NCBI GenBank assembly: GCA_017857235.1
Contig: JAFMDN010000001.1
Location: 1 to 64,000 of the forward strand
Reading direction: 5' to 3'
DNA from: Methanobacteriota archaeon
GTDB lineage: Archaea; Thermoplasmatota; Thermoplasmata; Thermoplasmatales; GCA-001856825
DNA length: 64,000 nucleotides
The notes under the pieces are model-generated. The model searched no databases, had not been told where the DNA came from, and saw nothing but the letters and a program-made list of their open reading frames with translations. Position 1 is the first letter of the stretch; every line of letters begins with the position of its first letter. Shown piece after piece: positions 1 through 64,000 of this stretch. The position numbers were made by a program, and so were the translations under genes.

Positions 1-105
1 AGGAGAAGCCTTTAACCTTATACACAAAATTTACGGTCTCTGTCGAATTATGAATTATGGAACAGAATATCAATGAGAGTTCAAACACATTAAAGTTCAA
101 AGAAA

Positions 106-114
106 ATTTATATA
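106..114 (+). promoter_or_regulatory. TATA-like box of the hydrogenase-related operon
   Basis: The stretch atttatata is the only strong TATA-like element upstream of the operon. Archaeal transcription normally starts about 25 bases downstream, which places the RNA 5' end near position 136 and leaves a leader of about 95 nt before the start codon at 231. Confidence 0.5.
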
Positions 115-135
115 ACACCATTAAATTCCGTACGA

Positions 136-241
136 GAGGAATGGCGTTTCCTCCATAACCACTGAGTAACAACTCAGTTGATAACGCCTACGAATGACAG
201 TTGATAACGCTTACGGATGAGGTGGGATGAATGGAGGAAAC
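136..241 (+). promoter_or_regulatory. Possible structured mRNA leader with alternative pairings
   Basis: Seen: one hairpin pairs gaggaa (136-141) with ttcctc (148-153), and a second pairs actgag (161-166) with ctcagt (173-178). The 3' arm of the first hairpin, extended to gtttcctcc (146-154), is also a perfect 9-base complement of ggaggaaac (233-241), which begins at the last base of the start codon. The two pairings exclude each other. The ribosome-binding site gaggtg lies at 219-224. Inference: a cis-acting translational switch, or chance plus a transposon-end remnant. Confidence 0.35.
175..220 (+). repeat. Two tandem 23-bp direct repeats
   Basis: Units 175-197 and 198-220 both read cagttgataacgc, then c/t, tacg, a/g, atga. 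They differ at two of 23 positions and abut directly. The second unit ends inside the ribosome-binding site of the first gene. Possible roles are operator sites, a leader RNA element or a mobile-element end; the sequence alone does not decide. Confidence 0.7.
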
Positions 242-1178
242 ATTGTTATTAGAAACGATAAGTCAAGTGTTATTCACCCTATTAATGGCCCCATTATTCT
301 CAGGTATAATGGTAAAATTAAAGGCAAATGTTGAATCTAGAAAGGGGCCAAGTATATTTCAGCCATATTTCGATCTTATTAAGTTATTTAAAAAAGAAAT
401 TCTTATTCCATCCACCTCAGGAATTTTCTTTAAAATTGGCCCATATCTTTCATTTAGTATATATTTATTTATTTCATTCCTTATTCCGGTATTAATTCCT
501 ACTCCAGTTATATTCACAGCATCTGCAGATTTCCTTGGGGGTGCACTTCTTTTTTCCACGGCTTCCTTTATTAAGGTATTAGCAGCCTTTGACTCAGGAA
601 GCAACTACGCAAAATTAGGTGCATCTAGGATAATGTCCTTCAATTTCCTCGCTGAGGGAACTTTGATAACTGTTTTTTTCGCTGTGTCTATACTGACCGG
701 GACTAATAATCCATACACAACTATAGAATTATTAACTTCTAATCCACTTTCAGATCTTTCTCTTTTACACTTATTTTCTTTAATAGCGTTTTTCATGTTA
801 TTTTTATTTGAAACAGGTAAAATTCCTTTGGAAAGTAAGGGAGTCCAAGAATTGGGTATGATTGATTCCAGCTTGAATTTCGAATATAGTGGGAAACTGT
901 TGGCATTAAATGAGTGGGGGAGTTATATGAAACAGTATCTCCTGGGCTCTGTTCTTTTGAATGTATTTCTTTTTCCATGGGGCCTTTTCTCAGGCGTTCC
1001 ATTCTTCCTTATTGATATACCTATAATGTTTTTGAAGTGGATGATTTTAATAATCATCATAACTGTAATAGAGACAAGTTTGGCAAAATTAAGACTTTTT
1101 AGGATTATTGATTATTTGACTGTTGCTTTTACCTTCTCTGTTCTCTTCCTAATCCTAACTGAGGTGATATCTGTATGA
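231..1178 (+). CDS. Membrane subunit of hydrogenase-related complex (NuoH/HyfC/HycD-like)
   Basis: A 315-residue integral membrane protein of the complex I subunit 1 family, which joins the membrane arm to the hydrophilic arm and forms part of the ion path. The family signature is near the N-terminus: R37-K38-G39-P40, then QPYFDLIKLFKKE at 44-56. A second acidic loop with EYSGKLLALNEW follows around 216-228, as in NuoH. It is the first gene of six that overlap by 4 nt each. The start ATG at 231 has a good GAGGTG ribosome-binding site. Family assignment is firm; the substrate of the complex is unknown. Confidence 0.88.
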   Translation: MEETLLLETISQVLFTLLMAPLFSGIMVKLKANVESRKGPSIFQPYFDLIKLFKKEILIPSTSGIFFKIGPYLSFSIYLFISFLIPVLIPTPVIFTASADFLGGALLFSTASFIKVLAAFDSGSNYAKLGASRIMSFNFLAEGTLITVFFAVSILTGTNNPYTTIELLTSNPLSDLSLLHLFSLIAFFMLFLFETGKIPLESKGVQELGMIDSSLNFEYSGKLLALNEWGSYMKQYLLGSVLLNVFLFPWGLFSGVPFFLIDIPIMFLKWMILIIIITVIETSLAKLRLFRIIDYLTVAFTFSVLFLILTEVISV

Positions 1179-1819
1179 ATATGATTCAATCCATTATATT
1201 TTTAATTGCCAGCATGGTAGCAATTAGTGGTTTTTATATACAAGGGATAGAATTCATTATTGCAAATATTAGAGGTCAATCTATTCAATCAATACTAATT
1301 GCTGTTTTATCCTTCATAATGGGATTTTTGGAGAGATCTTTGGATCTTATAATCCTGGGAATAATGGTTGTTATACTGAGAGTTATCTTAATCAATTATT
1401 TTCTGGAAAGAACAATTCCAAAAAAGAGAAAATTCTCCGTTGAAAAATACTTGAGTGTACCTTACCTTCTTATTGTTGACCTTATTTTTATTGTTTTATC
1501 AGTTATTCTGATTTATAAATTTGTATTTTCTTCAATGATTTTACGTGAAAGTATAGCCCCTTCCAATATTCTCGTATTCCCATTGATAACATTTTTCCAA
1601 GGAATGTTCCTGATAGCCTCTAGGAAATCTACTCACACTCAAATAATTGGATACGTAGAAGAGGAAAATGCAATGATCCTTTTCGGTATATTTTTACTTC
1701 CAATTCCATTGATAATAGAAGCTAGTATTTTCCTTGATGTATTGGCATTAGTTGTGATATCATCAATAATTGTGCTTGAAAAAAGTGAGCATAATCCGGT
1801 GGAGGATTTGATAGGATGA
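1175..1819 (+). CDS. Membrane subunit of hydrogenase-related complex (HyfE-like)
   Basis: A 214-residue hydrophobic protein with about six or seven membrane segments. Length, hydropathy and position between a HyfC-like and a HyfF-like gene match HyfE, whose C-terminal part is related to the MrpC/NuoK ion-translocating subunit. It overlaps the previous gene (ATGA, 1175-1178) and the next gene by 4 nt, so translational coupling is likely. Primary-sequence motifs are weak, so the call rests mainly on context and hydrophobicity. Confidence 0.72.
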   Translation: MNMIQSIIFLIASMVAISGFYIQGIEFIIANIRGQSIQSILIAVLSFIMGFLERSLDLIILGIMVVILRVILINYFLERTIPKKRKFSVEKYLSVPYLLIVDLIFIVLSVILIYKFVFSSMILRESIAPSNILVFPLITFFQGMFLIASRKSTHTQIIGYVEEENAMILFGIFLLPIPLIIEASIFLDVLALVVISSIIVLEKSEHNPVEDLIG

Positions 1820-3159
1820 TATTCAATAACACTGCCCTGCCTATATTAATTTTATTGGTACCGGCAGTTGCTTCAATTACATTCAAATGGGGAAATATAA
1901 AACTTGCCACTGCGATATCGGGCATTATAGAAATTTTCCTTTCGCTATTGCTTTATATTGACAAACCTGCTCAGGGAGTCTTTTTCATAGATAATATTTC
2001 AGTTTTATTTATTTTCATGGTTACATCTATATATTTCATCTCTTCGTTGTACTCGATAAAATATTTCAGTCAACATGATATATATATTTCTGATGATTTA
2101 TATTTTCTTTTGCTCAATTTATTTACAATTTCCATGCTATTTACCCTGGAGATTAATAACTTTGGATTGATGTGGGTCGGTATTGAATCCACTACCATTT
2201 CATCAGCATTATTAATAATCACTGAAAGGAATGAAACTTCCTTAGAGGCCGCTTGGAGGTATATAATAATAGTATCTGCCGGAGTAACATTTGCATTTAT
2301 ATCAATAATATTGATATATTATGTTACCGGAACATTGACAACATCAACGCTTATTAATTCTTCTTTTAAGTCTAAATTTTTAGTTCTTGCAGTGGCAATA
2401 TCATTAATGGGATTTGGCACAAAATCTGGAGTATTCCCTGTACATACTTGGCTACCTGATGCTCACTCCGAGGCACCTTCGCCTGTTAGTGCAATGTTTT
2501 CTGGAGTTCTTTTGCCCGTAGCATTATATGTTATCTACAGAATTTATGAGATATATCCTCTTAAGACAGTTTACGTGTGGATTGCGACGTTATCAATAGT
2601 TATGGCTGCTATATTTTTAATTTATCAGGATAAATACAAAAGGATGTTCGCCTATTCCACGATGGAAAACATGAATATAGCCCTAATTGGATTCGCTCTA
2701 GGAGGGCCTGGGATAGTAGGCGCTCTTATTCTTCTCTTATCCCATAGTTTCTCAAAGGCAGGAGCTTTCTATTCATCCGGAAACATATTAAGATTAACAA
2801 AATCAAAGAAAATAGATGATGTAAATGGATTGTATAAGAATTCCCCAATTACTGCTATAGCTCTTCTATTCTCCTCATTTGGTGCCTCCGGTACACCGCC
2901 ATTTGGTTCTTTCTTTGGTGAGATTATTATATTTTTCTCACTTTATCAACAACATTTCTTGGTTCCATTTATACTGGTTATCATATCCGTTATATCTGTT
3001 TTCATTTCAATTAATTTTAATGTTACTAAAATGACTTTTGAAAATGGAAAAAACAACTCCAAGATTGATAGAACAATGGAAATAATTGCACTAATATCGT
3101 CAATTGTCCCTCTGGCTATTGGAGGATATATTTTAATTTTGATGGGAGGGTTGGTATGA
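1816..3159 (+). CDS. Antiporter-like subunit of hydrogenase-related complex (HyfF/NuoN-like)
   Basis: A 447-residue polytopic protein of the proton-conducting transporter family. The ion-channel residues are recognisable: a membrane glutamate (E124, in MWVGIEST), lysine K203, and the signature HTWLPDAHSEAPSPVSA at 210-226. Such subunits translocate H+ or Na+ in complex I, Mrp antiporters and group 4 hydrogenases. It overlaps both neighbours by 4 nt. Together with the 587-residue gene at 4963 the complex has two antiporter-like subunits, the HyfB/HyfF arrangement. Confidence 0.88.
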   Translation: MIFNNTALPILILLVPAVASITFKWGNIKLATAISGIIEIFLSLLLYIDKPAQGVFFIDNISVLFIFMVTSIYFISSLYSIKYFSQHDIYISDDLYFLLLNLFTISMLFTLEINNFGLMWVGIESTTISSALLIITERNETSLEAAWRYIIIVSAGVTFAFISIILIYYVTGTLTTSTLINSSFKSKFLVLAVAISLMGFGTKSGVFPVHTWLPDAHSEAPSPVSAMFSGVLLPVALYVIYRIYEIYPLKTVYVWIATLSIVMAAIFLIYQDKYKRMFAYSTMENMNIALIGFALGGPGIVGALILLLSHSFSKAGAFYSSGNILRLTKSKKIDDVNGLYKNSPITAIALLFSSFGASGTPPFGSFFGEIIIFFSLYQQHFLVPFILVIISVISVFISINFNVTKMTFENGKNNSKIDRTMEIIALISSIVPLAIGGYILILMGGLV

Positions 3160-4343
3160 GATATTACAAATTTAATGTTAGAGATGGTTATTACATAGGG
3201 GAAACCAGGCAGTTTTCAATATATGAAAAAGGGATGATAAGAAGAGATGAACCACTTGAAAGATTACAAATTATTCCAAAAATTAACGATAAAAATCATT
3301 TCAATTTTCAGTACGGACCTGCTACAGGGGGACTTATAGAATCATTGGATTTTAAAATAATTACAAATGGAGAGGCAATAAAGGGGATTGTTGTAAATCC
3401 ATATGTCAAAAGTAGAACCATGAGGTGTCTTAACAAAACAATAGATGAGTGCCTCCTTTTAGTTGAAAGAATAAATGGATATCATTCTGCAAGTCACTCA
3501 ATAGCATTTTTATCAGCGGTGGAAGATGCACTTAATATAGACATAGCAGAAGGAACATATTACGGCAGGATTGTTATTCTCGAACTTGAAAGGATTAGAA
3601 GTCATTTATTAGTTTTGAAACGCATGTGTGAGCCTGCTGGATTCGGAGTTCCCATGTATCAGCTTTCCTACATTAATGAAATAATCACCCGGATTATATC
3701 AGATATATCTGGGCACAGATACTTTTATTCAACAAATAAATTAAACAGAGTTGATGTTGATTTTGGACTCTTGTCATCATATATCCAAACATTAATTAAA
3801 ATTAAAAGGGAATTCGAAAATATATTTAACGGACTTCTAGAGTCTAAAATTTTCATTAATAGATTACAGGGAAATGGATTAATCAAAGATGATCCATTAA
3901 TTGGACCAGCAGCAAGAGCTGCAGGTTTTAAAAGAGATGCAAGGTCTAATATTTCTATATTGCCCTATAAGGAACTTAATTTTGAACCGATCATATTCAA
4001 TGAAGGAGATTCATTCGGCAGATTTTACATTAGGGGGCTGGAGATTTCTCAATCATTTGATCTTTGTATAAATGCCTTGGAAAGGGCAGAACAGAGTGAA
4101 TATAATTATAGCAATAATTTTTCAGGAGAAGGCGCGGCAAGGTTGGAGAGCCCGTCCGGGGATCTATTTTATTATGTAAATATAGATAACGGACTAATAA
4201 AGGATATTCAGATGTCCTCACCGAGCTATCTCAACTTGAAATCATTTATAAAGTCGGCTATAAATACTATTTTCACCGATTTCCATTTCAATTTTGAAAG
4301 TTTTGGTATATGGGTATCTGAAGTGGGGGTTGAGTTTATATGA
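3156..4343 (+). CDS. Large-subunit homologue of group 4 hydrogenase without nickel ligands (HyfG/NuoD-like)
   Basis: A 395-residue relative of the [NiFe] hydrogenase large subunit. The hydrogenase N-terminal motif ERICGICSxxH is here ERINGYHSASH (104-114): N107 and H110 replace the two nickel-binding cysteines. The C-terminal DPCxxC motif is also absent; the protein ends FGIWVSEVGVEFI. It therefore cannot carry a normal NiFe site. This matches the Ehr (energy-converting-hydrogenase-related) group and complex I NuoD. It lacks the NuoC-like N-terminal domain of HycE. Overlaps of 4 nt on both sides place it in the operon. Confidence 0.85.
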   Translation: MRYYKFNVRDGYYIGETRQFSIYEKGMIRRDEPLERLQIIPKINDKNHFNFQYGPATGGLIESLDFKIITNGEAIKGIVVNPYVKSRTMRCLNKTIDECLLLVERINGYHSASHSIAFLSAVEDALNIDIAEGTYYGRIVILELERIRSHLLVLKRMCEPAGFGVPMYQLSYINEIITRIISDISGHRYFYSTNKLNRVDVDFGLLSSYIQTLIKIKREFENIFNGLLESKIFINRLQGNGLIKDDPLIGPAARAAGFKRDARSNISILPYKELNFEPIIFNEGDSFGRFYIRGLEISQSFDLCINALERAEQSEYNYSNNFSGEGAARLESPSGDLFYYVNIDNGLIKDIQMSSPSYLNLKSFIKSAINTIFTDFHFNFESFGIWVSEVGVEFI

Positions 4344-4966
4344 GTAATCAATGGTTCATTAAAGGAGTGAAAAAGGGGATTTTAACTGAGGGATTTCCAC
4401 AATTACCTCCTGAAAAACCGCCACTTAGACCATCATTATTAATCGGATCGTCCAATTTTAAATGCCCTGTAGGAGCCCTAGATGAAAACAAATGGAATCC
4501 AGAAAAATGCATATTCTGCGATAAGTGCAGTATGGAAATGCATTTTACAGGTGATCAAAAACTTTTCAAAATAAATAGAAAAATGAACGCCTTTAAGCGG
4601 TCTCTTTATATTTATATCATAGATAGTGGAACATGCGGTGCTTGCAACGCGGAACTTTTTAATATATTTTCTCCACAGTATGATGCGAATAGATATGGCA
4701 TATTTTTAACCAATACACCTAGGAATGCTGATGTTTTAGTATTAATGGGTGTAGAAACCGAAGGTATGAAATCTGTACTAGAAGAAACCTATGAGTCCAT
4801 GCCGGAACCCAAGTGTGTAGTTAAGATGGGAACATGTGCAATAGGTGGTGCAGGAATAGGTTCTAAAATTTCATCCTTAGAGCCAGATGCACTTATTTAT
4901 GGATGCCCCCCTTCCCCGTACACAATTCTGGAAGCACTCATTGAATTAAAAGGTGATAAGCCATGA
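4340..4966 (+). CDS. Fused ferredoxin-like and NuoB/HyfI small subunit
   Basis: 208 residues in two parts. The N-terminal 80 residues hold C42, C57, C60 and C63 (CIFCDKC), enough for one ferredoxin-type [4Fe-4S] cluster. From about residue 88 a NuoB/HycG-like domain retains all four ligands of the proximal cluster: C99 and C102 (GTCGACN), C166 (GTCAIGG) and C189 (YGCPPSP). The small subunit thus still looks redox-active although its large partner lacks nickel ligands. The fused ferredoxin part may take electrons from soluble ferredoxin (inference). Confidence 0.85.
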   Translation: MSNQWFIKGVKKGILTEGFPQLPPEKPPLRPSLLIGSSNFKCPVGALDENKWNPEKCIFCDKCSMEMHFTGDQKLFKINRKMNAFKRSLYIYIIDSGTCGACNAELFNIFSPQYDANRYGIFLTNTPRNADVLVLMGVETEGMKSVLEETYESMPEPKCVVKMGTCAIGGAGIGSKISSLEPDALIYGCPPSPYTILEALIELKGDKP

Positions 4967-6726
4967 TGGATTTTATAATTCCGATCTTATATCTTTTAGC
5001 TTCTGTAATAGGGATTGTTAGTAGAAAATTTTCTTATATTATGATTATACTATCTTCAGTATATTTTATATTTGTCGGTTTTAATTTTACTGTCTTAACC
5101 TCATATTTTATTCTTATCTCTTCTTTAGTTTGGATAGTTGTTGGCCTATACTCATTAAGTTACGGTAACAGTTATGGTAAATGGCTTCATATTTTAATTT
5201 CGATAGATGTTTTTGGAATGTCTCTTATACTGCTATCAACAAATTATTTGTGGCTCATAACTGGATGGGAGATCATGTCAATATCTTCTTATCTGATCAT
5301 AGGCATAAATAAAATGATATATAGGCCTGCATTCGTTTTTATGGTATTCAGTGAATTTAGCACTGTTTCAATCATAATTTCGGCCATTTTAACTTTTTCA
5401 ATTTCTGGATCTTTTGCGATAGAAAGCCCGGTGTCTCCTTTAATATATTTATTGGTATCATTAGGAGCATTTCTTAAAATGGGAATGTTCCCATTCATGA
5501 TTGCAGAATGGCTTCCGATAGCTCATGGGAGTGCACCCGCTAATGCATCGGGGATTTTTAGTGCTACTATGACCTTAATGGGTGTATTTTTAATTTATAA
5601 AATGACTTTATTCTTGAGATATGATATTTATCTCCAATATATAGGATTATTTTTCCTAATAACAGGTGTGATCACACTTTTTTTCGGGTCCATTTATGCT
5701 TATATTTCAGAAAATACGAAAATGTTGGCCGGGTTCAGCACAATTGAAAATCAAGGTGCCATATTGATGGCTTTTGGATTGTACCTTATTTCTTCCAATT
5801 TGCTAATTAAAGATTTTATTTTAAATGTGATAATAATTTATTCCCTCGCCCACAGTTTAGGAAAAACTGGTCTTTTTCTGGCCATTGGAACTTCCGGCAC
5901 GGAAGAATTTGCAACCTTAAAATATAATAATGGTAAAACATATAATTTAGGTTTATTGCTAATTACTTTATCATTATCTGGGTTATTTCCAACTATCGGA
6001 GGACTAGCGACCTGGATGTTACTAGAATCATTCTTTATGCAGGCATATTTAGGTGGCTATATCGGTGCAGTAGCAATAATTGCAGGTTCAATTTTAGCAA
6101 TTTCAGAGGGTATGTCATCTGGTGCTATGTTCAAAATTATTTCATTTTTCTCTAGCAAAGATAAAGAGAATGCCCACCGTAAAAGATTGGAATCAGTGGT
6201 TATATTTTCCTTAGGTTTATCACTGACATTAATATTTATAATTTCAACCCTAATTGTGCATTCCCCCTTTGTAGGTGGAGCTCCCCCTCTATTCATACCA
6301 AATGGATTTTCAATTATTTCCAGATTGAATTCTAACATATTCGGGATTTTAACTCCATTTTACATTACAGGTCTAATTCTCATAATTACATTGGTTGTTT
6401 ATGTTTCGTTCGGCAATCCTTCTGGGAGAAATGTCAGAGTATGGAACTCTGGAATTCCAATTAATGAAAGATATACTTCCTTTGCTTATTCGAACAATAT
6501 AAGGCTAATGCTAAAGAGGGTCCTCCAGAAAGGTCTTAATGAATCTCAACAGGAGCAATATTTGGTCCCCGATATATTCTGGAATAAAATGAATGAATTT
6601 GCAATTTCCCTGAGAAAATATTCCAGATCATTTTCCAGACACTTCATGAATAGTTCAATTCTATGGTATATGATTTATATGATTATTTCTTTCTTGGCCA
6701 TAGTATTGCTTGCAGCTAATATTTGA
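4963..6726 (+). CDS. Antiporter-like subunit of hydrogenase-related complex (HyfB/NuoL-like)
   Basis: A 587-residue polytopic membrane protein, last of the six-gene operon, overlapping the previous gene by 4 nt after a GGTGAT ribosome-binding site. It has the proton-conducting transporter core, including a GWEIMS segment (membrane glutamate) and a central region like the LPxAH signature (EWLPIAHGSAPANASG). The last 100 residues are more hydrophilic and end in another membrane segment, as in HyfB. It probably forms the distal ion-translocating part of the membrane arm. Confidence 0.86.
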   Translation: MMDFIIPILYLLASVIGIVSRKFSYIMIILSSVYFIFVGFNFTVLTSYFILISSLVWIVVGLYSLSYGNSYGKWLHILISIDVFGMSLILLSTNYLWLITGWEIMSISSYLIIGINKMIYRPAFVFMVFSEFSTVSIIISAILTFSISGSFAIESPVSPLIYLLVSLGAFLKMGMFPFMIAEWLPIAHGSAPANASGIFSATMTLMGVFLIYKMTLFLRYDIYLQYIGLFFLITGVITLFFGSIYAYISENTKMLAGFSTIENQGAILMAFGLYLISSNLLIKDFILNVIIIYSLAHSLGKTGLFLAIGTSGTEEFATLKYNNGKTYNLGLLLITLSLSGLFPTIGGLATWMLLESFFMQAYLGGYIGAVAIIAGSILAISEGMSSGAMFKIISFFSSKDKENAHRKRLESVVIFSLGLSLTLIFIISTLIVHSPFVGGAPPLFIPNGFSIISRLNSNIFGILTPFYITGLILIITLVVYVSFGNPSGRNVRVWNSGIPINERYTSFAYSNNIRLMLKRVLQKGLNESQQEQYLVPDIFWNKMNEFAISLRKYSRSFSRHFMNSSILWYMIYMIISFLAIVLLAANI

Positions 6727-6754
6727 TATCTATATTTATTATTTAATAATTTAT

Positions 6755-7117
6755 ATTTGTTAATTAATTAATAATACTCATAGTGTCATGGAAGTAATAA
6801 ATTTCGAATGTTACCGCATGGTTAAAAGCTTTCTCTTGAATTCCTGGAACTCTTCCCAGAGGATATGGGGAGTATAACCCTTAATTTTCTCAACAATGTG
6901 TTACACACCCTTCTTAATGTTTAAATCCACGATGATATTTAAATTGTCTGATATAACTTCCATCTCTAGTATATTATACCCATAATCGCTTCTTTTCAAG
7001 AATCAGTTCCTATAATCTCCCACCTAATGGAGAACAAGAATTTACTCTATAATTTGGGCAAAATATCACATGATACTGACAGCTGTATACAGAGTGGTCT
7101 TCATTATAGTATTTCAT
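6755..7117 (-). pseudogene. IS200/IS605-family TnpA transposase, degraded
   Basis: On the minus strand an ATG at 7117 begins MKYYNEDHSVYSCQYHVIFC, which matches the conserved TnpA N-terminus (HSVY, YH, F-C-P-x-Y-R). A TAG follows soon after, then a frameshift. Further on, LEMEVISDNLNIIVD aligns with the HUH region, where the catalytic HVH has become NLN. Next comes IVEKIKGYTPHILWEEFQEF, matching the ILKGYTSRxLREEFPEL-type segment. At least four in-frame stops and one frameshift show that it is dead. TnpA is a Y1 single-strand transposase of about 130-150 residues; no intact TnpB is visible. Confidence 0.82.
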
Positions 7118-7234
7118 CTCTTTGTTAGCTATCTCTATCTTCCTAAAACATCGTACCATCATAGATAATATATCTTTCCGCAACTCGTCTCTTCCATTAA
7201 GGACGGAGCTTTCTTCTTTATTTTTCTGTAAATC

Positions 7235-7244
7235 CTTAAATAAT
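7235..7244 (+). promoter_or_regulatory. TATA-like box of eL42 operon
   Basis: cttaaataat is centred about 26 bases before 7266, which lies just ahead of the GGTGAT ribosome-binding site at 7270-7275. This fits a short-leader transcript for the eL42-eS27-aIF2 operon. Confidence 0.5.
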
Positions 7245-7280
7245 CATTTTTTATCTCTTATAGCTCTCAGGTGATTAAAT

Positions 7281-7568
7281 TTGAAAATGCCAAGAACTGT
7301 AAAAAGATATTGTCCCTATTGCAAAAGGCATACCGTTCAAGAAATTGAAAGAGTTAAGAAGAGGAAGGCAAGTGAACTTAGGAAGGGACAGAGGAGATTC
7401 AGAAGAGTAACTTCAGGTTATGGAGGTTTCCCGAGACCTGTTTATGAAGGTAGAGAGAAACCAACAAAGAGAATTAACATAAGGTACAGATGCACAGAAT
7501 GTAAAAAAGCTTATCACACTCCGACATTTAGGGCCAAAAGGTTTGAACTGGTGGAGGTTGAACAATAA
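7281..7568 (+). CDS. rpl42e: Ribosomal protein eL42 (L44e)
   Basis: A 95-residue large-subunit protein with a zinc-binding motif: C11 and C14 (YCPYCKRHT), C71 and C74 ([10 protein letters not shown]). The central segment rich in R, K and G ([12 protein letters not shown]) is typical. The TTG at 7281 is preferred because GGTGAT (7270-7275) sits 5 nt ahead of it and the family normally begins MK; an ATG at 7287 is the alternative. First gene of the conserved archaeal eL42-eS27-aIF2-alpha-Nop10 operon. Confidence 0.95.
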
Positions 7569-7762
7569 TGTCGGAATTTACAAAATTAAAGAATGCCAAT
7601 AAGAAATTTGTAAAGATCAAATGTCCAGAATGTGGTGGTGAAACCATTACATATTCTAGGGGATCTTCAGAGGTAAAGTGCATTATTTGTAATGCTGTCA
7701 TTGCTAAACCCACGGGCGGGTTAATTGAGTACAGAGGAGAAATAACAGGAGAATTTCAATGA
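7568..7762 (+). CDS. rps27e: Ribosomal protein eS27
   Basis: A 64-residue small-subunit protein with a C4 zinc ribbon: C19 and C22 (KCPECGG), C38 and C41 (KCIICNAVI), followed by the usual AKPTGG turn. Its ATG shares one base with the eL42 stop codon, and its end overlaps the aIF2-alpha start by 4 nt. Length and gene order are standard for archaea. Confidence 0.95.
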   Translation: MSEFTKLKNANKKFVKIKCPECGGETITYSRGSSEVKCIICNAVIAKPTGGLIEYRGEITGEFQ

Positions 7763-8514
7763 AGAAGGATTACCCTGAAGTGGGTGACTTAGTAGTTTGT
7801 ACTGTAAAAAATATAAAAGATTTCGGGGTAATAGTAACCCTCGATGAATATGAAGGGAAAGAGGGTTTTATCCATATTTCAGAAATCTCATCGGGTTGGA
7901 TAAAATACATTAGAGATTATGTCAGGGAAGGTCAAAGGATTGTCTGTAAGGTTATTGATGCTAACCCATCTAGAAATAAATTTGATTTATCCATAAGAAG
8001 GGTGAATGAGCATCAAAAAAGGGAAAAACTAAAAGAATGGAAGGAAGAACAGAGAGCATTAAAAATAATAGAGAATTTTTTACAGCAAAAGGGGAACCTT
8101 AAAACTGATGATGTAGTCAATATTTTAACCGATAAATTTAATTCTTTAAATTATGCCGTGGAATTAGCCCTTCTCTATCCAGATCAGTTCTTAAAGGAGG
8201 CCAAGGGATGGACTTTGGCCAAGGAATTCGTTGAATATGTGAAAAGCACTTTGAAACCTCCTGAAGTAAAAGTGAGTGGTATTGTGACACTTCAGACAGA
8301 TGCTGAGAATGGAATTGAATTAATAAAAAAAGCTTTGCTTTCAGGAAAGGAAGAAGGAATTGAGATATCATATGTTGGAGCTCCAAAGTACAGAATTGTA
8401 AGTGTTTCTACAGATGTCAAGGAAGCTGAGGAAAGGATGAGAGAGGCCGCAGAAAAGATAATAAACATGATGAAAAAATTAGGCGGCATTGCAGATGGAC
8501 CAGTGAAAGAGTAA
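7759..8514 (+). CDS. eif2a: Translation initiation factor aIF2 subunit alpha
   Basis: A 251-residue protein that with aIF2-beta and -gamma delivers initiator Met-tRNA to the small ribosomal subunit. An N-terminal S1 (OB-fold) domain covers about residues 8-83 (EVGDLVVCTVKNIKDFGVIVTL). A helical middle domain and a C-terminal alpha/beta domain that binds the gamma subunit follow. Full length for the family. It begins by a 4-nt overlap with eS27 and is followed without a gap by Nop10. Confidence 0.95.
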   Translation: MKKDYPEVGDLVVCTVKNIKDFGVIVTLDEYEGKEGFIHISEISSGWIKYIRDYVREGQRIVCKVIDANPSRNKFDLSIRRVNEHQKREKLKEWKEEQRALKIIENFLQQKGNLKTDDVVNILTDKFNSLNYAVELALLYPDQFLKEAKGWTLAKEFVEYVKSTLKPPEVKVSGIVTLQTDAENGIELIKKALLSGKEEGIEISYVGAPKYRIVSVSTDVKEAEERMREAAEKIINMMKKLGGIADGPVKE

Positions 8515-8709
8515 ATGAAATCACTAATTAGAAAATGTCAGAAATGCGGAAATTATACCCTGGAGGAAATTTGTCCAAAGTGTGGTTCTAAAACTGTTCA
8601 GGCTTTGCCACCAAGATTTTCACCAGAAGATAAATATGGTAAATATAGATTATTAACGTATTACGGAGGTAATAAAGATGGAGACAGTAATAATAAAGGG
8701 TCAGAGTAA
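8515..8709 (+). CDS. nop10: H/ACA RNP protein Nop10
   Basis: A 64-residue component of the H/ACA guide RNP that directs pseudouridylation. The zinc ribbon is C8, C11 (KCQKCGNYT) and C20, C23 (ICPKCGS). The conserved PPRFSPEDKYGKYR element (32-45) follows. The ATG directly abuts the aIF2-alpha stop. The last 32 nt overlap the following gene, so the tail after about residue 53 is probably unconserved. Confidence 0.93.
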   Translation: MKSLIRKCQKCGNYTLEEICPKCGSKTVQALPPRFSPEDKYGKYRLLTYYGGNKDGDSNNKGSE

Positions 8710-9430
8710 GTTAAAAATAAATTCACCTGTATTTATTGCAGGTCTTCCTGGTATTGGCAATGTCGGTAAGATTGCTGTAGATTATTTAATTGAAAAACTT
8801 GAGGCAAAGAAGATAGCCGACCTTTATTCCTCTCATCTGCCACCCCAGGTAATGATAACTGAAAGTTCCAGAGCTAGGTTAGTAAGGAATGAATTATATT
8901 TCAAGAGGTTAAGAAAGAAGGATTATCTATTCTTTACGGGGGATTTTCAAGGATTAACCTCCCAGGGACAATACGACATTTCGTTTTCAATTTTAGACTA
9001 TATATCTAAATTCAATCCTAATCTAATTATCACATTAGGTGGTTATCAAATAGGAAAGTTGGTAGAAGTACCAAGGGTATTAGGTGCATATACGAGCGAT
9101 GATGCAAGGAAAAAATTGGAAAGTTTAGGTGTAGTATTCTCAAAAAATGAACCAGGAGGCGGCATAATAGGAGGAGCTGGTTTGCTGTTAGGCCTGGGCT
9201 ATGAAATCTTTAATGTAGAAGGCGTATGCTTAATGGGAGAAACATCGGGATACTTTTCTGATCCTAAATCAGCGAAGCAAGTAGTTTCTGTTCTGGCCAA
9301 ATTCTTAAACCTTGACATTGACATAAAGGATCTTGAGGACAAAGCCAAAGAAATAGATGAATTAACAAACAAGATGATGGAACTACCTGCAAGTGAAGAG
9401 AAGAAAGAAGATCTGGGATATTTTGGATAG
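8678..9430 (+). CDS. PAC2-family protein (proteasome assembly chaperone-like)
   Basis: A 250-residue protein of the PAC2/DUF75 family, found in archaea downstream of aIF2-alpha and Nop10. The N-terminal motif FIAGLPGIGNVGKIAVDYL and the glycine-rich GGGIIGGAGLLLGLG segment near residue 160-175 are typical. Eukaryotic relatives help assemble the 20S proteasome; the archaeal function is not settled. The start overlaps Nop10 by 32 nt, and an AGGTAATAAAG sequence upstream supports the ATG at 8678. Confidence 0.88.
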   Translation: METVIIKGQSKLKINSPVFIAGLPGIGNVGKIAVDYLIEKLEAKKIADLYSSHLPPQVMITESSRARLVRNELYFKRLRKKDYLFFTGDFQGLTSQGQYDISFSILDYISKFNPNLIITLGGYQIGKLVEVPRVLGAYTSDDARKKLESLGVVFSKNEPGGGIIGGAGLLLGLGYEIFNVEGVCLMGETSGYFSDPKSAKQVVSVLAKFLNLDIDIKDLEDKAKEIDELTNKMMELPASEEKKEDLGYFG

Positions 9431-9435
9431 AAAAA

Positions 9436-9861
9436 TTAATTTTTTATCTTATTAGTCACTTTAATGTCCTTGATTACTGTAGATGGGTATTGGCCATTCT
9501 CATCCTTTTCGAGATACTTTACCATGTCCCAAATTGTTAGCAAGGATCTGGATACACAGTTTAGTGCTTCCATTTCAACCCCTGTCTTATAATGTGCCTT
9601 AACCCGGCAATTAACCTCAACCTCTTCATCGAGCAAATGAACTTCAACATCTATAGATTCAATAGGAATCATATGGCAATGTGGCAAATCATGAAATGTT
9701 TCCTTTCCACCCATAATGCCTGCTAATTTGGCAGCTTCTATCACATTTCCTTTTTTTATCTGATTTTTTCTTATTAATTCTATTGTTTCCTTCTTCAATT
9801 TTATTTTTCCTGATGCAGAAGCTATTCTAAGTGATATTTCCTTGTGAGATATGTCAATCAT
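9436..9861 (-). CDS. moaC: Cyclic pyranopterin monophosphate synthase MoaC
   Basis: A 141-residue enzyme converting 3',8-cyclo-7,8-dihydro-GTP to cyclic pyranopterin monophosphate in molybdenum/tungsten cofactor synthesis. It starts MIDISHKEISLRIASASGKI; the conserved loop with HDLPHCHMIPIESIDVEV (active-site His and Cys region) and the C-terminal YPSTVIKDIKV are present. The start overlaps the lysS stop by 4 nt, so it is the last gene of the gfcR-lysS-moaC unit. No other moa gene is in the window. Confidence 0.93.
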   Translation of the reverse strand: MIDISHKEISLRIASASGKIKLKKETIELIRKNQIKKGNVIEAAKLAGIMGGKETFHDLPHCHMIPIESIDVEVHLLDEEVEVNCRVKAHYKTGVEMEALNCVSRSLLTIWDMVKYLEKDENGQYPSTVIKDIKVTNKIKN

Positions 9862-11390
9862 TTCAGATAATGATTCAGTCTCTCAATTATAAAGTTTCTG
9901 TCCAATGACGTAAATAGAAAACCCAGTCTTGGTCCCGAATCCTTACCAAGGAATATTTGATAAAGTAAGTTAAAACATGATTTCTGATCCCCAACGGTCT
10001 CTTTGCAAGATTCGTGAATTATTTTATTGACCTCATCGGGTGTAAGATCAGTGTTGAGCCTTTGCTTCAAATAGCTAAGGAAATTCTTTTGATTCTCATT
10101 TATATCCATGGACGGCGGAACTTCGAGTATTTTAATCTTAAATTCATCAGGGGCAAAATTTTCTAACCAAAATTTAGCCGCATTTATTCTCCTCATTAAG
10201 TGAGAAAGGTCTCCGGATAGATCATAACCCGACCTTTTTAGGGATGCCATTATTTCATTAATGTCCTTTTTTAATTGGACCAGGTTTATTATATGAGAGA
10301 ATGATACTTGAACTGGCATGCTTTCTGGTATTCCATTTACCTGCGAAAGTTCATAGATTCTTTTCAAATCTTCAAGCCTTTCAGTATCATTAGGTTGTTC
10401 TTTGCCGAAATAAATCCTCTCGTATATATCGTATTCATTAACCAGAGATATTAGGCCTCTTCCAGTGTCCATCTCAATATGTCTTTCAGGGTTGTTCCTT
10501 GCAATCAAAAATCTTAGTACCTCGGGAGGTACCATTCTTACCATATCTATTGCCCTTACCAATATACCCTTGGATGAGTGCATTGCACCCATTCCCCGCA
10601 AATGTATCCACTCATAAACAATTGGGAAGGGGGGGTCAATGCCAAATACCTCTTTAGCAATCCTTTTTCCTGTATCATAAGAACCGCCGGCTGAAGCATG
10701 GTCCTTACCGAAAGGCTCCACCGTTACTCCAAGTACCAACCATTTGGCTGGCCACTCAACCCTCCAAGGAAGTTTTCCATTTCCGTTTCTTATATCTCTT
10801 CTCCCTGTATTTCCACAGTTTTCGCATCTATACTTGGCAACGGGCCATTCATAACTTTCTATAACGGTCTTATCTATCCTCCCACAGGATTCACATTCAA
10901 CGTTGAATGGATAGTATTCGCCTTCTATTTGTTTTCCAGATACTTCAGAAAGAATGCTTGCAATTAATTCTCTTTTTTCCATAGCTACTTTTATGCTTTC
11001 ATTAAATAATCCTTGCTCGTAAAGCTCGTGTGTTCTTAGAAAAACTGGATTGGCTCCCACCAGTTTCATTGTTTCAATAAATGGTTCTATGAATTGATCA
11101 CTCCAGGATTTGTGCTTTCCATCCGGTGCCGGCGTTTTAAAGAGTGGAGTCCCGATGTACTTTGAAAAAGATTGATCTATGCCTGCAGGTACCTTTCTCA
11201 ATGGATCCATATCATCAGCTTCATAATAGAATTTAGCGGACTTGCCTGCAGACTTAAGAGCTCTATACACTAATTCTCCAGTAAGAACCTCTCTCATGTT
11301 ACCTACATGGATCTCACCGGATGGACTTATGGCTGTAGATATGACTGCGTTATCTTTAATTTTAGAAGCTGCAACATCTGCCCAATGCAT
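9858..11390 (-). CDS. lysS: Lysyl-tRNA synthetase, class I
   Basis: A 510-residue class I LysRS (archaeal LysK type). The HIGH-like signature is PSGEIHVGN (23-31). The KMSKS-like loop is MHSSKG (270-275), followed by ILVRAIDMVRMVPPEVLRFL. A zinc site is formed by C166, C169, C189 and C192. The C-terminal helical anticodon-binding domain is complete. The start shares one base with the gfcR stop and the end overlaps moaC. Confidence 0.96.
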   Translation of the reverse strand: MHWADVAASKIKDNAVISTAISPSGEIHVGNMREVLTGELVYRALKSAGKSAKFYYEADDMDPLRKVPAGIDQSFSKYIGTPLFKTPAPDGKHKSWSDQFIEPFIETMKLVGANPVFLRTHELYEQGLFNESIKVAMEKRELIASILSEVSGKQIEGEYYPFNVECESCGRIDKTVIESYEWPVAKYRCENCGNTGRRDIRNGNGKLPWRVEWPAKWLVLGVTVEPFGKDHASAGGSYDTGKRIAKEVFGIDPPFPIVYEWIHLRGMGAMHSSKGILVRAIDMVRMVPPEVLRFLIARNNPERHIEMDTGRGLISLVNEYDIYERIYFGKEQPNDTERLEDLKRIYELSQVNGIPESMPVQVSFSHIINLVQLKKDINEIMASLKRSGYDLSGDLSHLMRRINAAKFWLENFAPDEFKIKILEVPPSMDINENQKNFLSYLKQRLNTDLTPDEVNKIIHESCKETVGDQKSCFNLLYQIFLGKDSGPRLGFLFTSLDRNFIIERLNHYLK

Positions 11391-11980
11391 TATCCAATCA
11401 TCCTTGCCCTTATTAGACCTCTTATCGGTACACCTAAAATTTCATCTTTTTCGGTTTTATTTACAATTACCACTATTAAAACTGGTTCTCCACCTTCCGA
11501 TTTAACTGCTTCAATAGCTTTTGAAACAGTTTCCCCGGTGCTCACCACGTCATCCACTATGACTACTTTCTTTCCAGTTACCTTTGCATAATTGCTAGAA
11601 AATGAGCCTTCCCCTTTATGTGGAGACGGCCTAAATATGGCGATTTCTTTCCCAAGTATATCTGATATGAATGTGGCAAATGGAATTCCATTTATGGTAA
11701 TACCTAATATTGTGTCGGGCTCAATCCCTCTGCTGTAAAGTTCTTCGTTAATAATGTCTGCCATGATTTCTGAAAGATAATAGATTCTAGAACTGTATAC
11801 ACCTATGCTCCTCCAGCCTATTTTAACATCCCTGGGTGCCTCTTTGCCTTTATATTCACCACTCAGGAGCCATAGGATAGTGTTCAATGATAAATGCATT
11901 TCCGTTGAAATTTCCTTGTCACTCAACCCTTTTTCCTTTAATTCTTTGGCCTTTTTAGCTAATTCTTCAATGCTTTTCAT
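11390..11980 (-). CDS. gfcR: GfcR-type transcriptional regulator (HTH plus orotate phosphoribosyltransferase-like domain)
   Basis: 196 residues. A helix-turn-helix at about 18-45 (GLSDKEISTEMHLSLNTILWLL) precedes a PRTase fold with the PRPP loop VVIVDDVVSTGET (139-151). This PyrE-like family is known as GfcR, a sugar-catabolism regulator characterised in haloarchaea, so an enzymatic OPRT role is less likely. Start chosen at the ATG at 11980, with GGTGAT 4 nt upstream; a GTG at 11989 overlaps that site. Its regulon here is unknown. Confidence 0.85.
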   Translation of the reverse strand: MKSIEELAKKAKELKEKGLSDKEISTEMHLSLNTILWLLSGEYKGKEAPRDVKIGWRSIGVYSSRIYYLSEIMADIINEELYSRGIEPDTILGITINGIPFATFISDILGKEIAIFRPSPHKGEGSFSSNYAKVTGKKVVIVDDVVSTGETVSKAIEAVKSEGGEPVLIVVIVNKTEKDEILGVPIRGLIRARMIG

Positions 11981-12126
11981 ATTAATCACCCTCAGTACTC
12001 ATAGGGGTCATCACAGCACTAGCTCAGCTGACCCTCTTTTCATCATTCTATTTGTAATATATGTTATCTATTTAATTTTATAGGATTTCCCAAATTCAAG
12101 CAATTGTGAATAATAGAAATATGTAA

Positions 12127-13533
12127 ATGGTATTTCTAACTATGTACGATTTTCTGGATGCAAGAATTCTTGACAGAAATGCGATTTATTACAATGTTGA
12201 CATGGAGAAGCTCATGGAAAACGCAGGTGCCGCAGTAGCCAATTTCGCATCAAAATTGGGAAATAAATTTCTTGTAATTGTTGGACCGGGAAATAACGGG
12301 GGAGATGGTTACGTAGCTGCTAAAAACCTGAAAATGATGAAAAAGGATGTACAGATTAAAATATTGTTGGAACCTGAGTCACCCCTTGCTATAAAAAAGA
12401 AACATGAGTGTGAGAAAATTGGAATCCCATTTTACAACAGTGAAAATTATAATGAATTTGATGTTATTATCGATGCCTTATTGGGAATAGGCATAAAGGG
12501 CATTCCAAGAGAGCCTTATTTTTCGGAAATCAATAGAATTAATCAATCCAGAGCCTTAAAAGTATCTGTGGACGTCCCATCTGGATTCCCTTCAGATCAT
12601 TCAGTGAAGGCAGACTTCACTGTTACCATGCAATTTATTAAAAAAGGAATGAATGAATCCAGATGCGGTAAAATAATAGTCGTTGATGTTGGTTTTCCTC
12701 CCGAAACAATATATAACATTGGCCCGGGGGAAATGCTAGCATTCCCTAAAAATTCCCCAGACTCCCATAAGGGGGATAATGGAATTTTGATTGCCGTAGC
12801 GGGATCCACTGAATATTATGGATCTGCTGTCTATACTGTAAAATCAGCATTAAGAATGGGGGTTGATCTTGTTTATTTGTTTACTCCTGTAATGGCTGCC
12901 AATAGGATTTCACCTCATGTTTACGATGTGATAATTAGAGATTCTGGAAGAGAATATTTTGAAATTAGAGCCGATCTCTTAAATATGATCGAGAAAAAAA
13001 ATGTGGGGGTAGCTATAGGTCCTGGATTATCTAAAAATAAAGTAGCATTGGAAAACGCCAAAAATGTAATTCACTTTTCATTGGCTAACAAAAGGCCAAT
13101 AGTAATAGATGCAGATCCCCTCATAATTTCAAAGGATTTCAATTATGAAGGGTTAGGTGTCCTTACTCCCCATCATGGAGAGTTTAGAAATTCATTTGAT
13201 CTAGATCCAACTGAAGAGAATGCTAAGAAAATAGCCAAAGATATTAATGCAGTAATTTTTTTAAAAGGTAAGGTTGACATAATCACCGATGGATATCGTG
13301 CCAAATATAACAAAGAATTCCACCATGAATCTATGACACGTGGAGGGACAGGTGATTTGTTAACTGGAAGTATTGGTGGACTACTATCAAAGGGTGTCGA
13401 TCCATATCATGCTGCGTGCCTTGCCTCATATATAGTAGGAAAATCAGGATTGTTGGCTTTCAAGAAACTTGGGTATTCATACTATACTTCAGAAATACTG
13501 GATAATTATTCAATAGTAATGAATGAGAAATAA
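12127..13533 (+). CDS. nnr: Bifunctional NAD(P)H-hydrate epimerase/dehydratase
   Basis: A 468-residue metabolite-repair enzyme that restores hydrated NAD(P)H. The N-terminal YjeF_N epimerase domain (about 1-205) carries GPGNNGGDGYVAA (53-65). The C-terminal ribokinase-like dehydratase domain (about 210-465) carries TRGGTGDLLTG near residue 403-413. Both catalytic modules are complete. The start may be the ATG at 12127 or an in-frame ATG at 12142. It is followed after 30 bases by the CBS/HPF-like gene. Confidence 0.93.
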   Translation: MVFLTMYDFLDARILDRNAIYYNVDMEKLMENAGAAVANFASKLGNKFLVIVGPGNNGGDGYVAAKNLKMMKKDVQIKILLEPESPLAIKKKHECEKIGIPFYNSENYNEFDVIIDALLGIGIKGIPREPYFSEINRINQSRALKVSVDVPSGFPSDHSVKADFTVTMQFIKKGMNESRCGKIIVVDVGFPPETIYNIGPGEMLAFPKNSPDSHKGDNGILIAVAGSTEYYGSAVYTVKSALRMGVDLVYLFTPVMAANRISPHVYDVIIRDSGREYFEIRADLLNMIEKKNVGVAIGPGLSKNKVALENAKNVIHFSLANKRPIVIDADPLIISKDFNYEGLGVLTPHHGEFRNSFDLDPTEENAKKIAKDINAVIFLKGKVDIITDGYRAKYNKEFHHESMTRGGTGDLLTGSIGGLLSKGVDPYHAACLASYIVGKSGLLAFKKLGYSYYTSEILDNYSIVMNEK

Positions 13534-13563
13534 ATTTAATAGGATGAAATAATCAGAAATCAT

Positions 13564-14673
13564 ATGTTAATGGCAAGCGAAATAATGAGAAGGAAAGTTA
13601 TAACAATAGAGCCTGATGAAACCATTGCAACTGCAATATCAAGAATGATTGAGAACAACATACATCATTTGCCTGTTACTTCATCAAAGAAGTTTTTGGG
13701 CATGATAGGTTTTGATTCATTGTTGAGGAGGTCCGTTATTCCTGTCTCCACAAAAGTTTCAACATTAATGGAATACGGACCTAGGGGAAAGGAAGACTCA
13801 AGTGCAATAGATATTGCAAAATTGATGGTGGATGCCGGGAGAAAAGCAGTTGCCATAGTAGACGGTGATGAAAAATTAATTGGGATAATTACCACCACTG
13901 ATATTATTAAAAATATTTCAAAGATAATTAATCCTTCAGAATACAAAGTAGGGGATATAATGTCAAAAGAACCCATAACGGTAAATGAAGATGATAATGT
14001 TGATCTTGCCATAAAAACCATGAGAGAGATCGATGAATTTTCATTGCCAGTTGTAAATGAGTATGGCAAGCTGACTGGAATAATAAATATTGAAGATTTC
14101 AGCAGAGCTTATTGGCGAGATAAGGAGAAAATGTCTCAGGGCGAGTACTATAGAAACATGGGAAAAATAAAGGTAAAAGATGTTATGGTTCCACCAGTAT
14201 TTTCCAAGGAGGAAGATTCCTTAACTAAATGTTTAAAGCAGATGGATGAAATGAATTCAAAAATATGCGTAGTTGTCGACAATGAATTCAAACCAATAGG
14301 AATATTGACACATTCAGATCTGTTGGATGAGATTGTGAAATTGCAACCACAAGAAGGTGTACTTGTAAACATTTCTGGAATCAATTTCCCAGATTTGGAA
14401 ACTTATGATAGGATATATGAAATCATACAGAGAAGAATTAAGGGATTTGGAAAAATAAATAGATTAACCCCGAAAATACTTAATTTACATTTTGAAGAGC
14501 ATAAGCAGCAGTCTGGTGAGATAAAGTACTCTGTCAGAGGCAGGTTAACCACAGAGTCAAGAACATTTTATGCACGTGCATGGGACTGGGATTTATTTAA
14601 GGCAGTGAGAGAGTTGATGGACGAATTTAAAAGAATGATTGAAAAGGAAAAAGAAAAAAGGTTGGGGGAGTAA
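13564..14673 (+). CDS. Four-CBS-domain protein with HPF-like C-terminal domain
   Basis: 369 residues. Four CBS motifs lie at about 4-58, 64-122, 128-184 and 202-260; CBS pairs commonly bind adenine nucleotides. The last 105 residues (265-369) are not CBS. They predict beta (VLVNISG) - alpha (278-297) - three beta strands (299-341, ending RTFYARAWD) - alpha (342-365, DLFKAVRELMDEFKRMI). This is the order and residue pattern of the ribosome hibernation factor HPF/YfiA. Inference: an energy-sensing ribosome-binding protein. The in-frame ATG at 13570 is an alternative start. It sits between nnr and tldD. Confidence 0.75.
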   Translation: MLMASEIMRRKVITIEPDETIATAISRMIENNIHHLPVTSSKKFLGMIGFDSLLRRSVIPVSTKVSTLMEYGPRGKEDSSAIDIAKLMVDAGRKAVAIVDGDEKLIGIITTTDIIKNISKIINPSEYKVGDIMSKEPITVNEDDNVDLAIKTMREIDEFSLPVVNEYGKLTGIINIEDFSRAYWRDKEKMSQGEYYRNMGKIKVKDVMVPPVFSKEEDSLTKCLKQMDEMNSKICVVVDNEFKPIGILTHSDLLDEIVKLQPQEGVLVNISGINFPDLETYDRIYEIIQRRIKGFGKINRLTPKILNLHFEEHKQQSGEIKYSVRGRLTTESRTFYARAWDWDLFKAVRELMDEFKRMIEKEKEKRLGE

Positions 14674-16053
14674 GTGCATAATCTTGATAATTATCTAAAC
14701 TATTTGAACAGGTACTCAAATTTTTCAGAAGTTTATTTTTCAGGAACATTGGCAAATGGTATAAGCTTTAAAAATGGAAGTTTAAGCCAGGTATCCAGCA
14801 GTAACAGTTCTGGATATGCATTTCGCGCTTTAGACAGATCGATCTCTTTTGGAGCCACCAATGAAGAAGAATGGTCAATCGTTAAAGAACATCTGGATAG
14901 GGTAATAGAAAATTCAAGGGTTCCTGGAAGGAATAAATTGTCAAATGAGGGAGTATTCAAAGATAAATGGGAGGTTGCTGTAAAAAGAAAGATAGAAGAT
15001 ATGGCTTTAGAAGATAAGATTTCCATTTTAAAGGATATTGATCAAATTCTGATTGAAAAGAAAATACCCATGAGGATTCTTTCTATAGCAGATATAAGGC
15101 AAAAAGAGATATTGGTGAATTCAGAAGGGACAGAGATAGAAGGAGACATTTCTAAAGTTGCGTTTTTTGGAGTCATAGGTTATTACGAGAACGGAAACTT
15201 TGAACAGAGGTTCATACAGCTAGGATTTTCGGGAGGATATGAGGCCCTTGAATATTGGGACCTCTTCAATACTATCAGCAATGAAGCTGAAGCTTTAAAA
15301 AGGTCAGTAATTGCTAAATCAATAAATCCTGGTTATTACGATCTGGTGGTTGGGCCTGAAATTTCAGGAATAGTAGCACATGAAAGCGCCGGGCATCCCA
15401 TGGAATTAGATAGAATACTCGGGAGGGAAATGTCCCAAGCCGGTGAATCGTTCATTAAGTTTCAAGATATGGGGAAACAGGTAGGAAGCCAACATGTTAA
15501 TGTTGTTGATGATCCTACTATTGAGCACAGTTATGGATACTATAAATATGACAGGGACGGCGTCAAGGCGAAGAAGAGATACTTGTATAAAAATGGACTA
15601 ATAAATGAATTTTTGAGCAACAGGGAAAGTGCTGGTAGAGTCAATCTTAAAAGCACGGCTGCCTCTAGAATATCGGAGTGGGATAAAGATCCAATTCCTA
15701 GGATGAGTACTACCTTCATAGAACCAGGAGAATACAGTTTAGAAGAGTTGATAGAGGATGTCAAACTTGGTATTTATATGAAAAGCTACAATGAATGGAA
15801 CATAGATGACATAAGATTTAACGAGAAATACGTCGGGCTTGAAGCTTATATATTAGAGAATGGGAGAATAGGAGAACAAATTAGAAGACCTACACTGGAA
15901 ACAACCACAATTAAATTCTACAGTTCTATTGATGCTGTTGGAAAGGATCTTAAATTTTTTGCCGGAACTTGCGGAAAGGGGGATCCCATGCAGGGTGTAG
16001 ATGTTTGGATGGGTGGCCCGCATGCAAGACTCAGGAATATTTATATGCGGTGA
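14674..16053 (+). CDS. tldD: TldD metalloprotease subunit
   Basis: 459 residues; the catalytic half of the TldD/TldE protease. The zinc motif H236-E-S-A-G-H241 (VAHESAGHPMELD) is intact, and the conserved Cys region FAGTCGKGDPMQG lies near the C-terminus. In bacteria the pair trims modified peptides such as microcin B17. The GTG start directly follows the stop of the upstream gene, with a GGGGGAG ribosome-binding site. TldE follows after 5 nt. Confidence 0.93.
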   Translation: MHNLDNYLNYLNRYSNFSEVYFSGTLANGISFKNGSLSQVSSSNSSGYAFRALDRSISFGATNEEEWSIVKEHLDRVIENSRVPGRNKLSNEGVFKDKWEVAVKRKIEDMALEDKISILKDIDQILIEKKIPMRILSIADIRQKEILVNSEGTEIEGDISKVAFFGVIGYYENGNFEQRFIQLGFSGGYEALEYWDLFNTISNEAEALKRSVIAKSINPGYYDLVVGPEISGIVAHESAGHPMELDRILGREMSQAGESFIKFQDMGKQVGSQHVNVVDDPTIEHSYGYYKYDRDGVKAKKRYLYKNGLINEFLSNRESAGRVNLKSTAASRISEWDKDPIPRMSTTFIEPGEYSLEELIEDVKLGIYMKSYNEWNIDDIRFNEKYVGLEAYILENGRIGEQIRRPTLETTTIKFYSSIDAVGKDLKFFAGTCGKGDPMQGVDVWMGGPHARLRNIYMR

Positions 16054-16058
16054 TATTT

Positions 16059-17360
16059 ATGGATGCAGTAGAAGCACATGAATTTATAAAAAAATATGAT
16101 TTCGAAGAGGTAATTGTTAGAAAATTATCAACAAAAACACAGCAAGTTAAATTTTCAAACAATGAAATAGATATAACCAACAATTGGGATGAAACCGGCT
16201 TTGATATATATGTGACCAAAGGTAGAAAAATCTATAATTTCGATGTAAAGAATGAAAAAGATTTGGAAAAAAGTGTGATTAATGCGGAAAAGGCTTTAAG
16301 GCTTTTAGAAGACAATCCTGATTATTTTAAAATAAATTCTGAAAAATATCAATATAGAAGTAGGTCTAACCGAATTATTAAAATTTCAAATTTCGACATA
16401 TCTCAATTTACCAAAGATTTCCTAGAGGACAATATAAAATTCGCAAAAAGAATAGGGGGTACGATTTATAAAAAAAGTATGGAGCTTGAAGTCGTGACAA
16501 ATTACAATAATTTTAAGGATTTAAATAAATCAATAGAATTTAATGTGAGAGCATTCAATGAAAACGATATTCCTACACAGCAATCTTTTGCAACATCCCA
16601 TGATGATGATCTGGAAAATATTTACAAAGTTGGTGAAGAATTGAGGGATCACCTCAGGATGCTTGGTAAAACTGTACAGGGAAGCGAAGGAACCTATCAT
16701 GCAGTACTTCATCCATTGTTTTTTGCCTCAATAGTTTCTTATACATTGCCCATGGCTTCTGCTTATCAGGTAGATTCTGGAATATCGTTTTTTGCAGGAA
16801 GATTGAATCAGAAGATAGGTTCATCGTTGTTTACCTTGTATGATGATGCAACCGATGATAGCATGTTTGGTTCAAGGATAGCTGATGATGAAGGCGTACC
16901 TACTAAAAAGACTCCAGTAATAGAGAAAGGATTTGTGAAGAATTATCTCCATAATACAAGTACCGCTATAAAATTTAATTCTGAAAGTACAGGAAATGCT
17001 GGAATAATATCACCAACCCCCTGGCAGGTCTCGGTAGAACCAGGTACCGAAGATCCTAAGGAAATGATAGAATCCATAAGGGATGGACTTTATATTGTTA
17101 ACACATGGTACACAAGATTCCAGGACTACAGAGAAGGAATATTCTCCACTATTCCCAGAGACGGAATTTACAGGATAAAAAATGGGGAAGTAATTGAAAG
17201 TTGGACAGGAATGAGAGTTTCTGATTCTCTTATTAATATTTTCAAAGGCATAGAGGGAGTTTCTAGGGAAACCAAGAAGGTTAAATGGTGGGATGAAACA
17301 ATGTATTCAAAAGTTCCCTATGTGTACGTTAGCAAATTGAATATAACGAAAAGCAAATAA
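16059..17360 (+). CDS. pmbA: TldE/PmbA subunit
   Basis: 433 residues from the ATG at 16059, which has GGTGAT at 16049-16054, 4 nt upstream. The open frame extends further back inside tldD, but that part is out-of-frame overlap. It has the TldE fold (GSRIADDEGVPTKKTPVIEKG; STGNAG segment) but no HExxxH zinc motif, as expected for the non-catalytic partner of TldD. Adjacent genes and lengths support a heterodimer. Confidence 0.92.
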   Translation: MDAVEAHEFIKKYDFEEVIVRKLSTKTQQVKFSNNEIDITNNWDETGFDIYVTKGRKIYNFDVKNEKDLEKSVINAEKALRLLEDNPDYFKINSEKYQYRSRSNRIIKISNFDISQFTKDFLEDNIKFAKRIGGTIYKKSMELEVVTNYNNFKDLNKSIEFNVRAFNENDIPTQQSFATSHDDDLENIYKVGEELRDHLRMLGKTVQGSEGTYHAVLHPLFFASIVSYTLPMASAYQVDSGISFFAGRLNQKIGSSLFTLYDDATDDSMFGSRIADDEGVPTKKTPVIEKGFVKNYLHNTSTAIKFNSESTGNAGIISPTPWQVSVEPGTEDPKEMIESIRDGLYIVNTWYTRFQDYREGIFSTIPRDGIYRIKNGEVIESWTGMRVSDSLINIFKGIEGVSRETKKVKWWDETMYSKVPYVYVSKLNITKSK

Positions 17361-17388
17361 ATAAATAAATTTAATATTTTTATTTATT
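17360..17388. terminator. Bidirectional terminator candidate
   Basis: A perfect 10-base inverted repeat, aataaataaa (17360-17369) and tttatttatt (17379-17388) with a 9-base spacer, lies exactly between the convergent tldE and sod stop codons. The T-rich run reads correctly on both strands. Confidence 0.5.
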
Positions 17389-17389
17389 C

Positions 17390-18004
17390 TTACTCTGTCC
17401 AAACTTTGTGCATCTTCTTTGCTTTCTCCAATCTCTTGGCTACTACCTTCCAGTCAATGAGATTCAAATACGCATTTATGTAATCCTTTCTATTGGTCCC
17501 GTAGTCTATGAAATATGCGTGCTCAAAAACATCTAGAACCAGCAGTGGAACTAGAGTTACGAGGCCTCCAATATTGTGGGCATCATAAAGGAGATTATAC
17601 AATTTTCCATCTTCAAGGTTCAAGCCTAGAACTGCCCATCCTCTTCCGGCCATACCTGTGGCAACGAACTCATCTTTCCACTTTTCAAAAGTTCCGAAGC
17701 TCTTTTCGATCTCTTCCTTTACTTCCTTTGGAACTTCCGGCTGCGAATCTGTTAAATTTTCGAAATAATATTGATGCAGATACATTCCATTTCCGTTAAA
17801 GGTTTGTTCTAATTTCAGTGCCCTGAATTCGCTGTATGTTGCGGCACTTTTGGAGAGGTCAACGGTTCCAGATGCCAATTTATCAGCTATTTCATTGCTT
17901 TTATTTACATATCCATTATACAATTTCAGATGCTCTGCGAGCATTCTCTCGCTAATTCCTTTCAAACTCTTATAAGAAGGTAATTTTGCTGTGAATCCAG
18001 CCAT
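17390..18004 (-). CDS. sod: Superoxide dismutase, Fe/Mn family
   Basis: A 204-residue cytoplasmic enzyme that disproportionates superoxide. All four metal ligands are present: H25 (MLAEHLKLYN), H77 (GMYLHQYYF), D158 and H162 (LDVFEHAYF). The usual Trp of DVWEHAYF is Phe here. Start chosen at the ATG at 18004, with GGTG 5 nt upstream (GGTGAAAATT before ATG); a GTG at 18013 overlaps that site. Metal preference cannot be read with confidence. Confidence 0.95.
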   Translation of the reverse strand: MAGFTAKLPSYKSLKGISERMLAEHLKLYNGYVNKSNEIADKLASGTVDLSKSAATYSEFRALKLEQTFNGNGMYLHQYYFENLTDSQPEVPKEVKEEIEKSFGTFEKWKDEFVATGMAGRGWAVLGLNLEDGKLYNLLYDAHNIGGLVTLVPLLVLDVFEHAYFIDYGTNRKDYINAYLNLIDWKVVAKRLEKAKKMHKVWTE

Positions 18005-18043
18005 AATTTTCACCTATTCCATTATTAATTAATCATACTTAAA

Positions 18044-19192
18044 TTATTTGAACCTTTTTTTCTGAATATTGTGCCCAATTATTATTTTCCTAATTTCATT
18101 AGTACCCGCACCTATTTCATATAAAAGTGCGTCCCTGTGATATCGTTCCAATGGGTATTCGCTCATATATCCATATCCGCCAAATATCATAATAGCATGT
18201 TTGGTTATCTCGGTTGCAGTTTCTGATGCAAAAAGTATGGATGAAGCAGCATATGAGGGATCGAGCAACTCCTCTTTAGTCATTAATGCAGCTTTGTAAG
18301 CTAATAGCCTCGCAGCCTCCAGCTTAGTAAACATATAGGCAAGCCTCTCTTGAATAAGTTCAAAATCCCCTATTTTTTGGCCAAACTGTTCCCTGGACGT
18401 GGAATAATTAATAGAATCTTCAAGTGCCCTTCTGGCTATACCTAAAGGCCCAAAAGCAAGAACCGCCCTTTCACTGTTTAAGCCTGACATTATAATTCTC
18501 CTTCCATCACCCTCGTTTCCCATTAATCTATCCTTCCCCACAACAATATCATTAAAAACTACTTCTCCGGTAGGCGAGCCTCTCATCCCCATTTTCTTTA
18601 ATTTCTTAGGAGTTTCCACACCATCGGCTCTTTCCAGTAAAAAGGCAGAGTAAATTGATCCATTTCGAGCATAGGTTAAAAATAAATCTGCAATAGGTGC
18701 ATTGGTAATGAATATCTTTGAACCATTTATCTTGTATTTTTCATCTTCCATTTTATTGTAAGTGGTTTTCATTGAGCCTATAGCATCTGATCCTGCTCCT
18801 GGTTCTGTCAAACACAGAGATCCTATTAATTCGCCTTTGGACATCTTATCTAAATATCTTTCCTTCTGATGCTTAGAGCCGTTTCTGTTTAGATTATCCA
18901 TGACCAGATTTGAGTGGGCTCCATAAGATAATCCTATGGATGCTGAATAATAACTTAGTTCTTCGAGTATCAAGCCTTGGGTTAAATAATCCAAATTGGC
19001 ACCCCCATATTCTTCTGGTACTGTAATACCGAGAATCCCAAGGCTACCCATTTCTCTGAATAATCCCTTAGGATCAAATTCATCACTATCGATTTTGTTT
19101 GCTATCGGTTCAATTTTTTTCCTGGAGAATTCTGAAACCATATTCAAAATGGATTCTGTTTCAGGAGAGAGCTTAAAATCCATAACAATCAT
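18044..19192 (-). CDS. Acyl-CoA dehydrogenase, isovaleryl-CoA dehydrogenase-like
   Basis: A 382-residue FAD enzyme. LCLTEPGAGSDA (127-137) is the FAD/substrate signature. The usual catalytic Glu of the C-terminal YEGT motif is absent (YEIGAGTNEIRK). Instead E241 in SGLNSERAVLAFGPLG occupies the position of the catalytic Glu of isovaleryl-CoA dehydrogenase, whose C-terminal motif is also EIGAGT. Leucine or branched-chain acyl-CoA oxidation is therefore the best guess. An ATG at 19183 is an alternative start. It stands alone, 40 bases from sod. Confidence 0.9.
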   Translation of the reverse strand: MIVMDFKLSPETESILNMVSEFSRKKIEPIANKIDSDEFDPKGLFREMGSLGILGITVPEEYGGANLDYLTQGLILEELSYYSASIGLSYGAHSNLVMDNLNRNGSKHQKERYLDKMSKGELIGSLCLTEPGAGSDAIGSMKTTYNKMEDEKYKINGSKIFITNAPIADLFLTYARNGSIYSAFLLERADGVETPKKLKKMGMRGSPTGEVVFNDIVVGKDRLMGNEGDGRRIIMSGLNSERAVLAFGPLGIARRALEDSINYSTSREQFGQKIGDFELIQERLAYMFTKLEAARLLAYKAALMTKEELLDPSYAASSILFASETATEITKHAIMIFGGYGYMSEYPLERYHRDALLYEIGAGTNEIRKIIIGHNIQKKRFK

Positions 19193-19257
19193 CCAACTAA
19201 GTTAATTAAAAATTTAAAATTTTCTAGTAATTCATCTAATACGGTGAAATTTTCATG

Positions 19258-19270
19258 AAATTTAAATAAT
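19258..19270 (+). promoter_or_regulatory. TATA-like box, leaderless promoter
   Basis: aaatttaaataat is centred about 26 bases before the ATG at 19290, so transcription should begin at or within a base or two of the start codon. Confidence 0.5.
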
Positions 19271-19289
19271 AATTATAAATTGTTCAATC

Positions 19290-19973
19290 ATGGATCTCCA
19301 TTTCTACCCGTCAATTGAATTGGAGGCTATGCTGTATGGCATATGCAGGGGATCCTTAACAAAAGATATACAATGCGTACCAGATTACGAATGCAAGGGA
19401 GATATTTATCTGGGGCCAGTAGGGGTCGTGAAACTTGCTGATAGGGAGATTATTGATTCGGGAAATATTTTTTCGAACTTTATGGGACCTAATTACTATT
19501 ATGAAAAAGAGGAAGATTATGTCAATATCAAAAAGGGGGATATGGTTTCCAAATTTTATGCAAAATTGTTGCTAAATAGGGAAACAAGGGAAGGATTAAA
19601 TTTGCCTTTAGTGCTATCCCCGTATGATGAATTTATTAATCGCTCTACGGGGGAGGTATTTGCTACTTTTAAGATAGACCTGTTTTCAAAATGGGCTGAT
19701 AGATTTGGTGAAATTCCGATGCCTCTGTATCTGGCAACTTTAAAAAATAATATGTTTATTAACAGTGACTTAGTTGAGGAATATATAAGGAAGTCTATCA
19801 AATTTCTCCACTACAATTTAGATTCAATTTTAAGGGATATCATAGACAACAGTAAAGTGATAGAGGAGCTTAACCTCCATAAATTGTCCATATTTAATTT
19901 TATAAACCGTTCTTCATTTTCCTTAAAATTAGAGGATAAGATTTCGATAGAGACTATAGCTGAATATCTATAA
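19290..19973 (+). CDS. Uncharacterised 227-residue protein
   Basis: I do not recognise this protein. It is soluble, with no signal peptide, membrane segment or obvious cofactor motif. The N-terminal half is mixed alpha/beta with three Cys (CRGS, CVPDYEC, within residues 19-35). The C-terminal third is helical (DLVEEYIRKSIKFLHYNLDSILRDI). The ATG at 19290 fits a leaderless promoter. The following gene is PGI/PMI after 42 bases, on the same strand, so co-transcription is possible. Confidence 0.75.
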   Translation: MDLHFYPSIELEAMLYGICRGSLTKDIQCVPDYECKGDIYLGPVGVVKLADREIIDSGNIFSNFMGPNYYYEKEEDYVNIKKGDMVSKFYAKLLLNRETREGLNLPLVLSPYDEFINRSTGEVFATFKIDLFSKWADRFGEIPMPLYLATLKNNMFINSDLVEEYIRKSIKFLHYNLDSILRDIIDNSKVIEELNLHKLSIFNFINRSSFSLKLEDKISIETIAEYL

Positions 19974-20015
19974 ACATTTAGAAAGTAATTTATCAAATAC
20001 TTGCATGATGATCAT

Positions 20016-20942
20016 ATGGGGGACTATTTAGAAGAAATAATTGATAAGGTTAAGCAAATGGATTTTAAGGATTCCATAGATTTTTCTTTGAAATTCAAAA
20101 ATATCGTAATTTTTGGGATGGGTGGATCCGGTATAGCCGGAAAGATTTTTCAGGATCTATTTACAAAATTTCCTGTTATTTCAATAGATTCATATGAATT
20201 TCCCCAATATATTGATGAAAATACACTCTTCATTTCCATCAGCTACTCTGGTAATACAGAGGAAACTATAAGAGCTACAGATATGGCAATAAAAAAGGGG
20301 GCCAAGGTATGGGCGATCACCTCTGGTGGAGAACTATCGAAAATGGTAAAAAATGTAATCCTAATTCCTAAAGGACTTCAACCTAGATCATCAATTGGCT
20401 ATCTTTTAAATCCTCTGCTTCTAGGATCTGGGTTGGCGGATGATGACTCCCTCAAAGAAGCAAAGGAAAATATTGAAAAATTAAATAGGGAACATGAAGA
20501 AATGAAAATAATCGCTGATGAGATATATTATGGGAATAAAATTCCTGCCATATTTGGATTCCCTCCATACAAATATGTAGCTTACAGACTTAAAACTCAG
20601 TTCAATGAAAATTCAAAGATTTTAGCCTATTGGAGCTACTTCCCGGAATTAAATCACAATGATACAATGCCTTTGAAAAGCACTTACAGGAAAGAGCTAT
20701 TCTATTTTATCGCTTTAACTTACCCTAATATTAATGAGATTTATCTTAAAAGGCTTAAAATAACATCAGAAATCTGCGATTTCAATTATAAGGAAGTAAG
20801 AGCCATGGGCGAGTCTCTAGCATCACAAATATACACATCAATACATCAAGGCGATCTAATATCTTATTATCTTGCGAAAAGAAGGGGTGTAGATCCCAGA
20901 GATGTAAATATAATTGAGGAACTTAAGAGGCGTTTATCTTAG
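20016..20942 (+). CDS. Bifunctional phosphoglucose/phosphomannose isomerase
   Basis: A SIS-domain sugar isomerase interconverting glucose-6-P or mannose-6-P with fructose-6-P; 308 residues from the ATG at 20016. The first SIS motif is FGMGGSGIAGKI, followed by ISISYSGNTEET, the substrate-phosphate loop typical of archaeal PGI/PMI. The C-terminal NHNDTMP and HQGDLISYYLAKRRGVDP segments are also typical. The frame extends to a TTG at 20001, but family N-termini favour the ATG. Confidence 0.92.
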   Translation: MGDYLEEIIDKVKQMDFKDSIDFSLKFKNIVIFGMGGSGIAGKIFQDLFTKFPVISIDSYEFPQYIDENTLFISISYSGNTEETIRATDMAIKKGAKVWAITSGGELSKMVKNVILIPKGLQPRSSIGYLLNPLLLGSGLADDDSLKEAKENIEKLNREHEEMKIIADEIYYGNKIPAIFGFPPYKYVAYRLKTQFNENSKILAYWSYFPELNHNDTMPLKSTYRKELFYFIALTYPNINEIYLKRLKITSEICDFNYKEVRAMGESLASQIYTSIHQGDLISYYLAKRRGVDPRDVNIIEELKRRLS

Positions 20943-21250
20943 AGCTTGGCGATGTGATATTCCAATAATTTTTAATGATATTTTAACGACTTCATAACTA
21001 TTTATCCGCAGAACAAATCTTTAGTGGATTTATAGAATGAAATCTATGTCCATTGATACTAAATAATTACCAGTCCTAAGGTTATAATATTAGTTCTTAA
21101 ATTAAACGTGATCGCATTTCGAATTGATCAGTCTTCCCTTGTTTAACTGTTTTATTATAAATTGCTCAGTTTATGGGATAAACATTAAAAATTATTTGAA
21201 ATAAGGATATGCATCATTTATTTATAATAGTAAATTCTTGCTGACTTGAA
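20943..21250. other. Gene-free intergenic region
   Basis: 308 bases, AT-rich, with no convincing ORF, tRNA or repeat on either strand. The only element I can support is the promoter near its right end (21217-21227). Confidence 0.6.
21217..21227 (+). promoter_or_regulatory. TATA-like box, leaderless promoter
   Basis: tttatttataa is centred close to 28 bases before the ATG at 21251, which fits a leaderless transcript. Confidence 0.5.
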
Positions 21251-21607
21251 ATGCCTATAATAAAAAGGGAGGAATTGATTGAGGCATTGAAAATTGTTTT
21301 CGAACCATCAGGTATGACAAAAAAAGAAATTGAAGAGCTGGCTGATTATGTGCTTAGTTTCTTTGGTTATGAAAAGACCTTGATAGATAATATTTTAAGC
21401 CAACAGGATAGAGATATATTTTATACCCTCCAAGACACCGGAATATTAACAACTAGCAGCGAGAATATAACCTTGCAGAAAGGCAAGCCGTGGAGGATTC
21501 ATTATTGGCACATTAATCTTGATAAGATACATTCAATCATTAACGAACACAAAGCCAAAGAACAGGATGTTTATGAAAAGATTTTCAGAGATCTCGAGGA
21601 GCAATAA
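21251..21607 (+). CDS. Small conserved archaeal protein of unknown function
   Basis: A 118-residue soluble protein: an N-terminal helical part (KREELIEALKIVF ... ADYVLSFFGY), then QQDRDIFYTLQDTGIL and KPWRIHYWHINLDKI. This pattern (short winged-helix-like body with a W-R-I-H-Y-W strand) resembles a small family I associate with Thermoplasmata genomes (DUF6015, from memory and not checked). A DNA-binding role is possible but unproven. It is monocistronic, with a leaderless promoter and decayed DNA downstream. Confidence 0.75.
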   Translation: MPIIKREELIEALKIVFEPSGMTKKEIEELADYVLSFFGYEKTLIDNILSQQDRDIFYTLQDTGILTTSSENITLQKGKPWRIHYWHINLDKIHSIINEHKAKEQDVYEKIFRDLEEQ

Positions 21608-22270
21608 TATAATTAATTTCTATTTTTTGAATTATCGAAATTTATTCCCCATTTAATTTTTCAAAGGTATGAGTTTTCTAAATCCCTAATCCATTTATAG
21701 ATTACAAAAATAAATTCATTAGGGTCATTCTTCATATGCCACACGATAATTTCAAACAAAATTAAGGAGAAAACAAAAAATCACTACAATCATTCAATGA
21801 AATTGAAAACCTTATACCCTATTGATAAAATAACAATTTCAGATATTCAGATCTTAATACAATTTGTTTCAAGTGAGGAAAAGCTTCAAAAATTTACCGC
21901 AGATAAGTATGAGAGTATCTCATAATTTAGATAAAGGTTTGAATCTTTCAATGAAATTTATTATAAAGCCATTGATATGGAAAAATAAGAAAAAAGGCAT
22001 ATAATCAATAGTTACCGCTATATATACTCGGACAACTTGCAATATTTCTAAAACTTAGATGTTGTTGATCCATCATTTGCTCAGGGAACTACTTTACCTG
22101 AACCTGGCGGATTAAGCCCATGGGAGATTCTTGAAATTTTAATAAGTATAAATATAGACAAATTTGGAGTAGATATTACCGAAGTTATCCCTGGTTAGGA
22201 TTATAACGGGATCACCCAGATACTTGCGATGAATATCATTTTGATTTGTTTATATAAATTTTAAAAATGA
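21608..22270. other. Intergenic region with agmatinase remnant
   Basis: 663 bases with no intact gene. From 22053 a degraded agmatinase C-terminus is readable. Upstream of it the same plus-strand frame can be followed from about 21816 with several stops, so it may hold further eroded coding sequence, but no motif is convincing there. Confidence 0.6.
22053..22264 (+). pseudogene. Agmatinase/arginase-family C-terminal fragment
   Basis: The plus-strand frame reads NLDVVDPSFAQGTTLPEPGG, the metal-binding D-x-x-DP-x-F-A-x-G and P-E-P-G-G core of agmatinase. It continues LSPWEILEIL ... FGVDITEVIPG, then a TAG, then DYNGITQILAMNII, which matches the YDxNGxTAxLA end of the family. A TAA also precedes NLD in frame. 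The N-terminal two thirds, including the first metal-binding motifs, are not recognisable. Agmatinase makes putrescine and urea from agmatine; this copy is dead. Confidence 0.8.
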
Positions 22271-22345
22271 TGCTCCGGACGGGATTTGGACCCGTGTCGT
22301 CGGCTCGAAAGGCCGATATGCTTGACCGGACTACACCACCGGAGC
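22271..22345 (-). tRNA. tRNA-Glu (UUC)
   Basis: A 75-nt cloverleaf on the minus strand. The acceptor stem GCTCCGG pairs with CCGGAGC, discriminator A. The anticodon stem TCGGC/GCCGA encloses loop CTTTCGA, giving anticodon UUC. The T-arm contains GGTCCAAATCC. No intron and no encoded CCA. Sequence is typical of archaeal tRNA-Glu. Confidence 0.95.
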
Positions 22346-22366
22346 TTGACGGTAATTTTTTACTTG

Positions 22367-22374
22367 TATAAAAT
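22367..22374 (-). promoter_or_regulatory. TATA-like box of tRNA-Glu
   Basis: Read on the minus strand as attttata, centred about 26 bases upstream of the tRNA 5' end at 22345, the normal archaeal spacing. Confidence 0.6.
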
Positions 22375-22414
22375 CTTGGTGAATGTGTCTTAGAGATAAG
22401 GGAAAATTAAAATA

Positions 22415-22424
22415 TTGTTTATAT
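22415..22424 (+). promoter_or_regulatory. TATA-like box of CBS-glyS operon
   Basis: ttgtttatat is centred about 32 bases before the ATG at 22452, predicting a very short leader of roughly five bases. Confidence 0.4.
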
Positions 22425-22451
22425 CTACCTTATCAACTCAAGTGAAGTCCC

Positions 22452-23294
22452 ATGACTGATACAGTTGAACAGTTTATGACCAAAAAGCCCTTTGTTTTGA
22501 AGCTTCCATCCAACGTCTCAGAAGCTATGAAAATAATGGCCAAAAGAGATGTGGCTGCAGTGCCGGTAACAAATTCTAAGGGGGAATACGTGGGAATAGT
22601 TACCAGGAGGGATATTCTTGAGAATCCAAAAGAAGATGAAATATCCCTCTTGATGAGAAAGGATCTTCCTACATTATCACCAAATGACCCCATAGGAAAG
22701 GCTGCAGAATATTTTGTAAAATTAAGAAGAAGACACCTGCCAGTTATAGAGAATAATAAAATTGTTGGTATATTAACTCCATATGATCTGCTTGATGCCG
22801 TAATAATCAAGAATCCTCAAAAGACTATAAGGCAAGTTATGAATTCCATAGCTATTCCAGTTTATTACAAATCAACTGCTAGAATGGTTGAGAAAATAAT
22901 TAGATTGACAAAAATTACAGCCTTTCCAGTCCTAGACGATGATGGGAAGTTAGTAGGAATTATTACAGAGAGAGATCTCCTGAATGGAGCGAATCTTGAT
23001 GTTAAAACTGTGTCATCACAATTGGGCATAGGAGAGGATGATGATTCTTGGAGCTGGGAATCATTGAGGGATATTTTTACATTCTATTATACGGTTAGGG
23101 ATCTAAAATTACCTGACATAACCATAGATAAAATTATGTCAAAAGAACCAAAAACAATTTTCGAAGGATCTCCAGTAGCTGAAGCAGCCAAAATTATGAA
23201 AAAGAACAAATTCACCCAACTCCCAGTCAATGATCTGGAAAATGATATAAGCGGAATGGTTTATGATTTTGATATAATATCCTCTTTGTTATGA
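22452..23294 (+). CDS. Four-CBS-domain protein
   Basis: 280 residues made of two Bateman modules (about 1-120 and 125-280), with repeated patterns such as AAVPVTNSKGEYVGIVTRRD and AFPVLDDDGKLVGIITERD. No catalytic domain is fused. Such proteins usually sense adenine nucleotides or SAM and regulate a partner. It overlaps glyS by 4 nt (23291-23294), so glycyl-tRNA synthetase or the following gene may be the partner (inference). It is distinct from the CBS protein at 13564, which has an extra C-terminal domain. Confidence 0.88.
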   Translation: MTDTVEQFMTKKPFVLKLPSNVSEAMKIMAKRDVAAVPVTNSKGEYVGIVTRRDILENPKEDEISLLMRKDLPTLSPNDPIGKAAEYFVKLRRRHLPVIENNKIVGILTPYDLLDAVIIKNPQKTIRQVMNSIAIPVYYKSTARMVEKIIRLTKITAFPVLDDDGKLVGIITERDLLNGANLDVKTVSSQLGIGEDDDSWSWESLRDIFTFYYTVRDLKLPDITIDKIMSKEPKTIFEGSPVAEAAKIMKKNKFTQLPVNDLENDISGMVYDFDIISSLL

Positions 23295-24937
23295 AGGACG
23301 AGATTGATCAAGAGGAAGTTGCGAAGAGAAGGGGAATTTACTTTCCTGCTTTTTCAATATACGGTGGATCATCTGGATTATTTGATTATGGTCCATACGG
23401 GTCATTAATAAAGGACAATATACAAAACATTTGGAAAGAAATGATATTTTCTGAAGGGCCCGTAGCTATGCTAGATTCACCTGCCCTTACCCTTCAAAAT
23501 GTTTTAAAGGCTTCGGGGCATTACGATCGTTTCTTCGATTATTCTGTCCAATGCAAATCTTGTAATACTAAATTTAGAGCGGATGATATAGTAGAATCCT
23601 TGGGATTGAAAGTGATTCTAGATAGAGATTATCTTAACAATATTATTAGAGAGAAAGGTATTAAATGCCCAAAATGTGGTGGAGAATTTGATGACGTCAG
23701 GATACATAAGTTAATGTTTCAAGTAGACCAAGGGGAAAATATGGATCCCCTATTCCTTAGACCAGAGACAGCGCAGGGCATATTTGTTAATTTCAAGGAA
23801 TTTTATAGATTCTTTAGAGAAAAGCTTCCGTTTGCGGTAATCCAGATTGGCAGAGGATACAGGAATGAAATTTCACCAAGGAGGGGCCTTTACAGATTAC
23901 GGGAGTTTAATATGATGGAATGTGAAGTATTTCTTGACCCAAAAGATGAGAAGTGGGTCAAGGAGCCTTACGATGATATTAAAATTCATTACCTTACAAA
24001 CAAAGATGAGGACTTGTTCATGACCCCCAAGGAGGCATATGAAAAGGGGATAATTAAATCTCAACCACTGGCCTATTTTACAGGTTTTGCTTTTAAGTTC
24101 TATAGTAGAATAGGTCTTGACGTAAATAAAATAAGGTTTAGGCAGCACAAGAAAGAAGACCTATCTCACTATTCTTCGGATACCTGGGATGCTGAAGCAC
24201 TCACAGATATAGGTTGGATAGAAATTACAGGTATAGCCCATAGGGGAACATACGATGTAGGTCGCCATATTGAGTATAGCGCCAGAGATCTTTATGCACA
24301 GCGGCTTGTAGAACCGCACAAGGAGAAGAAGATAGAATTAGAACCAAACTTTAAGGAAATAAAAAGGGACTTTGGAGATAAAGCTGGTGAAATAATAAAG
24401 GCCATAAATAATGGTAACTCAACCGTTTTCCTAAACAACAAGCAAATTTCTTTAGAAAAATACATCATCAGAAAGGAAGTTGAAGTTACAGTTGACAGGG
24501 AGTCTTTTGTCCCGATTGTTGTGGAACCCTCATTTGGTTTGGATAGGATTATTTATGCACTTCTAGATCATAATTTTGATAAGAGAGAGGAAAACGGGTA
24601 TGTTTATCTTAAAATACCTCCACAGGTTGCACCTTTTATTGCAGGCGTTTACCCACTTTTCCCCAAAGAAGATTTAGAAAAGGTTGCAAAAGATATTTAC
24701 CAAAAATTATTGAATGACGGATTCAAGGTAATTTATGATGATTCTGGGTCTATCGGTAAAAGATATGCCAGATATGATGAGGTTGGAGTGCCATTTGGAA
24801 TCACCGTTGATTATGATACTTTGAAAGATTCTACTGTAACCATAAGGTTTAGAGATACAACAGAACAGATAAGGGTTTCAATAAATGATCTAACATCAAA
24901 ATTAAGGGAACTTCTATGGACTGGAAAGAAAAATTGA
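23291..24937 (+). CDS. glyS: Glycyl-tRNA synthetase, class II alpha2 type
   Basis: 548 residues. GLFDYGPYGSLIKDN (29-43) is the N-terminal signature. Zinc-ribbon cysteines are C88, C91 and C126, C129. Class II motif 2 is seen in IGRGYRNEISPRRGLYRLREFNMME, and motif 3 in VVEPSFGLDRIIYALL. The C-terminal anticodon-binding domain is complete (DDSGSIGKRYARYDEVGVPF). It starts within the stop of the upstream CBS gene and overlaps the next gene by 22 nt. Confidence 0.96.
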   Translation: MKDEIDQEEVAKRRGIYFPAFSIYGGSSGLFDYGPYGSLIKDNIQNIWKEMIFSEGPVAMLDSPALTLQNVLKASGHYDRFFDYSVQCKSCNTKFRADDIVESLGLKVILDRDYLNNIIREKGIKCPKCGGEFDDVRIHKLMFQVDQGENMDPLFLRPETAQGIFVNFKEFYRFFREKLPFAVIQIGRGYRNEISPRRGLYRLREFNMMECEVFLDPKDEKWVKEPYDDIKIHYLTNKDEDLFMTPKEAYEKGIIKSQPLAYFTGFAFKFYSRIGLDVNKIRFRQHKKEDLSHYSSDTWDAEALTDIGWIEITGIAHRGTYDVGRHIEYSARDLYAQRLVEPHKEKKIELEPNFKEIKRDFGDKAGEIIKAINNGNSTVFLNNKQISLEKYIIRKEVEVTVDRESFVPIVVEPSFGLDRIIYALLDHNFDKREENGYVYLKIPPQVAPFIAGVYPLFPKEDLEKVAKDIYQKLLNDGFKVIYDDSGSIGKRYARYDEVGVPFGITVDYDTLKDSTVTIRFRDTTEQIRVSINDLTSKLRELLWTGKKN

Positions 24938-25662
24938 AAGCTGCAGTTGAAGAACTTAGATGGGTAATACCGGATAAAGTTGGAGTAGTATTTTCAGGGG
25001 GTCTAGATTCCTCCTTTTTAGCCTATATTTCAAACATGTGGGATAAGGATGTACATCTTTATTCTGCAGGAACCATAGACTCGGCTGACTTCAATTGGGT
25101 ATTCAAAGCTGCCGATTACCTAGGTTTGCCTTTGAAGTTCATAACCATAGATGAAAACAACATTCTGGATTCAATCAAAATGATTAAAAGGATAGACCCT
25201 AATTCTGATGCACTTCAGGTACTTTTTGACATCCCGTTGTATTTCGTCAGCTCAGTGGCTTATGAAAGTAACTTAGTAAGTGGTCAAGGCTCTGATGAAC
25301 TTTTTTTAGGCTATAGAAAATATGAAAAGAATGATACGAGCTCCAAAGATTTGGAAAAACTATTGAATAGGGATTTACCCAGGGAAATTAAAATTGCCAA
25401 GAATTTTGGGAAGACCTTGATTGCCCCATATCTTAATGATTCATTCATGGATGTTGCAAAAAATATACCTTTTGAATTCAAAATTGCAGATGGCATTCAT
25501 AAAAAAATACTCCGGGAGGTGGCCATAGAATATGGATTAAATCCTGAGATAGCAATGCGACCTAAGAAAAGCGCCCAATATTCGAGCGGTGTAAAATATT
25601 TAATAGAAAAGATTGCAAAAAACAATGGAAAAAAGGTCTATGAATTTATTAGGGACTTGTAG
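24916..25662 (+). CDS. Stand-alone asparagine-synthase-like ATP-pyrophosphatase domain
   Basis: A 248-residue protein consisting only of the AsnB C-terminal synthetase-type domain. The PP-loop SGGLDSS is at 27-33, and SGQGSDELFLGYRKY matches the second AsnB motif. The N-terminal glutamine-hydrolysing domain (Cys2) is missing, so it would need free ammonia or have another AMP-forming activity. It overlaps glyS by 22 nt and its 3' end overlaps the convergent deaminase gene by 25 nt. Its substrate is unknown. Confidence 0.82.
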   Translation: MDWKEKLKAAVEELRWVIPDKVGVVFSGGLDSSFLAYISNMWDKDVHLYSAGTIDSADFNWVFKAADYLGLPLKFITIDENNILDSIKMIKRIDPNSDALQVLFDIPLYFVSSVAYESNLVSGQGSDELFLGYRKYEKNDTSSKDLEKLLNRDLPREIKIAKNFGKTLIAPYLNDSFMDVAKNIPFEFKIADGIHKKILREVAIEYGLNPEIAMRPKKSAQYSSGVKYLIEKIAKNNGKKVYEFIRDL

Positions 25663-26918
25663 TTATTATAGATTTTGACATTCTTTTTTATAATCTCTTC
25701 TACATCTATTCCCTTAAATTTTCCTTCCTCATACAGTATCTTGCCATTTACTATGGTATATTGCACATTCCTTCCGCTTCCTGAATAAATTAGGGATTCT
25801 ATTTCATGACCTTCTGATGGTTCCATGTTCAATCCCTTATTTAAGATAGCTAAGTCAGCCAGATAACCCTCCTTGATTAGACCTACCTTCTTCTTTAACA
25901 CTTTATATGGATTTATGGTCATAAACTTAAAAATTTCTACTGCTGGAACTGCGGTTGGCTCCTCCCTGTAATTTTTTTGAAGGTAGGACGCTACCCTTCC
26001 GGTTTCAATCAGATCAAGATGATTTGAAGATGTAGCAGAGTCAGTACCCAGAGTTACATTAACACCGTATTGAAGCATTTCTAATATGGGTGAAAAATTT
26101 CCATTTCCTAGCTTCATGTTACTTACAGGATTGTTCACGATTGTGGCACCATATTTTCCAAGAGTTTTTATTTCAGATAGAGTTAAATAAACACCGTGTG
26201 CTCCAATGAATTTATCTGAAATTACTCCAATACCCTCCAGGTATTCAACCGGTCTTTTCTTCTCTTTTTTTACAAGATCATAAACTTCTTTTTTATTTTC
26301 GCTTAGATGCATAGTCATGGGCAGATCAAACCGATCTGATAACTCCTTAGCTGCTAATAAATCATCTCTGGTTGTAGAGTAAACACCATGAGGCGCAGGC
26401 AATGGTGTTACCAGTTCATGATTCCTAAAGTTTCTAATGAAATTTTCTGCATTTTTTATAGGATCTCCTTTTTGTGTAGTAATTTCCTTGTTTACTATTG
26501 CCCACCCCAGAAAACCTCTAATCCCTATTTCGTTTACTGCCCTTGCTATTATATCTTCAGAATAATAAAGATCCATGAATGCAGTTATTCCATTTGAGAG
26601 CATCTCGAGAATTCCCAGTTTGGCACCCCAATAAATTTCTTCATCCGTCCTATTTGAATCCAACATGAAACCCCTGTTCAGAAAAGCATCAAACTTCAGA
26701 TCGTCAAAAAGGCCCCTCATGTTGGTCATAGCAATATGTGTATGCATATTTACAATCCCGGGGATAACTAACTTATTAGAGGCATCTATTACATATTCTG
26801 CCTCCTGTGATATTTTCTGTTTTATCTCTGATATGATATTTCCATCGATGTATATGTCTCCTTTAAAATTATTACCATCTGGGTTTAAGATAGTTGCATC
26901 CCTTATCTTAATTTGCAT
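25638..26918 (-). CDS. Methylthioadenosine/S-adenosylhomocysteine deaminase family amidohydrolase
   Basis: A 426-residue metal-dependent amidohydrolase. The first metal motif is NMHTHIAMTNMRG (H59, H61). Further ligands appear in MHLSENKKEV, GAHGVYL and LGTDSATSSN. This combination identifies the MTA/SAH (5'-deoxyadenosine) deaminase group (MtaD/DadD). With the MTA/MTI phosphorylase at 34891 it could support methionine salvage via methylthioinosine. The first gene downstream of the transporter at 26980 on the minus strand. Confidence 0.85.
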   Translation of the reverse strand: MQIKIRDATILNPDGNNFKGDIYIDGNIISEIKQKISQEAEYVIDASNKLVIPGIVNMHTHIAMTNMRGLFDDLKFDAFLNRGFMLDSNRTDEEIYWGAKLGILEMLSNGITAFMDLYYSEDIIARAVNEIGIRGFLGWAIVNKEITTQKGDPIKNAENFIRNFRNHELVTPLPAPHGVYSTTRDDLLAAKELSDRFDLPMTMHLSENKKEVYDLVKKEKKRPVEYLEGIGVISDKFIGAHGVYLTLSEIKTLGKYGATIVNNPVSNMKLGNGNFSPILEMLQYGVNVTLGTDSATSSNHLDLIETGRVASYLQKNYREEPTAVPAVEIFKFMTINPYKVLKKKVGLIKEGYLADLAILNKGLNMEPSEGHEIESLIYSGSGRNVQYTIVNGKILYEEGKFKGIDVEEIIKKNVKIYNNYKSLINS

Positions 26919-26979
26919 GAACGAACATTGTTTGATTTTATAATAATTTATAGCTTTATGGAAAACTATTCCGCAACTG

Positions 26980-28050
26980 CTAGAGAATCATTAAAAGGAG
27001 TGCCCCTATTATGGAAGTTATAAAGAGGAAAAGGAATGAAAACTTTGTGAACCTTAAAATATCCTTAACCCTCATGTTTCTGAATGCTATAAGGTTGGCT
27101 AAGGAAGCAACCAGAGTACCATTACCACCAATATCTACACCATAGGCAAGCGCAGGCCAGTTAGCCACTTTTCCGAATAAAACGGTTGTTGGTACGTTGC
27201 TTATAAATTGGCTTAAAATCAATGAATAAACATAGATGTCAATAGCATTACGGGGTATTGTGATTCTTAGGATTTCCCTTGCTAAATTTACATCGTAGAA
27301 AATCAAAATGAATGTTAATATAAGTCCTACATCCACCTTAGAAAGATTTGATGGTTCATTTAAAAGCATGGAAATAATAGATATTGAAATGGATAAAGTG
27401 AAAATATAGTAAGGCCATCCCAGCAAAAATGCCAATATTATTATTAAAAGCAATACAAAATTTGGAATAAATAAATACATATTTACATAAGGAGCTTCGT
27501 CTAATTTATTCTTAAAATCTCCCGTTTTTAAAAGCATTATTATTATTAAAAGCAAGAACGAAGAAATCAAGAATGGAGGAAACATAACCTTAAGGAAAAG
27601 AACGAAATTTCTTACGCTTTCGCGATAAATTATAATATTTTGTGGATTGCCGAATGGCATCAACATAGATCCTACATTTGCGGCAATTGCCTGAAATATT
27701 ATTACATCATCCACATCTTCCCTTGAGAATTTTCCTATGGATACTGTTATGGGTACTAAAACCAATAAGGCAACGTCATTAGTTAAGAACATTGAAAGTA
27801 AGAGAGTAAGTACTACTGAAAAAAGGAAAAAGGTTCTCTTGTTATTGAAATTCTGGAGTATTGTAAATGATATCCTATCAATTCCTCCTGAAGATAAAAG
27901 GGCGGCATTGACAACTATTAAAGATGCAAGTATCCAGATTGTATACCAATCTATGAGTCCCGATACAAATATTCTTTTAACAGCAATAGATAATATGATA
28001 TAAGCTGCTATCAGTATAATTAGCAAAAGCCTGTTTATGGTTAGCTTCAT
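26980..28050 (-). CDS. Ion transporter, ArsB/NhaD superfamily
   Basis: A 356-residue protein with about ten membrane segments. Two family signatures are visible: TNDVALLVLVPITVSIG in the first half and PFGNPQNIIIY around residue 130. Substrates of this superfamily include arsenite, Na+/H+, dicarboxylates and silicate, and cannot be chosen from the sequence. It lies in a minus-strand row between a deaminase and a small helical protein gene (10-nt gap). Confidence 0.78.
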   Translation of the reverse strand: MKLTINRLLLIILIAAYIILSIAVKRIFVSGLIDWYTIWILASLIVVNAALLSSGGIDRISFTILQNFNNKRTFFLFSVVLTLLLSMFLTNDVALLVLVPITVSIGKFSREDVDDVIIFQAIAANVGSMLMPFGNPQNIIIYRESVRNFVLFLKVMFPPFLISSFLLLIIIMLLKTGDFKNKLDEAPYVNMYLFIPNFVLLLIIILAFLLGWPYYIFTLSISISIISMLLNEPSNLSKVDVGLILTFILIFYDVNLAREILRITIPRNAIDIYVYSLILSQFISNVPTTVLFGKVANWPALAYGVDIGGNGTLVASLANLIAFRNMRVKDILRFTKFSFLFLFITSIIGALLLMIL

Positions 28051-28060
28051 TTACGCTTTC

Positions 28061-28402
28061 TTAAAGTGTTTTTTTCAATAGTTCATCAATTTCTGGCCCT
28101 ACCGCTTTAATAATTGAATTAACAAGTTCTTCCTTCATTTCCTGGGGGAGTGATACTACTGCAACTTCGACCAGTATCTTTGTCATCTTGGCTATTGCTG
28201 TTCCCTCCATAAGTTTTGCCCTTACAAATTCCTCCAGAGATTCCCGAAATTCCTTTTTCATTCTTGGATCCTTGTTTACCTTTTCCATTATGATGGATTT
28301 TATTTCCTCCTTGTAAATGTCCCTTATGGCGTCATAAATAAGATCTTCAGAAATTGTAACCTTCTTTATATCATCGATTATGTTTCTTTTATCTCCTTCC
28401 AT
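28061..28402 (-). CDS. Uncharacterised 113-residue helical protein
   Basis: Not recognised. It is almost entirely helical and charged (YKEEIKSIIMEKVNKDPRMKKEF ...), with a hydrophobic stretch AIAKMTKILVEVAVVSLP in the middle. No Cys or His motif. It lies between archease (29-base gap) and the ArsB/NhaD-like transporter (10-base gap) on the same strand and is probably co-transcribed. Codon use looks like that of its neighbours. Confidence 0.7.
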   Translation of the reverse strand: MEGDKRNIIDDIKKVTISEDLIYDAIRDIYKEEIKSIIMEKVNKDPRMKKEFRESLEEFVRAKLMEGTAIAKMTKILVEVAVVSLPQEMKEELVNSIIKAVGPEIDELLKKTL

Positions 28403-28431
28403 AATTCACTATTAGATCTTCCGATAAAAAA

Positions 28432-28818
28432 TTATATGTCAAAAGTTACCTCAGCCAAATTTTCTGTTTCTACAAAATTATGGTAAGTTACTGCTTTGAT
28501 CAGATAATGATAGCTATGCTTGCCATATTGAAATTCCTCACCACAAAACCCAACCAATACCTTGCTTCCGCAGAATCTTAGATATTTGATTTTTAGTACT
28601 TTGTTTTCCGTATCAACAACATAAAGAACATCATTTAAAAAACTCACAGCATTTTTAACTTCGAATTCCCTTTGGAAGAAATACTCGCATTTATTATGAT
28701 TCCCATGGAATATTAGACTTAGCATTGCATTGCCTAGTTTAAGATATAGTAGTTTCTTATCTCTTTCCGTTACCCTTATTCGAATGTCTGCAGTATGGTT
28801 CAATATCTCAACTGGCAT
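28432..28818 (-). CDS. Archease
   Basis: A 128-residue protein of the archease family, the cofactor that speeds turnover of the RNA ligase RtcB in tRNA splicing and repair. The signature is at the N-terminus: EILNHTADIRIRV (metal-binding Asp), and it ends with the family-typical AEVTFDI. RtcB itself is not in the window. The start follows the flippase stop by 8 bases. Confidence 0.88.
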   Translation of the reverse strand: MPVEILNHTADIRIRVTERDKKLLYLKLGNAMLSLIFHGNHNKCEYFFQREFEVKNAVSFLNDVLYVVDTENKVLKIKYLRFCGSKVLVGFCGEEFQYGKHSYHYLIKAVTYHNFVETENLAEVTFDI

Positions 28819-28826
28819 ATTATATC

Positions 28827-30356
28827 CTATTGGGATGGCCTCCTTAGTTCATCCGCTATATAGCTAAATAGCTTTTTTGGGTTTATAATGTTAATTATAT
28901 CATTTAATTCATCCCTATTTATTACTTTAAATGCTCTCAGGAGGATTAAATAAATAAACATATAGCCCACAAAAATTGCAGCTAAATATAATGCTGACAT
29001 CCTTGTGGAGTAGTAGAAGAAAATTATTAGAGGCAGTGCAGGTAAAATTGAAACCGCTATTGGAAGAACTGCATTTTTATCTATGAATTTACCAATTTCA
29101 TTGTGGATGAGGAAGAGCGAATACAAAAACGTAATAATTGATGAAATTAACATGGCTAAAGCAGCACCCAATACTCCGAGATTCATAAGTTTTATACCAA
29201 AAAATTGCGATGGTATTAGTATTATATCCAAGACTATGATAAGTACTGAGTTCAAAATGTTAATGAACGATGATACTTTTGTATTGGAGGTTGCATTAAA
29301 ATGGTTTATGAAAGTAGTAGATACCACTGAGAAGAATATAGATAGAAGCATAACCTTTAGTGGCAACTGGAATGATATCAGTTGAGAGGTCCATAGATTT
29401 AGTATTGGAGCTGCAAATATTATGGTAAATACTATTAAAGGAGAGAGTAACATAATAAGGTATTTGGTTATGTAATTTACCCTCCCTTTGTATTCATTCA
29501 TATCCTTAGAATCTTTTGCCAGCATTGGAAGAATCATAATTGTTATGGAACCAGCAAAAGTACTAATTATCTGAACTATTTTAAGATCTCCTGAATATCC
29601 GCCAAGCTCATATGCATGGAAGAATGTTTGAATCAATATCTGTGAAATATTTGATGAAATGGTAGCTACGACGGTAGCAATCAACAATGGAAACGAGAAC
29701 TTCATATATTCCATTATTATGGAAAAATCTGGCCATTTGAACTTCCATGGCCTTCCGAAGTATAAATTCATGGCTAAATAAACCATGTACGAGACGCTAT
29801 AAGCTATAGAAATGTATATGGAATACTCCAATGAATTTCTTACGTGGAATATATTTACAAAGAAAAAAATAAAAATTAATAGAAACCTAACCAAAGATTC
29901 CACTATACTTGGGATTGATAATTTAGCAGCCTCCATTGTACCCGTCAAGAAGCTCCTTATCCCCTGTATTAATGGAAGTGAAAAGAAATAGGGTATTAGA
30001 AGGAGTATGCTTATTAGTTCGAATCTTGTTTCAAATCCCCTATGCAGTACTATTTTCCATATATACAGGGAAAGAAGCATAACTCCAATATAGATCAAAG
30101 TCATGGAAATTTTTAGTAAGAAAAATGCCGAATTGTACTCTGCCCTGTTCTTGCCAGATGATATCATTTTTATGTGGGCAGTATTCAAACCCAAATCCCC
30201 TATAAAACTGAAGAGAAGACCGAAAGATAGTGCGAAAGAGAAAATTCCGTAGGCTTCAACCCCCGCGTATCTGAAAATTATAAGGAAAGTTAAGTATCCG
30301 AGTATCAGCCCTATTGCGCTCTGTAACATGATAATTGAGGGTTTGGAAGATTCCAT
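28827..30356 (-). CDS. Flippase / polysaccharide biosynthesis protein (Wzx-like)
   Basis: 509 residues with about fourteen membrane segments; begins with IGLILGYLTFLIIFRYAG, a variant of the family's N-terminal pattern. Such MOP-superfamily proteins flip lipid-linked sugars for surface glycans or N-glycans. No glycosyltransferase is adjacent; the only sugar-nucleotide gene in the window is at 54494. The ATG at 30356 is about 25 bases from a TATA-like palindrome, so a leaderless transcript is likely. Confidence 0.83.
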   Translation of the reverse strand: MESSKPSIIMLQSAIGLILGYLTFLIIFRYAGVEAYGIFSFALSFGLLFSFIGDLGLNTAHIKMISSGKNRAEYNSAFFLLKISMTLIYIGVMLLSLYIWKIVLHRGFETRFELISILLLIPYFFSLPLIQGIRSFLTGTMEAAKLSIPSIVESLVRFLLIFIFFFVNIFHVRNSLEYSIYISIAYSVSYMVYLAMNLYFGRPWKFKWPDFSIIMEYMKFSFPLLIATVVATISSNISQILIQTFFHAYELGGYSGDLKIVQIISTFAGSITIMILPMLAKDSKDMNEYKGRVNYITKYLIMLLSPLIVFTIIFAAPILNLWTSQLISFQLPLKVMLLSIFFSVVSTTFINHFNATSNTKVSSFINILNSVLIIVLDIILIPSQFFGIKLMNLGVLGAALAMLISSIITFLYSLFLIHNEIGKFIDKNAVLPIAVSILPALPLIIFFYYSTRMSALYLAAIFVGYMFIYLILLRAFKVINRDELNDIINIINPKKLFSYIADELRRPSQ

Positions 30357-30376
30357 TTTAACGTTAATGTTAAGGT

Positions 30377-30384
30377 ATTTAAAT
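30377..30384. promoter_or_regulatory. Palindromic TATA-like box between divergent genes
   Basis: atttaaat is its own reverse complement. Its centre is about 25 bases from the flippase ATG (30356, minus) and about 49 bases from the CDP-archaeol synthase GTG (30429, plus), so it could serve one or both directions. Confidence 0.45.
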
Positions 30385-30428
30385 AGATTTATGGGTAAAA
30401 ATTAACAATAGGAAAATGTTAAAGTTCT

Positions 30429-30974
30429 GTGAATTGGCTTGCATCCATAATAATACCAATCATACTTTTCATGCCTTCTTACATCGCAAATCCCAGTGCG
30501 GTAATTTTTGGCGGAAAAATAATCATTGACGGAGGAAGAAAATTTAGAGGCAGAAGAATTTTTGGGGACCATAAAACGCTATCTGGATTCTTAGGTGGAG
30601 GATTTGCTGGATTTCTTATCGGGATAGTAATAATTGTGATTGGTGCTTACTGGAAGCCATTGTCCTATTCAAGCAGTATTTACGTTTCAATAGTAATTAT
30701 ACTCCTCTTATCTTTTGGTTCCATGCTAGGTGATCTGATTGGTTCATTTATAAAAAGGCAATTGAATTTTGAGCCTGGAAAAGAAGCACTTTTTCTTGAC
30801 CAGTATCCCTTTGCATTGGTTTCGCTTTTTTTAGTTTATCTTTACTTGAGATGGGATTTCTTCAAGGTATTCCCATGGCCTGGAATAATAGCAATACTTA
30901 TCATAACGCCATTACTACACAGAGCAGTTAATATAATTGGTTTTAAAATAAAGTTGAAGGACGTTCCTTATTGA
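30429..30974 (+). CDS. carS: CDP-archaeol synthase
   Basis: A 181-residue integral membrane enzyme that activates digeranylgeranylglyceryl phosphate with CTP in archaeal lipid synthesis. The family motifs are clear: IDGGRKFRGRRIFGDHKT near residues 34-51 and GSMLGDLIGSFIKRQ near 98-112, with membrane helices around them. Start is a GTG. The 3' end overlaps the convergent XPD gene by 7 nt. The two preceding pathway enzymes are at 45953-47511. Confidence 0.94.
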   Translation: MNWLASIIIPIILFMPSYIANPSAVIFGGKIIIDGGRKFRGRRIFGDHKTLSGFLGGGFAGFLIGIVIIVIGAYWKPLSYSSSIYVSIVIILLLSFGSMLGDLIGSFIKRQLNFEPGKEALFLDQYPFALVSLFLVYLYLRWDFFKVFPWPGIIAILIITPLLHRAVNIIGFKIKLKDVPY

Positions 30975-32770
30975 TTAAGAAAATTAACGGTATCCTCAAC
31001 AAGGTTTTCCGACCTATATAAATTTGGCAGTGCCTTTTTAAACCTTTTTGCCCTTGAATCTAATATTATTGCAACCCCCCGATCCTTAGGAGACCTAATC
31101 AATCTACCCAAGGCCTGTTTTAATTTCATTATAGCCACGGCCTCATAGGCATAGTACCAGCCTTTTTTGAATTTCATATCATAGTATGTCTCCATGGCAT
31201 TTGTTTCGGGAGATGGCTTTGGATATGGTATGCCAGCTATAATTGCAACTTCCAGGAATTTTCCTGGCAGATCTAATCCTTCCGAAAGTCTACCATTGAT
31301 TACGCCCATGAGTACCCCTCCATTTTGCTTGAAAGATTCTATCATATCTGCTAATTCTAGGTTAGTGATGTTTTTTCTTTCAAAGAAGATTTTTCTTTTA
31401 AAATTAAGATCTCTTATTTTTGACAATTGCTCGTAGGATGTTGCTAATACCATGGTATTATACGAAGTCCTGTTAATGAAATCTTCTAAAATTTCAAGAA
31501 GCTTCTCTTCGCTCTCCAATCTTTTGTAATAGCTCAAGTTAACTTCGTCCGTATAGAGAACTCTTAAATTGCTTTCAAGGTAAGGTACGCTTATTGCTCT
31601 TTCATTAGCTTCCTCAATTCCTAACTCATCTTTAAACTTCTCAAATGGAGTTAATGTTCCTGATATAAAAAGAACACTCTTAAACTGCTTCAAGAAATTT
31701 AGTTGATTCGATACATCTAAGAATCTCAAGTTTATTCTTTGTTCCGAGTCATCAACTATTCTTACAAACTCTGCTCCGGAATCCTCCATTAGTAATTGAG
31801 ACAACACGGCTGTTCTATAAATGTAGCTCCTAGGTAATTTTCCCTCATTCAACTTCATCTCCTTTATGCCTTCACCCACGTAAACCATCTGTTCCAGTAA
31901 CCTTGAAATTTCAATGGTTCCTGATGAAAAGGACTTCATGAATGCTTCCTTGGCATCGTCCGGAGTAAGAATCCTTGGCCCATCTGAAAAGATGTATTCT
32001 AAAGCCTCTTCTATGTAATTCAAGCTTAAACTAAGGCTTAAATTATTGAAAGTTTTATCACCATATTTTTCTACTTCATCCCTAGCCTTATTTATGTCCG
32101 CAACACTAAAAGATGCTGAATTAATCATGCGTAAGAATTCAGGTACGTTATGCGCTTCATCGAATATGACAATTATTTTTTCCATAGGAGTTTCAATCCA
32201 ATCCATAAACCTTTCCCTAATGTAAGGGCTTAATAGATATGAATAAGTTGATACAACCACCTTGGCATCTTTCAATAATTCCCTCTGTGCAAAATAAGGA
32301 CAAAAACCGAATTGATCTCCTAAGTTCACGAGATCCTGTGGCCGCATGATATCGGCTACCCAACCCATGTCATAATCGGTTTCATAAAAACATCCTTCCT
32401 TTCCTTCCATTCTGTCTTTTACTAACCTTTGGCAAAGACGGGATTGTTCTTCTGGGTCTCCTTCCCTCATCTCTGGATTTACTTTTTTGAAAAGGCAAGT
32501 TTCGCCTCTTCCCATAAATGATATTACCTTTTTTAAACCCAATAATCTTGATTCTCTAAATACATTTTCAACTTGGGAGTTTGTTCTGGTTAGAAAAACT
32601 ATTTTGCAATTATCACAATCTTCTAATGCATATATCAGTGAAACTAGTGTCTTGCCAGATCCTGTTGGGCTTTCCAGTATCTTTATCTTGCTCTTTGAAT
32701 TTTTCAAAAAATCGAGTGCCTCTACCTGCCACCTGTAGAGTTCATATGGACTCTTTATGCCCGTTCCCAA
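30968..32770 (-). CDS. XPD/Rad3-type DNA helicase
   Basis: A 600-residue superfamily 2 5'-3' helicase. Walker A is ESPTGSGKT (33-41); the DEAH box is FDEAHN. Four iron-sulfur cysteines, C92, C113, C127 and C157, define the 4FeS domain of XPD. C-terminal motifs include MGVINGRLSEGLDLPG and KQALGRLIRSP. A TTG at 32770 is chosen as start because GGTGAT lies 4 nt upstream; the frame extends further back inside the preceding gene. It overlaps that gene by 29 nt. Confidence 0.93.
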   Translation of the reverse strand: MGTGIKSPYELYRWQVEALDFLKNSKSKIKILESPTGSGKTLVSLIYALEDCDNCKIVFLTRTNSQVENVFRESRLLGLKKVISFMGRGETCLFKKVNPEMREGDPEEQSRLCQRLVKDRMEGKEGCFYETDYDMGWVADIMRPQDLVNLGDQFGFCPYFAQRELLKDAKVVVSTYSYLLSPYIRERFMDWIETPMEKIIVIFDEAHNVPEFLRMINSASFSVADINKARDEVEKYGDKTFNNLSLSLSLNYIEEALEYIFSDGPRILTPDDAKEAFMKSFSSGTIEISRLLEQMVYVGEGIKEMKLNEGKLPRSYIYRTAVLSQLLMEDSGAEFVRIVDDSEQRINLRFLDVSNQLNFLKQFKSVLFISGTLTPFEKFKDELGIEEANERAISVPYLESNLRVLYTDEVNLSYYKRLESEEKLLEILEDFINRTSYNTMVLATSYEQLSKIRDLNFKRKIFFERKNITNLELADMIESFKQNGGVLMGVINGRLSEGLDLPGKFLEVAIIAGIPYPKPSPETNAMETYYDMKFKKGWYYAYEAVAIMKLKQALGRLIRSPKDRGVAIILDSRAKRFKKALPNLYRSENLVEDTVNFLNQ

Positions 32771-33671
32771 GAAAATCACCAAGATTCTTTGCCACACCTA
32801 TTCCTAGAGCTCTAAGCTGCTTTTCCAGATCATCTTTCGAAATGGAATGATCGAATTCATATGATTTTAATGATTTTTCAATAATTTTAGGTTCGAAACC
32901 CAATTTTTCTGAAATCACTTTAATACCCCTCTCAGGTTTTGAATTACTCTCGGTTAATTCAACATACTTAATGATTAATTTTTCTTTCAAATCGTTCAAA
33001 ACATTGCCAAAAAGCGCACAGCACGTCTCATGGTTATTTTCAGGTTTACCGCCATAAAGTGTTAGGTATGGTTCCCATATGCTAATGGCGTCAACTTTCC
33101 CCTTTCCATAAGCTTCTAATAGTTCTTCTATTCCTTTATAGTATACAATCTGGAATCCTTTCTTTTGCCTGGATAATCTGTCCATTTTTGAAAATGGTGT
33201 GGTTCCCAAGATTCCTCTGTCGGATTTTTTGATTATGCCCCCTCCCCCTCTTGCAATACCCATTATTGGTTTGATCCTTTCATCCAGAAGGAAAAAAATA
33301 TAACCCGACACTAGGGGACTTGCAAGGATGTCTATTTGCCCAAGTATTAGTTCCTTAAAACCTTCAAGGCTGTTATTGAAAATTTTCAATATATAATTTA
33401 ATCCCAGATCTTCAATTGCTTCAATCAGATAAACATATTCAGAACTTGGCAGAATCCCAACAATTAAATTTGAATCCCTGTTTATTTTAACCTCTATGGT
33501 TCTCTCGCTGATTTTTCTTCTAATTATCTTACCCTGTATTTCAAGCTCAGAAAGTATTTCAGATGTTCTTGATCTAGATAAACCTAGAGCCCGACTTATC
33601 TCTACTTGTGTTTTTTCTCCTGTTGATAAAAATTCTAAGATTTTATCTGCTAATTTACCCCTTGGTCTCAT
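32742..33671 (-). CDS. Putative regulator: winged HTH fused to a periplasmic-binding-protein-like domain
   Basis: 309 residues. An N-terminal winged helix-turn-helix (about 1-60; TQVEISRALGLSRSRTSEIL) precedes a domain resembling type II binding proteins of the NMT1/SsuA kind. Features seen: VGILPSSEYVYLIEAIEDLG, GQIDILASPLVSGY, then GKGKVDAISIWEPYLTLYGG. There is no signal peptide or membrane segment, so it is cytoplasmic. Inference: a ligand-responsive transcription factor. It sits 2 nt after the nuclease gene and overlaps XPD, so it is embedded in a DNA/RNA-processing operon. The ligand is unknown. Confidence 0.75.
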   Translation of the reverse strand: MRPRGKLADKILEFLSTGEKTQVEISRALGLSRSRTSEILSELEIQGKIIRRKISERTIEVKINRDSNLIVGILPSSEYVYLIEAIEDLGLNYILKIFNNSLEGFKELILGQIDILASPLVSGYIFFLLDERIKPIMGIARGGGGIIKKSDRGILGTTPFSKMDRLSRQKKGFQIVYYKGIEELLEAYGKGKVDAISIWEPYLTLYGGKPENNHETCCALFGNVLNDLKEKLIIKYVELTESNSKPERGIKVISEKLGFEPKIIEKSLKSYEFDHSISKDDLEKQLRALGIGVAKNLGDFLGNGHKESI

Positions 33672-33673
33672 GT

Positions 33674-34894
33674 TCAGAATTCAAAAATTTCTCCGTTCTT
33701 CGGAAGGAGAACTTTTGCTCCTGTAATTTCCTTAGCAAGTTCTTCCCTCTTCTCTCCATGCATAAGGATTACTGTAGATGGCCGGCAACCCTCAATGAAA
33801 TTTAATAGCTCTCTGTGCCCTGAATGGGCTGAAAAATCGAAGAACCTAACATCCATTTTAACTTTTGTAATCACTCCCGCCAGATCTATATTTCCAGTTT
33901 CCAATAACATCCTTCCGTTAGTATCCTCCACTTGATAACCTGTGAGGAACAGACCATGCTTTGGATCATTAAGCTGAGATATGTAGTTTAAAACCGGGCC
34001 ACCATCAAGCATCCCACTTGTTGTGATTATTACGTTACCCTCCATGGCCTTTTCCCTATCATAGTTATTTCGAATTTGCCTTATTCTTTTAAGCATTTTC
34101 TTGTATCTTGGGAAATTCTTAATATATTTTGGGTGGTTCAGAAGGACATTACTTACGCTTCTCGACATTCCATCCATCCAAATTTCGAAATCTGTATTTT
34201 CTAAGACCATTAAAAGTTCTTGAGCCCTTCCTGTTGCAAAAGCCGGAACGACAGCCACCCCTCCCCTTTCATTTACCTCCTTTATGGAATTAATGAAATT
34301 TTCTTCTACATCCTTTCTAGGGGGATGCTCTTTTCCAGCATAGGTACTTTCAACTATTAGAACATCTGTATCTATAGATTTGATCCCGGTTAAAAGATGT
34401 GTATCTATGCTTTGAATATCTCCAGTAAACAGTACTTTTTTATCGTTCTGTATCAAATACATTCCACTACCTGGTAGATGGCCAGTATTGTGAACTGAAA
34501 TTGTTACATCCTTGAACTCTACAACATCCCCATACTCTATTGGTGTGAAGGCTTCTATTATATTATCCACATCTATCCTCTCATAAGGCAAAGATGTACT
34601 CTCTATTGTAGATATTTTTACCGTATCGTATAGTAAAATTGGTGTTACTGCTAAAGTTGGAGGTGTTCCATAAACATTAGTAGGAGATGATTTAGCTAAC
34701 CATGGCACCATTCCGACGTGATCAAGATGACTGTGAGTAAGAAATACTGCATCTACCTTCGGTGCAAATGCGGGAAACTGTGGTGGCTTCGTAGGATTAA
34801 TACCATAATCAAACAAAAATTTGTGAATTGAGGCGTCCAGAACGAAACCTAACCTCCCTACCTCGTTCCCTCCACCCAAAAATTGACCTTTCAT
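33674..34894 (-). CDS. Beta-CASP metallo-beta-lactamase ribonuclease (aCPSF2-like)
   Basis: A 406-residue MBL-fold nuclease. The catalytic metal motif is H54-S-H56-L-D58-H59 (FLTHSHLDHVG). The beta-CASP insertion and late motifs TSGMLDGGP, FSAHSGH and ILMHGEK are present. No N-terminal KH domains, so aCPSF2 rather than aCPSF1. It likely acts in RNA 3'-end processing or decay. It overlaps the phosphorylase gene by 4 nt and is 2 nt from the regulator gene. Confidence 0.88.
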   Translation of the reverse strand: MKGQFLGGGNEVGRLGFVLDASIHKFLFDYGINPTKPPQFPAFAPKVDAVFLTHSHLDHVGMVPWLAKSSPTNVYGTPPTLAVTPILLYDTVKISTIESTSLPYERIDVDNIIEAFTPIEYGDVVEFKDVTISVHNTGHLPGSGMYLIQNDKKVLFTGDIQSIDTHLLTGIKSIDTDVLIVESTYAGKEHPPRKDVEENFINSIKEVNERGGVAVVPAFATGRAQELLMVLENTDFEIWMDGMSRSVSNVLLNHPKYIKNFPRYKKMLKRIRQIRNNYDREKAMEGNVIITTSGMLDGGPVLNYISQLNDPKHGLFLTGYQVEDTNGRMLLETGNIDLAGVITKVKMDVRFFDFSAHSGHRELLNFIEGCRPSTVILMHGEKREELAKEITGAKVLLPKNGEIFEF

Positions 34895-35664
34895 AACGAC
34901 GCCTCCTCCAAACTCCTTTTACAGCTACAGCCTCTATTTTCAGGTATTTTGGGGAGTAGATTCTCTAACAACCTCATTACCTTCTCCTCGTTCTCTTTCA
35001 TTACTTTAGTTACTTCTGATGCTGATACTGGTTTATCAGCCCAGACGTCAAAATCTGTAACTGTAGCCAATGTCATATAGCACATGCCCATTTCCCTTGC
35101 TAGATTTATTTCTGGCACCAGAGTCATCCCAATTATATTCCCGATCTGCCTGAAAAATCTCGATTCAGCCCTTGTACTGAACCTCGGACCTTCTATGCAA
35201 ACATATGTTGAGCCCTTTTTTATATTTATACCCATTTTTTTCCCCTCAGTATAAGCTATTTCTGATAATTCTGGACAAAATGGATCAGCCATGGAAATGT
35301 GAACTACCTTTGGGCCATCATAGAAAGTGTAAATTCTCCCCTTTGTAAAATCAAAAAATTGATCAGGTATTACTACTGTCCCAGGTGGCAATTCTGGATC
35401 CAACGAACCTACTGCGGAAATGCTTATAACCCTTTCAATTCCCAGTTGATTAAGAGCAAATATGTTTGCCCTGTTGTTTATTTTGTGGGGTGGAATTTTG
35501 TGTGGTTTTCCATGCCTGTACAAAACAGCAACTTCCACACCGCCAATTTCTCCCACTTCAATGGGGGATGATGTTTCACCATAGGGGGTATGAATTAAAA
35601 TGGACTTATATTTAGTCAGCAAGTTTCCTACTGCTGATCCACCGATTATTGCAATCTTACTCAT
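34891..35664 (-). CDS. S-methyl-5'-thioadenosine/thioinosine phosphorylase
   Basis: A 257-residue purine nucleoside phosphorylase of the MTAP group. PPHKINNRANIFAL contains the phosphate-binding His and Arg, SAVGSLDPELPPG follows, and TDFDVWAD forms the base-binding loop. Archaeal members act on methylthioinosine or methylthioadenosine; with the deaminase at 25638 the former is plausible. A short Cys-containing tail (GCSCKRS) follows the fold. It is first in a four-gene minus-strand operon. Confidence 0.9.
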   Translation of the reverse strand: MSKIAIIGGSAVGNLLTKYKSILIHTPYGETSSPIEVGEIGGVEVAVLYRHGKPHKIPPHKINNRANIFALNQLGIERVISISAVGSLDPELPPGTVVIPDQFFDFTKGRIYTFYDGPKVVHISMADPFCPELSEIAYTEGKKMGINIKKGSTYVCIEGPRFSTRAESRFFRQIGNIIGMTLVPEINLAREMGMCYMTLATVTDFDVWADKPVSASEVTKVMKENEEKVMRLLENLLPKIPENRGCSCKRSLEEASL

Positions 35665-35790
35665 TGAGTAGTGATATAATGATACCTAAAATATATTTTC
35701 ACGGTCATTAATCAATTAATCTAATTAATAATGAAAATTCAAAATTTATTATCGCATCAGAAATTTAATGATAGCATCTGGACCTAACTG

Positions 35791-35803
35791 ATGATATATA
35801 AAA
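35791..35803 (+). promoter_or_regulatory. TATA-like box of Sm protein-eL37-purF operon
   Basis: atgatatataaaa lies about 45-50 bases before the ATG at 35845; the predicted transcript start near 35825 leaves room for the AAGGGG ribosome-binding site at 35835-35840. Confidence 0.45.
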
Positions 35804-35844
35804 CATAACGCAAGATTAAATATCCATAATGAATAAGGGGAAAT

Positions 35845-36078
35845 ATGGAAGGCAAATCACGTCCCCTAGGATTACTGGGTAGCAGCTTGAACAAGTACGT
35901 TTTAGTTAAAGTTAAGTGGAATCGAGAGTACAGGGGAAAACTGGATGGATACGACCAACATATGAATTTAGTGATAAAAGAGGCAGAGGAAATAATAGAC
36001 AGTAAATCCAATGGAGTTTTGCCCATAGCTGTTATCAGAGGGGATGTGGTTGTATATATTTCGCCTTCGGAGGTGTAA
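35845..36078 (+). CDS. Sm-like archaeal protein (SmAP)
   Basis: A 77-residue LSm RNA-binding protein that forms rings. Sm1 is seen in VLVKVKWNREYRGKLDGYDQ and Sm2 in VIRGDVVVYISP. Length is standard. It precedes eL37 by 4 bases, a gene pair conserved in archaea. Confidence 0.94.
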   Translation: MEGKSRPLGLLGSSLNKYVLVKVKWNREYRGKLDGYDQHMNLVIKEAEEIIDSKSNGVLPIAVIRGDVVVYISPSEV

Positions 36079-36082
36079 ATAA

Positions 36083-36244
36083 ATGAGAGGAACTCCATCC
36101 ATGGGCAAGAGGAGCAGGATAAAAGTTCATATAAAATGCAGGAGGTGCGGACATCACGCATACAATGTTCAGAAAAAGAGGTGTGCACACTGTGGATATC
36201 CTGCCCCTAGAATTAGAGAATATAGCTGGGCAAAAAGTAAGTGA
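36083..36244 (+). CDS. rpl37e: Ribosomal protein eL37
   Basis: A 53-residue zinc-ribbon protein of the large subunit. It begins [10 protein letters not shown] and carries CRRCG and CAHCG pairs, then [15 protein letters not shown]. The ATG at 36083 is 4 bases after the Sm protein stop, with GGAGGTG upstream. The last 53 bases overlap, out of frame, the proposed start region of purF. Confidence 0.93.
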
Positions 36245-37613
36245 TAAATGTGGAGTAGTTGCGCTATTAGAAGACAGTGGGGTAGAATATAGATTAATCC
36301 AGTCCCTGAGGATCCTGCAGCATAGGGGTCAGGAATCTGCTGGTATTTGTATTTACAATGGTAAGAATTTAAAGGTCTATAAAGGGATGGGTCTTGTCAG
36401 GGAAGTATTTTCTCAGATAAAGATAGATCAAACAGGGGATAGGGGAATTGGACACATCAGGTACAGCACTGCTGGTTCTTCCGTAATAGATAATGCACAA
36501 CCTATATTTTCTAGGGTTGGAAAATATGAGATAGCAATGGGCCACAATGGAGAAATAGTAAATGCAGAAGAGATCAGGAATGAACTTGAATCTAAAGGTT
36601 ATTCATTCAATACTACATCAGATACTGAAGTAATCTTGAGGCTACTTGCTATAAATCTCGCAAGGGGGGAGGATATAATAGATGCAATGAAACTAACATT
36701 CAGTAAAATTAGAGGTGCATATTCCCTAGTTATAATGATAAATGAAAGGGTTTTTGGTGTTAGGGATCCCAATGCTATTAGGCCCCTGGCAATTGGAAAA
36801 ACTAAAAAAGGTTTTGGAATTGCATCTGAAAACGTTGTATTTGAACAACTTGGAGGTAAAATTATTAGAGATTTCTATCCTGGTGAAATTATTGAGTTGA
36901 CGGAGAATGGTTATAAAAGTTATAGGTTTGGTAATGAATCCCCAGCACATTGCATGTTTGAATATGTTTATTTTGCAAGGCCTGATTCCACAATAGATGG
37001 TAGAAACGTATTTGAAGTAAGGAAAAAAATTGGAGAAATACTTGCTAGAGAATGTCCTGCTGATGCAGATATTGTAATCCCGGTACCTGATTCTGGGAGA
37101 TCCCATGCCTTAGGGTATTCCATTGGTTCGGGAATACCTTTTGTGGAGGGTTTAATAAAAAATAGGTATGTTGATCGCACTTTTATTATGCCAACACAAA
37201 ATAAGAGGGAAGATGAACTTGATATAAAGCTCAACCCTATAAAGGAAGTTGTACAGGATAAAAGAGTTGTCCTTGTGGATGATTCAATTGTACGCGGGAA
37301 TACAATGAGGAAGATTGTTAAACTTTTAAGGGATGCCGGAGCTAAAGAAGTTCATGTAAGGGTTGGGTCCCCACCAATAAAATATCCTTGTTATCTCGGG
37401 ATAGATATGAAAACCAAGGAGCAATTCGTGGCCAAGGAAGGTAAAAGCCTTGACGAACTGGCAAAGGAATTTGGTGCTAATAGCGTTGCTTATGTTTCAA
37501 TAGACGGATTGGTGGAAGCAATAGGATTTGAAAAAAATAATCTTTGCCTTGGCTGCCTCATTGGGAAATATCCAATACCAATTACTAATTTGAATGCAAA
37601 CAATTTTACCTAA
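36192..37613 (+). CDS. purF: Amidophosphoribosyltransferase PurF
   Basis: Catalyses the first step of purine synthesis (PRPP + glutamine). The N-terminal nucleophile Cys of the glutaminase domain is in DKCGVVALL (codon 36249-36251). [17 protein letters not shown] is the PRPP loop, and C-terminal [10 protein letters not shown] contributes to the usual FeS site. There is no ATG near the Cys. A GTG at 36192, 8 nt after GAGGTG (36178-36183), gives a 19-residue propeptide and is preferred; an ATG at 36165 is possible. It overlaps eL37 by 53 nt and Nop5 by 8 nt. Confidence 0.92.
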
Positions 37614-38400
37614 ATTCCCGTTTTATTTTCTCTATTTTTTCTTTAGTCCTCTTGGGTATATCTGATTTAATTCCTGCCAAATCGGCTCTTGCGGCTTTCA
37701 CAATGCCGTTGGCATAAACTCTGGCAATTTTTCCTGCTAGTTTCCTAGGCGCTTTATATATGTCTGGTATTTCATATATGACCCCGTGCTTTGGAGGGGT
37801 GCCCTTTCCTTTTTTAAATCTAAAAAAGGCTTTTTCTGCACCCAATATCTGTATTGCACTTGATGAACTCATAGCAATTTCTTTTATTCCACCTGATAAA
37901 CTTATGAGCCTTGCAGTAACTTTATGTCCAATGAGGGAAGACGTATTGGGAGCATTCCTTTCCACATATGCCTTAAGCATAGAATCCAATTTGTCCCTGT
38001 AATTCAGCAAATTTTCTTCTAACTCTTGAAAGAGCTTTGTTGCTCCTGGATCTATCTTATCGGAATATTTTATCAGAGTTTCTGATTCCACTTTTTTCAA
38101 TGTCACAAAATTTATGAACTTGTCAATTTCATCAATCATTTTAACAAGCTTATCTATAATTTGGTCTTCCGTTATCTTTTCTCTCATTATACTTTTGTTA
38201 ATGGCGCTTGTAAGTTCCTTTATATTTTCCAAGTCTAAATTTTTATTGACCAGTGAATCTGTGAACACTATAGTTTCTCCATTATATTCAGATCTGCCTT
38301 CTCTTAATAATTCCAAATATATTTTCATAAATTCATCTTTCGATATTTTTATTTTCCTGACGCCATCACTCAATTCGTCGTAGCTAACTAGATAAAGCAT
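37606..38400 (-). CDS. Nop5/Nop56-like C/D-box RNP protein
   Basis: A 264-residue core protein of the box C/D guide RNP that directs 2'-O-methylation. The NOP domain is clear at 150-210: APNTSSLIGHKVTARL, then GAEKAFFRFKKGKGTPPKHG. A coiled-coil stretch precedes it. The N-terminal fibrillarin-binding domain is much shorter than in many archaea. Fibrillarin, the usual neighbour, is not adjacent or elsewhere in the window. It converges on purF with an 8-nt overlap. Confidence 0.9.
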   Translation of the reverse strand: MLYLVSYDELSDGVRKIKISKDEFMKIYLELLREGRSEYNGETIVFTDSLVNKNLDLENIKELTSAINKSIMREKITEDQIIDKLVKMIDEIDKFINFVTLKKVESETLIKYSDKIDPGATKLFQELEENLLNYRDKLDSMLKAYVERNAPNTSSLIGHKVTARLISLSGGIKEIAMSSSSAIQILGAEKAFFRFKKGKGTPPKHGVIYEIPDIYKAPRKLAGKIARVYANGIVKAARADLAGIKSDIPKRTKEKIEKIKREFR

Positions 38401-38542
38401 TCATAATCCTATTATGAATATGTTAATTAAATTTTATATCCCCATTTTTTAAACAAACTATCATTTGTTAATTTTTAATCTGTTAAATGCTTAATTTTCG
38501 CATTCAATGAAGAAATTGCACATCCATTATGATTCCAATTAA

Positions 38543-38553
38543 AATTTTATACT
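38543..38553 (+). promoter_or_regulatory. TATA-like box of GAF protein gene
   Basis: aattttatact is centred about 24 bases before the ATG at 38572, so a leaderless transcript is likely. Confidence 0.45.
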
Positions 38554-38571
38554 TATAAAGAATTTACCCTA

Positions 38572-39024
38572 ATGCAACTAAAAAAATATGATTATGATAG
38601 ACTCCTGTATGAATATAGGGAGAAGTTTGACAATAAAAACCCCCTTCAATATACTGTTAATTTTTTAAGGAATAAGGTGGATAAATATAACTGGGTTGGA
38701 ATTTACATGGTAGAAGACGATGATTTGGTATTAAGAGCCTGGGATGGACCGGAAGCTACTGAGCACGTCAGGATAAAGATAGGTGAAGGAATATGTGGGC
38801 TAGCAGCTAAAGAACAATTTACAGTTGTAGTACCTGATGTATCAAAGGACAGCAGATATATTGCCTGTTTTCCCAATACAAAATCTGAGATAGTTGTACC
38901 AATTTTCAATAATGGTAAAGTAATTGGAGAAATTGATATAGACAGCGATTTAATCGATCCTTTTGACAAGAAAGACGAGCATTTCCTCGAAAGCATAGCA
39001 AACTTTTTAGGCAGTTTGTTATAA
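38572..39024 (+). CDS. GAF-domain protein, free-methionine-R-sulfoxide-reductase-like
   Basis: A 150-residue single GAF domain. GEGICGLAA (C75) and YIACFPNTKSEIVVPI (C99) match two of the three conserved cysteines of free methionine (R)-sulfoxide reductase. The third (in the LACTRI loop of the family) is absent. It may be a repair enzyme with altered thiol chemistry or a sensor. Rpo6 follows on the same strand within 61 bases. Confidence 0.8.
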   Translation: MQLKKYDYDRLLYEYREKFDNKNPLQYTVNFLRNKVDKYNWVGIYMVEDDDLVLRAWDGPEATEHVRIKIGEGICGLAAKEQFTVVVPDVSKDSRYIACFPNTKSEIVVPIFNNGKVIGEIDIDSDLIDPFDKKDEHFLESIANFLGSLL

Positions 39025-39084
39025 GTGTCAATGTTGACTGCAGATTCGATTGACCTAATGAATAATTTTGGAGGTAATGCTCAT

Positions 39085-39279
39085 ATGATTGTTAAAAAAT
39101 ATACTAAATATGAGAAAGCTAGAATTATAGGTGCAAGGGCTCTCCAGATATCAATGGGGGCCCCAATTCTGGTTGACATTCCAAAGGATATAATTGACCC
39201 TGTAAAAATTGCCTTAATAGAACTTGAGAATGATGCAATTCCCATGACTGTTAAGCGCAAGAAGAGGTCAACAGTATGA
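39085..39279 (+). CDS. rpo6: DNA-directed RNA polymerase subunit Rpo6 (RpoK)
   Basis: A 64-residue subunit with the invariant [23 protein letters not shown]. The frame is open back to a GTG at 39025 that abuts the upstream stop. The ATG at 39085 is preferred because GGAGGT (39070-39075) precedes it and family N-termini begin close to the KYTKYE motif. It overlaps the next gene by 4 nt. Confidence 0.92.
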
Positions 39280-39659
39280 AAAATTGGAGTGGTCATATTA
39301 TTTTTCCCGATGACTTTCAGTGGAAATATCTGGAAAAGAGCTATAAAGGATTAATGGAACTATTCTTTGAAGAAACAGGAGAACTCGAGGAAGAACCAGA
39401 CCATCGGGACGTTATAATATATATAAACATGGTAGATATAAAAAATAATAGAAAACCTGAAGGATATAATAGAGAGGGAAAGCTCAGGATGGTCTTTCCT
39501 TTGCATAGGAAAGAAATTACAATTTTATCGCCCTTACCTGAATCCTACGTAAGGGATGTTTCCGAATCTCTCAGCAGGTATCTTACCAGTAAGAAAATAA
39601 AGCACAATTTGGAATTTGATTTAATGAAATACACTGAATACAGGAAAAAGAGAAAATAA
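39276..39659 (+). CDS. Uncharacterised 127-residue protein linked to Rpo6
   Basis: Not recognised. A soluble, mixed alpha/beta protein with an acidic patch ([13 protein letters not shown]) and a basic tail ([11 protein letters not shown]). Its ATG overlaps the rpo6 stop (ATGA), so it is co-translated with an RNA polymerase subunit. The next gene is convergent, 2 bases after its stop. Confidence 0.75.
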
Positions 39660-39661
39660 GT

Positions 39662-40801
39662 TTATCCCAGATATTCAAGAATTCTATTTCCACCTTCAAT
39701 TAGTTCTTCCATAGACAAAGCATATGAGATTCTAAAATTGAACTTGGAAGATGGTCCGAATGGTTCACCGGGTGTCACCAGAACTCCCTTCTTTTCTAGA
39801 AGATCGTTGCTGAATTTGTTCCCATCCATACCATTCAATAGTTTTGGAAATATATAAAAAGTTCCGCGTGGTATATTTAATTTCAACTTTTCGCTCTTTG
39901 ATAGTATCTGATAAATTTTGTTTCTCTTTTCTTGGAAGGATTCTTTCAATTTTTGAGGAAAAACCCTGTCATCCATGGCTTTCAATGCGGCATACTGAGA
40001 AATTGATGGTGCACATGTAATTGTATGCTGCTGATAAGCATCTAAATATGGACTAAATGATTTTGGGGAGATAATATAACCTATTCTCCAGCCAGTCATT
40101 GCGTGGCTCTTTGAGAAACCATTTACGACGAATGTTAAATCTTCCATGCCTGGAAACTGCAGAATTGATTCGTGTTTCCCCTCATACACTATATCTTCAT
40201 AAATTTCATCTGACATCACATAAATCTTCTTATCCAAGGAAATATCTGCCAATGCTTTTAACTCTTCATGGGTTGCAACCCAACCTTGTGGGTTGGCAGG
40301 GCTATTTAGGAGTAACATTTTTGTTTTGGGTGAAATCTTTTCCTTCAGATCCTCAATATCCAAGGATCCATCATCGTTTGAGTTAACGTATACTGGCTTC
40401 CCTCCAAAAAGCTTCACAATTTCTGGATAAGATAAAAATGATGGGTCTTGGAGCAAAACCTCATCACCTGGCTCAATCACTGATCCCACTGCTATGTTAA
40501 TTGCAAATTTTGCAATCGATACTATAACCTGGGATGGCAGTATTTCCTTTGAGGTCATATCTGAATATTTCTTTGCTATTTTGCTTCTCAATTCAGGAAT
40601 CCCGGAAGATGGAGTATAATGAGTTTTTCCGGCCTGGGCCATTTTGAATGCATATTCTATCACTTCAATTGGTGTGGTTGGCTCAGGTTCCCCGGCTGCA
40701 AATGATATTACGCTTTTCCCTTGAGACTTTAGCTGGGAAAATTTGTTATTCAGAGAAATTGTTGCAGAGGGTGTTATGTTTTTATATAAGGTAGATACCA
40801 T
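39662..40801 (-). CDS. Aminotransferase class I (aspartate aminotransferase-like)
   Basis: A 379-residue PLP enzyme of fold type I. The PLP lysine lies in VNGFSKSHAMTGWRIGY, and NSPANPQGWV matches the conserved NSPxNPTG motif with T replaced by G-W. The C-terminal NFRISYALS contains the substrate carboxylate-binding Arg. Aspartate or aromatic amino acids are the likely substrates. The ATG is about 28 bases from a palindromic TATA-like box shared with the divergent ABC gene. Confidence 0.9.
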   Translation of the reverse strand: MVSTLYKNITPSATISLNNKFSQLKSQGKSVISFAAGEPEPTTPIEVIEYAFKMAQAGKTHYTPSSGIPELRSKIAKKYSDMTSKEILPSQVIVSIAKFAINIAVGSVIEPGDEVLLQDPSFLSYPEIVKLFGGKPVYVNSNDDGSLDIEDLKEKISPKTKMLLLNSPANPQGWVATHEELKALADISLDKKIYVMSDEIYEDIVYEGKHESILQFPGMEDLTFVVNGFSKSHAMTGWRIGYIISPKSFSPYLDAYQQHTITCAPSISQYAALKAMDDRVFPQKLKESFQEKRNKIYQILSKSEKLKLNIPRGTFYIFPKLLNGMDGNKFSNDLLEKKGVLVTPGEPFGPSSKFNFRISYALSMEELIEGGNRILEYLG

Positions 40802-40823
40802 GGCGAATTATGTCTTCTTGATA

Positions 40824-40836
40824 TATTTAAATTTAC
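40824..40836. promoter_or_regulatory. Shared TATA-like box between divergent genes
   Basis: atatttaaattta contains the palindrome atttaaat. It is about 28 bases from the aminotransferase ATG on the minus strand (leaderless) and about 41 bases from the ABC ATPase ATG on the plus strand. Confidence 0.45.
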
Positions 40837-40870
40837 ATTTTCCTTACTTCGAAATGTAAATTAATCAGGT

Positions 40871-41653
40871 ATGGTTATTGAATTAGTGGCTGTAATTGCA
40901 AAAAATCTATATAAAAAGTACGGAAACAAATTGATTCTCAATGACATAAATTTAGAGATAGTAGATGGTGACATCTTTGGCCTACTTGGACCTAATGGTT
41001 CCGGTAAATCAACACTAATGAAAATTTTTGCAGGGACACTGAAATATGATTATGGTCAGGTGACAGTAGAATCATACGATCCAAATAGAAATCCAATTGA
41101 AATAAGAAAAATTGTTGGTTATGTTCCTGAGACTCCAGTTTTGTATGAATCATTGACTCCGAGAGAATATTTTGAATTCATAGGTAGCATGAGGGGTCTC
41201 GACATTTCTCCAAATTTATTGGAAAAGAGGATTGACGAATTGGCATATGCCCTTGGAATTTCTGAATATATGGATAATTTTATTGGTTCCCTTTCCTTTG
41301 GTACTAAGCAGAAGGTATCTATAATTTCATCCCTACTTCACAATCCTAAAATTCTAATACTTGATGAGAGCATTAACGGCCTTGACCCAAAATCAGCAAA
41401 GATTTTTAAGAGCCTTCTAATGGATCTTTCTAAGGAAGGAAAAATAATTATTTTCTCCACACACATATTAGAAATAGCACAGAACATATGCAAGAAAGTT
41501 GCAATAATGGATAAAGGCTCAGTAAAGTATACTGGGAAAATAGATGAAATTTCTTCCCAGGATAAAAACCTAGAAGAAGTTTTTCTTAAATTAACATCTT
41601 CAGAGGACATAGATCAGATAGTTAAAGCACTGAAGGAGTCTATAACTTCGTAA
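40871..41653 (+). CDS. ABC transporter ATP-binding protein, orphan
   Basis: A 260-residue ABC ATPase. Walker A is GPNGSGKST (40-48), the signature is SLSFGTKQKVS, and Walker B is ILILDESING. It belongs to the CcmA/drug-export-like group with a C-terminal EVFLKLTS. No membrane subunit is adjacent: the flanking genes are an aminotransferase and a racemase, so its partner is elsewhere or absent. Confidence 0.85.
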   Translation: MVIELVAVIAKNLYKKYGNKLILNDINLEIVDGDIFGLLGPNGSGKSTLMKIFAGTLKYDYGQVTVESYDPNRNPIEIRKIVGYVPETPVLYESLTPREYFEFIGSMRGLDISPNLLEKRIDELAYALGISEYMDNFIGSLSFGTKQKVSIISSLLHNPKILILDESINGLDPKSAKIFKSLLMDLSKEGKIIIFSTHILEIAQNICKKVAIMDKGSVKYTGKIDEISSQDKNLEEVFLKLTSSEDIDQIVKALKESITS

Positions 41654-41699
41654 ATTAAGGTATATGGAACATTAATAAATATGTGTTTCATGTCTAAAT

Positions 41700-42785
41700 A
41701 TGCTTCATTATTTTAAGGTATCAATCCCGCTCATCCAGGAATTTAAAACAAGTTTTGGTGTGCAATACCAAAGGGAGGCAGTAATACTTCGATACTATGA
41801 TGGGGAGATTGAAGCTTTCGGAGAGATGGTTTCGGATGAATATCCTGGATATTCTTATGAGTTCAATGACGCTGAAATTATTGTCATAAAAAAATATTTA
41901 GCCCCTATTTTGAAAAAAACCCAAGACCCTGAAGAATTTTCTAAATTAACTGAACATATAAAAGGGCATAATATGGCCAAGGCTGCCTTGGAAATGATGC
42001 TTTATGATTATATTTCAAAGAAAGAGGAAAAACCGCTCTATAAATTTATAGGTAGAACTAAGGGTTATGCTGATGTTGGAATATCTATTGGCATATCAAG
42101 TATTGATGCCACCATTAGTACAGTAGAGAAGGCAGTTAATAGGGGATATAAGAGAATCAAAGTTAAAATACAGAAAGGGCATGATATTGAGCTTTTGAAA
42201 TCCTTAAGGGGGAAGTTTCCTAATATTCCCTTGAGTGTGGATGCTAATCAGGATTACACCTTAAAAGATTTGGAAACTTTGAAGAAATTGGACGATTTCA
42301 ATCTAGAATATATAGAACAGCCTCTTGGTAAAGATGATTTCATAGGATATACAAAGCTAAAAAAAGAGATTCAAACAAAAATATGCCTAGATGAGTCCAT
42401 TGAGTCCCCAGAATCGGCCATAATGTATATTGAAGCAGGTATTGCAGACATTATTAATTTGAAACCTGGAAGAATGGGTGGCATTGGAAATACTTTGAAG
42501 GTAATTGATATTGCAAAGAAAAATTCAGTGGGTTTATGGGTTGGTGGCATGCTAGAAACAGGTATTGGAAGATCCTTCAATATTTCCATAGCATCCCTAG
42601 AAGATGTAAAATTACCTGGAGATACAAGCCCCAATGACAAATACTTTTGGAAGGATATAACAATGGAGGTTTTTACCATGGAAAACGGGAGAATTTATCC
42701 ATTCAACAATCCTGGGATAGGTGTAACCATTGACTACCCCAATTTCATTCAGGTGATGAAGGATGGAGAAAAAATTATTGATTGA
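41700..42785 (+). CDS. Enolase-superfamily enzyme, N-acylamino-acid racemase/o-succinylbenzoate synthase-like
   Basis: 361 residues, muconate-lactonizing subgroup. The catalytic lysines are in IKVKIQ (K154, K156) and NLKPGRMGG (K255). Metal ligands are D181 (SVDANQD), E206 (YIEQPLG) and D231 (CLDESIES). WVGGMLETGIGRSFN is typical of OSBS/NSAR. No other menaquinone gene is nearby, and the next gene is an M20 N-acyl hydrolase overlapping by 23 nt. N-succinyl- or N-acyl-amino-acid racemase is therefore the better guess. Confidence 0.84.
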   Translation: MLHYFKVSIPLIQEFKTSFGVQYQREAVILRYYDGEIEAFGEMVSDEYPGYSYEFNDAEIIVIKKYLAPILKKTQDPEEFSKLTEHIKGHNMAKAALEMMLYDYISKKEEKPLYKFIGRTKGYADVGISIGISSIDATISTVEKAVNRGYKRIKVKIQKGHDIELLKSLRGKFPNIPLSVDANQDYTLKDLETLKKLDDFNLEYIEQPLGKDDFIGYTKLKKEIQTKICLDESIESPESAIMYIEAGIADIINLKPGRMGGIGNTLKVIDIAKKNSVGLWVGGMLETGIGRSFNISIASLEDVKLPGDTSPNDKYFWKDITMEVFTMENGRIYPFNNPGIGVTIDYPNFIQVMKDGEKIID

Positions 42786-43887
42786 AAATGTAAAAAAACA
42801 ATTCCAGAGGATGGTCGAACTTAGAAGAGATATCCATAAGCACCCTGAGATTGGAATGGAAACTGTTAGGACCTCTGAAATAGTCATTTCCGAAGCTAGT
42901 AAATTCGGCTTGAAATATAAAAAGATAGGAAATGGAGTAGTTTTAGACTTTGTAGATGAGCCTCATATAGCTCTGAGGGCTGATATGGATGCACTTCCAA
43001 TCAATGAAGAAACAAATCTCCTTTTTTCTTCGGAGATACCAAATAGGATGCATGCTTGCGGGCATGACATGCACACCGCAATTTTGCTTGGCTTAATTCC
43101 CATTGTCAAAAATATGAATCTTCCTGTTAGAATGATATTCCAACCAGGGGAGGAGATAGGCAAAGGAGCTATCTCAATGATAGATGGAGGTGCACTTGAT
43201 GGTATAAAATTCATTTTTGGTCTCCATGCATGGACCTCCATGGATGTCGGCGAGTATCATATTGTAAAAGGCGGAGCCATGGCAGCTGTTGACAACTTCA
43301 TTATCAAAATAAGAGGGAAAGGTGGACATGCTGCCTATCCTCATCTAGCTTATGATACTATTGCGGAAGCTGCTCGCGTAATTAATTACCTATTAGAAAT
43401 ACCAAGCAGAAAGGTTAATCCTCTTGATCCTGCGGTTGTTTCTATAGGATACATTAAAGGTGGATATACCAATAATGTTATTCCTCAAATTGTGGAAATG
43501 GGTGGCACAGCTAGATCACTTAACCAAAATGTCGCTTCAATCATTGAGAGAGAAATCAAGTCCATTTCTAATGAGCACGTGGAGGTAACATATGAAAAAG
43601 AGCTACCTGTCCTTGAGAACGATGTTGAATATTCTTATTCGATAGATAGAATCGCAAAGGAATTTGTCAAAGACAGGATGGTTCCACCTACCATGGGTGG
43701 GGAGGATTTCGCCTTTTACTGTAAAAAAACACGTTGTGCCTTTGCATTTCTTGGAACTGGTAAAATCAATGGCATCGAAGTTTCAAAACACAGCAGTAAC
43801 TTCAATATAAATGAAGAATCTATGATATATGGGGCCCTTCTCCATATTTCAGCCATTCTGGCCGCGGAAGAATTGATCAAAGTGTAG
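42763..43887 (+). CDS. M20-family amidohydrolase (N-acyl-amino-acid hydrolase-like)
   Basis: 374 residues. Metal-binding residues are in MHACGHDMHTA (C99, H101, H104), and EEIGKGA carries the catalytic Glu. The N-terminal RRDIHKHPEIGMET and late GGEDFAFY segments identify the aminoacylase/IAA-amino-acid hydrolase type. It overlaps the racemase gene by 23 nt. The pair could deacylate N-acyl amino acids after racemisation (inference). Confidence 0.9.
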   Translation: MEKKLLIENVKKQFQRMVELRRDIHKHPEIGMETVRTSEIVISEASKFGLKYKKIGNGVVLDFVDEPHIALRADMDALPINEETNLLFSSEIPNRMHACGHDMHTAILLGLIPIVKNMNLPVRMIFQPGEEIGKGAISMIDGGALDGIKFIFGLHAWTSMDVGEYHIVKGGAMAAVDNFIIKIRGKGGHAAYPHLAYDTIAEAARVINYLLEIPSRKVNPLDPAVVSIGYIKGGYTNNVIPQIVEMGGTARSLNQNVASIIEREIKSISNEHVEVTYEKELPVLENDVEYSYSIDRIAKEFVKDRMVPPTMGGEDFAFYCKKTRCAFAFLGTGKINGIEVSKHSSNFNINEESMIYGALLHISAILAAEELIKV

Positions 43888-43920
43888 TTAATTTATTTTT
43901 CTTAATCCCTTTTTTAAGCA
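43888..43920 (+). terminator. T-rich terminator candidate
   Basis: Two T-runs (ttaatttatttttc and ccttttttaag) follow the M20 hydrolase stop codon immediately, before a 100-base gap. Confidence 0.4.
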
Positions 43921-44002
43921 ATGATTGCTCTTGATATGTAAAATATCTCATTTTTCAACTTACTGTTGGAAATATTCCATAGGTTATCTATGTGGTAAAA
44001 TA

Positions 44003-44012
44003 ATTTATAATA
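44003..44012 (+). promoter_or_regulatory. TATA-like box of mptD operon
   Basis: atttataata is centred about 23-25 bases before the ATG at 44030, predicting a leaderless or nearly leaderless transcript. Confidence 0.45.
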
Positions 44013-44029
44013 TTATGTAATAATGGTTG

Positions 44030-44407
44030 ATGCCCGATCCAGCTTCTAAATTTTTCAGTTGCAGCAATGTTGAAAGAGCAATATTTGAAGCAGGTATAAA
44101 GCTTGGTGCCATTTATCATCAATACACTGGCATTCCCGTGAACCAATATAACGTTGAATACCTTGAAAAGGCAATAGAAATGGCAACAGAGGCTCAGCCA
44201 TTTGTAGAGGAAGTGAAGGTAAATATAGATAGGAATAAAATTGGCAAGGAGCTGTCTGTATACAAATATAAAACCCTAACCGGTGATATGATAAATGTAA
44301 CCATCAAAATTAATTATGAGGGTGCAAGGGTCATTGGAGAAATGAAGTTCATCGATGAGATGAATTATCCACTCATGTTTTTCAGGGTAGATAAAAATGA
44401 TCAGTAA
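44030..44407 (+). CDS. mptD: Archaeal dihydroneopterin aldolase MptD (DUF381)
   Basis: A 125-residue protein matching the archaeal MptD family: ERAIFEAGIKLGAIYHQYTGIP, then QPFVEEVKVNIDR, TLTGDMINVTIKI and a C-terminal MNYPLMF. The family cleaves dihydroneopterin derivatives in tetrahydromethanopterin-type pterin synthesis. The ATG at 44030 is chosen over the overlapping TTG at 44027. It begins a row of five closely packed genes and overlaps the NTPase gene by 11 nt. Confidence 0.88.
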   Translation: MPDPASKFFSCSNVERAIFEAGIKLGAIYHQYTGIPVNQYNVEYLEKAIEMATEAQPFVEEVKVNIDRNKIGKELSVYKYKTLTGDMINVTIKINYEGARVIGEMKFIDEMNYPLMFFRVDKNDQ

Positions 44408-44942
44408 AGTGGCCTTAAGTGGTTCCGAAGGGGTAGGAAAAACTGAAGTCTTAAAGAAAGTTATAGAAATATTGGAGAAAGAAGGGCATGTTGTTGGAGG
44501 GATAATTACAGAAAAGGAATATGAAGGAAAAGAACCAGTAGGATTAAGGGTAATAGACTGGCATTCTAAAAATTCCATCATATTTGCCCATAAAAGTATT
44601 AATTCAAGAATAAGGGTAGGGAAATTCGGTGTTGATATTAAAGCGTTTGATCAGATAGCAATACCTGCACTCCAATGGGCTAAAGATAATGCAGAGATCA
44701 TAGTCATAGACGAAATCGGAAAGGTTGAACAGGAGAGTAAGCAGTATACAGAGCTTGTAAAGGAGATTCTTGATATGGATAAAATGCTGATTGTGACAAT
44801 ACACAAGAAAGGTAGAAATCCCTTATTGCAAGAAGTGAAGAAACGTGATGATATGAGGAACTTGGAAATAAATCCAATTAATAGAAATGTATTGGTCTTT
44901 AAAATTGTCAACATTATAAAAGGTGAAGAATCCACCATATGA
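44397..44942 (+). CDS. THEP1-type nucleoside-triphosphatase
   Basis: A 181-residue P-loop NTPase. Walker A is GSEGVGKTEV (8-17), Walker B is EIIVIDEIGKVE, and GGIITEKEYEGKEPVGLRVID is the family's conserved loop. THEP1 enzymes hydrolyse a range of nucleotides; the physiological role is uncertain. It overlaps Trm1 by 4 nt. Confidence 0.9.
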   Translation: MISKVALSGSEGVGKTEVLKKVIEILEKEGHVVGGIITEKEYEGKEPVGLRVIDWHSKNSIIFAHKSINSRIRVGKFGVDIKAFDQIAIPALQWAKDNAEIIVIDEIGKVEQESKQYTELVKEILDMDKMLIVTIHKKGRNPLLQEVKKRDDMRNLEINPINRNVLVFKIVNIIKGEESTI

Positions 44943-45952
44943 TATTTGAGGGTAATGCAAAGTTTCAGGCAATAGGTGCATTTACTCAGGGACCTGGAAA
45001 AGCTGGAAATGGATTTTACAATAGGGAAATGGTTACTTCTAGGGATTTCACAGTTTCAATATTAAAAATTTTTAGGCCAGGGTTGGCCCTGGATGGAATG
45101 GCAGGAACTGGCATAAGGGGTATCAGGATAGCTTTAGAATCCGGGTGGGAAGTTGTATTGAATGATAATAACCCTGTAAACTTTAATTTAATTAAGGATA
45201 ACGTGAAATTGAATGGCCTAAATTCTCTTGTATGGAATTTAGACTTCAATGCAGCGGTTGCAGAAAAATTTTGGGATTACATAGACATTGATCCGTACGG
45301 TACCCCCGTAGGGTTTGTGGAAAATTCCCTAGCTCACCTAAAAAATCATGGAATTTTGGGTGTTACCATGACAGATACTTCTGTTCTGGAAGGAAAATTT
45401 CTCCAAAAAGGATATTTAAGGTATGGAGGATTTGGCTTAAGAGGGATCTATTCTAAAGAAGTATCAACCAGGATATTCGCAGCATATCTTATTAAAATTG
45501 CAGCATCTCTGGAGTTAGGGAGTAGAGTACTTCTCACAATAAGGGATAAACATTATATCAGGGTTTTTCTCCAGGTCCAACGAGGGGTAAATAGGGCTTT
45601 GAAATCCTTAGAAAATGTCAAAAATTTCACCTTAGAGGGAAAAACTATCGGTCCACTTTATTTGGGACCTCTGTACGATAACGAAGTTTTAGATAGAATA
45701 AATATCGAAAATCTATCAAGTAGATCCAAAAAGCTATTTGAAAATATGAAAAATGAAGACCTTATGCTTTTTTTCTATACGAATTCCATAAATAACCATG
45801 AAGTGAGTATAAATGAAATTATTGAAAGGATAAAAGAACGAGGATACAGGGCAGGCAGAACAAACTTCTATGAGAAAGGAATAAAGACTGATGCTCCTAA
45901 TGATCTCTATTATTCCATATTACAAGAAGCAGATTCAAATAAATTTATCTAA
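44939..45952 (+). CDS. trm1: tRNA (guanine26-N2)-dimethyltransferase Trm1
   Basis: 337 residues. The N-terminal FYNREMVTSRDFTV corresponds to the FYNPxMxxNRD signature. LDGMAGTGIRGIR (51-63) is the SAM-binding motif I, and DYIDIDPYG (113-121) is the catalytic motif. It makes m2,2G26 in tRNA. Shorter than many homologues, with a reduced C-terminal domain and no zinc cysteines visible. It overlaps the THEP1 gene by 4 nt, and the next gene starts directly after its stop. Confidence 0.92.
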   Translation: MIFEGNAKFQAIGAFTQGPGKAGNGFYNREMVTSRDFTVSILKIFRPGLALDGMAGTGIRGIRIALESGWEVVLNDNNPVNFNLIKDNVKLNGLNSLVWNLDFNAAVAEKFWDYIDIDPYGTPVGFVENSLAHLKNHGILGVTMTDTSVLEGKFLQKGYLRYGGFGLRGIYSKEVSTRIFAAYLIKIAASLELGSRVLLTIRDKHYIRVFLQVQRGVNRALKSLENVKNFTLEGKTIGPLYLGPLYDNEVLDRINIENLSSRSKKLFENMKNEDLMLFFYTNSINNHEVSINEIIERIKERGYRAGRTNFYEKGIKTDAPNDLYYSILQEADSNKFI

Positions 45953-46795
45953 TTGCATGAATTGAACCTGACACAAATGAATGGCTTCCTTAAACTCATG
46001 AGACCCGTAAATGCAGTCATGGCATCCGTGGGAACAATAATTGGGGGTATAATCTCATTTGGCAGTTTTCGTGCTCTTTATGATGTCAATATTTATTTTG
46101 CAATGCTGACAGTTTTTCTTGTACTTATGGCAGGAAACATAATGAATGACTATTTCGATATTGAAGTTGATAAAATTAATCATCCTGATAGACCTCTGGC
46201 CTCAGGGAAAATAAAAAAGGACGATGCATTAGTATTTGCAATAGTATTTTTTATAATGGGATACCTTATTTCACTTTTCACCTTTAAGATAGTATTATCG
46301 CTAATAGTACTGTTCGCTATTGCATTGCTTGTTAGCTATGAGTGGAAGGCAAAAAAAGCAGGTTTAATTGGAAACATCATTATATCGTTCCTGGTAGCTT
46401 TAATATTTATATATGGATCCCTCAGTGTTAAGTTTTCATTTTTGGTATTAATATTTGCATTTATGGCATTTTTAGCTAATCTGTCAAGAGAAATAATAAA
46501 AGATGTTGAAGATGTGGAAGGGGATATTGATAGAAGAACACTGCCAATGAAAATAGGAAAAAAGTTGAGTACAGTATTTGCATCGGTATTCCTTTTGATA
46601 GCTATAACTATATCCCCAATACCATACTTATATTTCCATTGGAATATTTACTATTTAATTGCCGTTCTTTTGGCAGACATCCTCTTTTTAGTTTCCATAA
46701 TATTTTCATTTAATAACCCCAAGAGGGGGCAGGAATTTATTAAATTTGGAATGCTAGTTGGCCTAGTGGCATTTTTAATTGGTGGTGCGGTATGA
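45953..46795 (+). CDS. Digeranylgeranylglyceryl phosphate synthase (UbiA family)
   Basis: A 280-residue membrane prenyltransferase that adds the second geranylgeranyl chain in archaeal lipid synthesis. The first Asp-rich motif is NDYFDIEVDKINHPDRP and the second is EIIKDVEDVEGDIDRRTLP. About eight membrane helices. It is followed, with a 4-nt overlap, by GGGP synthase, the preceding pathway step, which supports the substrate. The start is a TTG abutting the Trm1 stop or an ATG at 45977. Confidence 0.93.
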   Translation: MHELNLTQMNGFLKLMRPVNAVMASVGTIIGGIISFGSFRALYDVNIYFAMLTVFLVLMAGNIMNDYFDIEVDKINHPDRPLASGKIKKDDALVFAIVFFIMGYLISLFTFKIVLSLIVLFAIALLVSYEWKAKKAGLIGNIIISFLVALIFIYGSLSVKFSFLVLIFAFMAFLANLSREIIKDVEDVEGDIDRRTLPMKIGKKLSTVFASVFLLIAITISPIPYLYFHWNIYYLIAVLLADILFLVSIIFSFNNPKRGQEFIKFGMLVGLVAFLIGGAV

Positions 46796-47511
46796 TATTG
46801 AACAATATGAAATATGGGCGTATATCCCATTTGACCCTTTTGGATCCTGATAAGGTTAATGAAGAAAATATAGGTAGAATAATGGAAATTATCAACAATT
46901 CGGGATCTGATGGCATCATGGTCGGAGGATCCACTGCTACAGATACGGCAGTTGTTGATAAGACTGTAACCATGATAAAAAAGTACACTAAACTACCCGT
47001 GATATTGTTCCCTTCAGCCTCTACAGCCATATCTCCGAAGGCAGATGCCATTTTCTTTATGAGTCTTCTCAACTCCAGAGATAGGGAATATATTATAGGG
47101 CATCAGGTTAAAGCCGCCAGGGCCATTAGAGAAATGAAAATGGAGGTTATCTCTTTAGCTTATTTAATATTCGAACCTGGCATGACTGTAGGTAGGGTTG
47201 GAAACGCCATTCTTATCGGGAGGGATGATGTAGAAACAGCATTATCATATTCCCTGGCTGCGGAGATGCTCGGTTTTTCAGCATTGTATTTGGAGGCAGG
47301 TTCAGGGGCTGACAGACCCATTGACAAAAAAGTGGTTGAAAGTGTTACTCATGAGGTAACCATACCGGTAATTGTAGGAGGAGGAATAAGAGATCCACAG
47401 ACGGCAAAAGAATTTATAGATGCTGGTGCAACTACTATCGTCACTGGAACCATAGCAGAAAAAGATCCAAATATGCTCGCAAAAATAATAAAATCAATTA
47501 AGGCTCGTTAA
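46792..47511 (+). CDS. Geranylgeranylglyceryl phosphate synthase
   Basis: A 239-residue TIM-barrel enzyme that couples sn-glycerol-1-phosphate to geranylgeranyl diphosphate, the first committed ether-lipid step. HLTLLDPDKVN at the N-terminus, MVGGSTATD and IVGGGIRDPQTAKEFIDAGATTIVTG are typical. MKYGRISH at 46807 is an alternative start. The 3' end overlaps the convergent TPR gene by 14 nt. Confidence 0.95.
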   Translation: MILNNMKYGRISHLTLLDPDKVNEENIGRIMEIINNSGSDGIMVGGSTATDTAVVDKTVTMIKKYTKLPVILFPSASTAISPKADAIFFMSLLNSRDREYIIGHQVKAARAIREMKMEVISLAYLIFEPGMTVGRVGNAILIGRDDVETALSYSLAAEMLGFSALYLEAGSGADRPIDKKVVESVTHEVTIPVIVGGGIRDPQTAKEFIDAGATTIVTGTIAEKDPNMLAKIIKSIKAR

Positions 47512-48112
47512 ACTCGCTTTCAATTTTATCTATCCAGATCTTTGCCTTTTTGTTCGTGGGATCTAGAGATATTGCTTTCTCAAGATCGGCAAGTGCTGTA
47601 GCCTTATCCTTTAGATAGTAATATGCCATAGCTCTATTTATGTAATTGTCAGGATTGGCCGGGTCTAAATCAATTGCTTTTGTGTAATTTTCAATTGCAC
47701 CTTTGTATTCCTTCAAATAAAAAAGTGCGTTTCCAAGGTTAACAAATGCATCGAGATACAAGTTATCCTTATCGATTGTCTTTTCAAAAAATTCTACTGC
47801 ATCCTTGAACTTATTTGTTTCCAGATAGATACTACCTATATTGAAGTATAGGTCCGGATCTTCAGGGTTCTCTTCCAATAGTTTCTTTAATATCTCGAGA
47901 CTTTCGTTGTATTTACCAGTATGAAAATACGCAACGGCGAGATTGAATCTGGTTTCATAGTCATTTGGAACATATTCCAATGCCTTAAGATAGTTTTCTA
48001 TTGCATCCTTATATTTCTTTAATGATAAATACCTGGAACCCCTTTCAAAATATATTTCTGCTTTCTGATATGCATCCCCTTCTTCTTTCGGCAGTTTTGG
48101 ATTGAAGCTCAT
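47498..48112 (-). CDS. Tetratricopeptide repeat protein
   Basis: A 204-residue soluble protein built of about five TPR units (for example ALEYVPNDYETRFNLAVAYF and AIDLDPANPDNYINRAMAYY). No signal peptide or catalytic domain. TPR proteins are protein-protein adaptors; the partner is not evident from the neighbours. It is followed upstream on the minus strand by lysine aminotransferase, 81 bases away. Confidence 0.9.
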   Translation of the reverse strand: MSFNPKLPKEEGDAYQKAEIYFERGSRYLSLKKYKDAIENYLKALEYVPNDYETRFNLAVAYFHTGKYNESLEILKKLLEENPEDPDLYFNIGSIYLETNKFKDAVEFFEKTIDKDNLYLDAFVNLGNALFYLKEYKGAIENYTKAIDLDPANPDNYINRAMAYYYLKDKATALADLEKAISLDPTNKKAKIWIDKIESEFNEP

Positions 48113-48193
48113 TAAAGTGTTATATACGCAAGGTTATAAATAATTTGTAAAAGACCAATTGAAAATGGGATATAAAAAAACATAAGGATAAAT

Positions 48194-49528
48194 TTACTTC
48201 ATCTCGCCAAGTGTTTCCTTCACCTTACTGGAGAACAGTTTTACATCCTCGTCTGAAACTATTAATGGAGGCCTGAGCCTTATGGTTTTCTCTCCAGCTT
48301 TAAGCACTAAGATGCCCTTTGAATAAATGCGGTTAAAGAACTCATCCCTTAGCTTCTCATTCTTCAGATCAAATGCGTCCATCACGCCTCTCCCCCTTGG
48401 ATTTTCAACTAGGTTTGTATATTTATTATATATGTCAGTTAATTCCTCCAATATGTGCTTCCCCTGAACTTCAACATTTTTCAATAGATTGTATTTTTCC
48501 ACTATTTCAATGTACTTTTTGGATCTTACCATATCTACCAGATTTCCTCCCCATGTCGAATTGATTCTGCTCGGAACTTTGAAAACGTTATCTTCTACTT
48601 CATCAACCTTAGGTCCGACCATTATTCCACAGACCTGTGACTTTTTGCCGAATGCAATAATATCAGGTTTAATTCCAAAGTGCTCGTGTGCCCACCATTT
48701 CCCTGTTATTCCCATTCCTGATTGTACCTCATCTACAATGTACATTGCATCATTTTCATGGACAATTTTTAATGATTCTTCAAAGAACTCCTTCCTAAAG
48801 TGGTTATCTCCGCCTTCGCCCTGAATTGGTTCTATAATAAATGCTGCAATGTCGTTTCCATGCTTCTTGAAAGCTTCCTGCAATTCTTCAAGGCTTTTCC
48901 TTTCTTTCTCTTCAACTTCCTTTAAATTTCTATCATCTAACGGGAACCTTATCTTTGGATTGGATATCCTAGGCCAATCAAATTTTGGGAAATATTGAGT
49001 TTTCCTTGGGTCATATGTATTAGTTAGGGATAGGGTATATCCACTGCGACCGTGGAATGCCTCCTTCAGATGTACTATTTTCGTTCCTTTTTCTGTCTTT
49101 TCCCCATTTTTGAAATTCTTCCTGATCTTCCAGTCAAAGGCTGTCTTAAGTGCATTTTCGACGGCCAATGCTCCCCCATCAATGAAGAAGAAATACCTCA
49201 TGTATTCAGGTGTAACTGAATCAGAGAATTTCTTAACAAATTCCGCCATCTCAACGGTGTATATGTCTGAATTTGTAACCTTATTCTTAGCAGCTCTAAT
49301 TAATTCCTTCATAAATTCAGGTTCATTTAGGTCGGGATGATTAACCCCTACAGGATTTGATGCAAAGAAACCAAAGAAATCCAAAAATTTCCTGTCATAT
49401 CTCGAATCGTACAATAGCATACCATGACTCTTTTCTAGATCTAATACTAAGTCGAATCCATCAGCCAGCATCCTGGACGCAATAACTGAGTGAACTTCTT
49501 TTGGATCCATATTATAGTATTTGCTCAT
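48194..49528 (-). CDS. L-lysine 6-transaminase
   Basis: A 444-residue class III PLP aminotransferase of the lysine 6-aminotransferase group. FIDGGALAVENALKTAFDWK, HGRSGYTLSLTN and the PLP-lysine motif AFGKKSQVCG are characteristic. It transfers the epsilon-amino group of lysine to 2-oxoglutarate, giving 2-aminoadipate semialdehyde/piperideine carboxylate in lysine catabolism. The ATG is about 27 bases from a TATA-like box, so a leaderless transcript is likely. Confidence 0.9.
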   Translation of the reverse strand: MSKYYNMDPKEVHSVIASRMLADGFDLVLDLEKSHGMLLYDSRYDRKFLDFFGFFASNPVGVNHPDLNEPEFMKELIRAAKNKVTNSDIYTVEMAEFVKKFSDSVTPEYMRYFFFIDGGALAVENALKTAFDWKIRKNFKNGEKTEKGTKIVHLKEAFHGRSGYTLSLTNTYDPRKTQYFPKFDWPRISNPKIRFPLDDRNLKEVEEKERKSLEELQEAFKKHGNDIAAFIIEPIQGEGGDNHFRKEFFEESLKIVHENDAMYIVDEVQSGMGITGKWWAHEHFGIKPDIIAFGKKSQVCGIMVGPKVDEVEDNVFKVPSRINSTWGGNLVDMVRSKKYIEIVEKYNLLKNVEVQGKHILEELTDIYNKYTNLVENPRGRGVMDAFDLKNEKLRDEFFNRIYSKGILVLKAGEKTIRLRPPLIVSDEDVKLFSSKVKETLGEMK

Positions 49529-49550
49529 ACAACTCTATTGCTTCAAGAAA

Positions 49551-49560
49551 TAAATAAATT
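49551..49560 (-). promoter_or_regulatory. TATA-like box of lysine aminotransferase gene
   Basis: Read on the minus strand as aatttattta, centred about 27 bases before the ATG at 49528. Confidence 0.45.
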
Positions 49561-49628
49561 TTCAACTTTTAAGAATATTGCTTATAATATATAACAACTG
49601 ATATTTATGTCTGATATTAACTGAATTT

Positions 49629-50231
49629 TTATAACATTTTTAAAATCTTTTCTTTGAAAATAGGTAGGAATTCATTTACACTAATCATTTTACCTGTTAT
49701 TTCGGAAATACTTGTCATTACACTAGGTTCAAAATCGCAGGGTTTTATCTTTTCAAATTTTCTCAGATCCGTACTCACATTTATAGCAATCCCATGAAGT
49801 GTGCAGTCCCCTTTTATTGCTAAGCCAATGGATGCAATTTTTTTGCTTCCGACCCAAACACCTGTCTCTTTATGTAACCTCCCTTCCGCATTTATATTAT
49901 AATGAGAAAGTGATTCAACAGTTGCTCTTTGGATCTTAATTATGAGATCTAAAATATTTATACCCCTTTTTTTCAAATTAACTATGAAGTATACTACTAA
50001 TTGACCTGGACCATGGTAAGTAATTGCACCACCCCTTTCCACCTTTATGACATTTATATCTTTTGAAATTATGCTATCTTGATTTAAGTGTATTCCAGCG
50101 GTATATACGTCCGGATGTTCAGTAAATATTACATATTCTTGGCATTTTGAGGAGCAATGCATATTGAGTTCCCTTTGCTTCATTAAACATTCCATATAAT
50201 CCCAGGGTATTTTCTCTATGACATCCATCAA
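49629..50231 (-). CDS. lipB: Octanoyl/lipoyl transferase LipB
   Basis: A 200-residue enzyme transferring octanoyl groups to lipoyl domains. VERGGAITYHGPGQLVVY is the family signature; KKIASIGLAIKG contains the catalytic Lys, and KPCDFEPSV carries the catalytic Cys. Lipoyl synthase and lipoylated complexes are not in the window. The first residues MMDV offer two start positions. Confidence 0.9.
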   Translation of the reverse strand: MMDVIEKIPWDYMECLMKQRELNMHCSSKCQEYVIFTEHPDVYTAGIHLNQDSIISKDINVIKVERGGAITYHGPGQLVVYFIVNLKKRGINILDLIIKIQRATVESLSHYNINAEGRLHKETGVWVGSKKIASIGLAIKGDCTLHGIAINVSTDLRKFEKIKPCDFEPSVMTSISEITGKMISVNEFLPIFKEKILKML

Positions 50232-50350
50232 ACAACAATAACCTGAAAACGAATAAAATCATTTTTAAAGTATATTGAAAACCGAATATCCAAAGCATGA
50301 ATCAAAATTAATTTTAAAACGAATTTTAATATAATATCGACTCTCATAAA

Positions 50351-50360
50351 GAATATATAT
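50351..50360 (+). promoter_or_regulatory. TATA-like box of uS13 operon
   Basis: gaatatatat is about 43 bases before the ATG at 50399; the predicted start near 50382 leaves a short leader containing GAGGGAT. Confidence 0.5.
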
Positions 50361-50398
50361 GTAGAATTATTTATTGCTCTGCGCTTCCGAGGGATAAA

Positions 50399-50899
50399 AT
50401 GGCTGAACAAAATGAAAATTTGAGATATATAGTAAGATTGGCTAGCACCAACCTAGACGGTACTAAGCCAGCTGTCTATGCACTTTCAAATATAAAAGGG
50501 ATGGGGTATAGGGCTTCAGAGATTCTCTTAAAAAAGATTGGGATTCCATTGAATGCTAAATTGGGAGAAATACCTGAAGATAAAATGAATGAAATTAAAG
50601 AGTATATGGAAAAGAAATATGGTGAAATATTCCCAGAATGGGCATTAAATCATAGATTAGATATACAAACAGGGGAGAATTTATTAAAAGTTGGGCCAGA
50701 ATGGGACGTTGCAGTTCAAGATGACATTAACAGGATGAAAAGAATCAGATCCTATAAGGGAATCAGGCATGAAAAGGGTAAGAAAGTTAGGGGCCAGAGA
50801 ACCAGATCAAATGGTAGAAAAGGTTTGGCTGTTGGAGTCATAAAGAAGAAAGAACAGCCGGCTAAGCAAGAAGATAATAAGAAAGAGGCCAAAAAATAA
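50399..50899 (+). CDS. rps13: Ribosomal protein uS13
   Basis: 166 residues. LRYIVRLASTNLDGTKPAVYALSNIKGMGYRASEIL is the archaeal N-terminus, with the helix-two-turn-helix fold, and SYKGIRHEKGKKVRGQRTRSNGR the basic tRNA-contacting tail. A Lys-rich extension follows (KKKEQPAKQEDNKKEAKK). First gene of the conserved uS13-uS4-uS11-Rpo3 operon. Confidence 0.96.
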   Translation: MAEQNENLRYIVRLASTNLDGTKPAVYALSNIKGMGYRASEILLKKIGIPLNAKLGEIPEDKMNEIKEYMEKKYGEIFPEWALNHRLDIQTGENLLKVGPEWDVAVQDDINRMKRIRSYKGIRHEKGKKVRGQRTRSNGRKGLAVGVIKKKEQPAKQEDNKKEAKK

Positions 50900-50911
50900 T
50901 GAGGTGATCTA

Positions 50912-51460
50912 ATGGGAGACCCCAGAAAAATTAGGAAAAAGTATGAAACTCCAAGACATCCTTATGAGGGACAGAGAATAAAAGAAGAAAATAAATTAGT
51001 TCGAAAGTATGGATTGAAAAATAAAAGGGAATTGTGGAAAGCCCAGTCAGAATTGAGGAAGTTCAGAGCTAATGCTAGGGATCTCCAGGGATCATTGAGG
51101 TCCGGGGATCCAGAAGCTCAGAGGCTTATGAGACAGATAGCAGGAAAATTGGCTAGATATGGTATTCTGAGTGAAAATGCTACAGCAGATGATATTCTTG
51201 CATTAAATGTGGAATCATTACTGGACAGAAGATTACAGACAATTGTATTTCTTAAGGGTTTGGCAAAGACCCCAAGGATGGCAAGGCAATTGATTGTTCA
51301 CGGTCACATCGTTGTTAATGGAAGAAAAGTAACCATACCAAGCTACAGAGTTATGAAATCGGAAGAGGATACCATAGGCTATGCGCCAGATTCACCATTC
51401 GCTAATGAACTCCACCCCATGAGGGTACAACAGCCACAAGAAAATCAGGAGGCGAGCTAA
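50912..51460 (+). CDS. rps4: Ribosomal protein uS4
   Basis: A 182-residue primary 16S rRNA-binding protein. [17 protein letters not shown] at the N-terminus, and an S4 RNA-binding domain with [23 protein letters not shown] strong GAGGTGAT ribosome-binding site precedes it, 12 bases after uS13. Its stop directly abuts uS11. Confidence 0.96.
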
Positions 51461-51844
51461 ATGGGAAAAATGGGCGTTGTTCATATTTTTGCATCTCAAA
51501 ATAATACCATAATAACTGTTACAGATATTACAGGCGCAGAGACCCTCGCAAAAGCGTCTGGAGGAATGGTAGTAAAAGCTGACAGGGATGAAAGCTCACC
51601 ATATGCTGCAATGAAAGCTGTTGATATCATTGTAGAAAAATTGAAAGAGAAAGATGTTACTGATGTTGTTATAAAAGTAAGGGCCCCAGGAGGATCAAAA
51701 TCTCATAATCCTGGACCTGGTGCGCAGGCAGCGATAAGAGCCATTGCAAGGGCAGGATTAAAGATACTTCAAATTGAGGATGTTACCCCCATCCCCCACG
51801 ATGGAACAAAGAAGAAAGGTGGGAAAAGGGGAAGAAGGGTATGA
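51461..51844 (+). CDS. rps11: Ribosomal protein uS11
   Basis: A 127-residue platform protein of the small subunit. [19 protein letters not shown], then [23 protein letters not shown] and the C-terminal [23 protein letters not shown] are standard. It overlaps rpo3 by 4 nt. Confidence 0.97.
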
Positions 51845-52659
51845 GTTCAATTAAGATATTGGAAGAAGGGGATAATTGGATCAGATTCTTGGTGGAAGGT
51901 ATCTCCCCTGCCTATGCCAATATGCTCAGGAGAACTTTAATAAATGACATTCCTAAGCTAGCTATTTCCAAAGTAAACTTTCACCACGGGGAAATAAGGC
52001 AGGGTGATGACAAAGTTTATTCATCTTCCACATCACTCTTCGATGAGATGATTGCAAGTAGGCTAGGATTGATTCCATTACCAACTGATTTAAATATGAA
52101 CTTTAGAGATACATGCAGTTGTGGAGGGAAAGGCTGTTCTTTATGCACCGTAACATATTCATTATTTGCTATAGGACCCAAGGTTGTAAAATCTCAGGAT
52201 TTAATCCCTGTTGGAGATGAAAAATTTTCGCCCGTAGATAAAGAAATTCCAATTGTAGAATTAAATGAGAGACAGGCCATAATGCTAGAAGCAGAAGCCT
52301 GGCTTGGTACAGCGAAGGAACATGCTAGATACCAAGTAACGAGTGGTACTTCATACAAATATCATAGGGAACTGACAGTTAATAAAAGGGAGCCTAACAT
52401 TCAGAGAATAATTGAAAATGCCAAAAAAAATATTGTTAAAGAGACAGAAAATGAAGTAACATTTACAACTGATTATCCAAATAAATACTTGGCACAACTT
52501 TACAGGATGGATAGCCTTAAGGTAACTGAGGATGACTCAAAATTTGTGTTTTACTTTGAAACGGATGGTAGCCTTACGCCCAGGCAAGTTTTAAGCTATG
52601 CATTAAACAGATTAAAAACCAGGCTTGAAAAATTAAGGGATTCTGTACCTGGCGAGTAG
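51841..52659 (+). CDS. rpo3: DNA-directed RNA polymerase subunit Rpo3 (RpoD)
   Basis: A 272-residue alpha-like assembly subunit. [20 protein letters not shown] is the conserved dimerisation element. A CxC-x4-CxxC set (C92, C94, C99, C102) forms a zinc-type loop. The separate ferredoxin-like FeS cysteines found in some archaeal Rpo3 proteins (around residues 150-210) are absent. Operon position after uS11 is canonical; SRP54 follows after 8 bases. Confidence 0.95.
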
Positions 52660-52667
52660 AGGTAAAA

Positions 52668-54017
52668 ATGGTTTTAGATTCTCTCTCTAAGTCTCTGAGG
52701 GAGACCCTTAGAAAAATTTCAAGGAGCACTTCCATAGATGATAATTTAATAAATGAAGTTGTAAGAGAAATACAGAGAGCATTAATTTTAGCAGATGTTG
52801 ATATAAACCTTACAATAGAGCTTACTAGAAAAGTAGAGCAAAGGGCAAAAAATGAACCTGTACCTAAGAATTCAAACCCTAGAAATCATCTTATTCTTAT
52901 AGTCTATGAAGAGCTTCTAAACATACTTGGCAAACCAAGGGAATTTAAAGCGAAACCCGCCACTATAATGCTAGTAGGACTTTACGGACAGGGAAAAACT
53001 ACAAGCGCTGGGAAACTTGCTCGGTTTTATATAAAACATGGATTTAAAGTAGTTCTTATTGCGGCAGATACACAAAGGGTAGGGGCTTACGAACAACTGG
53101 AGCAAATTTCTAAACAAGTGGGTGCGGATTTCTTCGGAATTTATGGAGAAAAGGATAGCAGAAAGATTGTGAGTGGGGCCCTTTCGAAATATTCTAATTG
53201 GGATGTTAAGATAATAGATACCAGCGGTAGAAATGCACTAAATGAAGATTTGCTTGAAGAGATTAGAGGGATAGCTGAAATTGCAAAGCCCGATGAGGTC
53301 ATGTTGATACTAGATGCAAGCATAGGCCAGCAGGCTGGAAAACAAGCAGAAGCTTTCAATAAAGCTGCAAAAATTACAGGGGTTATAATAACAAAACTCG
53401 ATGGAACTGCCAAGGGAGGCGGAGCCATAAGTGCAGTAGCCAAAACTGGAGCACCAATTCTTTTTATAGGGACTGGAGAGCATCTTGATGACCTAGAATA
53501 TTTCAATCCTGCAAGATTCCTGTCAAGACTTCTTGGAATGGGTGATTTGGAAACCCTTATGGCTACTGCCAAAGAGCTACATGAAGAGATAGATGAAGAA
53601 TCAGTAGAAAGAATGGCCAGCGGTAAATTCACGCTTAAGGACATGTATGAAATATGGGATAAGATGTCTAAACCAGGCCTATTTAAAAAATTATTTGATT
53701 CCCTTCCAATGTTTAAATTACAACAGAAGGAAATTGATGAAAGCTTAATCGATCAATCTGAGGCCAAAATAAGGAAGTATAAGGTAATAATGGATTCAAT
53801 GACTTATCAAGAGCTTGATGAACCGGATATTATAAAGGGCGAAAGGATAGATAGAATTGCAAGGGGTTCAGGTACACAGCCATCCGATGTTAAGGAGCTT
53901 TTAAGGGATTACAAGAGAATGAGGGATGCCATGAAAAATCTTAGAGGGAACAGAAAGATAATTTCCATGCTTAAAAAACAGCTAAAAGAGGGAAATATAG
54001 AAGATTTCAATCAATAA
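52668..54017 (+). CDS. srp54: Signal recognition particle protein SRP54
   Basis: A 449-residue GTPase that binds signal peptides and 7S RNA. The N-domain helices lead to G1 at GLYGQGKTTSAGK (104-116), then DTQRVGAYEQL, DTSGRN and TKLDGTAKGGGA. The Met-rich M domain occupies the last 150 residues. Its 3' end overlaps the convergent carbonic-anhydrase-like gene by 11 nt. The 7S RNA gene is not seen here. Confidence 0.96.
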   Translation: MVLDSLSKSLRETLRKISRSTSIDDNLINEVVREIQRALILADVDINLTIELTRKVEQRAKNEPVPKNSNPRNHLILIVYEELLNILGKPREFKAKPATIMLVGLYGQGKTTSAGKLARFYIKHGFKVVLIAADTQRVGAYEQLEQISKQVGADFFGIYGEKDSRKIVSGALSKYSNWDVKIIDTSGRNALNEDLLEEIRGIAEIAKPDEVMLILDASIGQQAGKQAEAFNKAAKITGVIITKLDGTAKGGGAISAVAKTGAPILFIGTGEHLDDLEYFNPARFLSRLLGMGDLETLMATAKELHEEIDEESVERMASGKFTLKDMYEIWDKMSKPGLFKKLFDSLPMFKLQQKEIDESLIDQSEAKIRKYKVIMDSMTYQELDEPDIIKGERIDRIARGSGTQPSDVKELLRDYKRMRDAMKNLRGNRKIISMLKKQLKEGNIEDFNQ

Positions 54018-54516
54018 TATATCTTTCGAATTCTCCACTCGCATGCAAATATTTTAATCTTTGATAAATTATTGCATTCCTAATTGCATATTCCTCCACA
54101 TCATCACCGCACCTTATCACCTTTGCAGGGACCCCAACAGCTATGCATTTTTTGGGTATCTTCATTTTTTCTGTTACAACTGCTCCGCCTCCAATAACAG
54201 ATCCAGCTTCTACCTCTGCTCCAGACATTACGATGGATCCCATTCCGATTATGACATTATCTCCTATTTTGGCTCCGTGAACTATGGCAAGATGTCCCAC
54301 TGATACATTCTTTCCAATTTCAGTTGGATTTTCTCCATCACAATGTATTACTGCATTGTCTTGTATATTTGATCCATCGCCCACCTTTATGTAATTTTGA
54401 TCGCCTCTGAGAACCGCTCCATACATGATAGCCACATTATCGCCGATTGTTATATCTCCAATCAACGTAGCATTATGCGCGATAAATACGTTTTTACCAA
54501 TTTTCAATTTTACCAC
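54007..54516 (-). CDS. Gamma-class carbonic anhydrase-like protein
   Basis: A 169-residue left-handed beta-helix protein. The three zinc-binding histidines of gamma carbonic anhydrases are present: H58 (VIHCD), H75 (SVGH) and H80 (IVHG), along with R37, D39 and Q40. It lacks the acidic loop of the Cam prototype, as in the shorter CamH/YrdA group. Activity may be CO2 hydration or unknown. It overlaps the nucleotidyltransferase gene by 23 nt. Confidence 0.9.
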   Translation of the reverse strand: MVKLKIGKNVFIAHNATLIGDITIGDNVAIMYGAVLRGDQNYIKVGDGSNIQDNAVIHCDGENPTEIGKNVSVGHLAIVHGAKIGDNVIIGMGSIVMSGAEVEAGSVIGGGAVVTEKMKIPKKCIAVGVPAKVIRCGDDVEEYAIRNAIIYQRLKYLHASGEFERYIID

Positions 54517-55399
54517 CGTAGGATAAATAAATCTGGCTTATTGAATGTATCATGACCTTACCATTAACCTCATATTGCTTTCCCTTTTTCATTGGTTTCC
54601 CATTGATTTCTGCGTTTCCCTGTATCAGATTCAATATGAAATTCCCAGATAATTCTGCATCTTTTCCTGAATACAACATTATGTTTTTATCTGTTATATA
54701 TCCAAAATCGTAATCCCTCCTTTTCTCGAACATCTTTACAGCCTCCTCATAGTCCTTAATTGAATCTACCGATTTCCATATCCCTTTGTGCTTGTAGGCA
54801 TATATTTTACCTTCTCTTGCCAATTTTGGAAATACAGTTTTCTCTATTTCCTTCTCCTGAAAATCTTCACCGAGTACCTCGCTTATTTCCTTTCTAAAAT
54901 AATAAATGCCACCGTTAATATAATAATCAAGAATAGGTTTTTCTTTGAATTCTACTATGGTGCTTCCCTTAATACCCAAGATACCATATGGTGATACCAT
55001 TTTTGTGGCTAAGATGCCTATAACCTTCCCACTTTTAGTAGTATTTTCGCTAAGTTTCCTTAGATCTGCATCACAAATAGTATCTCCATTCCTAATAATG
55101 AAATCTGATTTATCGTGCTCATAAAGATTTTTTATAGCCCATAGAGTTCCCATGGGCTTTTCCTCCTCTAGATATTTGATTTTAATATCTTTCCATGAAT
55201 TGCCGAATCTTTTCTCAATTTCTTCTTTCTTATACCCCACTAACATATAAACTTCATTTATTCCGTTCCTTTTGAAATCCAGCAATTGTAAATCTAAAAT
55301 TGTGAACCCCTGCTTTAATTCTAGCATTGTTTTGGGAATATCTTTTGTATATGGATAAAGCCTCTTACCATATCCTCCTGAAAGTATGGCTCCCTTCAC
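54494..55399 (-). CDS. Sugar-1-phosphate nucleotidyltransferase
   Basis: A 301-residue GT-A-like NTP transferase. AILSGGYGKRLYPYTKDIPKTM is the nucleotide-binding signature, and IRNGDTICDAD holds the metal-binding Asp. The last 70 residues (after WKSVDSIKDYEEA) form a small beta-rich domain rather than a long hexapeptide helix. The sugar and base are not determinable. The start is a GTG. Confidence 0.88.
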   Translation of the reverse strand: MKGAILSGGYGKRLYPYTKDIPKTMLELKQGFTILDLQLLDFKRNGINEVYMLVGYKKEEIEKRFGNSWKDIKIKYLEEEKPMGTLWAIKNLYEHDKSDFIIRNGDTICDADLRKLSENTTKSGKVIGILATKMVSPYGILGIKGSTIVEFKEKPILDYYINGGIYYFRKEISEVLGEDFQEKEIEKTVFPKLAREGKIYAYKHKGIWKSVDSIKDYEEAVKMFEKRRDYDFGYITDKNIMLYSGKDAELSGNFILNLIQGNAEINGKPMKKGKQYEVNGKVMIHSISQIYLSYGGKIENW

Positions 55400-55433
55400 A
55401 TTCTTGAAAATATTCCTTAATATAATATAATTT

Positions 55434-56522
55434 TCATACCCATTCCCAATACTTATTTTTACTTAGCTTGGCCTTGCCAACTATGGCTATCTTTTCTCCA
55501 CATCTAGGGCACATATTTTCATCAGTGAGCCTTATATCAGAAACATAGAATCCCCTTCTCTCAATAACTTTAAATCCACATCTTGGGCAATATGTATTTT
55601 CCAATGGATGACCTGGCACGTTCCCAGTATAAACGTATTTCAAACCTTCATCTTTTGCAATTTTATGGAATCTTTCAAGCATTTCCACCGGAGTTGGATC
55701 TACATCCATCATCAAGTAATCTGGGTGGAATCTTGTAAAATGCAAAGGCACTTCATCTCCCAAATTTTTGTATATCCACTGGGAAAGAAACCTTACATCC
55801 TCTTCCTTGTCTCCCAAGTCCTTTACTGGAACAACAAGGTCAGTTATTTCCACGTGCGTTCCTAATTCTTTCAACAATTTTAAATTTTCAAAAACTGGTT
55901 TGTAAGTTTCAATTCCAATATATTTTCTGGCAAACATGTCATTACCATTTCCTTTAAAATCAACTGTAATGGCATCCAAAAATTCCCTAATATATGGTAT
56001 GGACTCTTTGCTCATGTATCCGTTTGAAACAAATAAGTTAAATTTACCCGATTCCTTGGCTTTTACCCCGATATCGTGAGCATATTCCGCAAAAATAGTT
56101 GGTTCATTGTAAGTGTATGAAACCCCGTCAATGTATTTATTTCTAAGAATTCTCTGGGCTGCTTCTGGTAATAAAGTCATACCATCAACCTTTCTTCTTT
56201 GCGAAATATCATAATTCTGACAATACTTGCACATCCAGTTACATCCGGTGGTGGATATTGAAAGAACGTAAGAACCAGGAAAATAATGGTACAGTGGTTT
56301 CTTCTCAATTGGATCAACATTATCGGACATTGTTAAACCGTATGAAAGAAGATAAAGCTTACCACCAACATTCTTCCTTATTCCGCAAAAGCCAGTCTGT
56401 CCATCCTTTAGCAGGCAGTACCTGTTGCATGCTGTACATCTTATTCTTCCACCCTGAATTTCCTCGTATAAGACTGCTTCCTTACCCATCAATTGGAAAT
56501 TGGAATTCATTTGAATATACAT
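55434..56522 (-). CDS. AmmeMemoRadiSam system radical SAM enzyme
   Basis: 362 residues. The radical SAM cluster motif is C94-x3-C98-x2-C101 (TTGCNWMCKYCQNY). N-terminal cysteines C29, C32, C36 and C46 and C-terminal CPRCGFK and CPRCGEK pairs are probable metal sites. The domain order matches the PflA-like enzymes co-inherited with AMMECR1 and Memo proteins. Neither partner is in this window. The substrate is unknown. Confidence 0.88.
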   Translation of the reverse strand: MYIQMNSNFQLMGKEAVLYEEIQGGRIRCTACNRYCLLKDGQTGFCGIRKNVGGKLYLLSYGLTMSDNVDPIEKKPLYHYFPGSYVLSISTTGCNWMCKYCQNYDISQRRKVDGMTLLPEAAQRILRNKYIDGVSYTYNEPTIFAEYAHDIGVKAKESGKFNLFVSNGYMSKESIPYIREFLDAITVDFKGNGNDMFARKYIGIETYKPVFENLKLLKELGTHVEITDLVVPVKDLGDKEEDVRFLSQWIYKNLGDEVPLHFTRFHPDYLMMDVDPTPVEMLERFHKIAKDEGLKYVYTGNVPGHPLENTYCPRCGFKVIERRGFYVSDIRLTDENMCPRCGEKIAIVGKAKLSKNKYWEWV

Positions 56523-56539
56523 AATAAAAAAAATAAATA

Positions 56540-58204
56540 TTAAGCTAATGCTGAATCTCTAAAATTTATGTTCCTCTTGCTGTAAAGGAATAGCATAATT
56601 GGAATATTGATTATTATTATGATGAAGGCAAGTGCTGCTCCTTGTGAAAGTTCCCCCGTTGTAAGGAAGGCAAAAGAAGCAAGTGTTAATGTGGTCCATT
56701 GAATTGGTGCTAGCATAATGGTTGTTCCATAATCTATGGTAGACCTTACAAACACCAAAACAAAACCTTCAACAATTCCTGGAATTAAAAGGGGGATTGT
56801 TATCTTTCCAAACCCTTTGAATTTCGAACGAACCATTAGTCTCTCTGCCTCGAATAGAGTTTTAGAAATGGATGAAAGAGTAACGTCTAATGCTCGAGTA
56901 GAGTATCCCATTCTTCCAACAACGTAACCAAATATGACTCCTATAGGAACTGAATTTATTATCCATCCGGTTATGCTATTGTTATACATGGTAAGTAAGA
57001 GAATCCCAATTATAACTGGAGACATTGAAAATATTAACAGTATAACAACATTAGCCATCTTTTTCCACTTCATACCATATATCCAAGAAAAGTAAGTGGG
57101 TATCATTGAAAGGGTAACTCCAATGAAAGCCGCTAGTCCTGAAAGTATTAATGTCGACCAAATGGCATTTGGGTACAAACCTAATGATTCATAGAAATTA
57201 TTTAAAGTGAAATGTGTGGGAAAGATTGTGCCTACCCACTTGTATGAAAATGATGTGAGTCCAATTATAAATATTTCCACTAAAGGAAACAATGAAAATA
57301 GAATTGAATAAACTGTGATAATAACCTTCAGGATTTTATTATCGTTTCTAAATGGTCTAAAAGCCTTGCCAGTAACTGTTGCGTATCTCTTTGATTTTAT
57401 ATAAAACATATAAGTCAAGATTACTGATAGATTTATTAATAGCAATATTAACAATAGAGCTGACGCAATGCCCCAATTATAAAAAGAGAATAACTGTACA
57501 AATGCCAATTCCGAAATGACTTGAAAATTTGATGGGGCGAGAAGAAGTGGGACTGATAATGTCCCTGTATTTAGGAGAAAAACTATGAGAATGGATGTAG
57601 CAAACCCTGGCATCAAAAGAGGCAAAACAATCTTTCTGAAAGTTCTCAATTTTGACAAGCCATGAACAGTTGCAGCCTCTAGTAACCTTGTATCAATGCT
57701 ATCAAATGCAATCGTTTGATATATTACCATAAAAGGGAGTGATGAGATAGTCATTACGGCCATTAGGCCATAAAATGAATATAATTGGTACCTAAATAGG
57801 CCGAAATTAGTTGCTATTATTATCAGGGCATATGTTGTTATTAGGCCTGGAATTGATATCCCTGAAATTATCAAGGATTTTATAGTCTTTTTAAAAGGAA
57901 TATTCATAAAACTCATTCCATATGATATTGGTAATGCCAATAGAAAAGATGCAATTGTAACTGCTAAAGATAACTCCAATGTGTGGTAAATTGAATCATA
58001 ATAATATGGATCATTCAGGATATATAAAAAATACTTTAAAGTAAGGTTATGAATTAGATTAAGCCTAAACTCCAAAATAGATAATGGTTGACCATAAAGT
58101 GAAGTTAAAAGAAATGATATTAATGGAAAAATCATGAATAGAATTATGAAAAAAATAAAAAAAGATTCAAGTAATAAATTAAATCTTTGGCGCAAGCTTA
58201 TCAT
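56540..58204 (-). CDS. Ferric-type ABC transporter permease, two-domain
   Basis: A 554-residue membrane protein with about twelve helices in two homologous halves, as in FbpB-type permeases. Each half has an EAA loop: EAATVHGLSKLRTFRKIVLP and EAERLMVRSKFKGFGKITIP, both followed by a LxxPG turn. It overlaps the binding-protein gene by 4 nt. Likely imports iron or another small ion or cofactor with the proteins at 58201 and 59513. Confidence 0.9.
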   Translation of the reverse strand: MISLRQRFNLLLESFFIFFIILFMIFPLISFLLTSLYGQPLSILEFRLNLIHNLTLKYFLYILNDPYYYDSIYHTLELSLAVTIASFLLALPISYGMSFMNIPFKKTIKSLIISGISIPGLITTYALIIIATNFGLFRYQLYSFYGLMAVMTISSLPFMVIYQTIAFDSIDTRLLEAATVHGLSKLRTFRKIVLPLLMPGFATSILIVFLLNTGTLSVPLLLAPSNFQVISELAFVQLFSFYNWGIASALLLILLLINLSVILTYMFYIKSKRYATVTGKAFRPFRNDNKILKVIITVYSILFSLFPLVEIFIIGLTSFSYKWVGTIFPTHFTLNNFYESLGLYPNAIWSTLILSGLAAFIGVTLSMIPTYFSWIYGMKWKKMANVVILLIFSMSPVIIGILLLTMYNNSITGWIINSVPIGVIFGYVVGRMGYSTRALDVTLSSISKTLFEAERLMVRSKFKGFGKITIPLLIPGIVEGFVLVFVRSTIDYGTTIMLAPIQWTTLTLASFAFLTTGELSQGAALAFIIIIINIPIMLFLYSKRNINFRDSALA

Positions 58205-59328
58205 CCTACTGTGCTTGCATACTGATTGAATATATTTGTTATGTTTTGCTGTTCTTCAACTGTGAATGTCTGGCTGTAGGGGAAAGCGTACTGTTCTTCT
58301 TGTGCTAGAGACGGGAAGTAAGGCGGAGGTGTTATGTTTTGATAGTTCATTATAGGTGGCTTCAGGAATATTTTTGGAAGCAGGGATTGACCTTCATATG
58401 ATAGTACCCAATTTATGAATTTTTCAGCTGCACTTAGATGAGGAGCACCATTAACTATTCCCATTGCTGTTGGACCTAATATATTCTGTTGTACCATTAT
58501 GGGAATAAGTGGGTAACCATTAATTTCGTGATAAAGTACCGGTCCATTAATCCAGTCAATTGTGATGCCACCAGTACCTTCACCCACAACTGTTTCAGCG
58601 TGTTCATCGTCAGGGGTAATGGGGGGTATAGTGTTGTTCAATAGTGCTCTTACATATTGCTTGAACATGATTGTTCCATTCGTAAAACCATATTGTTTAA
58701 TGTAAATTTGCCATATTAGTGAGAAAAATCCAAGACCTGTAGTTGTAGAAGTTGATGGGTTTTCTATTATTATTTTTCCCTTATACTGTGGTTGGGTTAA
58801 ATTCCACCATGATACTGGATATTGGGTTTTATTAATCAGATTTGTATTGACTACAATTCCCAATATGTTGTATGTAAATGAATACCAAGTCCAGTTGGGA
58901 GCATAGAGCGATGGATTGTTAATATAAGCACTGTAATTTTGTAACACGGGAACTTTATAGGGCATTAAAACTCCTTGCTCTGCTGCTCCTATATATGCAG
59001 AAGGAGCTCCACCAAACAGAACATCTGCCTGCGGATTTGATTTTGATGCAACTAACTTTCCTACTAATGTTCCCATGGCACCATAAACTGGGATTACTTT
59101 TATTCCAGTATCCTTTGTGAAATTATCAAAAAAAGGTTGGGCAACGCTTGCACTGTAATCTGCATAAATAACAACTTCCTGTTGAGGCGTCTGTGTAGAT
59201 TGGCCATTGTGTCCATAAAGTATCATTGCAGCTGCTAGGGCCGCCACTCCTATTATTATTACGGCCACTAATGCTAGGATCCTTGAGGATACCTTGGCTT
59301 CGTTCTCTAATATTATTATTTGCCGCAT
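58201..59328 (-). CDS. ABC transporter substrate-binding protein, ferric type
   Basis: 375 residues. One N-terminal membrane segment (about 16-40) and a TQTPQQ linker anchor the protein outside the cell; there is no lipobox Cys. The mature part is a type II binding fold (VVIYADYSASVAQPFFDNF, then ADVLFGGAPSAYIGAAEQG, GITIDWINGP) like FutA/FbpA. Many Asn-x-Ser/Thr sites suit an extracellular glycoprotein. The ligand is not certain. Confidence 0.88.
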   Translation of the reverse strand: MRQIIILENEAKVSSRILALVAVIIIGVAALAAAMILYGHNGQSTQTPQQEVVIYADYSASVAQPFFDNFTKDTGIKVIPVYGAMGTLVGKLVASKSNPQADVLFGGAPSAYIGAAEQGVLMPYKVPVLQNYSAYINNPSLYAPNWTWYSFTYNILGIVVNTNLINKTQYPVSWWNLTQPQYKGKIIIENPSTSTTTGLGFFSLIWQIYIKQYGFTNGTIMFKQYVRALLNNTIPPITPDDEHAETVVGEGTGGITIDWINGPVLYHEINGYPLIPIMVQQNILGPTAMGIVNGAPHLSAAEKFINWVLSYEGQSLLPKIFLKPPIMNYQNITPPPYFPSLAQEEQYAFPYSQTFTVEEQQNITNIFNQYASTVG

Positions 59329-59398
59329 GTTTTGAGATTTTAAACCATTTACTATTTTTTGACAAAATAGAAAAATTTCATAAAGTAATTGAAATTTT

Positions 59399-59409
59399 CC
59401 ATATATAAA
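59399..59409 (-). promoter_or_regulatory. TATA-like box of the binding-protein/permease genes
   Basis: Read on the minus strand as agtttatatat, about 75 bases before the ATG at 59328, suggesting that the binding protein and permease have their own promoter with a leader of about 50 bases. Confidence 0.4.
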
Positions 59410-59473
59410 CTACATTGGAAAAGGTTAATAATATGTAATAAGAACCTTTTGAGAAATTATTAATACGATTTCC

Positions 59474-59498
59474 TTTAAATTTTCGAAAGAAATTTAAA
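59474..59498. terminator. Inverted repeat between the ATPase and binding-protein genes
   Basis: A perfect 9-base inverted repeat, tttaaattt and aaatttaaa with a 7-base spacer, sits 15 bases after the ATPase stop (minus strand). It could be a terminator or an operator controlling the binding-protein promoter. Confidence 0.35.
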
Positions 59499-59512
59499 AA
59501 ATAGAAGAAATA

Positions 59513-60583
59513 TCAGTTTTCTTTGAAGATAAAGGATTTTTCCGTGTCAAAATTTATAAAGCATCTAGATATATTAGTATCTTCAGGTATTTCACTGGCT
59601 GTGAATTTTATGATTCTTTTATCATTTAGCTCCACAAATATTCTGTAATTGTCCTTAAACCGCTTAATATCAACAACCCTACCTTCAACACCATTATCCC
59701 CAACGCCACTGCTAAGTTTTAAATCAGACGTCCTTACTATAATAGATACTTTTTCTCCGTTCTTGAATCCTTGTAATTTTTTATATTTAATATTCCCTAA
59801 TGGCCCAAGGTTTATTTTAATGGATTCGGGTAAAATTTCTTGTATGGTACCCTCTAATTGAAGATTTTCCCCTATGAATTGTGCCACAAATTTGCTAGAT
59901 GGCCTAAAGAATATCTCTTCCGGTTTTCCTACTTGTTCTATTCTTCCTGAATTAATTATGGCAATTCTATCTGCTATTTCAAACGCTTCATCCTGCGAGT
60001 GTGTCACCATTATGGCAGTTAATTTTCTATCCTTCACGATTTCTAAAATTTTGATTAAAAGTTCTTTTCTTATTCTTTCATCTAAATTACTCAATGGCTC
60101 ATCTAGAAGCAGAAGTTTAGGTTTTGAAGCCAGAGCCCTAGCAATGCCCACCCTCTGGAGTTCTCCTCCGGATAGCTCATGGGGCATGCGCTTTAATTTA
60201 TCTCCCAGACCAACTGAATAAGTTAGTTCAGCTATTTCCTTTTCGATTTCATCCCTGCTATTTTTTCCAAATTTTTTATCTTCCATTACAATCATTAAAT
60301 TCTCTTCTACCGAAAGATGTGGCCAAATTGCATAATCTTGAAAGACCATCCCTATTCCCCTTTTTGAAGGGGGGAAACTTGTTACATCTTCCCCGTCAAA
60401 GTAAATTTTTCCTGAATCTGGATTTTCAAGACCTGAGATAACCCTTAAAAGTGTAGATTTACCAGATCCACTTGGACCTAAGATTACTAACAGTTCGCCT
60501 TGCTCAATATCCAAGTTTATATCTTTCAATACCTGATTTTTTCCAAATTTTTTGGAAACACCCTTAATACTTATAGCTGTCAC
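59513..60583 (-). CDS. Ferric-type ABC transporter ATP-binding protein
   Basis: About 356 residues from the GTG at 60583 (a TTG at 60595 is also possible). Walker A is LGPSGSGKSTLL, the signature is ELSGGELQRVGIARAL, and Walker B is LLLLDEPLSNLD. A C-terminal TOBE-like regulatory domain begins near 235 (FIGENLQLEGTI). It is the energising subunit for the permease at 56540, separated from the binding protein by 184 bases. Confidence 0.92.
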   Translation of the reverse strand: MTAISIKGVSKKFGKNQVLKDINLDIEQGELLVILGPSGSGKSTLLRVISGLENPDSGKIYFDGEDVTSFPPSKRGIGMVFQDYAIWPHLSVEENLMIVMEDKKFGKNSRDEIEKEIAELTYSVGLGDKLKRMPHELSGGELQRVGIARALASKPKLLLLDEPLSNLDERIRKELLIKILEIVKDRKLTAIMVTHSQDEAFEIADRIAIINSGRIEQVGKPEEIFFRPSSKFVAQFIGENLQLEGTIQEILPESIKINLGPLGNIKYKKLQGFKNGEKVSIIVRTSDLKLSSGVGDNGVEGRVVDIKRFKDNYRIFVELNDKRIIKFTASEIPEDTNISRCFINFDTEKSFIFKEN

Positions 60584-60714
60584 ACCCCAGAACAATTAGA
60601 AAAGATAATTGTCTCTTCCATAATTAAAAAACTTACCTCTATTTTTTCTACATGCAAAAAATTCTTATGTAAACAGACAGGATTAAAATATCTTGTAATT
60701 TTATTGCTGGGTAT

Positions 60715-60885
60715 TCATATGGATAAAGGCCAAAACACTTTGAGCAATTCAATCGTGACACCAAAAATTATTGCAATATATAGAACCAGTTTGGGATCAA
60801 GAATGGGACCTAAGTCTTCCTCTTCCTCAAAATATCTGATTAAGCCAGCTGCTGATTGGAAACCTGATCCCCTTTTCTCGGCCAT
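60715..60885 (-). CDS. Preprotein translocase subunit Sec61-beta
   Basis: A 56-residue tail-anchored subunit of the SecYE-beta channel. It begins MAEKRGSGFQSAAGLIRYFE, the invariant family start, then LDPKLVLYIAIIFGVTIELL as the single membrane helix and ends FWPLSI. The ATG at 60885 is about 26 bases from a TATA-like palindrome, so it is probably leaderless and monocistronic. Confidence 0.93.
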   Translation of the reverse strand: MAEKRGSGFQSAAGLIRYFEEEEDLGPILDPKLVLYIAIIFGVTIELLKVFWPLSI

Positions 60886-60907
60886 TTGATAAGCAATAAA
60901 TGATTTG

Positions 60908-60915
60908 ATTTAAAT
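60908..60915 (-). promoter_or_regulatory. TATA-like box of Sec61-beta
   Basis: The palindrome atttaaat is centred about 26 bases before the ATG at 60885 on the minus strand. Confidence 0.5.
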
Positions 60916-61028
60916 TTTTTCTATCCCTTAATTTCATAATAGGTTATGATTCGAGAATTTTAACGGAATAAAATTTACAGATACAAATTACTTAAAAAAA
61001 TTGCAATATTTATTTAAGATAAGATTTA

Positions 61029-62777
61029 ATGCAGATGAGAAAGGGATTTACCATGAAAGACCTAAACCTAATGGTAGCCGGGCCGCAAGGAAGTGGAATA
61101 AACTTCACTTCAGATACTTTCTCTAAGGTTATGGCTCGGCTGGGATATTATGTATTCAGCAATGCAGAGCTTTTCTCTACCATAAAAGGCGAACATTCTT
61201 ACTTTAGGGTCAGAGTTAGTGATGAGCTAATAAGGAGTTATTCCAAGAGGGTCGACATACTGATTGCATTAGATTCTAAAAGCATAATATTGCATAAAGA
61301 CGAAGTTGATAACAACGGTTTTATAATAACAGAGGAAAAGCCACTTGATTCAAGATTTATACAGGTTGAGTACAACAAGATTCTCCAAAATGTAGCTAAT
61401 AAATACAACAAGAATCTATCTGAACTAAGCGTTATGAAAAATACCATTGCCCTTGCAGTTGTTGGAAAAATTGCTTCCATACCAAAGGATGCCATACAAA
61501 AGGTGATTAGTGAAAATTTCGCAAAGAGACCAAATATTGCAGAATTGAACAATGCAGTAGTGGATGAAACATACTCCATAACAAAAATTGAAAGAAGCAT
61601 AACTTTGCCCAAGGGGAAGTCATTTGGAAAAATGTTAATAAATACAGCTGAGGCAGTAGCTATTGGTAAAATTGCCGCCGGATTGAGGTTTCAATCTTAT
61701 TACCCAATAACACCTGCGAGCGATGAATCTCAGTATCTGGAAGGGGTTATGTCCAAATACAATGTAATTGTAGAGCAAACGGAGGACGAAATAGCCGCAA
61801 TTAATATGGCTATTGCGGCTGCAAATACAGGATTAAGGGCAGCCACTAGCACATCTGGGCCTGGATTTTCATTAATGGTTGAAGCGCTTTCATATGCAGG
61901 AATGACAGAAACGCCCGTTGTAATATTCTACTACCAAAGAGCTGGCCCATCAACTGGTATGCCAACTAGACACGAACAGGGTGATTTGAAATTCGCGATA
62001 AGTGCAGGCCATGGAGAGTTTCCAAGGATAGTAATAGCACCTGGTGACCATGAAGAGGCCTTTTACGATGCATTTGAATCTTTTAACCTTGCTGAGAAAT
62101 ATCAATTGCCTGTAATAGTGATGCTTGATAAATCCATGGCAATGAGCAATTATACAATTCCAAAATTTGATACATCAAAGCTCAAAATAGATAGAGGTAA
62201 GTTAATTCTTGAGGGAGAGGTAAGCAACTATAAGAGGTATGCGTTTACAGAAGATGGCATTTCACCAAGAACAGTCCCTGGAGTTAAAAACGGAATGTTC
62301 ACCATTGCCGGAGACGAACATGAGGAAGATGGACACATCTTCAGCGAAGACCCAGATAATAGGATCAGAATGATGGATAAAAGGATGGGTAAGCTAAAGA
62401 AGGTTCTAAGTGAAATACCCACAGATATGAAATACAAGTTTTATGGAAATGGAGAGAACCTCATAATTTCATGGGGATCACCCAAAGGAGCTATACTTGA
62501 TGCAATAAGAGAGAGACCGGAATATTCATACTTACAGATCAGATTATTACATCCATTCCCGGTGGATGAAGTAAAACCCTTTGCCAAATACAAAAGGATC
62601 GTAACAGTGGAACAAAATTATTCTGGTCAGCTTGCAGACATTCTAAAAGAAGATGCTGGAATTGATGTTAATTCCAGAATAGTGAAGTTTAATGGTAGAC
62701 CCATAGCTTTTGAGGAGTTGATTGAAGGGTTAGATAGATCTAAAACTGAAAGGAGGGTGGTGTTAACTTATGCCTAA
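61029..62777 (+). CDS. 2-oxoacid:ferredoxin oxidoreductase, fused gamma-alpha subunit
   Basis: 582 residues. The N-terminal gamma domain (about 9-190; MVAGPQGSGIN) is fused to the alpha domain, which carries the YPITPASDES motif near residue 225. With the beta subunit it decarboxylates 2-oxoacids to acyl-CoA and reduces ferredoxin, as in archaeal two-subunit OFORs. Start candidates are ATGs at 61029, 61035 and 61053. It overlaps the beta-subunit gene by 8 nt. Confidence 0.94.
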   Translation: MQMRKGFTMKDLNLMVAGPQGSGINFTSDTFSKVMARLGYYVFSNAELFSTIKGEHSYFRVRVSDELIRSYSKRVDILIALDSKSIILHKDEVDNNGFIITEEKPLDSRFIQVEYNKILQNVANKYNKNLSELSVMKNTIALAVVGKIASIPKDAIQKVISENFAKRPNIAELNNAVVDETYSITKIERSITLPKGKSFGKMLINTAEAVAIGKIAAGLRFQSYYPITPASDESQYLEGVMSKYNVIVEQTEDEIAAINMAIAAANTGLRAATSTSGPGFSLMVEALSYAGMTETPVVIFYYQRAGPSTGMPTRHEQGDLKFAISAGHGEFPRIVIAPGDHEEAFYDAFESFNLAEKYQLPVIVMLDKSMAMSNYTIPKFDTSKLKIDRGKLILEGEVSNYKRYAFTEDGISPRTVPGVKNGMFTIAGDEHEEDGHIFSEDPDNRIRMMDKRMGKLKKVLSEIPTDMKYKFYGNGENLIISWGSPKGAILDAIRERPEYSYLQIRLLHPFPVDEVKPFAKYKRIVTVEQNYSGQLADILKEDAGIDVNSRIVKFNGRPIAFEELIEGLDRSKTERRVVLTYA

Positions 62778-63675
62778 TACTTACAGAACAAATGTTGAAA
62801 TAGATTGGTGTCCAGGATGTGGAGATTTCGGTATACTCAACGCTCTGACACTGGCACTACAGGAATTGAAAATACCTAATGAGAAAGTAGCATTAACCGG
62901 TGGTATCGGTTGCAGTTCAAAAATTCCTCATTATGTAAATGTATATGCATACCACACATTACATGGTAGGTCTTTGGCCCAGGCACAAGCAATAAAAATT
63001 GCTAATCCTGAATTGGAAGTTATCGCAGCGGCAGGTGATGGAGATGCATTGGGTATTGGTACTCAACATTTTGTAGCTGCTGGAAGGAGAAATGTTGACC
63101 TCACCTATCTCATATTTGACAATGGAGTCTATGGTCTTACAAAAGGGCAAGCATCCCCGACACTTCCATATGGTGAAAGCCCTAAATCGTTACAGGTAGA
63201 AAATATCAAGGATCCAGTCAATCCAATTTTCCTTGCACTTGCTTCAGGGTATACATTTGTTGCAAGATCTTATTCTTACAATATAAAACATCTTAAGGAC
63301 ACCATAATTAGGGCCATTAAACACAAAGGGCTTGCCTTAGTAGATATAATGCAACCGTGCGTTACTTACAATAACATCAATACAAAGGAATATTACGATG
63401 CTAGGTTGTATGACCTGCAGAAGGAAGGGTGGGATCCTGTTGCTAAGAATGAAGATGAATATAAACAGAAATTAGGACAGGCTACTATAAAATCCCTGGA
63501 ATGGGGAGATAAAATTCCTATGGGGGTATTCATTGAATATCAGAAGGAAACCTATGATGAACGTTTATCCAGGCTTCTAATGAACTATAAATCCAAAAAT
63601 TTCGTAACATTGCCCATACACGAAAATGGAAAGCCAGTGAATGATATAACTCCTCTTATAGAGGAATTAATTTGA
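62770..63675 (+). CDS. 2-oxoacid:ferredoxin oxidoreductase, beta subunit
   Basis: 301 residues. DWCPGCGDFGILNAL carries two of the FeS-ligand cysteines, and GDGDALGIGTQHFVAAGRRN is the thiamine-diphosphate/Mg motif. The later CVTYNN gives another cluster Cys. It is an alpha/beta partner to the preceding gene, with an 8-nt overlap. The reduced ferredoxin could feed the membrane complex at 231-6726 (inference). Confidence 0.94.
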   Translation: MPNTYRTNVEIDWCPGCGDFGILNALTLALQELKIPNEKVALTGGIGCSSKIPHYVNVYAYHTLHGRSLAQAQAIKIANPELEVIAAAGDGDALGIGTQHFVAAGRRNVDLTYLIFDNGVYGLTKGQASPTLPYGESPKSLQVENIKDPVNPIFLALASGYTFVARSYSYNIKHLKDTIIRAIKHKGLALVDIMQPCVTYNNINTKEYYDARLYDLQKEGWDPVAKNEDEYKQKLGQATIKSLEWGDKIPMGVFIEYQKETYDERLSRLLMNYKSKNFVTLPIHENGKPVNDITPLIEELI

Positions 63676-63690
63676 TCATAGATTCAAATC

Positions 63691-63710
63691 AATTTTATTT
63701 TGTTTTTCTA
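63691..63710 (+). terminator. T-rich terminator candidate
   Basis: aattttattttgtttttcta lies 16 bases after the beta-subunit stop; archaeal termination typically uses such T-runs. Confidence 0.4.
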
Positions 63711-63809
63711 TTAGTTTGTGATGATTGATTTCCTTTTATCATCATATTTATCGGAACGCATCAAAAAATCAGTTTAAGAAGAAATAGTAAATTAAGAATT
63801 TTTCAAAAA

Positions 63810-63884
63810 TAGCGGGGGGTGGATTTGAACCACCGATCTACGGGTTATGAGCCCGTCGGGATTTCCTGGCTACCCCACCCCGCT
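63810..63884 (-). tRNA. Initiator tRNA-Met (CAU)
   Basis: A 75-nt cloverleaf on the minus strand. Acceptor AGCGGGG pairs with CCCCGCT, giving the A1-U72 pair of archaeal initiators. The anticodon stem has three G-C pairs (ACGGG/CCCGT) around loop CTCATAA, with CAU anticodon. The T-arm has GGTTCAAATCC. No intron. Confidence 0.96.
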
Positions 63885-63907
63885 GATACCAGTATGAGCG
63901 CTCTGGA

Positions 63908-63917
63908 TTTATATTTT
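63908..63917 (-). promoter_or_regulatory. TATA-like box of initiator tRNA
   Basis: Read on the minus strand as aaaatataaa, centred about 28 bases upstream of the tRNA 5' end, the standard archaeal position. Confidence 0.6.
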
Positions 63918-64000
63918 CCCATTTTTGATGGTGTTAATGGGATTTCTGACGAAAAATACCTTTAAAGATAAACCGTACAGAATTAAATTTAATATCTTTT

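Follow-up and report, generated by a model that had tools for sequence, protein, structure and literature searches.

Introduction

The closest described relatives of the protein studied here are the HibA proteins, archaeal ribosome hibernation factors that plug idle ribosomes and so shield them under stress, reported in April 2026 with cryo-EM structures, translation assays and a deletion mutant (PMC13324472). HibA was found on the ribosomes of stressed Pyrococcus abyssi (Q9UYR4/Pab0961; PDB 9SR9-9SRF, 9T7H). There, its HPF tail lies in the mRNA/tRNA channel of the 30S subunit, and its CBS module occupies three positions on the 50S subunit; in one of these, a loop enters the peptidyl-transferase centre (PTC). 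Full HibA inhibits translation in vitro, but the CBS module alone does not. In Thermococcus barophilus, cells lacking hibA need 4 h instead of 2 h to resume growth after stationary phase, twice the normal lag, and their 70S ribosomes drop by ~60%. The family is present in 47% of archaeal genomes and rarely co-occurs with the CBS proteins CM-1, CM-2, CM-4 or CM-5, whereas the CM-3 type does not exclude it. SBDS accompanies HibA on P. abyssi ribosomes (PMC13324472).

Other known systems share parts of this design. Dri from Pyrobaculum calidifontis (9E6Q/9E7F) and SriA-D from Methanosarcina acetivorans (9ZNF, 9ZNG, 9ZNI) also place CBS modules on archaeal ribosomes, but no HPF domain has been described in Dri. 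HhpR (NF053603, CM-3) has four CBS domains with a CBS3-CBS4 loop, yet it is a transcription regulator and lacks an HPF domain. Bacterial HPF/RaiA/YfiA proteins (PF02482), in turn, have neither the CBS module nor the extra residues of the archaeal domain. HVO_2384 of Haloferax volcanii (PMC12607858) is a haloarchaeal system. Our literature searches found no study of hibernation in Thermoplasmatales. Here we describe a hibA gene in a 64,000-nucleotide stretch of DNA from a member of this order (positions 1 to 64,000 of contig JAFMDN010000001.1, assembly GCA_017857235.1), referred to below as the window.

Results and Discussion

Four CBS domains fused to an HPF tail

A first-pass annotation of the window had delimited a 369-residue open reading frame at 13564-14673 (+) and proposed that it encodes four CBS motifs followed by an HPF/YfiA-like domain. 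Our analysis agrees on both counts (Table 1). Pfam detects the four CBS stretches with an E-value of 4.9e-48. The Ribosomal_S30AE/HPF family (PF02482) covers residues 269-366. Scanned by itself, the tail passes the 23.7-bit cut-off with 25.9 bits, whereas the complete protein stays just short of it at 22.2 bits. A second model, NCBIfam yfiA, hits the same tail with an E-value of 3.5e-5, a score under that model's cut-off. Among 23 homologous tails, 17 independently match PF02482 and every other family matches at most two, so the HPF match is not due to chance. When a profile of the tails was searched against the PDB, HPF/RaiA structures and two archaeal CBS-HPF proteins (9SR9 chain H and 9L96 chain a) were among the best matches, with weak E-values of 0.005 at best. 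The second of these, 9L96 chain a, aligns with our protein in both its CBS and its HPF parts.

Table 1. Features of the hibA locus, in window positions
Feature	Position	Strand	Remarks
nnrDE, bifunctional NAD(P)H-hydrate epimerase/dehydratase	12127..13533	+	30 bp upstream of hibA; neighbour kept in the family
hibA coding sequence	13564..14673	+	ATG start, 369 aa plus stop; full-length match to PDB 9SR9 chain H, E 2.4e-22
CBS1	13573..13731	+	without S/TxxD adenylate motif (GMIGFDS)
CBS2	13792..13920	+	TxxD present (GIITTTD113)
CBS3	13948..14112	+	S/T position of the motif degenerate (GIINIED)
CBS3-CBS4 loop, residues 184-203	14113..14172	+	aligned to the PTC (peptidyl-transferase) loop of P. abyssi HibA; K187, K189, G193 and E194 are conserved positions
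CBS4	14173..14337	+	TxxD present (GILTHSD252)
HPF tail	14359..14667	+	PF02482 and NCBIfam yfiA matches, tail profile, predicted fold
tldD	14674..16053	+	starts right after the hibA stop codon; neighbour kept in much of the order
Second TldD/PmbA-family gene (pmbA)	16053..17360	+	conserved neighbour

The tail had also been claimed to follow a beta-alpha-beta-beta-beta-alpha order, and we see this order in the predicted fold: strand 267-271, helix 278-295, strands 303-314, 320-330 and 334-341, and helix 344-368, with pLDDT values of 67-92 across the HPF secondary-structure blocks. A Foldseek search with the whole model gave no structural match of the tail to HPF, because the top 50 entries were filled by CBS modules. 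Dri and Sri structures were among the top matches of the CBS part, and the matched Sri chains align with the CBS domains only. The absence of 9SR9 from this list may reflect the structure library, which holds entries up to 8 April 2026. HibA carries two archaeal-specific insertions in its HPF domain (PMC13324472). In the profile alignment our protein, like HibA, has extra residues relative to bacterial HPF between the second and third strands; a possible insertion at the other site, separating strand 1 from helix 1, was assessed by spacing alone.

This is the only S30AE domain we found in the genome, and it sits fused to a CBS module rather than in a standalone or bacterial lHPF-type architecture. 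The combination of one CBS module with an HPF domain also sets the protein apart from Dri, which has two CBS modules and no described HPF domain. The NCBIfam HhpR model weakly matches the CBS part, with 57.8 bits where its cut-off is 520, as might be expected if the protein were a standalone-type CBS regulator, a transcription factor of the CM-3/HhpR kind that carries some unrelated tail. We regard this as extremely improbable, since the tail's family matches, shared with most of its homologues, and its predicted fold contradict it, and a separate protein in the genome matches HhpR over its full length.

That separate protein is encoded at 22452-23294 (+) by a gene for a standalone four-CBS protein of 280 aa, which overlaps the start of glycyl-tRNA synthetase. 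Because it matches both full-length HhpR (150 bits, below the cut-off of 520) and PH1780 (2YZQ, E 3e-32), it is probably a CM-3-type regulator. It is the only other four-CBS protein found in this 89.5% complete genome, tentatively classed as CM-3 by its match to HhpR. Contigs C40 and C45 of the genome also carry a single SBDS gene and a pair of eRF1_3-domain genes with open frames of 416 and 335 aa, which are probably aRF1 and pelota; at the level of domain matches, there was no evidence of a Balon homologue.

The Thermoplasmatales protein is a HibA orthologue

The best match among solved structures is 9SR9 chain H, aligned over residues 5-362, and its E-value improves from 2.4e-22 to 5.6e-53 with a 34-member family profile. 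According to the data statement of PMC13324472, 9SR9 is the HibA-ATP complex. The two proteins align over their full length, with four tandem CBS domains and a C-terminal HPF/RaiA domain in each, at ~26% identity. In the reciprocal test, P. abyssi HibA retrieves hibA first in our genome (E 1.2e-22), followed by a match at 1.7e-9. The depositors labelled 9SR9 chain H "Dehydrogenase", and annotation by transfer will therefore be misled.

The family is widespread in the order. In a phylum-wide sample, the HPF domain occurs in 52 of 52 genomes of the order, all at least 90% complete except our own at 89.5%, and in 212 of 285 genomes overall; the order was counted by hand from the listed matches, with unlisted genomes that lack a match taken to lie outside it. 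The full CBS and HPF architecture is present in 24 of 24 further members from other families. The nearest named relative is the Thermoplasmata MAG KMA_Bin16 (89%), and other Thermoplasmata MAGs, including I-plasma, share 40-50% identity. Two HPF-domain matches per genome were seen in three genomes (sample labels G292, G294 and G295) and in several genomes of one family (f15), which suggests HibA paralogues in some Thermoplasmatota. PADLOC returned no match.

We consider it very probable, by homology, that this gene represents HibA in Thermoplasmatales, as its orthologue, and that its product works as a ribosome-plugging hibernation factor. Against an equivalent function stand the ~26% identity, the origin of the functional data in another phylum, and differences in the PTC loop and the adenylate motifs that are described below. 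Our own analysis shows the domain architecture, the predicted fold, the orthology, the conserved loop and the presence of the family throughout the order; from the results in P. abyssi and T. barophilus, we infer that the protein would bind, inhibit and preserve ribosomes. Its N-terminal module of four CBS domains, with the long CBS3-CBS4 loop, would reach the large subunit and fill vacant sites there, such as the PTC. Binding of the CBS module and the HPF domain would block translation and guard the 70S ribosome until growth resumes. The ribosome-hibernation reading of the first-pass annotation thus stands in that the CBS-HPF fusion exists and is, by homology, a HibA factor, whereas the fusion itself is no novelty, the family having been published in 2026 (PMC13324472).

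A conserved motif in the PTC loop

The long CBS3-CBS4 loop that characterizes HibA is present in our protein. The PTC loop of P. abyssi HibA (residues 190-207, RFKAQYGELAGEKIPPFS) aligns with it from K187 on, and the two share a basic pair and a GE motif. Across 59 sequences, the conserved loop positions are K/R187 (81%), K/R189 (86%), G193 (88%) and E/D194 (78%), so that both the basic pair and G193/E194 are retained. The end of the loop differs. It is ~3 residues shorter than in P. abyssi and lacks the GEK end, and our protein reads RNM where many other sequences carry GEK. RNM-like residues replace GEK in its own family, a point against equivalence with HibA. Residues 193-199 have pLDDT values below 50 in the model. 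The published account places most of the conserved N-terminal residues of HibA within the core of the module (PMC13324472), and a conserved motif in the loop is therefore worth testing.

Adenylate motifs lie in a different pair of CBS repeats

The distribution of S/TxxD adenylate motifs also differs between the two proteins. P. abyssi HibA carries the motif in CBS3 and CBS4, our protein in CBS2 and CBS4. Among 58 Thermoplasmatota members, the CBS2 motif is found in 49 and is absent from P. abyssi, while the CBS3 motif is found in none and is present in P. abyssi; CBS3 of our protein reads NxxD. The CBS4 motif, present in P. abyssi, is found in 42 of the 58, and 57 of 59 sequences keep its aspartate, D252. 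This shift to a different CBS repeat is a further point against simple equivalence with P. abyssi HibA.

In P. abyssi HibA, a single nucleotide binds at CBS3/CBS4, and the CBS module has Kd values of 12 uM for AMP, 65 uM for ADP and 113 uM for ATP (PMC13324472). The first-pass annotation had proposed that CBS sensing couples energy charge to ribosome dormancy. According to this model, the HPF tail binds the ribosome and the CBS pairs act as a true energy switch, such that AMP or the loss of ATP alters affinity and triggers hibernation. The conservation of D252 and of the CBS2 motif makes ligand binding likely, and the preference of the P. abyssi CBS module for AMP points in the same direction. 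However, the ribosome-bound states of P. abyssi HibA were unchanged by saturating AMP, ATP added a single weakly populated state, and native complexes showed no nucleotide (PMC13324472). Energy coupling is thus not established, and because nucleotides barely changed ribosome binding in P. abyssi, we treat it as a hypothesis: a switch of this kind is possible but doubtful, and adenylate binding as its trigger is speculative. Since the motif layout differs, the negative result from P. abyssi need not apply to Thermoplasmatota. Judging from the motifs, Thermoplasmatota HibA might hold an adenylate in the CBS1/CBS2 pair, and possibly also in CBS3/CBS4, and nucleotide could then regulate ribosome engagement unlike in P. 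abyssi; we put this forward as a rather unlikely, tentative proposal.

Selection and gene neighbourhood

Compared with an 89%-identical congener, the protein has a pN of 0.065 and a pS of 0.67, with synonymous sites near saturation. Under the same limit of near-saturated synonymous sites, pN is 0.031 in the HPF tail and 0.079 in the CBS part. The HPF domain is under purifying selection, more tightly so than the CBS part.

The nnrDE-hibA-tldD-pmbA cluster (12127-17360, +) is kept in the family, and the hibA-tldD pair is kept in much of the order. Because the hibA stop codon adjoins the tldD start, co-transcription of the two genes is predicted to be likely. We found no match for tldD next to hibA in any of 20 downstream stretches taken from other families, and in the loci examined the linkage appears limited to the order.

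Earlier interaction data have linked HibA homologues to replication and recombination proteins. GINS23 co-purifies with P. abyssi Pab0961 and Thermococcus kodakarensis TK1186, RadB co-purifies with Pab0961, and a Haloferax homologue is said, by personal communication, to bind RadA/RadB (PMC3820547). These observations would fit a main role in the control of DNA replication or recombination, as a partner of GINS or RadB, with ribosome binding secondary. The cryo-EM structures, the inhibition of translation and the phenotype of the deletion mutant point instead to ribosomes (PMC13324472), and the neighbouring genes that we examined, not all of which are annotated, included none identified as a replication gene. 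We therefore find a primary role in replication very improbable and retain ribosome hibernation as the probable function of this HibA orthologue.

Conclusions

The protein is a genuine but unremarkable member of a family published shortly before, and the family can no longer be called new. Relative to the parts of PMC13324472 on which we draw, three details go beyond the published account: the PTC-loop motif, the shifted adenylate motif and the nnrDE-hibA-tldD-pmbA cluster. The loop motif and the shifted adenylate motif turn the question of CBS sensing into a direct binding test, and a nearly universal, dedicated hibernation factor is now placed in Thermoplasmatales.
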